Origin: a virus
Direction: 5' to 3' (one strand)
Length of the DNA stretch: 39,833 nucleotides
IMG/VR virus record: IMGVR_UViG_3300021373_002327
Span: 1 to 39,833 of that record
How positions within the stretch are numbered: position 1 is the stretch's first letter; each line of letters starts with the position of its first letter. Shown here piece after piece: positions 1 to 39,833 of the stretch. A program made the translations under genes and the position numbers. The notes beneath the pieces are model-generated. The model searched no databases, was not told the DNA's origin, and saw nothing but the letters and a program-made list of their open reading frames with translations.

Positions 1-3000
1 TGTATGATTCCACTTAATTATTACATTTTGAGGATCTCTAACTGCTGTATTTTGCGTAGAAGACCTACCTTGTCTAACAATATAATCGTTTGTTTCTATC
101 AAAGTAACTGTATTACTATTCGTGCTACTTTTGGTCATTTGGTATACTTTTTTATTTTCAGTAACATAAATTACTAACCCATTATACCTTGGTGAATCAT
201 TTCCTGTTGATGTATTGTTAAGAGATTCTGCAATTTCTACAGTATCCACAATTAAAAAGTTTACTTTTAAATCACCATCTGTGCCCCATGCTGTTGGGTT
301 GCTGTAACTTAATGGAGAAAGATATGTTGTATCAGAGATATCAATTCCTGTTTCACCTCTATAGTCTAAAATTACTCCACTTGCTGGTCTGTCATATGTA
401 TAACCATCAAAGTCTGTGTAGTATTCAAAAAATACTAAATTCTTAGGCCCAACAAAATCATCATACTGTAATGGTTTATCAGGAACTAGGTCCTCATCTG
501 AATCTATTGGTGCTACTTTTACTTTTCTAGGGTCTACATATCCGTCAGGTTCAGTAAATGTGTCTGATATTACCCATTGAATGTCTTCGTCTAGTTTGTC
601 TTTATCATTTAGATAAATTACGTTTACTTTATCAACACTAAAGTTAGAACTGCTGTCTTGTGCATGTAAGAACCCTGTAGCATTTTGTACACCTGTGTAT
701 GTTAGTGTTCCTGTTTGTGCTACAGTATTTGCATTTGATAATATTAATCTCCCTGTGGAGTCTGCATTTGCTGTACCACCTGTCACACCAAAAGAATATC
801 CTTCACTATTTGCAAATGCCTTGTAAAACTCAACTACTCCAGTACTGGTGTTTTCTGCTTTGTATATAATGTTGCCTGAGCTGTCAAATAAGTTATATCC
901 GAAAGTAGTGTTATCAAAATTAATGGTAATATTTGCAGGGAAATGTTCTATTCTTCCTGAAACGTTTGCTATTGTTACGTTTGTTCTTTCTTCAAATACG
1001 GTGTTGTCTTCATAGAAAGTGTTAATGTTTATTTTTGCTTCATCAACAAAACTATTGTTTGCAATTACATTGGCCGCTGAATCACCACCTCTTAAAATAC
1101 CAAATGTACTTTGCCATTCCACTTCCAAATCGTACCAATAATAATTTCTACTTCTTAAAGGTATCATTGGAACTGTGGTATTAGGTGTATACCTGGCGCC
1201 TGTTTCCTGGCTCTCCCATTGTTCACCTTTATTATCGTTATCGTTGTCATACCATTTAAATACTTCAGTAACACCAGGTTTTGTATTTAATGTGTTAAAC
1301 GTAATGGTATCTCTTACTGCCTTAGTAGTATTGTCTGTAACTTTAGTACTCTTTACATTATAAAACTTTAAGTCTTCCTTACTTTGAACAACATAATCTA
1401 GACCTCTAACTGTTACATTATAACTATAAGAGTCTGTTGATATAGGATTATATTTAAAATGTATTATATAACTTGCGTCAGCATTTGTACCGGAAGTATC
1501 TTTGGCATTAGCAAAACTGTAATCTGGTAGTACACCATTTGAAGGTAAAGATAAATTTTCGTTTTGTATAATGTAATATTCATCTAAAGATGGATCATAT
1601 CCTAAACCGAAATTTCTCTTGTTATTTAATTCTGTTATAATTTGTGACTGTTCGGTAGCAGTAAATGTTTTTCTTAAACTTGCAATAATTTCGTTTGCCT
1701 TCCAGCCATTCGTTACTGATGAGCTTATTGTAATTGGTCCTGTAGATGTACTTAATCCACTTGATAATTGTCCGTTATTATCAATCCTTGTTAATCTTAC
1801 CCATTTATAATCTGACACATTTTCCGGATTAACAAATTTTACAAAATTGTTTTCCTTAAACATTGATGTATCTGCTGTAGTATTAATTAATACACTTGTA
1901 GTTACAACTTCATTTGCTACGGTATTTTCTGTTAGATAGCCTGTATTGTTTGTGGCCATAACTGGTAGTGTAGCCCAGTTTATTGTTCTACCACTTGTAT
2001 CAAACGTTGCTGGTGATGTTGCTATAACACTTTTTCTTAAAGTATCATATGTAAAGTTGTTTAATGATTGATCCTTTAAATATAAAGGCAGGATACTATT
2101 AACTACTTCTGTTGCTGTATTGTTTTCATTTATAGTAAATGTTTCAGAAATATTATTTACGTCAGCATATAAAATACCGTCTTCTGCATAAGTTTCTATG
2201 CTTTGGAATGTACCAGTAGGATCAGTAATATCTATATACCTACTATGCCCTGCATGTGTTCTATTTGTAGCTCTTATTTTTTTAAGATTAGATGTTTGAC
2301 TAGCCGGAAATGTTTGGTAGTCCTGAGCACTAACCATTCTGTTTTGTGTATAGAATGTTTCAGGAGCATTTGCTTTTACATTTGTTAATGTTTCTGCAGG
2401 TAAACTATTGTTTACTGATGATTTTAATCCAAATGTTAATGTTAAATTATGTTGTTCGCCTGAAGCATTTTCGTAAGGTAAGGTAACACTTAAATTAGTT
2501 GCGTCGTCTGGTTGTATGCTATATGACTCTGGATCACTAGTTCTGTACCAAGCTCTAAAAACACCATTAGGAATGTTTCCAAAGTTGCCGTCTGGAAATC
2601 TTAATCGTATGCCATTATTGTTAAGGTTCTCAACAGCATATAAATTTCTACTATTAAGTTGTTGGCTATTGTAGTTTAAAGTTTGTCCTACAGTATTTGG
2701 AATCTTTGTCCATTGGTTTAATACTGTGCCGCCTGTAGTAATTTCTTGTAAGTAAACATCAGTCTCATTAATATTAGATATGTTTATATCTTGTACTCTG
2801 CTTACCACAGGTGTGGTAAAGTTAAAGTCTTCAAATGCCAATGTGCCTTGTTTAAATAATAAAAAGAATCCTGTGTTGTTACTTGCTATTCCTTGTCCAT
2901 CATTTCTATAAAATAACCCAAAGTTATTTGTAGGGTTTGGTTCTTGCTCATAAAAATACTTTCCGTCATAAAAATCACCATTTACAATTTCGCATGTTCT

Positions 3001-3627
3001 GTTTACACCATTTGCATTTATTGTAAATGAATAGGATATTGGTGAACCTATAGTTGTATTTAAATTATATTTTTCTGTATTAATATTTGCAACTTTACCT
3101 GTCTTAACAGGAGCAGTAAATCTATTTGTGCTACTCATTGCTGAGTTAAGTATTGTAATAAATTGTTCGTAACTGTCAGGGTTATTTGCGTCGTCCCAGA
3201 AAATTTTAGTATTACTTAATTGTGTTCCTTGACTATCTACTAATGGCTCTGTGGTTGTTACAGCACTAAGTTTCATTAATCCACTTGCTGTTATATTTCT
3301 TTTAGGATTATAACCTAACATTCTTGCTAATTTAAATACTGAGTCTCTTCTTTCTGCTGTTTCCAAAAAGTTTTCTCTAGTATTAACATCCATTCTGAAG
3401 GAAATACTTGTACTTAAAAATGCAAGTAATTCTAGGATTGCAATAAACTCTGAACTTTCAATGTAGTCGTTGAAGTTTTCGGGAAAATTTGTTCTTATAT
3501 AATCAACTAATGTTGTTCGTATTGTATCAAAATCATAAGCCTGAAAATCTACTTGGCTGAATGCCTTATAGGCAATTTTCCAATCTTCTGCGGCAAATAA
3601 ATTGTTTTGTCTATTTACTGATGCCAT
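1..3627 (-). CDS. 6: Baseplate wedge protein gp6 (partial, runs off left edge)
   Basis: The frame is open from the ATG at 3627 down to base 1, so at least 1209 codons are present and the C-terminus lies outside the window. The N-terminal region carries phrases typical of T4-type gp6, such as FDTIRTTLVDYIRTNFPENF, followed by ESSEFIAILELLAFL and NFLETAERRDSVFKLARMLG. In T4, gp6 joins neighbouring wedges into the baseplate ring. T4 gp6 is about 660 residues, so this protein is roughly twice as long or more. The extra C-terminal part is Asp/Thr/Ser/Asn-rich and looks like beta-structured extracellular protein (for example YYTDFDGYTYDRPASGV). The start overlaps the gp25 stop by one base (TAATG), so translation is probably coupled to gp25. 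Confidence 0.9.
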   Translation of the reverse strand, partial: MASVNRQNNLFAAEDWKIAYKAFSQVDFQAYDFDTIRTTLVDYIRTNFPENFNDYIESSEFIAILELLAFLSTSISFRMDVNTRENFLETAERRDSVFKLARMLGYNPKRNITASGLMKLSAVTTTEPLVDSQGTQLSNTKIFWDDANNPDSYEQFITILNSAMSSTNRFTAPVKTGKVANINTEKYNLNTTIGSPISYSFTINANGVNRTCEIVNGDFYDGKYFYEQEPNPTNNFGLFYRNDGQGIASNNTGFFLLFKQGTLAFEDFNFTTPVVSRVQDINISNINETDVYLQEITTGGTVLNQWTKIPNTVGQTLNYNSQQLNSRNLYAVENLNNNGIRLRFPDGNFGNIPNGVFRAWYRTSDPESYSIQPDDATNLSVTLPYENASGEQHNLTLTFGLKSSVNNSLPAETLTNVKANAPETFYTQNRMVSAQDYQTFPASQTSNLKKIRATNRTHAGHSRYIDITDPTGTFQSIETYAEDGILYADVNNISETFTINENNTATEVVNSILPLYLKDQSLNNFTYDTLRKSVIATSPATFDTSGRTINWATLPVMATNNTGYLTENTVANEVVTTSVLINTTADTSMFKENNFVKFVNPENVSDYKWVRLTRIDNNGQLSSGLSTSTGPITISSSVTNGWKANEIIASLRKTFTATEQSQIITELNNKRNFGLGYDPSLDEYYIIQNENLSLPSNGVLPDYSFANAKDTSGTNADASYIIHFKYNPISTDSYSYNVTVRGLDYVVQSKEDLKFYNVKSTKVTDNTTKAVRDTITFNTLNTKPGVTEVFKWYDNDNDNKGEQWESQETGARYTPNTTVPMIPLRSRNYYWYDLEVEWQSTFGILRGGDSAANVIANNSFVDEAKININTFYEDNTVFEERTNVTIANVSGRIEHFPANITINFDNTTFGYNLFDSSGNIIYKAENTSTGVVEFYKAFANSEGYSFGVTGGTANADSTGRLILSNANTVAQTGTLTYTGVQNATGFLHAQDSSSNFSVDKVNVIYLNDKDKLDEDIQWVISDTFTEPDGYVDPRKVKVAPIDSDEDLVPDKPLQYDDFVGPKNLVFFEYYTDFDGYTYDRPASGVILDYRGETGIDISDTTYLSPLSYSNPTAWGTDGDLKVNFLIVDTVEIAESLNNTSTGNDSPRYNGLVIYVTENKKVYQMTKSSTNSNTVTLIETNDYIVRQGRSSTQNTAVRDPQNVIIKWNHT

Positions 3628-3998
3628 TATTCACTATCTCTATTAGTAACATATTCTAAAAACAAACTATCATCACTGTTAAGTAATACATATCTTATTT
3701 TTACTTCTGCTTGTATTGTATGATCTAAAATTGTTAAAATAGTTTCTTGGAACTGGACTCTTGGATCACTATTAACAATACGCTCAATATCTTCTTTAAT
3801 TATTTCTTGTGTTTCAGGATCTTCCGGTTCCATAAGATAATCCCATATAACACTTCCAAATGTGGGTCTCATTACTCTTTCACCTATTCTGGTATAAAAG
3901 TGATTTAGCAGATCTCTTTTAACTAAATCAGCATCAGTCAGAGTATATGGTGCCCTAACTTTATCTACTGTACTAAATCCTTTAAACAATGTTGCCAT
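3627..3998 (-). CDS. 25: Baseplate wedge protein gp25
   Basis: This is a small T4 gp25-type wedge protein of about 123 residues. The features seen are a start MATLFKGFSTVDKVRAPY, then LVKRDLLNHFYTRIGERVMR, PTFGSVIWDYLMEP and an acidic helix before the C-terminus. gp25 is the most conserved wedge component of contractile tails and sits at the inner baseplate next to gp53 and gp6. I chose the ATG at 3998. The frame extends upstream to 4019, but those seven residues lie under the late-type box GATAAATA (4004-4011, minus strand), which ends only five bases before the ATG. If that box is used, the message begins at or very near the start codon and is essentially leaderless. Gene 6 follows with a one-base overlap. 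Confidence 0.9.
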   Translation of the reverse strand: MATLFKGFSTVDKVRAPYTLTDADLVKRDLLNHFYTRIGERVMRPTFGSVIWDYLMEPEDPETQEIIKEDIERIVNSDPRVQFQETILTILDHTIQAEVKIRYVLLNSDDSLFLEYVTNRDSE

Positions 3999-4003
3999 AC
4001 AAG

Positions 4004-4011
4004 TATTTATC
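4004..4011 (-). promoter_or_regulatory. Late-type promoter box before gene 25
   Basis: GATAAATA on the minus strand, five bases before the gp25 ATG at 3998. It differs by one base from the T4 late box TATAAATA and matches the octamer found before other late units in this window. The short spacing would put the transcript start about at the start codon. Confidence 0.5.
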
Positions 4012-4041
4012 ATATTCATTATAACAAGTTTTAATTAATAG

Positions 4042-4069
4042 TTGACTTATATAATTTTTGTAGTATACT
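4042..4069 (+). promoter_or_regulatory. Sigma70-like promoter of the hydrolase island
   Basis: TTGACT (4042-4047), a 16-base spacer and TATACT (4064-4069). The expected start of transcription falls at about 4075-4076, on the GTG start codon of the hydrolase, so the transcript would be leaderless. It lies just upstream of, and points away from, the gene 25 late box. Confidence 0.6.
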
Positions 4070-4075
4070 AGCATA

Positions 4076-4681
4076 GTGAAAAATGCAATCTACTTACATG
4101 GTGCAAATGCCAGCCCAGAAAACTTTAATTATTTTACTTTAAAGTTACCTGAGCATAAATTTATGGCTCCAGCATATGATATGGAAGACGATCCTTTTGA
4201 TATCGTAGAAATATTAAGAATTCGTAAAGAAAGAGAGTTTGGAAAAGAACCTGTTGTAGTTGTAGGGCATAGTTTTGGCGGTTTAATTGCTAGTTGGTAT
4301 GCTAGTGTATACCCTAGGCGTGTTAAACACTTAGTAACTATTGCTACACCTTGGGAAGGCACACCAGTTGCTAGAATATTTGGTATGTTTTTTAAAGGCA
4401 AAGTTTTCCAAAATACAAAACCTGGTGCAGAAGTGTTATCATTATTACAGGAAAAGAATTTTAATGGTAAGCATACTAATATTATATGTACCAGAGGTTC
4501 TAATCCTGTTGCAGGACTAGGTGGCAAAGCAAATGACGGTATGATATCTTGTGATAGCCAGGGTGCTACACCACCAGGTTTTAAAAACACTCAAAACATC
4601 ACAATAGAAGCAGGACATAGTGAAGTTTTGTTAAATAATACTGTAACAGACTTACTACAGAATATAATTTTCGAGGAATAA
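4076..4681 (+). CDS. Alpha/beta hydrolase (lipase/esterase-like)
   Basis: A 201-residue single-domain alpha/beta hydrolase. An N-terminal strand leads into an oxyanion-type HG (residues 8-9). The nucleophile elbow is GHSFGG with Ser66. Asp154 in KANDGMIS and His181 in EAGHSEVLL are the likely remaining members of the catalytic triad. TIATPWEGTPVAR resembles lipase and PGAP1-like members. The substrate cannot be read from sequence. The start is GTG at 4076; later Met codons would remove the first strand and the oxyanion HG. The gene lies antisense to the surrounding baseplate genes, between 5 and 25, and has its own sigma70-like promoter. It is therefore likely an early or middle accessory gene, perhaps acting on host lipids or on another ester, rather than a structural gene. 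The function is inferred from the fold only. Confidence 0.8.
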   Translation: MKNAIYLHGANASPENFNYFTLKLPEHKFMAPAYDMEDDPFDIVEILRIRKEREFGKEPVVVVGHSFGGLIASWYASVYPRRVKHLVTIATPWEGTPVARIFGMFFKGKVFQNTKPGAEVLSLLQEKNFNGKHTNIICTRGSNPVAGLGGKANDGMISCDSQGATPPGFKNTQNITIEAGHSEVLLNNTVTDLLQNIIFEE

Positions 4682-4682
4682 A

Positions 4683-4871
4683 ATGGCTGAAGTTTCCACA
4701 TTAAACAACACATTAGAAGAAGAACTAAGAATAATGTTAGTTGATAAAAATAATGAGTGTGCGTCTTTAAGAGCTCATATTGAATTACTAGAAAAAGCAG
4801 TTGCTGAAGAACAAGAACAAAAGTACAGGTTACTTGTTGAAAATGCAGATTTAAAGAAACTAATAAAATAA
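4683..4871 (+). CDS. Small coiled-coil protein
   Basis: A 62-residue, strongly charged, Leu-rich protein with heptad-like spacing (LNNTLEEELRIMLVDKN, then LRAHIELLEKAVAEEQE). It probably forms one coiled coil with no membrane segment or enzyme motif. A good ribosome site GAGGA precedes the ATG, and its stop lies one base from the convergent gene 5 stop at 4873. It follows the hydrolase by one base, so the two form an operon. I do not recognise a family. It could be a partner or oligomerisation factor for the hydrolase, or an unrelated small accessory protein. Confidence 0.65.
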   Translation: MAEVSTLNNTLEEELRIMLVDKNNECASLRAHIELLEKAVAEEQEQKYRLLVENADLKKLIK

Positions 4872-4872
4872 A

Positions 4873-7662
4873 TTAGTTTGTAATTCCCATTTCTTTATAC
4901 TTACGCTCTTTTGCGGATTTTAATAATGATCTTAGTTGTCTAAACGACAAATTTTTACTCTGATCACTTACTCCCAATTCCTCATTCGTTAAGTTTAACC
5001 AATCAGGCGTGGTAAAGAGCTCACACTCGTATTCACGTCTTTGTACATAATCCTGTCGTACTACAACATCACTGTCAGGACCTACCTTTCCAGTTCTCCA
5101 ACGTTTCATTAATGTTGGTACTCTTTCGTAGTTTCCGTTATTTAATTCTAATAACAATTCGCTTTTAGCAAATCTATCTACTCCTATGTGAGTAGCAAAA
5201 CTTACTAATGCTAATAATTGGTTATCGCTTATTTCTACTGTTATTAGATCTGATATGAGTCTTTTAGTTTCACCTAATCTGCTTATGAGACCTAACTGTT
5301 GTCCAACTGGTCCTATACCATTAGATACATCTACGATTTTATTTCCTGTTTTTCTGTCTGCGAATATCAAACTAGGTCCATCTACTACCATGTCTACTTG
5401 TTTTTCTGCTAATGCATCTTTTACTGCTGTAAAGTTTTTTGATGTAACTCCCATAGAACCCATAGGCTCTCCAGTAACCCCATCATATATTTCCCGGTAG
5501 TCTCCAACTTTTCCTTTTAAGAGGTCTGCATGGGTTCTTAAATCATTCACTGCGCCGCTAATTTCACTAGCCCTGCTTTGAAGTTCGTTTACTGAATCCA
5601 CAACACCTGTAATTTTATTTTTCATTTCTTTTATTTGCAAAGAATCTAGATCTATAGGTAAGTCAAAATCATTTAAACTAAATTGCCCTAGTCTTCCTTC
5701 TAATTCTTTCAAATCTTTAGCAACACCTATAACTTTATCTCCTAATGCATTGCCTGTGGGGAACCTAAATGCAGGAATGGCTATGCCTAATGCCGCCATT
5801 AGTCCTGACATATTTTTTATACCCATTAAATTTTTCATACTTGCTGGTAAGAAATTACTAGCCATTCCTGTAATGTCTTCCATATTTGGAATCATACCAA
5901 GAGCAGAGTCTATGGCTCCACCAACTTGATCGCTTACTGCTCCTATTCCATTCCCTATTGCTGAAGATATATCAGATGCGGTTCCTACTGCTCCAGATGC
6001 CTTATCGGCAAAGCCATTTCCTTTTTTATCTCCTTTAGGCGTGACGGAGTCTGCTGGGTTATCATCTCCTGCTTCAATTTGATTTGGTAATGTTTCTTTA
6101 TCTGCGTTCTTATCCTCTCCTATTGATGAGGGATCTTCTGTGGTTGGGTCAAACTGTCCATGCCCATCGTATGGTTCAGCAGTTATTAATGTTCCCACAA
6201 TAGTGCTTATTTTTGTTTTTTTACCTGGCCTTTTACCGCCACTAGTCAATACAACATCACCTTCCCGGTCGTATTCAGGTGGATCACTTGGTTGATCTTC
6301 TATGTCGTTTCCATCTAACGAAGGTGCAGAAACTTTTAATGCTTCTAATCCTGTAAGTACTGGTGCAGGCCCTGTATTTAAATTTATTAGACCTCCAGAT
6401 ATTCCTGTTAGTGCTGATGTAACTCCTACTGAGGGTGCGGCAATGCCTACAACACCAGCGACTGCTTTTATATCTACACCCATTGTTGTAGATGTGATAG
6501 AAGTTGCTGTACCACTTGCTGTCTTTAGCATGTTGCCACAGTTAATGTCTATGTCGCCGCCTATAGCAGATAGTTGAGCATTACGAGTTGCTAACATACC
6601 CATATCTGCGGCCGCATGAAAATTTATATTTCCTCCTGAACCTAATGGTGGCAATCCTAATTTTCCTAATTTAACTCCAGTATAATCTCCTGCTATATTA
6701 TCTCCTGCGGCTTTTACTCTTACGTTTTGACCTGCTTCAATATTAATATCATAGTCTGCTCGTAAGTTAAAATTCTTTTTAGCTCTTAGATTAAGATCAC
6801 CTTCTCCAAAAACATTTATATTGCCAAGCCTGTCTAACTCCACCCATGCTTTTCCGTCTTTATTGATCATGTAAATGGAGCCAGTTACATCATCTAATAA
6901 TATTTGTTGCCCTTTACCGGATCGCAATCTAATCATTGAACTGGTTGTTTCATCATCCATTACAAACTGATGTCCTGCCCCAATAACTGTTGTGCCGTCT
7001 TTACCCCTAGGGCCTTTTGTAAGTATTCCTACTAGTGAACTAGGTGTCTCTCTTCTTGCACCTTGCGTTCCTGCTCCTCTTATGTTGTCATTTATAAGGC
7101 CTTGCTTAGTAATTGCTTCAGCCATATCATGGTGTACTGGCCTCAATATATTGTTATGGCCTTTTTGTTCAGAGTATTTGTTTTTTTCTGCCGCAGGAAG
7201 TAAAAAGTTTCCTCCTTGAAAAGTCTTCCCTGCAGGTATGCCAGGAATCATATGATTAAAATCTGGTGGTAAAACGTGACTTAATATGTATCCGTGTTTG
7301 GTGTTACCGTCAGCAAATGCAACCAGAACCATACTTCCAACATCTGGTGGTGAGGTCCACATTCCGTAACTTTGTTGTGTATTTTCATACTTTTCTGTGT
7401 CGTTAGCCTTTAGATTATCTATGTTAGAAATGCCGCCAAACGGTGTAGAAAATCTTACCTTTTTTATTGATTTTACTTTTGTGCCAGTAGTTTTATGTAA
7501 TTGTGGGATTTCAACATCTACCGAACCTGTATAGAAACTGTCTTGATTGTTTACAATTTTAGCAAGAAAGATACCATTATCTAAATGATCAGGTTTATCA
7601 GGCTCAGGATTATGAAATGTGGTCCCTAAGATCTGCTGTGAATAATCTCCTTTCTTACCCAT
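4873..7662 (-). CDS. 5: Baseplate central spike / hub protein gp5
   Basis: 929 residues. The N-terminal part (about 30-150) is the gp5/VgrG-type OB-fold, with GIFLAKIVNNQDSFYTGSVD and MWTSPPDVGSMVLVAFADG. Around 250-420 come short repeats with alternating charged and glycine residues (GDLNLRAKKNFNLRADYDIN), which fit the triple beta-helix needle. A long Gly/Asp/Ser-rich linker with coiled-coil stretches follows. The last 150 residues resemble the C-terminal lobe of a T4-lysozyme-type GH24 domain (LLALVSFATHIGVDRFAKSE, LFTTPDWL). T4 gp5 has the lysozyme before the needle; here it is last. I cannot see the usual catalytic Glu-x8-Asp-x5-Thr lobe before it, so the domain may be inactive. The gene overlaps the upstream hub gene by eight bases. 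Confidence 0.88.
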   Translation of the reverse strand: MGKKGDYSQQILGTTFHNPEPDKPDHLDNGIFLAKIVNNQDSFYTGSVDVEIPQLHKTTGTKVKSIKKVRFSTPFGGISNIDNLKANDTEKYENTQQSYGMWTSPPDVGSMVLVAFADGNTKHGYILSHVLPPDFNHMIPGIPAGKTFQGGNFLLPAAEKNKYSEQKGHNNILRPVHHDMAEAITKQGLINDNIRGAGTQGARRETPSSLVGILTKGPRGKDGTTVIGAGHQFVMDDETTSSMIRLRSGKGQQILLDDVTGSIYMINKDGKAWVELDRLGNINVFGEGDLNLRAKKNFNLRADYDINIEAGQNVRVKAAGDNIAGDYTGVKLGKLGLPPLGSGGNINFHAAADMGMLATRNAQLSAIGGDIDINCGNMLKTASGTATSITSTTMGVDIKAVAGVVGIAAPSVGVTSALTGISGGLINLNTGPAPVLTGLEALKVSAPSLDGNDIEDQPSDPPEYDREGDVVLTSGGKRPGKKTKISTIVGTLITAEPYDGHGQFDPTTEDPSSIGEDKNADKETLPNQIEAGDDNPADSVTPKGDKKGNGFADKASGAVGTASDISSAIGNGIGAVSDQVGGAIDSALGMIPNMEDITGMASNFLPASMKNLMGIKNMSGLMAALGIAIPAFRFPTGNALGDKVIGVAKDLKELEGRLGQFSLNDFDLPIDLDSLQIKEMKNKITGVVDSVNELQSRASEISGAVNDLRTHADLLKGKVGDYREIYDGVTGEPMGSMGVTSKNFTAVKDALAEKQVDMVVDGPSLIFADRKTGNKIVDVSNGIGPVGQQLGLISRLGETKRLISDLITVEISDNQLLALVSFATHIGVDRFAKSELLLELNNGNYERVPTLMKRWRTGKVGPDSDVVVRQDYVQRREYECELFTTPDWLNLTNEELGVSDQSKNLSFRQLRSLLKSAKERKYKEMGITN

Positions 7663-10504
7663 TATCTAATTCCTTTTTCCTTGATATGTAACCGTCATAT
7701 TCTTCTTGAGATATTTTATTTTTCTTAAGAAGTTGCTCTGGGCTTTCTTTAGAGTTAGCCATAGCGCCTTTAACAAGGTAATATGGGTCTGTTTTAAATC
7801 TTCCGCCTTGAGCATCTATATCTGACTGTGTTAAATTACCATCTTGGCTTCGTGCTGTAAACCCTGTTCTTTCTGTATCAACATAACTAAAATTATGTAA
7901 CCTACCAACTTGATCTAAATTAATGGCTGTTTCTTTTACACCTTCTACATCCATTTTATATTCACCTGAATCAAAATTATGTGTAACCTTTTTCACTTGA
8001 TAAATGCCTGACAAAAAGTATGATGTGCCATCATTCTTTTGATCCCATAAACCGGTATTTGCATCTTCATTCTCGTTATTGGCGTCAAATAGTCTTGGGG
8101 AATTCATACTAAACAAGAAAAAATTATCTCTGGTAGTTGTTAAGTAGTTATCACTGTCACCAGATGTTTCTTTAGTATTACTGGTTGGTTCTCCGGCAGG
8201 CATTTTATTAACACCTGGTGCTAAAGGCTCCTTGCCTAACCACCACGGGTCTCCCCTTAATGTTAAGTCAAGTTTCATTAAAAAGTCTATTGCTTGGTGT
8301 TGGTCGTAAAGATATGTAAACAAGTTATTTTTAATTCCCTTGGTTGTTCCTACTTTTGCAAAGCCTGATTTAAATTCTTCTCTATACCTTAATGCTATAC
8401 CATTTTTTGATGATCCTTCTTTATCATCGCTATCGTCTTTAGTATGTTGGTCTTTAAAAAGTAGACCGCCGTCTTTAAGTTTTTCTGCAAATTTTTGTTG
8501 CCCTTGCAAACCTAAATCACCACCATAAATAAATCCTGACTCTTTGGGAGAGAATTCGTCTACTTCTGTTGTTACGTTTTCTTGAGCTTGGGCTTTTCTT
8601 CCTGGGGTAAGTGAGTCTGCTATCGCCTGAGCACTGACCTGATCTGATAAAATATTTTTTAATTTTTGTGCAGAAGCACCTGTTTGGTTATCTATAAGAT
8701 CTTTTAATTGTTCGGAGTTAAAGTTAGCGGCTTGTCCTATTAGATTTAGTGTGCTTTCTGCTGTATCTTTAAGTTCTTTAAGTGCATCAAAGAAACCCAT
8801 ACCATCTTTTTTAGCGGCTTCATTTAATTTGTCTATACCACCGTCTTTTGCACTTTCATTTTTAGGTACACTATTTGAATTTAAAACACTTGACGCATTT
8901 AAACTTACGTCTCCTAATAATCCTCTTTCTTTAGGTAGTAATAATGCAATACCTTCATTATATTGAATATTTACATCTAAAATTTGGTCGTTCCTTCCTG
9001 TAAATATATATTCGTATGCTTTTCTAACATGCATTTGATTTACACGTTGTCGAGCTTCTTCTTTTGTAATTTCCGCAGTTTTAATAATTTCTTCAGGTAG
9101 TGCCGCAATATCTGATCTTGGACTTAGGTATGTTTCAGGTATAAAGTATGCTGTTTTTTCATACTCTTTACGTTCAGGTATAAATTTTCCATACCCAACA
9201 CTTGTATTCAGCCTGTACCACATTACTTGTTTATTAATGTCCACATCTGTTTTAGATGGATCTAATTTAGATCTATTGGATTTTTCCATAAACTCTTTGT
9301 TCATGGAAAGTATTATACCAACTGCTTCTTCTATTTTCATTTGCTTTCTGAGATCTATAGAAACTGCATTATCGTCTGCATCTTTATTATCACTGTTAGA
9401 TTTTTTTCTAGGCTTTTTAGTTTTTGCTTCTGCTTCTACCGTATCCTTTGCTTCAGTTGTTTCTGGGTTAATAACTTTTGCAACGTTTTCTGCTTGTGCT
9501 ACATCTAAACTTTGATCATTTAAAAGTAAACCAGGCACAGTTTTTGTGAGAGACCCACCTTGAATATCTTCTGCAGAAAAGGTAAAAGTATCAGATTCAG
9601 TATCTGTTGTACCAGCAGGGCCAGGTAGACCAAAACTTATTCTTTCTACTTTGCCATCTTTTTCTTTTTCTGCATTTACTTGTTCTTCTAGGTCTGCTAA
9701 CATTTCATATATTGAGCTACCTGAAATAGTAAATAATCTGGATAACCTATTGAATTTATCCGCAGTTGCAACATCGTCTTTTACTACTGTTTCAAATTCA
9801 TATGTTGAGCCACCACCATCTACATTCATATTAAAGTTTTTAAGTAACAAAGGAAAAATATACGGACCTTTTATAAGTTGTGGTTTGCCGCCTTCTTCAA
9901 CATTCCATGTGTATTGATTCATGTCTGATTCTTTGTAACCTACAAAATTAATCTCTAGAAATAAAGGGCAATCCATTGCGTCTGCAGGCATTCCTAAGTA
10001 TGTTCTGGCTCTTACTATTTGGTCAGGGAAATCTGCGGCAAGTGGCTGTGTAATTCTAAAATTACATATTGATTGTTCGTTGCCTACAGTAATAATTGAT
10101 AGGTTGTCTATTCCAACCTCAGTTACACCTGTTTGTGCAAGTACTACTGTATTTTCTGGTTTGTCTCTGACGTTGTCATTAAGCCAACCAGTACCACTTG
10201 ATTGTAGTTGTCCACCACCTTCTGTGTCTTCTACTGCTGTGCTTTCATTACCTGCACTAGTAGTTGCTGTACCAGGTGCTATCATATAAAGTTTCAGATT
10301 ATATGTAGCATTGTCAAAATCATCTAATTCATTAGATAATACTTCACCTACATATTCATTAATAGCAACATTTTTAGGTTTTTTAGAGTTTGTTTCAGGG
10401 GGTTTTACAGGTCCCTCAGAAGCCATAGGGTTTGTGGAGTAATCTTTTTGAGGGCTACCACTTCCATTATCTGTATGGTATCCATGATTTTCTGGTATAC
10501 CCAT
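7655..10504 (-). CDS. Large baseplate hub / virion structural protein (gp27-like position)
   Basis: 949 residues, encoded between genes 53 and 5 in the baseplate operon. The N-terminal 70 residues are disordered and Pro/Ser/Asn-rich. A region near residues 165-240 (ITQPLAADFPDQIVRARTYL, MDCPLFLEINFVGY) and a C-terminal segment (FLSGIYQVKKVTHNFDSGEY, then KMDVEGVKETA) resemble tail-hub proteins of the gp27/gpD type, in which a terminal beta-domain ends in a similar VxHxFxxGxY pattern. No separate gene 27 is visible in the window, so I infer that this protein fills the hub-ring role under gp5. T4 gp27 is only about 390 residues, so most of this protein is additional. The ATG is preceded by AGGAGG, two bases after the gene 53 stop. 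Confidence 0.6.
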   Translation of the reverse strand: MGIPENHGYHTDNGSGSPQKDYSTNPMASEGPVKPPETNSKKPKNVAINEYVGEVLSNELDDFDNATYNLKLYMIAPGTATTSAGNESTAVEDTEGGGQLQSSGTGWLNDNVRDKPENTVVLAQTGVTEVGIDNLSIITVGNEQSICNFRITQPLAADFPDQIVRARTYLGMPADAMDCPLFLEINFVGYKESDMNQYTWNVEEGGKPQLIKGPYIFPLLLKNFNMNVDGGGSTYEFETVVKDDVATADKFNRLSRLFTISGSSIYEMLADLEEQVNAEKEKDGKVERISFGLPGPAGTTDTESDTFTFSAEDIQGGSLTKTVPGLLLNDQSLDVAQAENVAKVINPETTEAKDTVEAEAKTKKPRKKSNSDNKDADDNAVSIDLRKQMKIEEAVGIILSMNKEFMEKSNRSKLDPSKTDVDINKQVMWYRLNTSVGYGKFIPERKEYEKTAYFIPETYLSPRSDIAALPEEIIKTAEITKEEARQRVNQMHVRKAYEYIFTGRNDQILDVNIQYNEGIALLLPKERGLLGDVSLNASSVLNSNSVPKNESAKDGGIDKLNEAAKKDGMGFFDALKELKDTAESTLNLIGQAANFNSEQLKDLIDNQTGASAQKLKNILSDQVSAQAIADSLTPGRKAQAQENVTTEVDEFSPKESGFIYGGDLGLQGQQKFAEKLKDGGLLFKDQHTKDDSDDKEGSSKNGIALRYREEFKSGFAKVGTTKGIKNNLFTYLYDQHQAIDFLMKLDLTLRGDPWWLGKEPLAPGVNKMPAGEPTSNTKETSGDSDNYLTTTRDNFFLFSMNSPRLFDANNENEDANTGLWDQKNDGTSYFLSGIYQVKKVTHNFDSGEYKMDVEGVKETAINLDQVGRLHNFSYVDTERTGFTARSQDGNLTQSDIDAQGGRFKTDPYYLVKGAMANSKESPEQLLKKNKISQEEYDGYISRKKELDNG

Positions 10505-10505
10505 C

Positions 10506-10808
10506 TTACCCTCCTGTGACTGCTTTTACTGACTCTTGGGATGGTAGTTTTATTTCTATACCGGATTTAAAGTCTCTAATAGGATCAATCAGTATGTCAG
10601 GGTTTCTTAATGCAAATACCCACCATAATGATGTTGAACCATATAATTTTAGAGCTAAAATGTCAGGTCTATTATTAAATTCTGCAGATATCACAAAGTC
10701 TTCGTCATATATGCCTTTAGGCATTCTGGGTAGATTGTTTACATCTAAATACTCGCCTTTTGTTCCAGCATTCTTTAGAAAACTATTTTTACTATGAAAT
10801 AATGCCAT
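10506..10808 (-). CDS. 53: Baseplate wedge protein gp53 (short form)
   Basis: 100 residues with the LysM-like gp53 core: FNNRPDILALKLYGSTSLWW, then VFALRNPDILIDPIRDFKSG and IEIKLPS. The pattern LYG...LWWVFALRNPD...DP is characteristic. T4 gp53 is about 196 residues; this version keeps little more than the core. In T4 it binds the wedge and helps join wedges to the hub. The start overlaps the gene 48 stop by one base (TAATG), which suggests coupled translation. Confidence 0.85.
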   Translation of the reverse strand: MALFHSKNSFLKNAGTKGEYLDVNNLPRMPKGIYDEDFVISAEFNNRPDILALKLYGSTSLWWVFALRNPDILIDPIRDFKSGIEIKLPSQESVKAVTGG

Positions 10809-11737
10809 TAAATAAATCCGTCTGAGTAGGCGGCTCCTGTTGTAAGTCCTGTAATATCAAATTGCTTTCTGAGTTTCTTAGGTGTATAATTAACTGACAT
10901 ATTAATTGAAACCAATGCGGCTGTTGGTACATAAGTTACTGTATCTCTACTTCCCATTTTGTAATGTACCGGAACGTAGTCTACATCCTCTGAATACTGT
11001 ATGGAATAATCTTTTACAATTACAGGAACTTTATTGAATCCATGCTCTCCAAGATATTCAAATAACAATACTGGAGGCGGAGTTCCTGCTACACCTTGTG
11101 CCACTGCGGCATCGCCTGAATAACTTTTTGTTATTACTTTTAAAAAATGCATGATTGCCAACATATACCTTGCTTCATCAATATTGTTTGCTGTAAATTC
11201 TGCGGCAATAGGTAATTCAGGCGGTCTACTATTTTGATATGCATATATAGGGTAATTCATTCCCTGTAAATCATATTGTGTATAATTTGTTCCAGCCGCA
11301 ACAAATATTTGCGGTGTATATTGCCATATTAAACCGTTTGAATTTATAATAGGCTGTAGTATGTTAGTCCCCTCATTTTCGTATGCTGTTCCGTATACAT
11401 ACGACTCGCCACCTCTTTTAGGTCTTAATCTTGCTCGCCAATCGTAATTTTCTGATATTTTATCCTGATTAGGAATTTCAAATGCTGAAGACATAGATGT
11501 TTCTTGTGCTATCTGGTCTCTTAGTTGTAGCTCACTTAAATTTCTTGCACCAAAAAGTAAATTTTGGTCTGGATTTCTAGGAGGATTACTTAAACCTGGT
11601 AGGAAATCTCCCAACCCTGTATTGCTCAATAGTCCACCTGCTAAACGTCTAGCAACTGGATTTCTTATCCCACCAATCTTCTGATTGGCTAAATTACCTA
11701 AATATCCTTGTGCAATGTTTTTTAAAAATCCCGGCAT
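10808..11737 (-). CDS. 48: Baseplate tail-tube cap protein gp48
   Basis: 309 residues, first gene of the minus-strand baseplate operon. The N-terminus is amphipathic and glycine-rich (FLKNIAQGYLGNLANQKIGG). The C-terminal two thirds contain PPELPIAAEFTANNIDEARY, HFLKVITKSYSG, and VPVIVKDYSIQYSEDVDYVP with VPTAALVSINMSVNYTP, the tube-like fold seen in gp48/gp54 proteins that start the tail tube on the hub. AGGAGA precedes the ATG and a GATAAATA box lies 17 bases before it, so expression should be late. No gp54 partner is visible in the window. Confidence 0.85.
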   Translation of the reverse strand: MPGFLKNIAQGYLGNLANQKIGGIRNPVARRLAGGLLSNTGLGDFLPGLSNPPRNPDQNLLFGARNLSELQLRDQIAQETSMSSAFEIPNQDKISENYDWRARLRPKRGGESYVYGTAYENEGTNILQPIINSNGLIWQYTPQIFVAAGTNYTQYDLQGMNYPIYAYQNSRPPELPIAAEFTANNIDEARYMLAIMHFLKVITKSYSGDAAVAQGVAGTPPPVLLFEYLGEHGFNKVPVIVKDYSIQYSEDVDYVPVHYKMGSRDTVTYVPTAALVSINMSVNYTPKKLRKQFDITGLTTGAAYSDGFI

Positions 11738-11754
11738 TTTGTCTCCTATACATC

Positions 11755-11762
11755 TATTTATC
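11755..11762 (-). promoter_or_regulatory. Late-type promoter box before gene 48
   Basis: GATAAATA on the minus strand, 17 bases before the gp48 ATG, leaving room for a short leader with AGGAGA. This is the best-placed example of the late box in the window and would drive genes 48, 53, the hub gene and 5. Confidence 0.65.
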
Positions 11763-11833
11763 AGTTTTATTAAAGCATGTTATAATAATTCCTATAAACT
11801 TTTCCAGTTTTTAGTAATTCCGGTAAATATTAA

Positions 11834-11861
11834 TTGACAATACACAGGTAATGTGTATAAT
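11834..11861 (+). promoter_or_regulatory. Strong sigma70-like promoter of the 55-47-46 operon
   Basis: TTGACA (11834-11839), a 16-base spacer and a perfect TATAAT (11856-11861), about 40 bases before the gene 55 ATG, which has a GAGGAG ribosome site. This is close to host consensus, as expected for an early or middle phage promoter. The 165-base intergenic stretch also holds the divergent late box of gene 48. Confidence 0.75.
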
Positions 11862-11902
11862 AACACAATATAAATGAACGATAATTTTGAGGAGAGTTAT
11901 TA

Positions 11903-12772
11903 ATGGCACAGCCTAAAAAAGTAAACTATCTTAATAATAAAGATATTCTAAAAGAAATTCACAAAAGCAAAATGACTTACTGCTGGATAGCAGATGAAAA
12001 ATATCATGGTTTTGATATTATACTGGAAGACGTTAAAAAGATCAACAGAATCAGTATAAAAGCCGCAAGGGAAAATAAAGCCGCAAGAATGCAGTATGAT
12101 GCATATCAGGCCGCAATGGCAGAACATGATCCTAAGGATTACAGAAACAAACCTAAGCAAAAAGAATTTGCTGTAGATCCTAAAAGCATAGATAAGGAAG
12201 ATTTAATTTTCCGTGTAATGACTATGGAACATATTCCACTAGAGCCAGGCAGGAAGAAAAATCCGCGTAATGAAGCAGAAACAAAAGCAAAAGTAAATTT
12301 TCCTCCATTTAAACATTATGCGTATGTTGGCGACGAGTTAAAAGAAGTAGCCAGAAGTCATTGGGAAGGAGGATTAAGTAATGGACACTTTAATCCAGAA
12401 CACGGAAAAATCACAAATAAACTTGGCACCATGTTTTTAAAGTTAGTAGAAAGGTACAGTCACAGAGGTAACTGGAGAGGATATACTTATGTAGATGAAA
12501 TGCGTGGACAGGCATTACTACAATTAAGTTATATTGGACTACAGTTTAATGAGCAAAAATCAGATAACCCTTTTGCTTATTATACAGCCGCCGTTAATAA
12601 CAGTTTTACAAGAGTATTAAACTTAGAAAAAAGAAACCAGATGATCCGAGATGATATTTTGATTGAGCAAGGGCACTTACCAAGTTACGGAAGACAAATT
12701 CAACATGAAAATGAATTGCGTGAGCTTCGTGAAGCCGCAATAGATAACGAAACTTCAAAAACTAGCAACTAA
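11903..12772 (+). CDS. 55: Sigma factor for late transcription, gp55
   Basis: 289 residues. The N-terminus (KKVNYLNNKDILKEIHK) matches the start of T4 gp55. The core near residues 160-250 contains KLVERYSHRGNWRGYTYVDE, MRGQALLQLSYIGLQFNEQK and NPFAYYTAAVNNSFTRVLNL, the minimal sigma-2-like domain of gp55. T4 gp55 is about 185 residues; the extra length lies mainly in a lysine-rich insertion (about 65-150). In T4, gp55 with gp33 and the gp45 clamp directs host RNA polymerase to TATAAATA late promoters. The GATAAATA boxes in this window are the natural candidates for its target. It is the first gene of an operon with 47 and 46. Confidence 0.9.
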   Translation: MAQPKKVNYLNNKDILKEIHKSKMTYCWIADEKYHGFDIILEDVKKINRISIKAARENKAARMQYDAYQAAMAEHDPKDYRNKPKQKEFAVDPKSIDKEDLIFRVMTMEHIPLEPGRKKNPRNEAETKAKVNFPPFKHYAYVGDELKEVARSHWEGGLSNGHFNPEHGKITNKLGTMFLKLVERYSHRGNWRGYTYVDEMRGQALLQLSYIGLQFNEQKSDNPFAYYTAAVNNSFTRVLNLEKRNQMIRDDILIEQGHLPSYGRQIQHENELRELREAAIDNETSKTSN

Positions 12773-12774
12773 TT

Positions 12775-13788
12775 ATGGCCCAACTGTTTAAGACAGCGGC
12801 CTGCTTTACGGATATACATTACGGATTAAAGCAGAACAGTCGCTTACATTTAGAAGACTGCCACAGGTATGTGGACTGGTTTATAGCAGAAGCAAAAGCC
12901 AGAAATGCAGAAACCTGTATATTCCTTGGTGATTGGAATCATCACAGAGCAAGTATTAGTGTTGCTACAATGAATGCATCTATTAAAGATTTTAAAAAAC
13001 TTAATGACGCATTTGAAACTGTATATTTTATTACAGGTAATCACGACTTATATTACAAGGACAAAAGAGAACTTAACAGTATAGAATATGCCAGGGATCT
13101 TTCTAACTTTGTTATGGTAGATGAACATTTCCTACAAGATGATGTTGCTATTATACCTTGGTTAGTAGGAGACGAATACAAACAAGTTGCAAAGATGAAA
13201 TGCAAGTATATGTTTGGGCATTTTGAATTACCATACTTTAAAATGAATGCAATGGTAGAGATGCCAGACCACGGAGGCATTAGTGATAAAATGCTAAGTG
13301 GTCCTGAGTATGTGTTTAGCGGACACTTTCACAAACGCCAATACAAAAACAATATACATTATATAGGCAATGCTTTCCCACACAATTATGCAGATGTAGG
13401 TGATGACGAACGTGGTGCTATGTTCTTAACATGGGGCGAGGAACCACAATATGTAAATTGGACTGAATGTCCTAAATACAGGGTCTTTACACTTAAAGAA
13501 TTATTGGATGATCATCAAAATTTATTAGATGAATATACTTTTGCAAGAGTAAAGTTAGACGTAAGTATCAGTTACGAGGAGGCAAATTTTATACGAGAAA
13601 AATTTGCTCAGCAATATAACGTTAGAGAACTACAATTAATACCTATAAAGGAGGAAGAGGAGTTCGAAGGTGGAGATATAACATTTGAAAGTGTTGATCA
13701 AATAGTGCTACAACAATTAGATACAATCGAAAGTAACACAGTACAAAAAGACCTGCTAGTGGAAATTTATAATAGTATTGAGGTATAA
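12775..13788 (+). CDS. 47: Recombination endonuclease subunit gp47 (Mre11-like)
   Basis: 337 residues with the calcineurin-type nuclease motifs in order: FTDIHYG (Asp13, His15), LGDWNHHR (Asp53, Asn55), ITGNHDLY (Asn89, His90, Asp91), a GHFE motif and the final SGHFHKR. These bind two metal ions at the active site. The C-terminal acidic segment (IKEEEEFEGGD) is typical of the region that contacts gp46. With gp46 it resects double-strand ends for phage recombination and recombination-dependent replication and helps degrade host DNA. The ATG lies two bases after the gene 55 stop, and gene 46 starts on its stop codon. Confidence 0.93.
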   Translation: MAQLFKTAACFTDIHYGLKQNSRLHLEDCHRYVDWFIAEAKARNAETCIFLGDWNHHRASISVATMNASIKDFKKLNDAFETVYFITGNHDLYYKDKRELNSIEYARDLSNFVMVDEHFLQDDVAIIPWLVGDEYKQVAKMKCKYMFGHFELPYFKMNAMVEMPDHGGISDKMLSGPEYVFSGHFHKRQYKNNIHYIGNAFPHNYADVGDDERGAMFLTWGEEPQYVNWTECPKYRVFTLKELLDDHQNLLDEYTFARVKLDVSISYEEANFIREKFAQQYNVRELQLIPIKEEEEFEGGDITFESVDQIVLQQLDTIESNTVQKDLLVEIYNSIEV

Positions 13789-15554
13789 TGTTAAAGATTA
13801 AAAACGTATCAGCAAAGAATTTTATGAGTGTTGGCAACAACACACAGGCAGTTAATTTTGATAACTGCCAACTTACACTTGTACTAGGTCATAACTTAGA
13901 CATGGGCGGAGACGGTAGCAGAAATGGTACTGGCAAAACTACTATAATAAATGCACTCAGTTATGCATTGTACGGTGAAGCATTGACTAATATCCGTAAA
14001 GATAACCTCATAAACAAAACAAACGGCAAAGGTATGATAACCACAGTTGAGTTTGAAATACAAGGCAAAAAATACAGAATAGAAAGAGGCAGAAGGCCTA
14101 ACATTTTAAAGTTTTACATAGATGGCGAAGATGCTATAAGTGAAGAACAACAAGGCGATAGCAGAGAGACACAAAAAGAGATAGAAAAAATTATAGGCTT
14201 TCCACATAATATGTTTAAGCATTTAATTGCATTAAATACCTATACTGAACCTTTCCTTGCTATGAAAAATAATGACCAAAAGGACATGATTGAGCAGTTG
14301 TTGGGTATTACAGAATTATCTCTTAAAGCAGAAGTGTTAAAGGAAAGACAAAAGTTTACTAGAGATAGTATTAAAGAAGAAGAAATTACGATCAATGCCA
14401 TAGAGGCAAGTAATAAAAGAATAGAAAAAAACATTACTGAAATAGAAAGTCGTAGTAAAGCCTGGGAAATAAACAAAGAAAATAAATTAAACGAATTAGG
14501 CATAGCAATAGTAGATATGGAAAAACTTGACATAGAGCAAGAACTAAAAAATCATAAATTGAAAACAGATTTAAAAGAAAAAAGAAGTACTAAACTAACA
14601 CTTGAAACAGAATTAAAAAGATTAGATACTAGTTTAAATAGAAGTAATGATAAATTAGACCAACTTAAAAGTGATTTAGAGAGTGCAAAAGCAGGTGTGT
14701 GTCCAGCATGTGAACAACCTACTGCTCATTTAGATACACATGAAGAATACACAAAAGAAGTAGAAGATAAAATTGTTGCTGAAGAAGTATACAATAAAGA
14801 AATAGTAGAAAGACATGATGAAGTATTATTGGCTGTACAAGATTTTACTGATATAGACCAAGATCCTTTAACAACTTATACCACTTTAGAAGAGGCACTA
14901 CAGCATAAACACAATTTAGAAACTATGCATAGCCAATTGTCTGATAAAGCAGAAGAAGTAAATCCTTATATAGAACAAATAGAAGGATTGCGTACAACAG
15001 GTATACAAGAAATTAGTTTTGATATAATGAACGAACTAACTCATTTACAAGAGCATCAAGACTTTTTATACAAACTTCTTACTAGTAAGGATAGTTTTAT
15101 CAGAAAGAAAATTATTGACCAAAATATTGCATATATGAACCATAGACTTGGGTACTATTTAGACAAACTTGGTCTGCCACATGATGTAAAGTTTAGTAAT
15201 GACTTAGGTGTAGAAATTACAGAATATGGCAGAGACTTAGACTTTGATAATTTAAGTAGAGGCGAACGTAATAGGCTTATACTTGGTTTAAGTTGGGCAT
15301 TTAGAGATATGTACGAAAGTTTAAACAGACCTATGAACCTAATGTGTATTGATGAACTTGTTGATAGTGGTATGGATAGTATGGGTGTTGAAAATGCACT
15401 TGCTGTACTAAAGAAAATGCATCGTGAACAAGGTAAGAACATTATGTTAATATCACATAAAGAAGAACTGGTTGGTCGCGTAAACAATGTATTAACAGTC
15501 GTAAAAGAAGGTGGGTTTACGAGTTATAATACAGATACTGAGTATGTTGGTTGA
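13788..15554 (+). CDS. 46: Recombination endonuclease subunit gp46 (Rad50-like ATPase)
   Basis: 588 residues of SMC/Rad50 type. The Walker A motif GSRNGTGKTT is near residue 43. A charged coiled coil follows and reaches a zinc hook CPAC (Cys305, Cys308). The return coil leads to the ABC signature LSRGERNRL (about 490) and Walker B LMCIDELVDSG. It forms the ATP-driven DNA-clamping half of the gp46/gp47 nuclease. The start overlaps the gene 47 stop by one base. The end overlaps the next gene by 11 bases, and the duplicated DNA block described below begins exactly inside its stop codon. Confidence 0.93.
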   Translation: MLKIKNVSAKNFMSVGNNTQAVNFDNCQLTLVLGHNLDMGGDGSRNGTGKTTIINALSYALYGEALTNIRKDNLINKTNGKGMITTVEFEIQGKKYRIERGRRPNILKFYIDGEDAISEEQQGDSRETQKEIEKIIGFPHNMFKHLIALNTYTEPFLAMKNNDQKDMIEQLLGITELSLKAEVLKERQKFTRDSIKEEEITINAIEASNKRIEKNITEIESRSKAWEINKENKLNELGIAIVDMEKLDIEQELKNHKLKTDLKEKRSTKLTLETELKRLDTSLNRSNDKLDQLKSDLESAKAGVCPACEQPTAHLDTHEEYTKEVEDKIVAEEVYNKEIVERHDEVLLAVQDFTDIDQDPLTTYTTLEEALQHKHNLETMHSQLSDKAEEVNPYIEQIEGLRTTGIQEISFDIMNELTHLQEHQDFLYKLLTSKDSFIRKKIIDQNIAYMNHRLGYYLDKLGLPHDVKFSNDLGVEITEYGRDLDFDNLSRGERNRLILGLSWAFRDMYESLNRPMNLMCIDELVDSGMDSMGVENALAVLKKMHREQGKNIMLISHKEELVGRVNNVLTVVKEGGFTSYNTDTEYVG

Positions 15555-16335
15555 TATCCATTTAGGGCATAACAAAGATTATACTCTTACTTACGAACTT
15601 TTTGATAATAATGTCGCATCAAAGATTTGGAAGCGACTTAATAATAAAAATTTTCCTGTATCTCAAAGTAGTCTATTTTACGGATTTGGAGAATCTTCCA
15701 AAGATATAGAAAAGAATTTAAATAATTGTATTGCTGAGCTTAAATTAAAAATTCCTGATTTAAAAGTACTGAGCAATGATTTAAATTATCTACATAATTT
15801 GTATGTATCACTTCATAATAAACTTTTATCGGAAAAGTATCCCTCGCAAAAAGTACAAACTCTATTACAAAATTTAAATAAATCTATTATTCATTTAAAT
15901 AGTTTAAAGGGAACTAATAATACTAAAATTTTAGTAAACACAGAAGATACAGGAGAGCCTTTAGTGGACGAAGATTATGACCTGTTTGACCCTAACATGA
16001 GGAAAAATTGGTTATATATGAATTATCCACATATAGGTAAACATATTATGGGAATATTTAATTCTGGAGATATTAACATACCTAAAGAACAAATAATTCC
16101 TACTTCTGTTTTAAAAAGTAATTTTGTTTGTTGGTTAGACGAAGACGTTTTAGCAGGAAAAACATATTTAAAAAACTTAAATAGATTTCTCGCAAAAATA
16201 CACAATAAACTTCCGTATCCAATAGATGATAAAAAACTTGCTATTGGTAACATTCCACTAGGCAAACTAACACACGAACCAGATTTATTAGAAATAAAAA
16301 GACACAATGTTGTTCATTCAGTAAAAGCATCATGA
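15544..16335 (+). CDS. Unknown protein, tandem paralogue 1
   Basis: 263 residues, function not recognised. The protein opens with MLVDIHLGHNKDYTLTYELF and ends with PYPIDDKKLAIGNIPLGKLT then HEPDLLE. Both blocks recur in the next gene. In between lies EPLVDEDYDLFDP, then YMNYPHIGKHIM and a VPTS-like loop (IIPTSVLKSNFVCW). There is no signal peptide or membrane helix. The ATG at 15544 is chosen because the homology starts there and it overlaps the gene 46 stop; a frame extension to 15511 lies wholly inside gene 46. Conserved His, Asp and Glu residues could suggest an enzyme, but I can assign no reaction. The location after 46/47 suggests early expression. Confidence 0.75.
   Translation: MLVDIHLGHNKDYTLTYELFDNNVASKIWKRLNNKNFPVSQSSLFYGFGESSKDIEKNLNNCIAELKLKIPDLKVLSNDLNYLHNLYVSLHNKLLSEKYPSQKVQTLLQNLNKSIIHLNSLKGTNNTKILVNTEDTGEPLVDEDYDLFDPNMRKNWLYMNYPHIGKHIMGIFNSGDINIPKEQIIPTSVLKSNFVCWLDEDVLAGKTYLKNLNRFLAKIHNKLPYPIDDKKLAIGNIPLGKLTHEPDLLEIKRHNVVHSVKAS
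15553..15609 (+). repeat. 5' copy of the 57-base block shared by the paralogues
   Basis: 57 bases, identical except for one base to 16341-16397. The block starts inside the gene 46 stop codon and covers the first conserved motif of paralogue 1. A second shared block, 27 identical bases, is at 16261-16287 and 17040-17066, near the gene ends. Confidence 0.9.
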
Positions 16336-17114
16336 AAATAGATATCCATTTAGGGCATAACAAAGATTATACTCTTACTTACGAACTTTTCGATAATCGT
16401 GTTGCAAAACGTATATGGGAACGTTTTCAGGAAAATGATTTTGAGTATGTGAGCAGAACACAGTTTTATAATTTTGGTGAAACTGAAGAAGATGTAAAAG
16501 CACAGTTAAATAAATCTATTCAAAAAATTAAAGAACTAGATCCAGACATGCCTTTAGATTGGGTCAATGACCTAAATAAACTTCATATTGCCTTCCCTGA
16601 TAATGTAAAGCAGAGTACCGGCGAGTTACTTCACTGGTGGAGTATGTTTAATTATCACTTGCACCATTTAGAAGATATCACTAGATATCAAAATAAAAGA
16701 TTTTTAACTTGTTCACATTGTGAGGGAGAACCATTGCTGGAAGAAGATTATGATCTTTTTTCTCCCACAAGGCTTAAAAACCATTTGTATATGAATTACC
16801 CACATGTAGGTAAACACATTATGGAACTAGCAATAGATAATGATGTGGACATACCTGCAAATCATATTGTACCCACGTCTATACTAAAGAATGACCTTGT
16901 GGCTTGGTTTGGTAGGAATCTGTATGTTGATAATCATGAGAAAGTCGTTAAAGACATTAAAAGATGGTGCGTCAAAGTTAATAACAAACTTCCTTACCCA
17001 ATAGACGACAAGAGACTTGCTATAGGACATATTCCGTTAGGCAAACTAACACACGAACCAGATTTAGACACTATAGCAAACAACCAATATTTTCATAGTG
17101 TAACATGTTATTAG
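16332..17114 (+). CDS. Unknown protein, tandem paralogue 2
   Basis: 260 residues, a paralogue of the gene before it. The start overlaps the previous stop (ATGA). It shares DIHLGHNKDYTLTYELFDN, EPLLEEDYDLFSP, YMNYPHVGKHIM, IVPTSILKNDLVAWF and the C-terminal GKLTHEPDL. The central part is clearly diverged, and this copy has a Cys pair (LTCSHCEGEP) that copy 1 replaces with Thr/Glu residues. Function is unknown. The pair arose by tandem duplication, with the two gene ends kept nearly identical at DNA level. A terminator hairpin starts within its stop codon. Confidence 0.75.
   Translation: MKIDIHLGHNKDYTLTYELFDNRVAKRIWERFQENDFEYVSRTQFYNFGETEEDVKAQLNKSIQKIKELDPDMPLDWVNDLNKLHIAFPDNVKQSTGELLHWWSMFNYHLHHLEDITRYQNKRFLTCSHCEGEPLLEEDYDLFSPTRLKNHLYMNYPHVGKHIMELAIDNDVDIPANHIVPTSILKNDLVAWFGRNLYVDNHEKVVKDIKRWCVKVNNKLPYPIDDKRLAIGHIPLGKLTHEPDLDTIANNQYFHSVTCY
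16341..16397 (+). repeat. 3' copy of the 57-base block shared by the paralogues
   Basis: Second copy of the block at 15553-15609, with one mismatch. The matching DNA includes synonymous sites, unlike the middle of the two genes. Confidence 0.9.
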
Positions 17115-17130
17115 GTCCTTCGGACCTTTT
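17113..17130 (+). terminator. Terminator after the 55-47-46 operon
   Basis: AGGTCC, loop TTC, GGACCT, then TTTT. The hairpin begins inside the stop codon of paralogue 2. As this is a convergent junction it may also act on the minus strand, where an A-rich tract is present on the other side. Confidence 0.75.
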
Positions 17131-17213
17131 AAGTCTTCGTTAATTCGTTTCGTTTCACTCAACTCATTTACTCGACTTAAATTTACTCCGTTATCACGAA
17201 GGTTGGAGTCATA

Positions 17214-17233
17214 ATTCTCCTATACAGGAGAAT
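17214..17233 (+). promoter_or_regulatory. Hairpin that would mask a ribosome-binding site
   Basis: ATTCTCCT, loop ATAC, AGGAGAAT: a perfect 8-base stem. The right arm contains AGGAG, placed three bases before the ATG at 17234. Folding would hide the ribosome site of the small frame that follows. It could equally be an unrelated terminator-like stem. Confidence 0.4.
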
Positions 17234-17290
17234 ATGTCATCACGATGGGCCATCGTCATCGTAAACTCGGGTGCTATTAGGAACCAGTGA
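17234..17290 (+). CDS. Possible 18-residue small ORF
   Basis: ATG at 17234 to TGA at 17288-17290 encodes MSSRWAIVIVNSGAIRNQ. The only support is a strong AGGAG three bases before the start, inside a perfect hairpin. No homologue is recognised, and such frames arise by chance. Confidence 0.2.
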   Translation: MSSRWAIVIVNSGAIRNQ

Positions 17291-17581
17291 GCCTTCTGTC
17301 CCCATACACTACCGTCTCATCTCACGGAAACACTATAACCTAGTTACGTTTAGTTATACTGCTTGTAGGTTGCTTTTTCTCATTGCCTACATCCTTTTAA
17401 TACTGATTGTCGTGTGTTTGTATCTTGTCCGCTATACATCTCTAAATCCCGCACCAGGATTACTGGATTGTCGAAGAGCCCGATTTTATATGCCTCGGTT
17501 GGGGCCGGTGTATAGTCCTATGTGTGCCTGTGTTGTGCCTTGATGTGAATTGTGTTCTAACTTGCGTTTTAACACACCTAC

Positions 17582-18004
17582 TTATAAGGTCTTTAAGGCT
17601 TCCTTAAGGATTTTTGAACCACCTACTCTGACGTTGATGATTCCATTGTAGTAGTCATCAGTTTCAAGTACTCGCCTTTCGAATTGCTCTCGGGCTTCTA
17701 TGTAACTTGCTACTCCTCTACTAGGGCAATAATACAATATTTCTCTACGAAATTTATCTTCTCCCAGCTCAGCAACATCATTATTCAAATGATCACTACT
17801 ACCCCAATAAGTACGCCAGTCACTCTCTTTAGTGCCTCTGCGTTTGTTCTTTTTTCCTTTTAATGGGGGTTTAGTTGTTTTGAATTTGGCTAATTTTTTG
17901 CCAACATACTTTTTGTTGTTAGTTAAATTTGTTATTAAGTAAACAAATGCTTCGCAGTCATCAGGTAATTCTGTAACTTCTTTATTATTATAGTACCAGC
18001 TCAT
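17582..18004 (-). CDS. GIY-YIG family endonuclease-like protein
   Basis: 140 residues. The GIY-YIG core is visible as VYLITNLTNNKKYVGKK (about residues 21-37), in which VYL and YVG stand for the two name-giving motifs. A basic loop follows (KGKKNKRRGTKESDWRTYWG), with the conserved Arg region, and then a helix with the candidate metal-binding Glu (YIEAREQFERRVLE). The protein is little longer than the domain itself, with no obvious DNA-binding tail, so it may be a Seg-like freestanding nuclease or a conserved T4-like marine phage protein of other use. Its ATG overlaps the stop of the gene-51-position frame by one base (TAATG), so it is part of the gene 26 operon. Confidence 0.75.
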   Translation of the reverse strand: MSWYYNNKEVTELPDDCEAFVYLITNLTNNKKYVGKKLAKFKTTKPPLKGKKNKRRGTKESDWRTYWGSSDHLNNDVAELGEDKFRREILYYCPSRGVASYIEAREQFERRVLETDDYYNGIINVRVGGSKILKEALKTL

Positions 18005-18237
18005 TATAAATCTTCTGTGCCAGATTGATTATTTTTCTTTTTAAAGTAATTATTTAATGTTTTTACATACATGTTTCTTTCATAAGGACTCATGCTCCAA
18101 AGCTCTGCATAAGTTACTTTTCCTTCTGAGTAAATCAGAGTTTCCATAATGTTTTTAAATATGGCCTCTGAGTCTTTTTTGAGCTTCTCTAGGAACTTGA
18201 GGATTTCCTCAGGTTCGGCCCTTGCTAGGAAGCCGTG
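18004..18237 (-). CDS. Gene-51-position frame, candidate -1 frameshift extension of gp26
   Basis: A 77-codon frame begins at the slippery site in gene 26 and stops at 18004-18006. It lies in the -1 frame relative to gene 26 and is open straight through the gene 26 stop. Key parts are EEILKFLEKLKKDSEAIFKN and YSEGKVTYAELWSMSPYERN, then MYVKTLNNYFKKKN. The first ATG is only at 18147, giving a 47-residue product with no clear ribosome site, and the residues before that ATG look like genuine protein. In T4 gene 51 follows 26, but gp51 there is about 250 residues. I infer that this frame is made mainly as a gp26 fusion, like the G/GT tail-assembly chaperones of other phages. Confidence 0.65.
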   Translation of the reverse strand, partial: HGFLARAEPEEILKFLEKLKKDSEAIFKNIMETLIYSEGKVTYAELWSMSPYERNMYVKTLNNYFKKKNNQSGTEDL

Positions 18238-19061
18238 AAAAAATTTACAGGATCGAACGATATAGGTGCTTCAAAGGTTTCATTGCATTCCTCACATTCA
18301 AATTGCATTGATTTATTAATACCTATCTTATTAATTTCTGCAACTTGCTGTTCTATAGCATTTCCAATTGATGCTTCACAGTTATCTAAAAACTCTCTTA
18401 TATGGCCACGGTCTGTAACAATTTTATCTTCTATTTTTATAGAATGTACAGCATCTACTATCAATGTGTAGTTCATATCTGCCATCCTCATAAAGTTTTC
18501 ATTAAAAACTTTTAATTTATCCATATCATCTGGTATATCTGCGAGTGCCTGCAAACTTCTTGTGCTCTGAAAACTGGCAATACCTGCCGTAATTGTGTTT
18601 TCATACTTAAATGGTTTTATTTCTATTTCTAAATCTTCAAATTTAACTGTGTAAACTTCATCTAAAATAGCCATAGTTTCTATAGCACCCTCGACACTTG
18701 CTACGCCTGAAATCGGTTCTTCACAAGTAGGACAAGGAGTTGATACTTCTATATCGTCTCCATGTGTTGCGCCTTGGATTGCAACTAATAGTACATCAAC
18801 GTCATTTGAAATAAGTTGATTTACTTTTTTAACATTTGGTACGCAACTAGATATTAGTTGATTTATTGCTTCTCCATTAAGTAAAGCATCTGGGTTTTTC
18901 ATAATAAGCTCGTCTTTGGCTGTCATAGGAAAAATAGGAAGTTCACCTGAATCAGGATAGTCTAAAATATCAGATGTGTAAAACTTACCTCCTGATGGTA
19001 TCTTTACATACAATTTTGGCGATCTAAAATGACCGCTTAAAGGATTTGGTGTATTTGACAT
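18225..19061 (-). CDS. 26: Baseplate hub assembly protein gp26
   Basis: 278 residues. The diagnostic stretch is KIPSGGKFYTSDILDYPDSG, followed by ELPIFPMTAKDELIMKNPDA and LLNGEAINQLISSCVPNV, which matches T4 gp26. Two CxxC pairs (Cys110/Cys113 in CPTCEEP and Cys256/Cys259 in CEECNE) probably bind zinc. T4 gp26 is about 208 residues and acts in hub assembly. The C-terminus is encoded by AAT-TTT-TTC, a U-UUU-UUC slippery heptamer in the correct phase, three codons before the stop (ACG GCT TCC TAG). The gene has its own late box in the divergent region shared with the tape measure. Confidence 0.88.
   Translation of the reverse strand: MSNTPNPLSGHFRSPKLYVKIPSGGKFYTSDILDYPDSGELPIFPMTAKDELIMKNPDALLNGEAINQLISSCVPNVKKVNQLISNDVDVLLVAIQGATHGDDIEVSTPCPTCEEPISGVASVEGAIETMAILDEVYTVKFEDLEIEIKPFKYENTITAGIASFQSTRSLQALADIPDDMDKLKVFNENFMRMADMNYTLIVDAVHSIKIEDKIVTDRGHIREFLDNCEASIGNAIEQQVAEINKIGINKSMQFECEECNETFEAPISFDPVNFFTAS
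18237..18243 (-). promoter_or_regulatory. Candidate -1 frameshift slippery heptamer
   Basis: T-TTT-TTC on the minus strand, read as AAT TTT TTC in the gene 26 frame at residues 273-275. After slipping back one base the ribosome reads CAC GGC TTC CTA, which stays open for 77 codons. A short stem (minus strand TGAGG-AAAT-CCTCA, 18198-18211) lies 25 bases downstream. That is farther than usual for a stimulatory element. Confidence 0.6.
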
Positions 19062-19088
19062 TCTATTAAAACTCCTGTTAATTAATAT

Positions 19089-19096
19089 GATAAATA
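19089..19096 (+). promoter_or_regulatory. Late-type promoter box before the tape-measure gene
   Basis: GATAAATA on the plus strand, 69 bases before the ATG at 19166. It lies inside the region that the opposing gene 26 transcript would cover. Confidence 0.55.
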
Positions 19097-19122
19097 TATA
19101 ATATGATATTTATTCACACGAC

Positions 19123-19130
19123 TATTTATC
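19123..19130 (-). promoter_or_regulatory. Late-type promoter box before gene 26
   Basis: GATAAATA on the minus strand, 61 bases before the gp26 ATG at 19061. It is placed beyond the plus-strand box at 19089-19096, so the two leader transcripts would overlap by a few tens of bases. Confidence 0.55.
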
Positions 19131-19165
19131 ATCATTAAAACTAGTGTTTATAGGAATTTAGGTAA

Positions 19166-21682
19166 ATGGCAGATATTACTTTTGAAGATGGCGGAGGTAA
19201 CCAGAGAACGGTACCCGAATGGGCCACTGAAAGTACATTAAAGCGATTAGTAACAGCCTTAACAGGAAAACAATCTAAAGAACAGCAAAAGAAGACAGAA
19301 GAAGCGTTCAAAGATCTAAGTGATGGTCTTGGTGATTTAGGAGACAATCTAGAACAAGCAGGAAAGGCCTTTAAAAATTCTAGTGAACAAGTTGGCGATA
19401 GAGCTGGTGAATTCATAGGTAAAGTTGTAGACAAAACTGTAGGTGTTGCTTTGCTGACACTTGGAACAGCCGCCGCAGTTACTACAGCAAGTTTAACAAG
19501 GTTAGGCACATCATTAAACACTCTTAGCCAATCAGGTTTAGCTCTTTCAGGTAATACAATACAGCAGATAGCATCTTTGAATGAATTAGGAGTTAGTACA
19601 GATGATGTAACTAAGTTAATGCTGGAAAATTCTCAAGCATTTAGATCGTTAGGAACCACCAGCACAAACCAGGTTATAAGATCATTTTTAGAAATTACTA
19701 GGCAGGGTAACGATCTAGGCATGAGTTTAGATGATTCTATAGAATTCTTAGGTGATGAATTAACATTGAGAACACAACTATTAAATTTAGGTGCATTAGA
19801 CTTAAAACAAAGAGGTAAAATGTCTGCAGATATAGTACAACTTGGTAAAGATCAGTTGGCGTTCTCTAAAGCACTAGGTGTTAGCACAAGTATACAAAGA
19901 GAGTTCTCACAGTCAGTTTTAGGGAATAACCAAATGCTTATGTCTAATATGATTAGAACCAGCAGTGAGTCTAGGGCTCAGTTATTCACAGGACTTCAAG
20001 GTTTTCTATCAGGCATGAGAGCAATGGGTGGTGAAGTTGGCGGTGAAATAGCCGAAGCAGTATTAGAAGCGGCCAGTATGGGAGCAATAGGATTTAGTGA
20101 TGCCGCTTTTGGATTTGTAACAGTATTGCCAGGATTGGCAGATAACATGCAAAATGTTATTGCAGACTTTGAAGCAGGTATTATAGATGGCAGTGAAGCC
20201 GCAATGGCATTTACAAAAGAATTAGGAAATTTAAGCCAGGGCGAAAAAGACAGGGTATTCCTATTAGCCAGGGCAGGTGACGAACAAGCCAAAATGATGG
20301 CAAAAGCCATAGTACAATTTGAAACGGCCGCACAAAGAATGGAAGATCAAGGCACAACAATAGAAAATGTGCAGGAAGGCTTTAATGCTTTTAACACAAT
20401 CTTGTCAAAATTAAGAGGTGCGATTAGTAGTCTAACTAATAACTTTATGGCCGGCTTTGGTGAGGGTGTTGGTGATGTTACAGATATGATGGCCAATTTT
20501 AGTAATCAAATACAAAGGTTACTATTGCAATTTTTTAATATGCAAACAGAAGTAGGAGATACATCTAACGGAATACAAGCATTAGGTAAAAAAGTAGGTA
20601 AAGGTTTAAATGATTTTTTAGTTGCTACTATAAGTTGGGTAAAAGGATTTTTACAAGCATTTGATGAAGACGACTCAGTAATGGACAAGTTTGGTCATAT
20701 TGCAAAAAGAGCCGGAGAGGCACTAGTAGACGGTATTATAAACATCATTCCATGGGGTGAAATTACTGCGGCAATAGTTGGTGGATTTACCGCTATACTA
20801 ATAGCAATGAAACTTAAAACATCAATCCTTGGAGGTGGTTTTGGAGCGGCCGCAGGTGGCGTGGGAGGTGCTGGAATAGGCGCCTCTTTGAAAAGTGCGG
20901 CAGTTGGAATGAAGGCTCTCGGCGGAGTACCAATAGCGGCAATTGGTAAAGCAAGTTTAATATTAGGTGTGCTTACAGCCGCTATAATAGGATTAGGATT
21001 TGCACTTAAAATAGCCGCCCCAGGTATAAGAGCATTTGGTGATGTAATGCTAAATGTATTTAATGGAATAGCCACAGTATTAGAAAAAGTGTATTCAGGC
21101 ATAGCAAAAGTTATTGCCACAATTGGTAATGCAATCAGGGGCGATGAAGTAGGCAAAATAAAAGCAGAATCTGAAGCTCATCAAGCCAGTGTAAAAGCCA
21201 CAACAAATGCAATTAAAGAACTAGACGGGTCTGTAGATGCAAACGGATTAATGTTAATGGCACAAGGTGTAGATCATCTGGGTGATGCATTAGGAAATTT
21301 TGCAGGAAAGATGAGCCCCTCAATGTTAAGTAGTATAAGATCTGGTTTTGCTGATTTAATAGGACAAGATTCTCCGATACAGGCAGTAATAGGAATGTCA
21401 GAAGATGCAGATCCTGTAAAAATTATGGATTTGGCAAAAGCCACAATGGCCACAAATGCGGCAAACTCTGGTGCAACCGCTTTAGACCCTACATTACAAC
21501 AAGGATCAACCACATTAAATACAAATAACAATACCAGCACGGTAAACAATACCACTAATACTTTTGCTAATAGTGACATGAAAGAAGCGTTAGAAATGGT
21601 GTACGCAACTAATCAAGCACAGAACGATCTCATTAAACGTACTAATAGATTGCTATCTGAAATTAATAACAAGACCGGTTAA
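19166..21682 (+). CDS. Tail tape-measure protein (gp29 role)
   Basis: 838 residues, with the build of a tape measure. A charged coiled coil sits at the N-terminus (QSKEQQKKTEEAFKDLSDGL). Long Ala/Gly/Leu-rich helical stretches follow, with hydrophobic segments near 90-110, 540-600 and 640-665 (LILGVLTAAIIGLGFALKIA). The C-terminus is Asn/Thr-rich (TNNNTSTVNNTTNT) and ends in a helix. It lies divergent from gene 26, as expected for hub and tail-length genes. T4 gp29 is about 590 residues. At roughly 0.15 nm per helical residue, 838 residues would allow a tail up to about 125 nm. Direct similarity to gp29 is not evident to me, so the call rests on architecture and position. AGG precedes the ATG. 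Confidence 0.75.
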   Translation: MADITFEDGGGNQRTVPEWATESTLKRLVTALTGKQSKEQQKKTEEAFKDLSDGLGDLGDNLEQAGKAFKNSSEQVGDRAGEFIGKVVDKTVGVALLTLGTAAAVTTASLTRLGTSLNTLSQSGLALSGNTIQQIASLNELGVSTDDVTKLMLENSQAFRSLGTTSTNQVIRSFLEITRQGNDLGMSLDDSIEFLGDELTLRTQLLNLGALDLKQRGKMSADIVQLGKDQLAFSKALGVSTSIQREFSQSVLGNNQMLMSNMIRTSSESRAQLFTGLQGFLSGMRAMGGEVGGEIAEAVLEAASMGAIGFSDAAFGFVTVLPGLADNMQNVIADFEAGIIDGSEAAMAFTKELGNLSQGEKDRVFLLARAGDEQAKMMAKAIVQFETAAQRMEDQGTTIENVQEGFNAFNTILSKLRGAISSLTNNFMAGFGEGVGDVTDMMANFSNQIQRLLLQFFNMQTEVGDTSNGIQALGKKVGKGLNDFLVATISWVKGFLQAFDEDDSVMDKFGHIAKRAGEALVDGIINIIPWGEITAAIVGGFTAILIAMKLKTSILGGGFGAAAGGVGGAGIGASLKSAAVGMKALGGVPIAAIGKASLILGVLTAAIIGLGFALKIAAPGIRAFGDVMLNVFNGIATVLEKVYSGIAKVIATIGNAIRGDEVGKIKAESEAHQASVKATTNAIKELDGSVDANGLMLMAQGVDHLGDALGNFAGKMSPSMLSSIRSGFADLIGQDSPIQAVIGMSEDADPVKIMDLAKATMATNAANSGATALDPTLQQGSTTLNTNNNTSTVNNTTNTFANSDMKEALEMVYATNQAQNDLIKRTNRLLSEINNKTG

Positions 21683-21706
21683 CATACCAAGTAATCAAAA
21701 AAATAG

Positions 21707-21734
21707 TTGACATTGATGATAAATAGTGTATTAT
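21707..21734 (+). promoter_or_regulatory. Sigma70-like promoter overlapping a late box, before gene 20
   Basis: TTGACA (21707-21712), a 16-base spacer and TATTAT (21729-21734). Within the spacer lies GATAAATA (21718-21725). The portal gene could thus be read both by unmodified host polymerase and by the late sigma. The ATG is at 21754. Confidence 0.5.
21718..21725 (+). promoter_or_regulatory. Late-type promoter box before gene 20
   Basis: GATAAATA, 28 bases before the portal ATG, leaving space for a leader with TAAGG. It would drive the whole head cassette 20 to 23, since no other copy of the octamer is seen before 28652. Confidence 0.55.
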
Positions 21735-21753
21735 AAGACATTAAGGTACATTT

Positions 21754-23472
21754 ATGAGTTGGAGAAAATATTTTTCGAGTGTTGATAACAGTGGTTTACC
21801 ATTAAACGTTACTGGTAATAACACGAGTACAGATGGTCCTGGAGCCGCTTCTAGCAGATATGCTAGTTGGTTACCAGAAGTTTATGCTGGCTCTCCAAAC
21901 AGATTAATGAGATATATGCAGTATGACCAAATGGATAACGATTTGGAAATAAATGCGGCCTTAGACACTATTGCAGAATTCGGCACACAAGAAGACGATT
22001 TTTCCAAATTACCATTTGGGATATATTATAAAGGTAGACCCAGTGATACAGAAGGAAAGATTTTAAATAAGTCTCTACAGCAATGGTGTCATTTAAATGA
22101 ATTGCACAAAAGAGCTTTCAGAATCTTCCGTAGTACAATTAAGTATGGTGATCAATTTTTTGTAAGAGACCCACAAACCTTTAAGTTGTACTGGACTGAT
22201 CCAGCAAATATAGAGAAAGTTGTTGTAAATGAATCAGAAGGCAAAAAGATTGAAACTTACTTTATTAAAAATTTAGCACCCAACTTTGGTGAATTACTGG
22301 CAACTAACCCAGCCGCATTACATAAGTCACCTTATGGTGCTGGTAGTGGACAGATGTTAAACACAAACAATGCCAGTGCATCTGGAAGTTATGTAACTGG
22401 TGCTATAGATGGTGTTAATCAAGGTGTGCCTGTTGATGCAGAACATGTTGTACATATTAGTTTAACAGAAGGTATGGATCATAGTTGGCCATTTGGAATC
22501 AGTATTTTAGAACCAATATTCAAAGTTTTCAAGCAAAAGGAATTGCTTGAAGACTCCATTATTATTTACAGGGTACACAGAGCACCAGAAAGACGTGTTT
22601 TCCAAATTGATGTTGGTAATATGCCACCTCATAAAGCAAGGCAGTACTTGGAACAAGTTAAGTATGAAGTACAACAAAAACGTGTACCAAATAAAAACAA
22701 ATCAGGAGAAAATGTTATAGATGCCGCATATAATCCGATGAGTATGTTAGAGGATTATTTTTTCGCACAAACAGGCGAAGGTAGGGGTTCTAAAGTAGAA
22801 ACATTACCAGGCGGTGAAAATTTAGGACAAATAGACGATTTACGTTATTTTAATAACAAATTATTACGTGGTTTAAGAATTCCAGCAAGTTACTTGCCAA
22901 CAGGACCAGAAGATGGAAGTGCAACATACAATGATGGTAAAGTAGGTATTGCATATATTCAGGAATATAGATTTGCAAGGTATGTTGAGAGACTACAAAA
23001 ACAAATACAAGAAGATTTAGACAGAGAGTTTAAACTGTTCCTTAAACATAGAGGCATAGAAATCGATAGTCATGATTTTGACATAACATTTAATGCACCT
23101 ATGAACTTTAGTAGTTATAGAGATTTACAACTAGATGCTGAAAGAACTAATTTATATAATACAGTAGCCGCTATACCATTCCTTTCACAGCAATTTAAAC
23201 TTAAAAAATATCTTGGCTTAACAGAGCAAGAGATGAAAGAAAATGAAGAGCTTTGGAGAGAAGAAAATAAATATCAAAAGTATGATGACGATAAAACTCC
23301 AGCAGACTTAAGAAACTTAGGTATTAGGCCACAACCAGATGCCGCAGTAAATCCAGATATGGAGTTAAATCCTGATCAGATACCTTTAGATGATCCTATA
23401 GCAGATCCGCTAAATACTGATGTAGGAACAGTTCCACAGGCACCAGACGGAACACCACCAGAGAGTATATAA
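21754..23472 (+). CDS. 20: Portal vertex protein gp20
   Basis: 572 residues, close to the T4 gp20 length (about 524). Typical portal stretches are RLMRYMQYDQMDNDLEINAA, RSTIKYGDQFFVRDP, and YFNNKLLRGLRIPASYLPTG followed by EDGSATYNDGKVG. The last 70 residues are Asp/Pro-rich and look disordered. It forms the dodecameric DNA gate at one capsid vertex and initiates prohead assembly. It heads the capsid cassette, followed with a one-base overlap by the small core gene. Confidence 0.93.
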   Translation: MSWRKYFSSVDNSGLPLNVTGNNTSTDGPGAASSRYASWLPEVYAGSPNRLMRYMQYDQMDNDLEINAALDTIAEFGTQEDDFSKLPFGIYYKGRPSDTEGKILNKSLQQWCHLNELHKRAFRIFRSTIKYGDQFFVRDPQTFKLYWTDPANIEKVVVNESEGKKIETYFIKNLAPNFGELLATNPAALHKSPYGAGSGQMLNTNNASASGSYVTGAIDGVNQGVPVDAEHVVHISLTEGMDHSWPFGISILEPIFKVFKQKELLEDSIIIYRVHRAPERRVFQIDVGNMPPHKARQYLEQVKYEVQQKRVPNKNKSGENVIDAAYNPMSMLEDYFFAQTGEGRGSKVETLPGGENLGQIDDLRYFNNKLLRGLRIPASYLPTGPEDGSATYNDGKVGIAYIQEYRFARYVERLQKQIQEDLDREFKLFLKHRGIEIDSHDFDITFNAPMNFSSYRDLQLDAERTNLYNTVAAIPFLSQQFKLKKYLGLTEQEMKENEELWREENKYQKYDDDKTPADLRNLGIRPQPDAAVNPDMELNPDQIPLDDPIADPLNTDVGTVPQAPDGTPPESI

Positions 23473-23684
23473 TGAGACTAGTAGAATTTTACAATCCAGA
23501 GTTTGATGAATTTCAAAAAGCAAATGCTGACGAACGTAGAAAGCCTAAACTTACTTTGGAGCAATTAAATAAGTTGCGTAAAGTAAGAGCAATTAAACGT
23601 GCAGAAGATATAGAGCATAAAAAATTCGTGTCAGTAATGTATCAACCACCTACGGATGCTGGAGCAGGTGGCGGACTTATCTAA
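23472..23684 (+). CDS. Small prohead-core protein (gp67 position)
   Basis: 70 residues, very basic in the middle (KANADERRKPKLTLEQLNKL, RKVRAIKRAEDIEHKKF), with an acidic/aromatic start (MRLVEFYNPEFDEFQ) and a Gly-rich end. It starts on the gene 20 stop codon (TAATG). In T4, genes 67 and 68 (prohead core) sit between 20 and 21, and marine T4-like phages have a small conserved gene here. I assign the role by position; sequence likeness to T4 gp67 is weak. The 3' end overlaps the next gene by 29 bases. Confidence 0.65.
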   Translation: MRLVEFYNPEFDEFQKANADERRKPKLTLEQLNKLRKVRAIKRAEDIEHKKFVSVMYQPPTDAGAGGGLI

Positions 23685-24675
23685 TCTATTCCATATAGAA
23701 ATAGTAAACTACGGTGAACGGAATCTAGACGATTGGTTAACAAACCAATTACAACGTCATAAACAAGAGATATTACAAAAAGGCTGTCTTTTAGACTTTA
23801 GTAGAGAGTCTAATTATTACTTAACAAGTGTAAATGACAAAGATGATATCTTTACAACTATTCATAAAATACTAGAACAGGCAAAAATTCCTGCAGATTT
23901 AGTGCATTTCTGTACAGGAAACTTACTTAATAAACAAAATTATAGTACATATATTAGTCTTAAAACAGCAGAAGATAATAATTTCCTGCCCTTTAAAAGT
24001 GCCTTTTATAAGGATTTTTGGCTAAGTCATACATTATCTTTCCATAAAGATCATAGCGAAAACTTTAATAAAACAAACAAGCCTAAGTATTTTTCCTGCT
24101 TAAATGGCAGAAATAGAAAACACAGAGAGTATACTTATGCGTATTTAAATCAGCATAACTTATTAGATAAAGGTATCTGTACTTTTGTTTGGAAAGGAGA
24201 AAGTGTTGATGGTTATACTACACCAGAAGATATTACAAGCCATACAGTACAATCAGATAATTTTTATAAAGTATTTGATAATACATATTATGATGTTATT
24301 ACTGAAACATTAACTGGTGAAGAATCAGTATCTCTCGATATAAAGCATTCTTGGTGGCAGGAAGTTTTTATAACAGAGAAAATTTGGAGAAGTATATATT
24401 ATAAAAGGCCATTTTTAGTGATAGGCAACAAGCATACTATAAAGATGTTACAGAGTTTAGGAATAAAGACATTTAATAATATTTTGTTTGATGAATCTTA
24501 TGATGAAATAGATAATTGGCAAATCAGGACTCATGCAGTATTAGAACAAAATAAACAAATAGTAGAAACATATAGTTTACCTGAACTAGAAAATATAATT
24601 CAGTCCCCACAGATATCTGAAATACTTCAATTTAATTATAATAAGATAAATAACATTGCAAATTGTTACAGATAA
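23656..24675 (+). CDS. Glycosyltransferase-like protein inserted in the head cassette
   Basis: 339 residues. The C-terminal third has VFITEKIWRSIYYKRPFLVI then GNKHTIKMLQSLGIKTFNNI and DESYDEIDN. This resembles the donor-binding region of GT10-type (fucosyltransferase-like) and exostosin-like enzymes found in marine phages, where an acceptor-activating Glu-Lys follows FxTEK. FSCLNGRNRKHREYTYAYL is another family-like stretch. No signal peptide is present, so it is probably cytoplasmic. The start could be ATG 23656 or GTG 23668; both overlap the preceding gene. T4 has no gene here, so this is an accessory gene between the 67 position and the core protein. It may decorate a virion protein or a host glycan; the substrate is unknown. 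Confidence 0.6.
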   Translation: MLEQVADLSNLFHIEIVNYGERNLDDWLTNQLQRHKQEILQKGCLLDFSRESNYYLTSVNDKDDIFTTIHKILEQAKIPADLVHFCTGNLLNKQNYSTYISLKTAEDNNFLPFKSAFYKDFWLSHTLSFHKDHSENFNKTNKPKYFSCLNGRNRKHREYTYAYLNQHNLLDKGICTFVWKGESVDGYTTPEDITSHTVQSDNFYKVFDNTYYDVITETLTGEESVSLDIKHSWWQEVFITEKIWRSIYYKRPFLVIGNKHTIKMLQSLGIKTFNNILFDESYDEIDNWQIRTHAVLEQNKQIVETYSLPELENIIQSPQISEILQFNYNKINNIANCYR

Positions 24676-24757
24676 TCATCAAGTAGCAAAATCATACAGA
24701 AAACACTCAAAAATAACCCATTTGAGCATAAAAACACAGTATATCTATAAGTATATA

Positions 24758-24788
24758 ACAGGCACACCTGAAATGTATGTTTCTGTGT
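24758..24788 (+). promoter_or_regulatory. Leader hairpin before the acidic core gene
   Basis: GCACAC pairs with GTGTGC, and inside it GAAA pairs with TTTC, giving an interrupted stem of about ten pairs in the 143-base gap before the ATG at 24819. A TATAAGTA element, a weak relative of the late box, lies just upstream near 24748. The stem may stabilise the message of this abundantly needed core protein. Confidence 0.35.
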
Positions 24789-24818
24789 GCGATAATTTAT
24801 TAAATTGGAGAGACCACA

Positions 24819-25610
24819 ATGTCAGAATCAAGAACACAATTAGAAAACATTCTTGAACTTCTACTTGCAGAGGAAAACGAAAAAGCCGAAGAACTACTTC
24901 ATGAGTATGTTGTTGCAAAAGCAAGAGCAGAGTATGAGAAAGTTTTAGACGAAGACGTTTCTGAAGAAGAAGAAATTGAAGAATCAGAAGAATCAGAAGA
25001 TGAAGCAGTTGAAGAATCTGAAGAGTCAGAAGAAGAGGCTGTAGAAGAAACAGCAGAAGTTGAAGAAGAGGCTGTTGAAGAAACAATAGAAGATTCGGAT
25101 CCAGCAGGTTCATTTGTAGATGAAATTTTACAAGATGAAGAAGAAATCGAAGGCGATGAAGTTGGTGAAGATGAAGGTGAAGAAGAGTCACATGATGAAG
25201 ACTTAGAAGATAAAGTTGACAACATTGAAGACGAGCTTGAAGACCTTAAAGCAGAATTTGAAAAATTACTTGCTGACGAAGAAGACGAAGCCGAAGACGG
25301 TGAAGAAGCAGAAATGGACGCAGAAATGGGCGACGAACTTGACCTAGAGTCAGTTGAGTATGACCTAGATGAAGAAGTTGCAGAAGAAGATGAAGTTGTT
25401 GAAGAAGCAACTAAATTATCTGACAATGTAGCGGCTCCAAGTGCACCTGCAGATGACAACAAAGATGCACCACTTCCAAGTGGCGGATCAAAAGTTGAAA
25501 AATCAGGTTCACCTGTTAAAATCAACGATGGCGGCGAAGGCAACCACGGCGATTCAGCAAAAGATCACACACCATCAGACAACATTAAAGTAGAACCTAA
25601 GAAAGTTTAA
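24819..25610 (+). CDS. Acidic prohead core protein (gp68-like position)
   Basis: 263 residues, dominated by Glu and Asp, with a Glu/Ser repeat region (EIEESEESEDEAVEESEESE) and a short coiled coil (VDNIEDELEDLKAEFEKLLA). The tail is Pro/Gly/Lys-rich and ends in KVEPKKV. The composition suits an internal scaffold-core protein that is later cleaved. It lies directly before the protease gene 21, where T4 has 68. No sequence match to gp68 can be claimed because of the low complexity. The start has GGAG 11 bases upstream. Confidence 0.6.
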   Translation: MSESRTQLENILELLLAEENEKAEELLHEYVVAKARAEYEKVLDEDVSEEEEIEESEESEDEAVEESEESEEEAVEETAEVEEEAVEETIEDSDPAGSFVDEILQDEEEIEGDEVGEDEGEEESHDEDLEDKVDNIEDELEDLKAEFEKLLADEEDEAEDGEEAEMDAEMGDELDLESVEYDLDEEVAEEDEVVEEATKLSDNVAAPSAPADDNKDAPLPSGGSKVEKSGSPVKINDGGEGNHGDSAKDHTPSDNIKVEPKKV

Positions 25611-25637
25611 TTACTTTTAATAGTTTGAGGAAATTGC

Positions 25638-26261
25638 ATGGCTAACAAGTTATACGAATATATGAGTCCTGAGCAGTCTGGAGTCCAGATAATGGAATCC
25701 AAAGACGGTAAAGACTTGTTTATGGCAGGATTATTCATCCAGGGCGACGTAAAAAATCAGAATGGAAGAGTTTATCCTAAAGATGAGATAGCGAAGGCAT
25801 GTGATAGTGTAAAAGAACGTCTTGCAAAAGGCGAGACTGTGATGGGTGAGTTAGATCATCCTGAAGAGTTGCAAATAAATTTAGACCGAGTGAGTCATAT
25901 TATTACAGATTTGTATTGTGAAGATTCAAACGGTTTGGGCAAACTTAAAATTATAGAAACACCTATGGGTAATATTGCAAGAGCATTATTAAAGGCGGGA
26001 GCAAAACTTGGTGTTAGTAGCCGAGGTTCAGGAAACGTAAACGATAGTGGACGTGTTTCAGACTTCGACATAGTAACAGTAGACATTGTGGCACAACCAA
26101 GTGCCCCTGATGCCTATCCAAAGACTATATATGAGAGTTTATTTAATATGCATGGCGGCGCACAGATGTTTGACACCGCAAGTGCATTAACACACGATAA
26201 AAGTGCAGAAAAACACTTGATGAATCAGATCACTAAATTCATCAATGAATTAAAAATATAA
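25638..26261 (+). CDS. 21: Prohead protease gp21
   Basis: 207 residues, near T4 gp21 (212). The N-terminal strand region reads FMAGLFIQGDVKNQNGRVYP. The catalytic His is in MGELDHPEE (His74), and the catalytic Ser in LGVSSRGSGNV (Ser127 or Ser128). These fit the herpesvirus-assemblin-like fold of the family. It digests the scaffold core and trims gp23 after an Ile/Leu-x-Glu sequence. Such a site (LSE-A) is present in gp23 of this phage. GAGGAAA precedes the ATG. Confidence 0.93.
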   Translation: MANKLYEYMSPEQSGVQIMESKDGKDLFMAGLFIQGDVKNQNGRVYPKDEIAKACDSVKERLAKGETVMGELDHPEELQINLDRVSHIITDLYCEDSNGLGKLKIIETPMGNIARALLKAGAKLGVSSRGSGNVNDSGRVSDFDIVTVDIVAQPSAPDAYPKTIYESLFNMHGGAQMFDTASALTHDKSAEKHLMNQITKFINELKI

Positions 26262-26274
26262 GTAGGAGACTACT

Positions 26275-27387
26275 ATGGCAGTGAATTTTACAGAACTACT
26301 TGAGAATGCAGAGCTAACAGAAGATGTTAGAACTGCTCTTCAAGAAGCATGGGAAGGTAAAATCTCTGAAGCAAGAGAAGAATTAACAGCAGAACTTAGA
26401 GAAGAATTTGCTCAAAGATATGATCATGACAAAAGTCAGATTGTTGAAGCAGTAGACAATTTCATCTCAGAAAAAGTAGAAGTTGAGATTCAAGCGATTG
26501 CAGAAGAAAAACAGTCCCTTGCAAACGACAGAGTAAAATACACGAAAGCAATTAGTGAACATGCTAAAGTACTTGACAAATTTGTAACTGAAATGGTTGC
26601 TAAAGAAGTTAAAGAACTTAGAGCAGATAGAACAAGAACTAGTGAGCATGTAACAAAATTAGATAATTTTGTAGCAGAGCAATTAGCAACTGAACTATCA
26701 GAGTTCCACGAAGATAAAAAATCTTTAGTAGAACAGAAAGTTAAAATGGTAAGAGAAGGCAAAAAGCAATTAGCAGAAGCCAAAATGGATTTCATTAAGA
26801 AAGCGGCTGACAAAGTTGAAAACGTTGTCAACAAGACTATTACTAATGAAGTCAAATCTTTCCGTGATGACATCACTAAAGCACGTGAAAATGACTTTGG
26901 TCGTAGAATTTTTGAAGCCTTTGCAAACGAATATGGTACTAGTTACTTAAACGAAGCAAAAGAGATCAAGAAAATACAAAAACAAATTACTGAAATGGAA
27001 ACAAAACTTAACGAATCTGAGCAAGTAATTGCTGAGAAAGAAGAAGCAGTTAAACTAACTGAATCTAAGTTAAGGATTGCAGAAGACACAATGAACCGTA
27101 AGGAAACATTGAACAGTCTAATGGCACCACTAGGTAAAGAGAAGAAAGAATTGATGTCAGATTTACTTGAAAGTGTAAAAACAGACAAACTGGAAGAGTC
27201 CTTTAACAAGTACTTGCCTTCAGTATTGGATGGAGAAGCACCAAGAGTTAAGAAGACATTGTCAGAATCCGTTGTCAGTGAACACACTGGCGATAAGGCA
27301 GTTGTTGTAACAGCAGATGCCGATGACAAAGCGGATGATATAGTAGAAATTGATATGATCCGCAAATTGGCCGGACTTTCAAAATAA
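26275..27387 (+). CDS. 22: Prohead scaffold core protein gp22
   Basis: 370 residues, highly helical and charged, with long coiled coils (EIKKIQKQITEMETKLNESE) and no globular motif. T4 gp22 is about 269 residues. Many L-x-E sequences (LTE, LRE, LSE, LNE, LEE) are spread along it, consistent with complete digestion by gp21 during maturation. It lies between 21 and 23 as in T4, with TAGGAGA before the ATG. The C-terminus ends in EIDMIRKLAGLSK, an amphipathic helix like those with which scaffolds bind capsid protein. Confidence 0.85.
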   Translation: MAVNFTELLENAELTEDVRTALQEAWEGKISEAREELTAELREEFAQRYDHDKSQIVEAVDNFISEKVEVEIQAIAEEKQSLANDRVKYTKAISEHAKVLDKFVTEMVAKEVKELRADRTRTSEHVTKLDNFVAEQLATELSEFHEDKKSLVEQKVKMVREGKKQLAEAKMDFIKKAADKVENVVNKTITNEVKSFRDDITKARENDFGRRIFEAFANEYGTSYLNEAKEIKKIQKQITEMETKLNESEQVIAEKEEAVKLTESKLRIAEDTMNRKETLNSLMAPLGKEKKELMSDLLESVKTDKLEESFNKYLPSVLDGEAPRVKKTLSESVVSEHTGDKAVVVTADADDKADDIVEIDMIRKLAGLSK

Positions 27388-27401
27388 TAGGAGTTAAAAA
27401 A

Positions 27402-28541
27402 ATGGCAAACTTATTTGAAAGCAACTGGTCTGCAACTAAAGACGCTTTACTAGAAGGTTTATCTGGAAACAGAAAAAACAGTCTAGATGTTGTCCTCGAA
27501 AATACAAAAAGACATTTGTCAGAGGCCGCAACAGCAGGTGCCACAGGTGCAGGTTCAGTAGCGACATTAAACAAGGTTATGTTACCACTAATTAGAAGGG
27601 TTATGCCTTCTGTTATTGCTAACGAACTAGTAGGTGTTCAACCTATGACTGGTCCAGTAGGGCAAATCCACACACTAAGAGTTAGATATTCTGAAACTGG
27701 TGGTGGAGCAACAGCAGGTGACGAGGCTTTAAGTCCGTTTAAACTTGCTTCTACTTATGCAGGTTCTCCAGATGCTACGGCAACTGCTGAAGGACAAGCA
27801 GGTAGAAAAATGAGCATTCAAATCTTAAAAGAAACTGTTGAAGCGAAAACCAGAAGGTTATCAGCAAGATGGACTTTTGAGGCGGCTCAAGATGCAGAAA
27901 GTATGCACGGCGTTGACGTTGAAGCAGAAATTATGCAGGCTTTAGCACAAGAGATCGTAGTTGAAATCGACCAAGAAATTATCGGTTCACTAAGAACTCT
28001 AGCAGGTGCTGGAACAACTTTAGACTTTAGTTCACTAAGTGGAACAAGTATTTACGTTGGTGACAGACATGCGGCTTTGGCTATTGAGATCAACAGAGCG
28101 GCTAACAGAATCGCGGCTAGAACAAGACGTGGCGCTGGTAACTACATTGTTGTTTCTCCAGAAGCACTTACAATTTTACAAAGTGCATCTACTTCAACAT
28201 TTGCAAGAACAACTGAAGGATCTTTTGAAGCACCTACAAATACTAAATTTGTTGGTACACTAAACGGATCAATCAAAGTATTTGCTGATAACTATGCGGC
28301 TGACGGTACTAAAGTACTAGTTGGTTACAAAGGATCAAGCGAAACTGATGCTCCTGCATTCTATTGTCCTTACATTCCATTAATGAGCACAGGCCCAGTA
28401 ATGGATCCAACAAGTTTTGAACCAGTAGTAAGTTTCATGACCAGATACGGTTATAAAGAACTTACAAATACTGCATCATCTCTTGGTAATGCGGCAGATT
28501 ACGTTGATGCTGTTACTTTAAGTAACGTTGCATTCCAGTAA
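27402..28541 (+). CDS. 23: Major capsid protein gp23 (compact form)
   Basis: 379 residues, clearly shorter than T4 gp23 (521), yet with family stretches such as NKVMLPLIRRVMPSVIANEL, VGVQPMTGPVGQIHTLRVRY, EAKTRRLSARWTFEAAQDAE and RTRRGAGNYIVVSPEALT. The missing length suggests that the insertion domain of T4 is reduced or absent. The sequence HLSEAATAG gives a gp21-type cut after Glu41, which would leave a mature protein of about 338 residues. AGGAG precedes the ATG. It is followed by a strong terminator, so it closes the head cassette. Confidence 0.95.
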   Translation: MANLFESNWSATKDALLEGLSGNRKNSLDVVLENTKRHLSEAATAGATGAGSVATLNKVMLPLIRRVMPSVIANELVGVQPMTGPVGQIHTLRVRYSETGGGATAGDEALSPFKLASTYAGSPDATATAEGQAGRKMSIQILKETVEAKTRRLSARWTFEAAQDAESMHGVDVEAEIMQALAQEIVVEIDQEIIGSLRTLAGAGTTLDFSSLSGTSIYVGDRHAALAIEINRAANRIAARTRRGAGNYIVVSPEALTILQSASTSTFARTTEGSFEAPTNTKFVGTLNGSIKVFADNYAADGTKVLVGYKGSSETDAPAFYCPYIPLMSTGPVMDPTSFEPVVSFMTRYGYKELTNTASSLGNAADYVDAVTLSNVAFQ

Positions 28542-28594
28542 GCCGAAAGACTTATTGGTCACGTAGACCAGTTACTAGTTAAACTAGAAACATT

Positions 28595-28624
28595 AAAAGA
28601 GGACTTTTTAAGTCCTCTTTTTTT
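28595..28624 (+). terminator. Strong terminator after gene 23
   Basis: AAAAGAGGACTT, loop TTT, AAGTCCTCTTTT, followed by more T. This is a perfect stem of ten to twelve pairs and the strongest intrinsic terminator in the window. Confidence 0.9.
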
Positions 28625-28651
28625 GACTAAAATTTCTTATCTACTAAAAGT

Positions 28652-28659
28652 GATAAATA
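28652..28659 (+). promoter_or_regulatory. Late-type promoter box before the first fibre gene
   Basis: GATAAATA, 33 bases before the ATG at 28693, directly after the gene 23 terminator. AAAGGA serves as ribosome site. Confidence 0.6.
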
Positions 28660-28692
28660 GTTCTATAATTGTAACATAAAGGAACATTTTAA

Positions 28693-31600
28693 ATGGCTGT
28701 AAATAATACCTATCTTAATGCCCAAGACGATCTTGTTGTTAAAGGTAATCTGACTGTTGAAGGTAACGTTACCCAGGTCAGCACAACTATTAACCAAAAC
28801 AGAGTTGAAGCGGAAGAGTTTATTATAAATGCTGATGGCCAAAATACTACGGCTAAATTAACATTAAACAGTAATAACAGTTTAGGAAATATTAGTTTTA
28901 TAGATGGCGGCAACATGGTTGTTGAGCCTAACTTACAGGGTAATATTATTATTGGTGCGGGCCAAACACTAACAGTGACAGGCGGCGCCAACATTCAAGG
29001 TAACATATTTTTTGGTAATGTATCAGGTGTGGCCAGTGAAGCCACAATGTTTACTGATTTAGTTACAATAGGAGTTTCAGGAGATGCAACAGGAACTGCA
29101 CAATTTCAAGGTGCTGGTAATACAGCAACTATTCCGTTAGTTCTAGATTCAGTCAATGCTAACGTTGGTAGTTGGGGTAATGCAAGTTATGTACCTAACT
29201 TTACTACAAATGCAAAAGGGTTAATTACACAGGCAGGCGAAAATGCAATTAACATTACAGCATCACAAGTTTCTGATTTTAGCTCAACAGCAAGAGGATT
29301 GCTATCAGGCATCAATGGTATTACATATACCAGCGGTGACGGAAACATATCGCTAACAGATACAATCGGTGTAGTAGTTAGTGTTGGTACTGCAAGTGCT
29401 GTGCCTTCCATAGACGTCGACAGATATGGTAGAATTACTGGAGCCACAAGTACAAATATAGCAATTACGTCTGGACAAGTAACAGATTTCTCACAAAGAG
29501 TTAAGGCTAATATTTCAGTATCAGATGCAGGTGGAGATGGAAGTTTAACTTACGATAATTCCACAGGTGTCATAACATACACAGGCCCAAGTGCCTCGGA
29601 AGTAAGAGCACATTTTACTGGTGGTACTGGTATAGATATATCAAGTGGTACAGTTGCAATAGATAGTACTGTGGTACAAACCACAGGCGCCCAAACAATA
29701 AGTGGTGATAAAACATTTACAGGTGCAGTTGATTTAACAGGTGCCTCTAGTGTGTTAATGAATGGTTTAAATATACCAGGTAATGTTACATTTGGAAATA
29801 TTACAGTAACAAACATAGACTCAGCAACAGAAACGAATTCATTTATTACAACAAATAGTTTAACATTAAGAGATGGTGCAGGCTCAAATGCAAATGCACA
29901 AATTTTTGTTGAAGGCGATTATGGTTCAGATATTCCAAATTTAAAATGGAATTATAGCACTAACAGATGGCAGTTTAGTAATTATACCAACAAAGACAAT
30001 GATATGTTGTTGCTATCAGACTTTAGTAGTGGTATTACAAGTAACATAGTTACAACAGGTAATATAGAAGCAAGTAAAATTTATTACAGTAATATGTTTA
30101 GTACAGAAGGTGATTTGCCTAATGCTGGAACATATCATGGAATGTTTGCACATGTACACGGAACAGAAAAAGGTTATTTTGCACATGATGGTAGTTGGCA
30201 TAAATTATTAGACGAAAGTAGCTCTACAACTGCAGATTTAAGTGAAGGTAGTAATTTATATTATACTACAGCAAGAGCAAATAGTGCCATGAACGCCTAT
30301 TTAAGTGGTGGCGACGGAATAGACTACACTACAGGAACTATAGATGTAGACAATACAGTTATTAGAACAACAGGCAATCAGAGTTTGGCAGGTGTTAAAA
30401 CATTTACTGGAGAAGTTATTTTACCCACAACAACGCCAGTTACTGATGGTTCAATTTTTATTCCAGATCCTTCAGGCAGTACAGTTTTAGCCAGAGTAAA
30501 TGGTGCTAATGTTATACTATCACCAACAGCAAGTATTGGTAGTGCAGAAGAAGCCAATAGTTCATTAACTTATACAAATTCAGGCACAACAGGAACATCA
30601 ACATTCGAACTTTATGCTGGTCAAAGAACAGTTGGTTCAGATGTGTTCCATGCAATTAAAGGATTAGAAGCAGGTAGCAGTAATGTATCAATTACAAGTT
30701 CAGCAACAGCATTAACAATAGATGCAAATATTACAGAAATAAGACAACAATTTAGTGCAGTAGACAATGCAGGCGACGGAACATTTAGTTATAATGCGGC
30801 CACAGGACAATTTAGTTACTCAGGTGTTTCGCAAAGCCAAATAAGAAGTGAATTCAGTGCAAGTGGTACAACACTTAGTTATGATAGTGGTACAGGTGTA
30901 TTTACAAGCACAGCAGACAATTATTCTAACTGGAAATTTGATACAGATACAGGTTCAGCAGTAACTATGGCAAGTGGCAACACAGTCACAATTAATGGTA
31001 GTGCAGGAATAGATGTTACTCATAATGTAAGCACAAAAACTATAACTATTACTAATACAAGTAGTGCAGATATTTCAAGTGTTGTAGCAGGAACAGGTTT
31101 AGACGGTGGCGGTGATTCAGGTGATGTTACATTAACAGCAAATGCAGATTACATTTTAGGATTATTTACTGGTAGCAGTGGTATAAATTATGATAATTCA
31201 ACAGGTGGTATCACAGCAGATCAATCAGAAATCAGAGGACTGATTAGTGGTAGCAGTGGTGTAAATTATGATAGCTCAACAGGTGCCATTACAGCCGACC
31301 AAGCAGAAATTAGATCAATGTTTAGTGGCACTGGCGACATTAGTTATGATAGCAGTACTGGTGCTTTTAGTTTTACAGATTCAGACAGAAGTGATGCTAC
31401 AATTAGAGGATTATTTAGTGCAACTGGAGATTTAAGTTATAATAGTTCAACAGGTGAATTTAGTTTCACTAACGATGCTGGAGATATAGAAAGTGTTACA
31501 GCAGGTGTTGGATTGTCAGGAGGCGGCACTAGTGGAGCAGTTACACTTGATTTAGCAAACACATCAGTTACAGCCGGTTCATACGGTTCTGCAAGTGGTG

Positions 31601-32409
31601 TAAGTACTTTTACTGTTGACGCTCAAGGCAGATTAACAGCCGCAGGCACAACATCCATATCTATATCAGCAACACAGATATCATCTGGAACCATAGCAAG
31701 TGCTAGATTGCCAGATTTAGCAGTTAGCGATTTTGCTGATGCGGCCATTCAGATCAGTTCGGAATCATTTGCAGATAACGACACGTCATTAATGACATCT
31801 GCCGCAATACAAGACAAGATTCAGGCATTTGGGTATTCAACAACTGTTGGTACAGTAACAAGCATTAGTGGAGGAGATGGATTATCAGGCACAGTAACTA
31901 CCTCAGGATCATTATCAGTTGACTTGTCAGACACAACCACGTTCACAAGTACAAATACTGCCAGTAGAGCAGTAGTAAGAGACGGCTCAGGTAATTTTGC
32001 CGCAGGCACAATTACTGCAACAGCAACACAGGCCCAATATGCGGACTTGGCTGAGAACTATGAAGCAGATGCAGATTATGAACCAGGTACTGTATTAGTA
32101 ATTGGTGGCAATAGCGAAGTTACTATATCAGACGAAGCAGGCAGTTACAAAGTAGTAGGTGTTGTCAGTACTGATCCAGCATACTTAATGAACAGTGAAG
32201 CAAATGGTGTAGCAGTAGCATTACGTGGTAGAGTACCATGTAAAGTTACAGGTGTTGTTAAAAAAGGTGATGTACTTATTGCTAGTGATACGCCTGGACA
32301 TGCTATGGTAGGTGCTATGCCACATACATTAAGTCCATTACAAATAGTTGGTAGAGCATTAGAAACTAAAACTGATGCACAACCAGGTATAATAGAAATC
32401 TTAGTTTAA
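28693..32409 (+). CDS. Large fibre/adhesin-type structural protein A
   Basis: 1238 residues, mostly repetitive Ser/Thr/Gly/Asn-rich beta-structure, as in phage fibres. Short modules recur, for example SGSSGINYDNSTGGITADQ and SSGVNYDSSTGAITADQAEI, about 30 residues apart near 825-935. The C-terminal 230 residues (from RLPDLAVSDFADAAIQIS) are paralogous to those of the gene at 35020, including FTSTNTASRAVVRDGSGNF and the tip-like domain QAQYADLAENYEADADYEPG then TVLVIGG, STDPAYLMNSE and GRVPCKV. Such YADLAE tips occur in fibre proteins of marine T4-like phages and may aid trimer folding. The likely role is host recognition or decoration; the receptor is unknown. Confidence 0.7.
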   Translation: MAVNNTYLNAQDDLVVKGNLTVEGNVTQVSTTINQNRVEAEEFIINADGQNTTAKLTLNSNNSLGNISFIDGGNMVVEPNLQGNIIIGAGQTLTVTGGANIQGNIFFGNVSGVASEATMFTDLVTIGVSGDATGTAQFQGAGNTATIPLVLDSVNANVGSWGNASYVPNFTTNAKGLITQAGENAINITASQVSDFSSTARGLLSGINGITYTSGDGNISLTDTIGVVVSVGTASAVPSIDVDRYGRITGATSTNIAITSGQVTDFSQRVKANISVSDAGGDGSLTYDNSTGVITYTGPSASEVRAHFTGGTGIDISSGTVAIDSTVVQTTGAQTISGDKTFTGAVDLTGASSVLMNGLNIPGNVTFGNITVTNIDSATETNSFITTNSLTLRDGAGSNANAQIFVEGDYGSDIPNLKWNYSTNRWQFSNYTNKDNDMLLLSDFSSGITSNIVTTGNIEASKIYYSNMFSTEGDLPNAGTYHGMFAHVHGTEKGYFAHDGSWHKLLDESSSTTADLSEGSNLYYTTARANSAMNAYLSGGDGIDYTTGTIDVDNTVIRTTGNQSLAGVKTFTGEVILPTTTPVTDGSIFIPDPSGSTVLARVNGANVILSPTASIGSAEEANSSLTYTNSGTTGTSTFELYAGQRTVGSDVFHAIKGLEAGSSNVSITSSATALTIDANITEIRQQFSAVDNAGDGTFSYNAATGQFSYSGVSQSQIRSEFSASGTTLSYDSGTGVFTSTADNYSNWKFDTDTGSAVTMASGNTVTINGSAGIDVTHNVSTKTITITNTSSADISSVVAGTGLDGGGDSGDVTLTANADYILGLFTGSSGINYDNSTGGITADQSEIRGLISGSSGVNYDSSTGAITADQAEIRSMFSGTGDISYDSSTGAFSFTDSDRSDATIRGLFSATGDLSYNSSTGEFSFTNDAGDIESVTAGVGLSGGGTSGAVTLDLANTSVTAGSYGSASGVSTFTVDAQGRLTAAGTTSISISATQISSGTIASARLPDLAVSDFADAAIQISSESFADNDTSLMTSAAIQDKIQAFGYSTTVGTVTSISGGDGLSGTVTTSGSLSVDLSDTTTFTSTNTASRAVVRDGSGNFAAGTITATATQAQYADLAENYEADADYEPGTVLVIGGNSEVTISDEAGSYKVVGVVSTDPAYLMNSEANGVAVALRGRVPCKVTGVVKKGDVLIASDTPGHAMVGAMPHTLSPLQIVGRALETKTDAQPGIIEILV

Positions 32410-32431
32410 ACTATACTAAACTTCACAAAAA

Positions 32432-32439
32432 GATAAATA
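32432..32439 (+). promoter_or_regulatory. Late-type promoter box before the second fibre gene
   Basis: GATAAATA, 22 bases after the stop of the previous gene and 115 bases before the ATG at 32555. This leaves an unusually long leader. Confidence 0.55.
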
Positions 32440-32456
32440 TATGTAGACGGAGAAGA

Positions 32457-32533
32457 CTGTGTCGTCACTCATGAATATCATGAGGACACAGACTAGGGTT
32501 CGTAAGGCATGGTGTCCTTATTACAACTCCTAG
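32457..32533 (+). ncRNA. Structured leader RNA with two competing folds
   Basis: Hairpin 1: CTGTGTC (32457-32463) pairs with GACACAG (32485-32491), and inside it CTCATGA (32468-32474) pairs with TCATGAG (32478-32484), with a four-base bulge. Hairpin 2: CTAGG (32493-32497) pairs with CCTAG (32529-32533), enclosing TAAGG (32503-32507) paired with CCTTA (32516-32520). An alternative pairing GGACAC (32484-32489) with GTGTCC (32512-32517) would break both. It lies in a 115-base late leader. A 20-codon frame (32471-32533) overlaps it. It could be a regulatory leader, an element that stabilises the message, or an unknown small RNA. I recognise no named family. Confidence 0.5.
32471..32533 (+). CDS. 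Possible 20-residue leader peptide
   Basis: ATG to TAG encodes MNIMRTQTRVRKAWCPYYNS, basic with Trp and Cys. Its codons coincide with both arms of the leader hairpins, so a ribosome on it would change the fold, as in attenuator leaders. No good ribosome site is seen (GGAG lies 19 bases upstream), so this may be chance. Confidence 0.2.
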   Translation: MNIMRTQTRVRKAWCPYYNS

Positions 32534-32554
32534 AACTGACCTGGATAATAAAGT

Positions 32555-33508
32555 ATGGCGATTTTTGGAAATTTTAAAGGTACCACTCAATCTGAATTTC
32601 AGATTGGAAAAACCTCTGAAGGTTCGAAAATATCAACTGGCACATTACCTGATAGCGGTATCTCTAACGGTGATATCTATATAGATAGTTCTAATTCGAC
32701 TTTACAAGTATATAACAATGCTTGGGTAAGTGTAGGAAGTACTTTAGCAGACTTGAACGTTGACTCTGGTACATTATTTGTAGACAGCAGTAACGATACA
32801 GTCTCCGTCGGCTCAACTAGTTCTAATGATAGACTATTTGTAAATGGTAGTTTAAGATTAGGAACAAACCCAACATTAAAATTTAGTGGTGCATATTTAG
32901 ATGTAGCCCACAGTAATGGAACTGCTACCCAATTAAGAGTAAGAGATAACGGTTCCGGTTCAGACCCAATTTTTAAAGTTTACAATGCTAGTAATAGTGC
33001 AGAAGTATTCAAAGTACAAGGGTCTACGACCACTATCACAGGTGACATTTCGATATCAGGAAATATAACAGGTGCAGATACTGATAATATTTCAGAGGGT
33101 TCAACAAACTTATATTATACAGCCGCAAGAGCAAATGCGGCCATAGATGCAAAACTCACTGGAGATATTACATTAGGTAATGTCACTTCACAATCAGTAA
33201 ACACTGGTGTTGTGGAAGGTGTAGTATTTCAACCAATTACAGATTACGGAAGTATAACAAGTTCAGCAAACATAACAATTGATTATGGTGCAGTGAATGA
33301 AACAGGCACAGTTCCTGCTATAGGTGATTTTGAATACGTATCAGATATATTTGGACCAACAGGAGATAGTTTTGTGGTTGCTTCATTACCAAGTGCGGCA
33401 CAACCAGGACAAATGATTTATGTTTCAGATGAAACTGGCGGTTCAGTTATGGCATTTAGTGATGGCAGTAACTGGAGAAGGATTACAGACAGAGCAGTAG
33501 TAAGTTAA
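32555..33508 (+). CDS. Fibre/adhesin-type structural protein B
   Basis: 317 residues, Ser/Thr/Asn/Gly-rich with predicted beta-structure. The N-terminus (MAIFGNFKGTTQSEFQIGKT) differs from that of the other fibre genes. The centre has the module EGSTNLYYTAARANAAIDAK, which also occurs in protein A (EGSNLYYTTARANSAM). The C-terminal domain ends ASLPSAAQPGQMIYVSDETG, then SVMAFSDGSNWRRITDRAV, a compact tip seen in many phage receptor-binding proteins. It is probably a short fibre or tip protein. The ribosome site is weak (GGAT), and the long structured leader before it may control translation. Confidence 0.65.
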   Translation: MAIFGNFKGTTQSEFQIGKTSEGSKISTGTLPDSGISNGDIYIDSSNSTLQVYNNAWVSVGSTLADLNVDSGTLFVDSSNDTVSVGSTSSNDRLFVNGSLRLGTNPTLKFSGAYLDVAHSNGTATQLRVRDNGSGSDPIFKVYNASNSAEVFKVQGSTTTITGDISISGNITGADTDNISEGSTNLYYTAARANAAIDAKLTGDITLGNVTSQSVNTGVVEGVVFQPITDYGSITSSANITIDYGAVNETGTVPAIGDFEYVSDIFGPTGDSFVVASLPSAAQPGQMIYVSDETGGSVMAFSDGSNWRRITDRAVVS

Positions 33509-33526
33509 TTTTAAACAGGACACACA

Positions 33527-34963
33527 ATGCCAAGAGCAAAAAAGTCTGCTACAAAGACAGAAAACAAAGTAGTAGCAAAGAAAGAAGCAGTTAAAGAAAC
33601 ATCTTCTGAAATAGATGTAAAAAAATTAAAGGCGGCACTTAAAAAAGAATTAAAGAAAGAGTTGCAAAGCCAAATAGATGAAAGTTTTTTAATGTGGGGA
33701 GCAGAGACTGAAGACTCGGAAACCACAGCAGATGCATTTGTAGATATGGATTTGCTAAGAGCTGAAATATCAGCAGAGTTTAAGAAAGAATTTGATAGAA
33801 AAATTGCACAAATAAAAAGTGTTAGTTCAGGAGAAACACAGGCATTAAATTTGTCTAATAATTTAATAGACATTTCTGCAACAACAGATGGAATAACTGT
33901 TAGTAAGTCAGGAGATGACAATGTTCTGTTTACTGTTACAAAAAACGGTGCTTTAGCATTTGGTAACAGATCGCCAAGAACAAATGGCTATGGTACAGCA
34001 CATTTTAGAATGAAAGGTGCAGGTAAATCTCCTATACCTACAAATGGAGTAGGTAGTACAAGAGGACTAATAGTAGAGGGAGATGGTGACGATACAAATA
34101 CATTTATTTTCAGAGCATTAAGCACTGGAAATAGACAAGGTTTTAATGTAGGTAGTACTGGAAAGGTTTTATTAGGTACAAACGAAGATCCTGATAATAG
34201 TTTGTTTACTGCTTACAATAATGATTTTGATGTAGATGGATTTAATATTATTACTGCAAGTAAGTACAATGCAGGTAATGTTTTAAATTTACAACATGCA
34301 TCAGATGAAATTGACGCATATAATTTTATTGATGCTAAAAATAATTGCAATGAAGATATCAAAGCAAGTATGTTTAGAGTAAATGGAAAAGGCGAAACGT
34401 TTACACACAAAGGATTTTTTAGTAATAGTTCAGGTTATGCAGAATTATTTGAATGGGCAGATGGTAATCCACAGAATGAAGATAGAACAGGATTAACAGT
34501 TGCCATAAATGCAGATGGCCGACTTATAGATGCTAACGATGATAATGAAAGTATAATTGGTGTAGTAGTTGAAAGTGCGGCAGTTATAGGTAACACAGGT
34601 TGGAATGTTTGGCAAGATAAATTTAATGTAGATAAAACAAACTACCTTAAATATAAAGTTGTAGAATGGAAAGATGATTCAGGAGTACTACATAGTGAAT
34701 ATGTAGCAAGTTTAAGTCCTAGTTTTGCCTTACCAGAAGATGCCATAATTTATGAAACTGGTGCAGACGGTGAAGACTTAAAAAGACCGTTATTATCTAA
34801 AAGATATGATGCTAATAAAGACTACATACCAAGAATTAAAAGAGGATGGACACTAGTAGCATTAAAAGGCACGGTGACTATGTTTAAAGGCCAAAACATA
34901 AGAAGTTCCTGGATAAAAATAAGGGACTTGAATGACGAATTAGAACAGCGAATATTGTTATAA
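33527..34963 (+). CDS. Structural protein with Peptidase_G2-like self-cleavage domain
   Basis: 478 residues. A Lys/Ala-rich basic N-terminus (MPRAKKSATKTENKVVAKKE) and an acidic coiled coil (residues 20-105) precede beta-rich repeats. The C-terminal part from about 300 reads YAELFEWADGNPQNEDRTGL, then DGRLIDANDDNESIIGVVVE, and RGWTLVALKGTVTMFKG. This resembles the Peptidase_G2/IMC domain of phage tail and neck-appendage proteins, which helps trimer folding and then cuts itself off. I have not identified the catalytic residues. CAGGA precedes the ATG. It lies between the fibre genes and is probably part of the same host-contact structure. Confidence 0.65.
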   Translation: MPRAKKSATKTENKVVAKKEAVKETSSEIDVKKLKAALKKELKKELQSQIDESFLMWGAETEDSETTADAFVDMDLLRAEISAEFKKEFDRKIAQIKSVSSGETQALNLSNNLIDISATTDGITVSKSGDDNVLFTVTKNGALAFGNRSPRTNGYGTAHFRMKGAGKSPIPTNGVGSTRGLIVEGDGDDTNTFIFRALSTGNRQGFNVGSTGKVLLGTNEDPDNSLFTAYNNDFDVDGFNIITASKYNAGNVLNLQHASDEIDAYNFIDAKNNCNEDIKASMFRVNGKGETFTHKGFFSNSSGYAELFEWADGNPQNEDRTGLTVAINADGRLIDANDDNESIIGVVVESAAVIGNTGWNVWQDKFNVDKTNYLKYKVVEWKDDSGVLHSEYVASLSPSFALPEDAIIYETGADGEDLKRPLLSKRYDANKDYIPRIKRGWTLVALKGTVTMFKGQNIRSSWIKIRDLNDELEQRILL

Positions 34964-34964
34964 T

Positions 34965-34972
34965 GATAAATA
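34965..34972 (+). promoter_or_regulatory. Late-type promoter box before the fourth fibre gene
   Basis: GATAAATA, two bases after the previous stop and 47 bases before the ATG at 35020; AGGGG is the ribosome site. Confidence 0.6.
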
Positions 34973-35019
34973 CATTATATAAAAATTTGCTAATAAAGAT
35001 AAAATATTAGGGGTAAAAA

Positions 35020-37497
35020 ATGGCAACAGCAATTCAAAGGAGACGAGGTACTACTAGCCAACACAGTACATTTACTGGGTTAGCGGGTGAGATCACGATC
35101 GATACAGATAAAAATACGGTCGTAGTACATGACGGCTCACAAGCAGGTGGTTTTCCACTAGCAAAATATTCAGATGTTTCTGCACTAGGTGGTGCTGACA
35201 TTACTGACGTTGTAGCAGGATCTGGTTTAACAGGTGGTGCATCAAGTGGTAGTGCAACTATATCATTAGACTATGAAAACTTAACAGGTAACTTGATACC
35301 GAGTGCAAACAACACTTACTCATTAGGTAGTTTATCTAGTGTTTGGAAAGATGTGTTTGTTGGTCCAGGATCACTTTATGTTAATGGACAAAAGGTTATT
35401 GAAGATAATTCAGGTACAATTCAGTTTAGTGCTGATGAAAACCAAAACCTAAGTATTCTAACTTCAGGATCAGGTGATATTGAATTAACATCAGGTGGAG
35501 ACATTCAACTTAAATCAAACATAGTTTTAAGTGCTGGTAAAACAATTACAACAGCAGGTGGCGGTGCTACTGAGCAAGGTGGTAATATTGATATGAACAG
35601 CAACTACATTAATAATGTGGGAACTCCTCAACAAGGAAGTGATGCTGTAAACAAAACATATTCCGACGGTCTCATGTCAGGAGTTACATTATCAGCAGGA
35701 AATGGACTTACTGGTGGTGGTGACCTTACAGATAACAGAAACTTTGCTGTTGGGCAAGGGGATGGTATTAGTGTAGCCGCAGACGCAGTTGCAGTTGATA
35801 CCACAGTAGTTAGAACATCAGGAGACCAAAGTATTGGTGGTGATAAAACATTCAGCGATAATGTTATCCTAGATGGTAACTTAACTGTTAATGGAACGCA
35901 AACAGTAGTTAATACAGAAACTTTAACAGTAGATGACAACATCATTGTACTTAATAACAACGAAGCAGGAACCCCTTCTGAAGACGCTGGTATTGAAGTA
36001 GAGCGTGGGTCATCAACCAATGTTAAATTGCAATGGGACGAAAGTGCAGATGTATGGCAGTTTACAAATGACGGTTCAACATACTACTCGATTCCAACAA
36101 CATCAAATATTAGAACAGCAGTAAGTGTTACTGATGCTGGTGGAGACGGAAGTTTAGCATATAACAATAGTACAGGTGTTATTACATACACAGGACCAAG
36201 TGCCGCAGAAACAAGAGCTCATTTTAGTGCTACTGATTCAGGTGGTTTAGGTTCATTTAGTTATTCAGATGGTGTTTACACATATACAGGTCCAGCAGAT
36301 TCAGATATTACAGGACTAATTAGTGTAACAGATGCAGGTGGGTTAGGCTCATTAGCATATGATACAGGTGTAATTACATATACCGGTCCAGCAGATGCAG
36401 ATATTACAGGACTAATTAGTGTAACAGATGCTGGTGGAGACGGAAGTTTAGCATATGATACAGGTGTAATTACATATACTGGTCCAAGTGCTTCAGAAGT
36501 TAGAGCACACTTTAGTGGTGGTACAGGTATTACTTTAAGCTCAGGTACAATTAGTGTTACAGCAGGAAGCATTGGTGCAACTGAATTAGAAGCATCAGGT
36601 GTAACAGCAGGTGTATACGGTGATGCAGATTCAGTATCACAGGTTACTGTAGATGCAGATGGACGTATTACTAGTGCGGCAAATGTTGATATTGCAATAT
36701 CATCAGGACAAGTAAGTGGTTTGGCCGCATCAGCAACAACTGATACAACAAGTGCAAGTAACATTAGCTCAGGTACACTAGCAAGTGCTAGATTGCCAGA
36801 ATTAGCAGTATCCGACTTTGCGGCGGCGGCTGTTCAAATAAGTTCAGAAGATTTTGCAGATAATGATACGTCATTTATGACATCAGCGGCTATTCAAGAT
36901 AAGATTCAGGCATTTGGATATTCAACAACTACTGGTACTGTAACAAGTGTTGCAGGTGGTGATGGACTATCAGGCTCAGTAACTACTTCAGGTTCACTAG
37001 CAGTTGACTTATCCGATACATCAGTATTTACAAGTACAAATACAGCCAGTAAGGCGGTAGTTAGAGATGGCTCAGGTAACTTTGCCGCAGGAACTATAAC
37101 TGCTACAGCAACACAGGCTCAATATGCGGATTTGGCTGAGAAATATGTAACTGATGAGCAATACGAACCAGGAACAGTTGTTGTATTTGGTGGAGAAGCA
37201 GAAGTTACTGAATGCTCATCACAAGGTAATCATGCAGTAGTTGGTGTAATAAGTACAGACCCTGCATACATGATGAACAGTGAAGCAGAAGGACAATATG
37301 TTGCTTTAACAGGAAGAGTTCCATGTAAAGTAGTTGGTCCAGTTGCTAAAGGTGACCTACTAGTAAGTTCATCAGAACCAGGACATGCAGAAGTAAAAAA
37401 TGATGCAAAATCAGGTACAATCCTAGGTAAAGCAATAGGCCAAAATCCAGAAGGAAATGGTCCTGCAATTATAGAGGTACTTGTTTCATTAATGTAA
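35020..37497 (+). CDS. Large fibre/adhesin-type structural protein C
   Basis: 825 residues. It starts MATAIQRRRGTTSQHSTFTG, then LAGEITIDTDKNTVVVHDGS, a common N-terminal module of marine phage fibres. The middle holds modules VTDAGGDGSLAYNNSTGVIT and TYTGPADADITGLIS. A 96-base unit is tandemly repeated in DNA (36304 and 36400). The C-terminal 230 residues are paralogous to protein A, with SDFAAAAVQISSEDFADNDT, AIQDKIQAFGYSTT, AQYADLAEKYVTDEQYEPGT and STDPAYMMNSE. It is followed by a terminator at 37518. The likely role is as a fibre or tail-tip protein that shares its tip type with protein A. Confidence 0.7.
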   Translation: MATAIQRRRGTTSQHSTFTGLAGEITIDTDKNTVVVHDGSQAGGFPLAKYSDVSALGGADITDVVAGSGLTGGASSGSATISLDYENLTGNLIPSANNTYSLGSLSSVWKDVFVGPGSLYVNGQKVIEDNSGTIQFSADENQNLSILTSGSGDIELTSGGDIQLKSNIVLSAGKTITTAGGGATEQGGNIDMNSNYINNVGTPQQGSDAVNKTYSDGLMSGVTLSAGNGLTGGGDLTDNRNFAVGQGDGISVAADAVAVDTTVVRTSGDQSIGGDKTFSDNVILDGNLTVNGTQTVVNTETLTVDDNIIVLNNNEAGTPSEDAGIEVERGSSTNVKLQWDESADVWQFTNDGSTYYSIPTTSNIRTAVSVTDAGGDGSLAYNNSTGVITYTGPSAAETRAHFSATDSGGLGSFSYSDGVYTYTGPADSDITGLISVTDAGGLGSLAYDTGVITYTGPADADITGLISVTDAGGDGSLAYDTGVITYTGPSASEVRAHFSGGTGITLSSGTISVTAGSIGATELEASGVTAGVYGDADSVSQVTVDADGRITSAANVDIAISSGQVSGLAASATTDTTSASNISSGTLASARLPELAVSDFAAAAVQISSEDFADNDTSFMTSAAIQDKIQAFGYSTTTGTVTSVAGGDGLSGSVTTSGSLAVDLSDTSVFTSTNTASKAVVRDGSGNFAAGTITATATQAQYADLAEKYVTDEQYEPGTVVVFGGEAEVTECSSQGNHAVVGVISTDPAYMMNSEAEGQYVALTGRVPCKVVGPVAKGDLLVSSSEPGHAEVKNDAKSGTILGKAIGQNPEGNGPAIIEVLVSLM
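36304..36495 (+). repeat. Tandem 96-base repeat within fibre protein C
   Basis: Two adjacent units (36304-36399 and 36400-36495) with high DNA identity; each encodes a 32-residue module (DITGLISVTDAGG...AYDTGVITYTGP). This indicates recent unit duplication. A third, more diverged relative precedes it, and protein A has further related modules. Confidence 0.8.
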
Positions 37498-37516
37498 ACA
37501 ACAAAAAATATAAAAA

Positions 37517-37541
37517 GAGGAGCATTTATGCTCCTTTTTTT
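37517..37541 (+). terminator. Terminator after fibre protein C
   Basis: AGGAGCAT, loop TT, ATGCTCCT, then eight T residues. It separates the fibre genes from the curli-type operon. Confidence 0.88.
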
Positions 37542-37579
37542 TGACTTGATTTTCTAATTAATTAAAGTATGTTAGAAAT

Positions 37580-37587
37580 GATAAATA
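37580..37587 (+). promoter_or_regulatory. Late-type promoter box before the curli-type operon
   Basis: GATAAATA, 32 bases before the ATG at 37620. It lies inside the first residues of a longer possible frame from 37569, which argues for the shorter start. Confidence 0.6.
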
Positions 37588-37619
37588 CTGGTAAGAGAGT
37601 AACAAACACAGGAAATAAT

Positions 37620-37916
37620 ATGGAAGATATCTTTTTATTAATTGCAGAGGTAGGCGCACCAATCGCCGGCAGTCTTGTAATGGGTTTCTTTATCTTTTTG
37701 GTAATTAAACAGATTATGGAAGGTGTCGTCGATCAAGTAAAAACACTTACTATGTTTTGTAAAAGTTTAGAAGCAAGAGCAAGTACAATGAGTAATGAAA
37801 TGATGAAAATTGATTTGCTAGTAAGTAGTGCCTTAGAATTAAGACCAGATATAGACCGTATCGCAAGAGCAGAAAACTTCGTCGAAGACGGTAAGGTTGA
37901 TGCTAGGAGAGACTAG
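37620..37916 (+). CDS. Small one-helix membrane protein 1 (holin-like build)
   Basis: 98 residues from the ATG at 37620, which has AGGA at ideal distance. A frame from 37569 would add 17 residues but overlaps the promoter box. One strong membrane helix lies near residues 12-32 (GAPIAGSLVMGFFIFLVIKQ). A charged helical tail follows (KSLEARASTMSNEMMKIDLL), ending in many Asp/Arg. The neighbour has the same build and almost the same length, so the two may be distant paralogues. One helix plus a cytoplasmic amphipathic tail fits BhlA/UviB-type holin-like proteins, but no family match is certain. It begins the operon with csgF and csgG. Confidence 0.65.
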   Translation: MEDIFLLIAEVGAPIAGSLVMGFFIFLVIKQIMEGVVDQVKTLTMFCKSLEARASTMSNEMMKIDLLVSSALELRPDIDRIARAENFVEDGKVDARRD

Positions 37917-38215
37917 TGGATTTAGCACAACTGATTGCAGATTACGGATTCCCCGTAGTTATGGCGGTTGGGCTTGGCTACTTTATCTACTACATATGGA
38001 GATTTATAGGCGAACATATAGATCCTGCGTTACACGATATGCACATAGCATTGATAAGAGTAATAGATAAAACTCGTATGCTTGATCAAGATCTTATAAG
38101 ACTTCAACAAAAAGTCGATGTAGTTCTTGAATATAGAGCAAGACAGGAGGTTCTCAAAGATGCTGAAGCTCAGAAGGCTTTAGATGAAATTGAGAGGGAG
38201 AAAAAGAAAAAATGA
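37916..38215 (+). CDS. Small one-helix membrane protein 2 (holin-like build)
   Basis: 99 residues. The start is GTG at 37916, on the last base of the previous stop, with GGAGA before it. One membrane helix lies at about 10-30 (YGFPVVMAVGLGYFIYYIWR). The tail is an amphipathic or coiled-coil helix (VIDKTRMLDQDLIRLQQKVD), ending in a lysine run (EREKKKK). It resembles protein 1 in layout (LIA..G.P at the start, then membrane helix, then coil). The function is unknown; a holin, a spanin-like helper or an inner-membrane anchor for the CsgG pore are the options the context suggests. It overlaps csgF by four bases (ATGA). Confidence 0.65.
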   Translation: MDLAQLIADYGFPVVMAVGLGYFIYYIWRFIGEHIDPALHDMHIALIRVIDKTRMLDQDLIRLQQKVDVVLEYRARQEVLKDAEAQKALDEIEREKKKK

Positions 38216-38703
38216 AATTAATATTACCAATAACATTTTTATTAGCAGTTTTTAGTTTTAATTTATCTGCAGACGAAATAAAATTTAAATTTAAAAATCC
38301 AAGTTTTAGTGGTTCTGGAACAGGTGCTCATTATTTAACTATTGAGAACCAGGAAAAGTCACGTAGAGATAAAATTAAATCAGATATAGAAGCGGCCTTA
38401 AAGGCGGCTGAAAGAGCAGATCAAAATAGTACAATAAACAAGTTTATTAGAAACTTGGAAAGCAGAATTTATTCACAAATTTCTAAAGGATTAGTTGATA
38501 GTATGTTTTGTGATCCAGCAACAGTAGTTAGTTGTACAGGTTCAACTAGTGGAGCATTTGATATTGAAGGCAACACGGTTACATATGAAGTAATTACAAA
38601 TGCAGATGGTTTGGAAGTAATTAAAATGACTATTGTTGATCCAGATGGAACAATAACAGAAATTGAAATACCAATTGGCATTGGACAAATAGCAGGCGGA
38701 TAA
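38212..38703 (+). CDS. csgF: Curli assembly protein CsgF homologue
   Basis: 163 residues. The signal peptide is MKLILPITFLLAVFSFNLSA, cut before Asp21. The mature N-terminus IKFKFKNPSFSGSGTGAHYL matches the pore-inserting segment of CsgF (E. coli has FQFRNPNFGG). The helix FIRNLESRIYSQISKGLVDS and the C-terminal beta-strands also fit. Bacterial CsgF plugs into the mouth of the CsgG channel on the cell surface and links it to the curli nucleator. Two Cys residues (SMFCDPATVVSCTG) form an insertion not found in E. coli CsgF. It is translated by overlap with the previous gene and precedes csgG by two bases. Confidence 0.85.
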   Translation: MKLILPITFLLAVFSFNLSADEIKFKFKNPSFSGSGTGAHYLTIENQEKSRRDKIKSDIEAALKAAERADQNSTINKFIRNLESRIYSQISKGLVDSMFCDPATVVSCTGSTSGAFDIEGNTVTYEVITNADGLEVIKMTIVDPDGTITEIEIPIGIGQIAGG

Positions 38704-38705
38704 AC

Positions 38706-39731
38706 TTGACTAAGAATATTTTAATAGCACTAGTAGGTGTTTTATATTTAAGTGGATGTGCGAGTGTTGCCATACCCGGTGATGAAATGTGCCAGACAGA
38801 CTTTTTAGAGTGTGTTGAAGAACCACAAAAAGTAGAATTACCCACATATAGAAAATTAAGATATCTGCCACCGGCAGAAACAATGCCTGTGGTTGCCATA
38901 TACACATTTGGTGACGGAACAGGACAAAGAAAAAGTCAAGACGGAGTTGCTAGTTTTAGTACAGCAGTTACGCAAGACGCAAAAAGTTTATTAGTAGACG
39001 CTCTAAAGGCGGCAGGTTCAGGAGAGAATCCAAAAGGAACTTGGTTTAGAGTAGTTGAAAGAGGACTGGGTTTAGATAACTTAGTCAGAGAAAGACAAAT
39101 AGTTCGAAGCACTCGTTCAGAGACTGCCAAACAGGCAGGATTAGATGAGTTCCAAGAACTACAGCCAATGTTATTTGCTGGAATGATATTAGAAGGTGGT
39201 ATCATAGGATACGACACTAATGTTGAAACAGGAGGTACAGGGGCAAGATATCTCGGTATTGGGACAACCAATCAATATCGAAGAGATAGCATAGTGGTAT
39301 CGCTTCGTGCTGTAAGTACTCTTACAGGTGAAGTTATATTAAACGTGCAGACACAGAAAACCGTGTTAAGTTCAGGGCAGGCAGGAGACGTATTTAGATT
39401 TGTAGATATGGATACTAAACTGCTAGAACTTGAAAGTGGTATGACACAAAACGAAAGTGTAACATTTGCAGTCCGATCAGCGATTGAGGCCGCGGTGTTA
39501 GAACTTATTAAGCAAGGTGATGAAAGAGGATACTGGAAGATTGTTTATCCGGAAGATTGGGACGAACAGGTAGAGGAGCAAGAGCAAGCCTACTGGATGA
39601 GTCTCAAGGAAAACGGCAATCTTACTGACGAGAAAGATTTAGAACAATTTTCAAAAGACCCAAATGATTTACCTTTATGGAAACGCATTCTTTTAAAGAA
39701 TGAACAAAAACCAATATTGGAGAAAAAATAA
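38706..39731 (+). CDS. csgG: Curli secretion channel lipoprotein CsgG homologue
   Basis: 341 residues. The start is TTG at 38706, the only start upstream of the lipobox LSGC (Cys18); AGGCGGA precedes it. CsgG signatures are FSTAVTQDAKSLLVDALKAA, then RVVERGLGLDNLVRERQIVR, GGIIGYDTNVETGGTGARYL and VVSLRAVSTLTGEVILNVQT. Bacterial CsgG forms a nonameric beta-barrel pore in the outer membrane. The Ala after the lipid Cys fits outer-membrane sorting. Compared with E. coli (277 residues) this protein has a C-terminal extension of about 60 residues that is acidic and aromatic. No csgE, csgA or csgB is certain in the window; the next frame might be a secreted partner. Confidence 0.93.
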   Translation: MTKNILIALVGVLYLSGCASVAIPGDEMCQTDFLECVEEPQKVELPTYRKLRYLPPAETMPVVAIYTFGDGTGQRKSQDGVASFSTAVTQDAKSLLVDALKAAGSGENPKGTWFRVVERGLGLDNLVRERQIVRSTRSETAKQAGLDEFQELQPMLFAGMILEGGIIGYDTNVETGGTGARYLGIGTTNQYRRDSIVVSLRAVSTLTGEVILNVQTQKTVLSSGQAGDVFRFVDMDTKLLELESGMTQNESVTFAVRSAIEAAVLELIKQGDERGYWKIVYPEDWDEQVEEQEQAYWMSLKENGNLTDEKDLEQFSKDPNDLPLWKRILLKNEQKPILEKK

Positions 39732-39833
39732 TGAAGATATTTAAAAACTTAGCGGTTGGTGTCTTCGCTTTAATCGGCCTTATGGCTAATCCGGTACTTG
39801 CAGATGATAATGAAGTGTTACTAGACCAAGACG
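39731..39833 (+). CDS. Secreted protein, partial (possibly curlin-like)
   Basis: The first 34 residues are visible before the window ends. They start MKIFKNLAVGVFALIGLMAN, with a clear signal peptide cut after VLA. The mature start DDNEVLLDQD has the spacing of a curlin-type repeat (N-E-x4-Q-x-G), but too little is present to decide. It overlaps the csgG stop by one base. Its position makes it the best candidate for a substrate of the CsgG/CsgF pore. Confidence 0.45.
   Translation, partial: MKIFKNLAVGVFALIGLMANPVLADDNEVLLDQD

Follow-up and report, generated by a model that had tools for sequence, protein, structure and literature searches.

The chaperone genes 26 and 51 were reportedly treated by Vladimirov, Gautam and Davidson in Virology in 2022, where frameshifting is said to be conserved in several T4-like groups. 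A passage of the PRFect paper refers to this 2022 work for T4-like phages, some of which are described as having one short and one fused long gene, and a passage of the paper on phage Adele (PMC12846349), citing the same work, refers to poly-T frameshift signals in the TAC-N genes of T4-like phages. Given that the poly-T frameshift of T4-like chaperones has already been described, the case reported here is not new in kind, and the original prediction, which knew of no such frameshift for genes 26 and 51, was out of date in this respect, as judged from the papers citing Vladimirov et al. 2022. For lambda G/GT, passages of a 2016 recoding review describe a short form that coats the tape measure protein and a scarce long form that recruits further subunits; T4 is excepted there from the conserved G/GT frameshift. 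In passages of a 2010 review of the T4 tail, gp26 and gp51 are listed as hub assembly chaperones, with gp51 being absent from the final particle, essential, and of unknown function. A literature search that covered papers outside subscription, judged mostly by title, returned no closer title on a frameshift in jumbo phages or in gp51.

The window analysed here is the whole 39,833-nucleotide stretch of the IMG/VR virus record IMGVR_UViG_3300021373_002327. Its gp26-like protein matched PF12322 with E=4.5e-14 and 53.1 bits against a curated cut-off of 24.5, which places it in the family, and in a PHROGs profile search it matched phrog_150 (baseplate hub) with E=3.6e-16; tblastn with this protein retrieved 61 phage records. 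The last codons of the ORF are GTA AAT TTT TTC ACG GCT TCC TAG. A slip of one base on T_TTT_TTC would give FF followed by 77 residues, with a TAA at 18006-18004 overlapping, in TAATG, the start codon ATG of the next gene (18004), and the predicted fusion would comprise 275 + 77 = 352 amino acids. When the codons of the -1 frame are counted from the heptamer, no ATG, GTG or TTG is met before codon 33, which is an ATG. We therefore confirmed from the sequence that a heptamer lies in the right phase near the end of gene 26, that a 77-codon -1 frame ends at the next ATG, and that this frame has no start codon in its first 30 codons, all as had been predicted. The next gene, which had been taken for gene 51, encodes a SegE-type GIY-YIG endonuclease, and it is the extension that resembles gene 51. 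The endonuclease gene has phrog_447 'NAD synthetase' as its best PHROGs label, which seems misapplied.

Table 1 Features at and around the slippery junction in the window
Feature	Coordinates	Strand	Basis or remark
SegE-like GIY-YIG endonuclease, outside the chaperone; ATG overlaps the stop of the extension	17582..18004	minus	PF19835 E=1e-34
Extension in the -1 frame (TAC-C; 77 codons, then TAA), gp51-like COOH-terminal portion of the predicted long form	18004..18237	minus	
Candidate stimulatory stem 3' of the heptamer	18182..18234	minus	MFE fold; arms 18225-18234 + 18182-18192, inner hairpin
TAG ending the short form in the zero frame	18225..18227	minus	
gp26-like short form (TAC-N), 278 aa	18225..19061	minus	PF12322 / phrog_150; CxxC...CxxC pairs
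Slippery heptamer T_TTT_TTC	18237..18243	minus	In phase X_XXY_YYZ
Second in-phase heptamer A_AAT_TTT, overlapping T_TTT_TTC	18240..18246	minus	Window lineage; not general in jumbo phages
Probable tape measure protein, 838 aa, weakly supported, divergent	19166..21682	plus	tblastn + RaK2 position

The slippery heptamer of lambda is G_GGA_AAG, whereas that of the window is T_TTT_TTC. The two loci share the short and long design of G and GT, and the interpretation of the window gene as a tail-assembly-chaperone pair, as originally proposed, is supported; we consider it highly probable, on the comparisons given below, that the gene makes two tail-chaperone forms from one start through a -1 slip on T_TTT_TTC. 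Unlike lambda gpG/gpGT, the window gene is divergent from its neighbouring putative tape measure gene, and no lambda-type chaperone family was present among the Pfam and PHROGs matches listed for it. With the T4-like chaperones of Vladimirov et al. 2022, as described in papers citing that work, the window gene shares the short and long design, with a fused long gene or poly-T signals. The difference, to the extent that the citing papers convey the 2022 coverage, is that our loci come from an uncultured marine lineage and from the jumbo phages RaK2, 121Q, CBB, PA5oct, Atu_ph07, Phosso, SCTP-2 and others. The TAC locus of Vandenendeviridae and Andersonviridae, as presented in passages of the paper on phage Adele (PMC12846349), resembles the window in having a conserved poly-T -1 site and a C-terminal part for which annotations mostly give a hypothetical gene of its own, and differs from it in its GTTTTT motif and in the phage families concerned. 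The present analysis adds new members, a possible stem in the RNA, and a match of middling strength to the fold of the HK97 chaperone.

A single heptamer means little in this genome, because it is AT-rich and 90 in-phase X_XXY_YYZ heptamers (Y = A/T) occur among the 12,263 codons of 27 chosen window genes; three of the 90, including that at the junction, are T_TTT_TTC. The heptamer that had been called textbook is thus present and in phase, but by itself it is no more than chance would provide, and this abundance would suit an explanation by chance, in which an FF dipeptide before the stop of an AT-rich gene is followed by an accidental open frame. We collected relatives by similarity to gp26, the heptamer not being a criterion, from 23 IMG/VR loci near the window, 13 phage records, and scans with the gp26 proteins of RaK2, PA5oct and P-SSM2. 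This gave 122 loci besides the window, of which L080, with no stop in the locus, was left out, so that the gene end was in view in 121; the cyanophage type was represented by 80 loci, these being the best 80 of 570 relatives. As the original prediction had suggested looking for, both the in-phase heptamer (T_TTT_TTC in 119, T_TTT_TTT in 2) and the open -1 frame were found in 121/121 loci, with the cyanophage type again meaning the best 80 of 570. The frame was complete in 118 loci, ending 60-80 codons past the slip, and still open at the contig end in three. In the jumbo group, between 3 and 33 bases separate the heptamer from the zero-frame stop, with the heptamer kept throughout. The 121 loci are not fully independent, because redundant close relatives and near-copies were kept in the count (among the jumbo rows PA5oct and PAC2, RaK2 and its IMG/VR copy, L076 and L077, and L078 and L079); 103 distinct 310-nt junctions were present among 122, the window counted in. 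As judged by these counts, conservation of the junction is far beyond chance and decisive.

Codon analysis was performed with 14 of the 24 window-lineage sequences, near-duplicates having been removed. The codons GTA, AAT, TTT, TTC, GCT and TCC were identical in all 14, synonymous variation was 0.00 at GTA, AAT, TTT and TTC compared with a gene mean of 0.459, and the junction held the 9-codon stretches with the lowest synonymous variation in the gene. Both reading frames pass through GCT and TCC and through part of TTC, whereas GTA and AAT are read in the zero frame alone; given that these two codons precede the slip, double coding cannot account for their invariance. The pN/pS ratio of the extension was 0.46 in the -1 frame compared with 1.36 and 1.00 in the other two frames, which contain stops, and it was 0.41 across the 25 codons ahead of the first ATG of the window. 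Substitution patterns of this kind show purifying selection on the extension in the -1 frame only, including the stretch before the first ATG. Locus conservation and frame-specific selection together refute the explanation by chance, to which we assign a practically negligible probability.

Depositors have mostly treated the extension as a separate hypothetical gene, filing it as such in 9/12 annotated records, with no gene annotated there in PA5oct, PAC2 and RaK2 (3/12). If this annotation were correct, the extension would be translated by termination and re-initiation or from an internal start, and no fusion would be made, a possibility that we regard as improbable. PA5oct has no ATG, GTG or TTG anywhere in its -1 frame, nor does PAC2, and such codons are absent from the first 25 codons counted from the heptamer in 14/24 window-lineage and 4/18 jumbo-group loci (PA5oct, PAC2, RaK2, and the IMG/VR copy of RaK2). 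They do occur within the first 25 codons in the other 10/24 and 14/18 loci, respectively, with a GTG at codon 15 of the -1 frame in several window-lineage members, and all 80 cyanophage-type loci (L081-L160, the best 80 of 570 relatives) have an ATG 5 bases past the gp26 stop, so that their C-terminal part might also be made alone. A separate gene would, however, leave the invariant heptamer unexplained, as well as the purifying selection on codons ahead of the first ATG of the window, and the fused form occurs in frame in T4-type phages.

The two frames might also be joined by transcriptional rather than ribosomal slippage on the T run, which is present in every locus counted and which reaches 7 T in Cr30 and phiM12 and 8 T in HTVC008M, outside the 122-locus set. 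A run of six T is short for polymerase slippage. Among the 122 loci with the window counted in, the run was exactly 6 in 120 and 7 in 2, and the X_XXY_YYZ phase was kept in all 121 relatives. We consider transcriptional slippage to be somewhat less probable even than a separate gene, and ribosomal slippage remains the preferred explanation.

The extension alone matched phrog_634 ('baseplate hub assembly catalyst') weakly, with E=0.0022 over residues 41-74, and did not match any Pfam family. A phrog_634 match at the extension was found in 0/12 jumbo-phage records and 0/3 IMG/VR records, with a stray match elsewhere in Atu_ph07 (E=0.028). Profile comparison of the extensions gave 99.4% for the window and jumbo groups, 75% for the window and cyanophage/KVP40 groups, and 96.2% for the cyanophage/KVP40 group and T4 gp51, whereas direct comparison of the window extension with the COOH-terminus of T4 gp51 gave a negligible 1.3%. 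In these profile comparisons, the link from the window extension to the COOH-terminus of T4 gp51 goes via the cyanophage/KVP40 group.

T4 gp51 (249 aa) matched PF12322 over residues 1-201 with E=3.9e-52 and phrog_634 at residues 147-246. As read from these matches, gp51 is a gp26-family domain with an in-frame COOH-terminal extension, and in T4 the short form is therefore gene 26 and the long form gene 51. The paralogy of gp26 and gp51 can be read directly in the sequences, as can the conserved heptamer and frame and the selection on them. Genes 26 and 51 are divergent neighbours and constitute two PF12322 copies in T4, whereas 20 of 21 other records (3 of the 21 being IMG/VR fragments) have one copy; SCTP-2 had no PF12322 match at E<=0.01, though it was retrieved by tblastn. 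The layout of heptamer and -1 frame was present in 19/20 single-copy records. The exception, Vi01 (L049), has a single PF12322 gene with phrog_634 in an open -1 frame and no canonical heptamer at the junction. T_TTT_TT(C/T) stands at the end of the single gene in P-SSM2, HTVC008M, KVP40, Cr30 and phiM12, each with a phrog_634 match in the -1 frame.

Relatives without the heptamer, which had been named as possible evidence against the prediction, were found in the T4 type (heptamer in 0/9), which carries a second, in-frame long gene, gp51, instead; the presence of this gene supports, and does not refute, the idea of a chaperone pair. In the T4-type gp26 gene ends in view, the slippery run was absent in 9/9, with Phe-Phe encoded by TTC TTT or altered, and gene 26 of T4 itself has no heptamer at its end; the long form was in frame in all seven T4-type sequences aligned. 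The T4 proteins thus share with the window gene the same PF12322 domain and the same short and long pair, and differ from it in being encoded by two separate divergent genes, with the long form in frame and the slippery run lost. Two observations count against a chaperone role, because a chaperone is not expected in the virion: the record of CBB names the homologue 'structural protein', and passages of the 2010 T4 tail review also cite genetic evidence for gp26 inside the hub.

We obtained a structure model for gp26 with a mean pLDDT of 80.3 and one for the gp51-type protein with a pLDDT of 84.8. Neither model had a PDB match at E<=0.001 in Foldseek searches. With VIA-align, residues 4-101 of the gp26 model were aligned with the HK97 tail assembly chaperone 2ob9_B (Z 6.1, rmsd 4.7, 81 aligned; rank 11), a Z below 8 being one that may reflect a common arrangement. 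Among the best 50 matches listed, 2ob9_B was the only one on the NH2-terminal part of the model, the others starting at residue 132 or later. The gp51-type model matched gp26 and gp51 proteins and a protein of Citrobacter phage Moon named 'tape measure chaperone' in BFVD (E=8e-4); no tail chaperone was among its best 50 VIA-align matches listed. A search of PDB sequences with the gp26 profile did not find anything, and the two weak matches of the gp51 profile (E=0.1 and 0.52) were taken as chance. In the comparison of structures with known chaperones suggested in the original prediction, 2ob9_B was aligned by VIA-align and had no counterpart in the Foldseek search.

The region 3' of the heptamer was examined by folding the first 70 nt with 60 shuffles each and with upstream stretches of the same genes as controls; junctions with >90% similarity to another in the set and loci short of downstream DNA were left out. 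The mean z was -2.70 for 8 window-lineage sequences (-0.18 upstream), -1.38 for 14 jumbo sequences, 3 of them positive (-0.33 upstream), and -2.14 for 11 cyanophage-type sequences (+0.06 upstream). Over 87 nt the window alone had a z of -1.49, with 17/200 shuffles folding equally well, and the strongest of 11 sequences folded over this length were Atu_ph07 (-6.7) and Phosso (-4.5), with values of -3.0 and -1.8 over 70 nt. These results are suggestive of a stimulatory RNA stem 3' of the heptamer. A consensus fold calculated for 14 sequences reached a weak -1.06 kcal/mol, and pairing partners vary between lineages. A named 6-pair helix was paired in 93.1% of cells compared with 22-63% when slid, yet we do not claim it, because there was no two-sided change and one arm is nearly invariant. 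A long stem, GGCUCUU...AAGAGCC, lies just 3' of the heptamer in Atu_ph07 (L028) and Phosso (L025).

From these comparisons we infer frameshifting itself, its rate, and chaperone action, as follows. Most ribosomes would stop at the TAG and yield the short, gp26-like chaperone (TAC-N, 278 aa), and a minority would slip -1 on T_TTT_TTC, possibly aided by the overlapping A_AAT_TTT and the downstream RNA stem, and yield a 352-aa long form (TAC-NC) with a gp51-like COOH-terminal domain. If the two forms act as gpG and gpGT do in lambda, the tape measure protein would be coated, while hub and tail are being built, by a large number of short and a small number of long copies; tube or hub subunits would be brought in through the COOH-terminal domain, and neither form would remain. 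T4 and its close relatives would reach the same outcome with gene 26 (short) and gene 51 (long, in frame). We also put forward, as a tentative proposal that is somewhat more likely to fail than to hold, that the T4 superfamily as a whole, jumbo phages included, descends from a state with one frameshifted gene and a conserved RNA stimulator, that gene 51 of T4, the 'hub assembly catalyst', is a derived duplicate freezing the frameshift product in frame, and that the NH2-terminal domain of gp26 shares descent with the HK97 chaperone, which would join the T4 hub and siphophage chaperones. The loci described here would extend the T4-like chaperone frameshift to giant phages, in whose records annotators should join the two frames. 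If the scheme is true, the old 'catalytic' label of gp51 belongs to a scarce long chaperone, and a single frameshifting gene should replace T4 genes 26 and 51.

As for adjacency to the tape-measure gene, which had also been part of the original prediction and which is customary for chaperone pairs without defining them, the 838-aa neighbour is weakly tape-measure-like, and this gene is divergent and on the other strand. In a tblastn search, its product matched the tape measure protein of Flavobacterium phage immuto (39.6% over 91 aa, E=9e-5), and the RaK2 gene in the equivalent position was noted by its depositor as tape-measure-like; no PHROGs family was found for the 838-aa protein. Elsewhere in the window, the tandem genes at 15511-16335 and 16332-17114 (plus), which had no PHROGs match at E<=0.01, constitute a duplication, with DIHLGHNKDYTLTYELFDN as a shared motif at the opening and DDK(K/R)LAIG at the end of their products. 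The product of a large gene at 4873-7662 (minus) has a lysozyme domain and a stretch that weakly resembles DUF2345, and is perhaps a gp5-like spike.

Follow-up and report, generated by a model that had tools for sequence, protein, structure and literature searches.

Curli systems of bacteria, such as those encoded by csgBAC and csgDEFG in E. coli and by csgF and csgG in alphaproteobacteria, have in common with the phage module the CsgG pore, the CsgF protein, and a curlin-repeat substrate. As the original prediction had pointed out, curli genes were known from marine phages before, and we found 3 papers on the subject, one of which contains a proposal about lysis. In pelagimyophages, csgF, csgG, 2 hypothetical genes, and one curli-associated gene were reported, and a hypervariable region was noted (PMC7029224, 2020). 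A curli or type VIII secretion module was described in pelagiphage HTVC008M, with CsgE, CsgD, and CsgC falling outside the phage module and CsgE reported as absent (PMC9599517, 2022). In the same paper, one or 2 genes that always precede the csg genes were labelled histidine kinase; judged by position, these are apparently the genes that we refer to as smA and smB. For phage Melnitz, which infects Methylophilales, a pinholin or secretin role in lysis was proposed for CsgG, csgA and csgB were stated to be lacking, and the authors saw no clumping (PMC9004378, 2022).

What curli do in phages of the ocean's commonest bacteria has been a question since 2020, with guesses ranging from sibling capture to pinholins, and our literature search found no paper after the module papers of 2020 to 2022 that treats the 2 small genes. 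The phage curli module is already published; what is new here is the identity of its 2 opening genes as lysis-cassette proteins, which offers a concrete and testable link to the timing of lysis.

Organization of the gene cluster

The window, by which we mean the whole stretch of 39,833 nucleotides (39.8 kb) that was analysed, comes from a T4-like marine phage, as seen from PHROGs matches to portal, major head, and baseplate genes. The gene run at its right end (37580 to 39833) consists of a late box, smA, smB, csgF, csgG, and the start of a gene for a secreted protein, and both the order and the tight spacing described in the original prediction were confirmed from the sequence, 3 of the junctions being overlaps (1, 4, and 1 nt) and one a gap of 2 nt.

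The smA gene (37620..37916, + strand) encodes a holin-like protein of 98 amino acids with a single transmembrane (TM) segment, a helical or coiled remainder, and a conserved C-terminus (...DRIARAENFVEDGKVDARRD); the list of open reading frames places its start at 37569, and the start used here is that of the family, at 37620. The smB gene (37916..38215, + strand) has a GTG start codon, overlaps smA by 1 nt, and encodes 99 amino acids. It overlaps by 4 nt with csgF (38212..38703, + strand), the product of which has a signal peptide and matches PF10614 with an E-value of 2.2e-11. After 2 nt follows the adjacent csgG homolog (38706..39731, + strand), with a TTG start codon and coding for a lipoprotein of the outer-membrane pore family. 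The last gene (39731..39833, + strand) overlaps csgG by 1 nt and is cut by the contig end.

The cluster represents the first half of the known phage curli module. In content and order it is the same as the pelagiphage module, in which 2 small genes, csgF, csgG, a curlin-repeat gene, fecR, a second curlin-repeat gene, and an adenylate cyclase gene follow each other, and the same pair with csgF, csgG, and curlin-repeat genes is present in Melnitz. Relative to bacterial curli operons, the phage module has the extra pair, FecR, the CHASE2-cyclase, and a T4-type late box.

Immediately 5' of the operon, at 35020-37494 and 33527-34960, are a tail-fibre gene with an Mtd_N (major tropism determinant N-terminal) domain and an adjoining gene for a Peptidase_G2 protein; the Peptidase_G2 domain is an IMC autoproteolytic domain. 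A baseplate hub protein encoded at 4873-7662 on the - strand has a C-terminal lysozyme domain (PF00959, E-value 1.3e-10; phrog_13211), the only one among the window proteins scanned.

Probable late promoter upstream of smA

A T4-type late promoter box, GATAAATA, is located at 37580..37587 on the + strand, 40 nt before smA. The window contains 10 copies of GATAAATA, as compared to 3.2 expected, and none of 100 shuffled sequences reached 10. Each of the 7 copies on the + strand (19089, 21718, 24645, 28652, 32432, 34965, and 37580) lies 36 to 174 nt 5' of a + strand gene, and with the 3 copies on the - strand (4004, 11755, and 19123) included, the copies are mostly at gene starts. The motif seems to be the late box of this phage.

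Among the relatives, an exact TATAAATA was present in 110 of 246 distinct stretches upstream of smA, against 6.0 expected from shuffles, whereas it was found before csgF in only 3 of 230 upstream stretches and before csgG in none of 216. Since the motif is enriched before smA and near-absent before the 2 csg genes, the operon most likely begins at smA and is read late. The predicted promoter has the layout of T4-type late promoters, in which a TATAAATA-like box stands shortly 5' of late genes, and by analogy with T4 the expression foreseen in the original prediction would indeed be late. Between the tail-fibre gene and the operon, a stem-loop followed by a T-run (AGGAGCATTTATGCTCCT TTTTTTTT; 37518..37543, + strand) resembles an intrinsic terminator; the scanner placed the stem on the - strand, and the + strand reading was made by eye.

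CsgG, CsgF, and the curlin-like proteins

The CsgG protein matched PF03783 with an E-value of 4.7e-47 and, when used as a profile, the solved structure of E. coli CsgG with an E-value of 8e-72. No match to the PDB was obtained with a CsgF profile; the protein retains the N-terminal FxFxNPxFxG motif, which we take to correspond to the part of E. coli CsgF that sits inside the channel of CsgG. The original prediction had pointed to an additional C-terminal tail in CsgG and a cysteine pair in CsgF as possible adaptations to a new partner. Both features are real, but the alignments showed them to be lineage-specific: the tail, of about 60 amino acids past the conserved end, is common to the lineage of the window and absent in others, and the cysteine pair (FCDPATVVSC) is found in the lineage of the window and in some, not all, of the others.

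In 4 relatives with 91% to 94% identical CsgG proteins (L004, L005, L007, and L010), csgG is followed by genes for a curlin-like protein of 263 to 277 amino acids, a FecR-domain protein (Pfam E-value 6e-11), and a second curlin-like protein, and, on contigs that extend far enough, by a gene for an adenylate cyclase with CHASE2 (3e-36) and Guanylate_cyc (3e-19) domains. The full order smA-smB-csgF-csgG-cur1-fecR-cur2-AC was complete in 110 loci. The N-terminus encoded by the truncated gene at 39731 is nearly that of the first curlin-like protein, Cur1, in L004 and L010 (about 263 amino acids in full), and because the Cur1 proteins of the relatives share this N-terminus and carry curlin repeats, we conclude that the truncated gene is a curlin-repeat gene.

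The Cur1 proteins contain 1.94 QxGxxN motifs per protein, as compared to 0.10 in shuffled sequences, and their match to the Pfam Curlin_rpt family had an E-value of 0.0025, which does not reach the cut-off. Beyond the signal peptide, an AlphaFold2 model of Cur1 from L004 (pLDDT 80.7) consisted entirely of β-structure, and the viral models in BFVD that matched it best were phage proteins annotated as "Curlin associated" (E-value 2e-6). A Foldseek search of a curlin-like model against the PDB gave no match with an E-value below 0.001, and VIA-align returned generic β-solenoids, CsgA among them (8c50, Z 16.2), which supports a solenoid without being specific to curlin. Several loci also encode a small lipoprotein-like protein of about 91 to 107 amino acids (CA[ST]VG..) between the second curlin-like gene and the cyclase gene (L004 10823-11143, L005 13066-13380, and L030 14899-15171), with no convincing family match.

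Given that genes for curlin-repeat proteins, FecR, and the cyclase follow csgG in the relatives, the pore most simply exports a phage-encoded curlin, and we infer that the route would be through CsgG and CsgF. Of the uses that the original prediction had listed for the pore, fibre export is accordingly the simplest, while the genes downstream lend less support to a direct part in lysis. In the proposal made for Melnitz (PMC9004378), CsgG is itself the lysis pore, pinholin- or secretin-like, and the curli genes serve to lyse the cell instead of exporting fibres. Some of the loci do have lysis genes beside the module, as this proposal would predict, but the inner membrane is where pinholins act, and CsgG is here a lipoprotein of the CsgG family, the CsgF protein keeps its N-terminal motif, and curlin-repeat proteins follow csgG throughout, also in Melnitz's own annotation. 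The presence of these curlin-repeat genes disposes of the argument that a pore is encoded without any fibre gene, and we consider a lysis pore made of CsgG very unlikely. Where the Melnitz paper connects the module to lysis through CsgG in the absence of csgA and csgB, the connection proposed here goes through SmA and SmB, with curlin-like genes present.

Features of the SmA and SmB proteins

SmA and SmB both match phrog_18771, annotated as of unknown function, and are therefore paralogs. Their median lengths in the family are 97 and 93 amino acids, respectively. Both proteins contain a single strong hydrophobic segment close to the N-terminus and no clear second segment, the positive-inside signal for their topology is weak, and SmB was modelled by AlphaFold2 as one helix spanning residues 12 to 98. 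Searches with an SmB profile against solved structures gave only weak matches to unrelated membrane helices, and Foldseek found nothing among viral models, a single long helix being an uninformative query.

An N-terminal TM helix followed by a long helix is also the build of the small holins of lysis cassettes (XhlA, YvrJ-like), and presumably of BhlA/UviB, which the 2 proteins resemble. Unlike such holins, SmA and SmB always occur as a pair of paralogs and are not assigned to any curated holin family, the matches being at most borderline: the SmB protein of the window matched phrog_4898, annotated as "holin", weakly (E-value 0.003), the best matches of the small proteins to curated holin families were to phrog_4898 (0.001 to 0.008) and YvrJ (0.006), and no Pfam holin match was above the cut-off. 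Neither of 2 known holin families, PF11351 and PF11031, was matched in HTVC008M, Melnitz, or 3 large contigs, but the control genomes gave no match either, so that this result does not establish absence. The pair provides holin candidates for phages such as HTVC008M and Melnitz.

The annotation as histidine kinase was rejected. The proteins of 93 to 98 amino acids had no Pfam kinase match and no H-box or other kinase motif, so that genes described in the pelagiphage papers as hypothetical or as histidine kinase, apparently a wrong label, are here reassigned as coding for paralogous one-helix proteins of lysis cassettes.

Linkage of smA and smB to csgF and csgG

The original prediction had staked its case on the 2 small genes being conserved next to csgG in other phages, and it withstood this test. 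An unbiased scan based on a CsgG alignment showed the smA-smB pair before csgF in 60 of 60 CsgG loci with at least 1.3 kb of upstream sequence; 4 loci in the scan without the pair were cut by the contig end. A first scan had likewise found the pair in every locus that reached upstream. Only 6 of 50,697 phage records contained the pair, all 6 of them also with csgG, and 5 large genomes or contigs each contained exactly 2 phrog_18771 genes. Inversion or splitting of the curli block has not separated it from the pair (smA smB AC-; csgF csgG cur1 fecR smA smB AC-).

This invariant association, together with the reported absence of CsgE from the module (PMC9599517), would be expected if SmA and SmB were inner-membrane parts of the secretion system that energize the export of curlin, gate it, or chaperone curlin in place of CsgE, with the positions in lysis cassettes being secondary. 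However, the pair is absent from the bacterial curli loci sampled, and pairs without any curli genes are located in lysis cassettes with 2 unrelated endolysins and beside known holin families (see below). We consider this explanation unlikely.

The data did not support a derivation of the pair from the curli operons of bacteria. Only 2 of 337 alphaproteobacterial genomes matched phrog_18771, one of them (G007) on phage-like contigs and the other with a borderline E-value of 6e-4 in a frame of 343 amino acids. Four chromosomal-looking alphaproteobacterial csgF-csgG loci (L526-L529) contained curlin-like genes and lacked the pair, and no FecR or adenylate cyclase match was found next to csgF and csgG in these loci. 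Since the sampled bacterial loci lack it, the pair looks like a phage contribution to the curli module. In a tree of the pair, curli-free members were placed in several positions, corresponding to 6 changes with moderate support, which suggests that curli genes have been gained or lost beside a stable pair more than once.

Lysis genes next to smA and smB

In 3 curli-free loci (L083, L084, and L344), the gene order was an XhlA-like or phrog_689 holin gene, smA, smB, and a GH24 lysozyme gene (Pfam E-value 5e-44) that overlaps smB by 4 nt, so that the pair takes the slot between a holin-like gene and an endolysin gene, as in small-holin cassettes. The GH24 gene directly followed smB in 107 of 131 pair-only loci, and a GH108 endolysin gene (4.5e-26) had the same slot in 7, with the reservation that the curli-free lineage is largely one clade, so that the 107 and 7 loci are not independent and represent few independent events. 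The exchange for an unrelated endolysin in a single slot is what a lysis cassette predicts. In these relatives, the proteins have the attributes of phage holins, namely small size, at least one TM helix, and a cassette position by an endolysin, in agreement with the holin build ascribed to them beforehand, and this company suggests that SmA and SmB may act as holin-like proteins.

Lysis genes were also identified near the pair in curli loci. Of 224 distinct curli loci, 31 have a free-standing T4-type lysozyme gene (Pfam E-value 6.5e-10, about 155 amino acids) no more than 2.5 kb from smA, in all cases upstream of it and on the same strand. In 94 loci with 6 kb of upstream sequence, all 11 occurrences were in the 2 kb nearest to smA, and there was none at 2 to 6 kb. 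Other arrangements were a GH108 endolysin gene, an Rz-like spanin gene (phrog_812, E-value 7e-4), smA, smB, and csgF in L376; a GTA_holin_3TM gene (GTA-type holin with 3 TM segments) directly before smA, 21 nt away, in L348; and an adjoining Hydrolase_2 cell-wall hydrolase gene in L350. In the podophage-type loci L055 and L075, smA, smB, and the curli block were followed by genes for an Rz-like spanin (phrog_812, E-value about 1e-10) and a GH24 endolysin, and in L530 an endolysin gene was located directly after fecR. By placing the curli block between the pair and the spanin or endolysin genes, the latter 3 loci position it inside a lysis cassette.

In the window, smA is preceded by the tail-fibre gene, and no endolysin gene adjoins the pair. 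In about 83% of the curli loci, no recognized lysis gene is present in the 2.5 kb that precede the pair. That only about one in 6 loci has one, and that the region has been described as hypervariable (PMC7029224), would fit with the late region being a hot spot for accessory genes, where the curli block came to lie beside lysis genes without any functional link. Against such chance proximity stands the invariant association of the pair with the curli genes, which survives rearrangement while the other neighbours vary, and we regard it as improbable.

The explanation that we prefer, and hold with moderate confidence, is that a late curli exporter has been inserted into, and is co-transcribed with, a lysis cassette in which the pair is holin-like, and that the dying cell is coated with fibres before lysis. 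Starting from the box observed before smA, one transcript would be made late in infection. SmA and SmB would accumulate in the inner membrane and contribute to the timing or the execution of lysis, either as holin accessories or in the manner of a holin/antiholin pair. CsgG and CsgF would form an outer-membrane pore for the curlin-repeat proteins encoded just downstream, so that, shortly before lysis, amyloid-type fibres may cover the surface or debris of the dying cell, and FecR and the CHASE2-adenylate cyclase may regulate the export and lysis module. With the curli block inserted in the late region for lysis, either beside the cassette or within it, fibre export and lysis would share their timing; the 2 processes look wired together. 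Candidate gains to the phage are that progeny are kept near sibling cells or that superinfection is blocked. More tentatively, and with a low probability in our view, the pair and the curli pore may be a single device, in which SmA and SmB act first, as a controlled inner-membrane conduit or timer tied both to curlin export and to the CHASE2-cyclase signal. In such a combined secretion and lysis system, the phage would cover the cell with amyloid and burst it afterwards, on one clock.

Other contigs with the pair or the module

A CsgG match was obtained in a sequence of 1,499 bp without annotation, deposited as "Salmonella phage S.Kent 1-2-1" (OR851715.1), which is probably host DNA rather than phage DNA. 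The phage pair or module was also identified on contigs of GTDB-representative metagenome-assembled genomes (L061-L082) labelled as Planctomycetes, Bacteroidota, Thaumarchaeota, Rhodobacteraceae, and others, which are apparently misbinned phage DNA. Finally, the module was present, with one pair each, on contigs of 250,519 bp (L012) and 339,794 bp (L092); both exceed the 147-kb genome of HTVC008M and are candidate jumbo phages or assembly artefacts.
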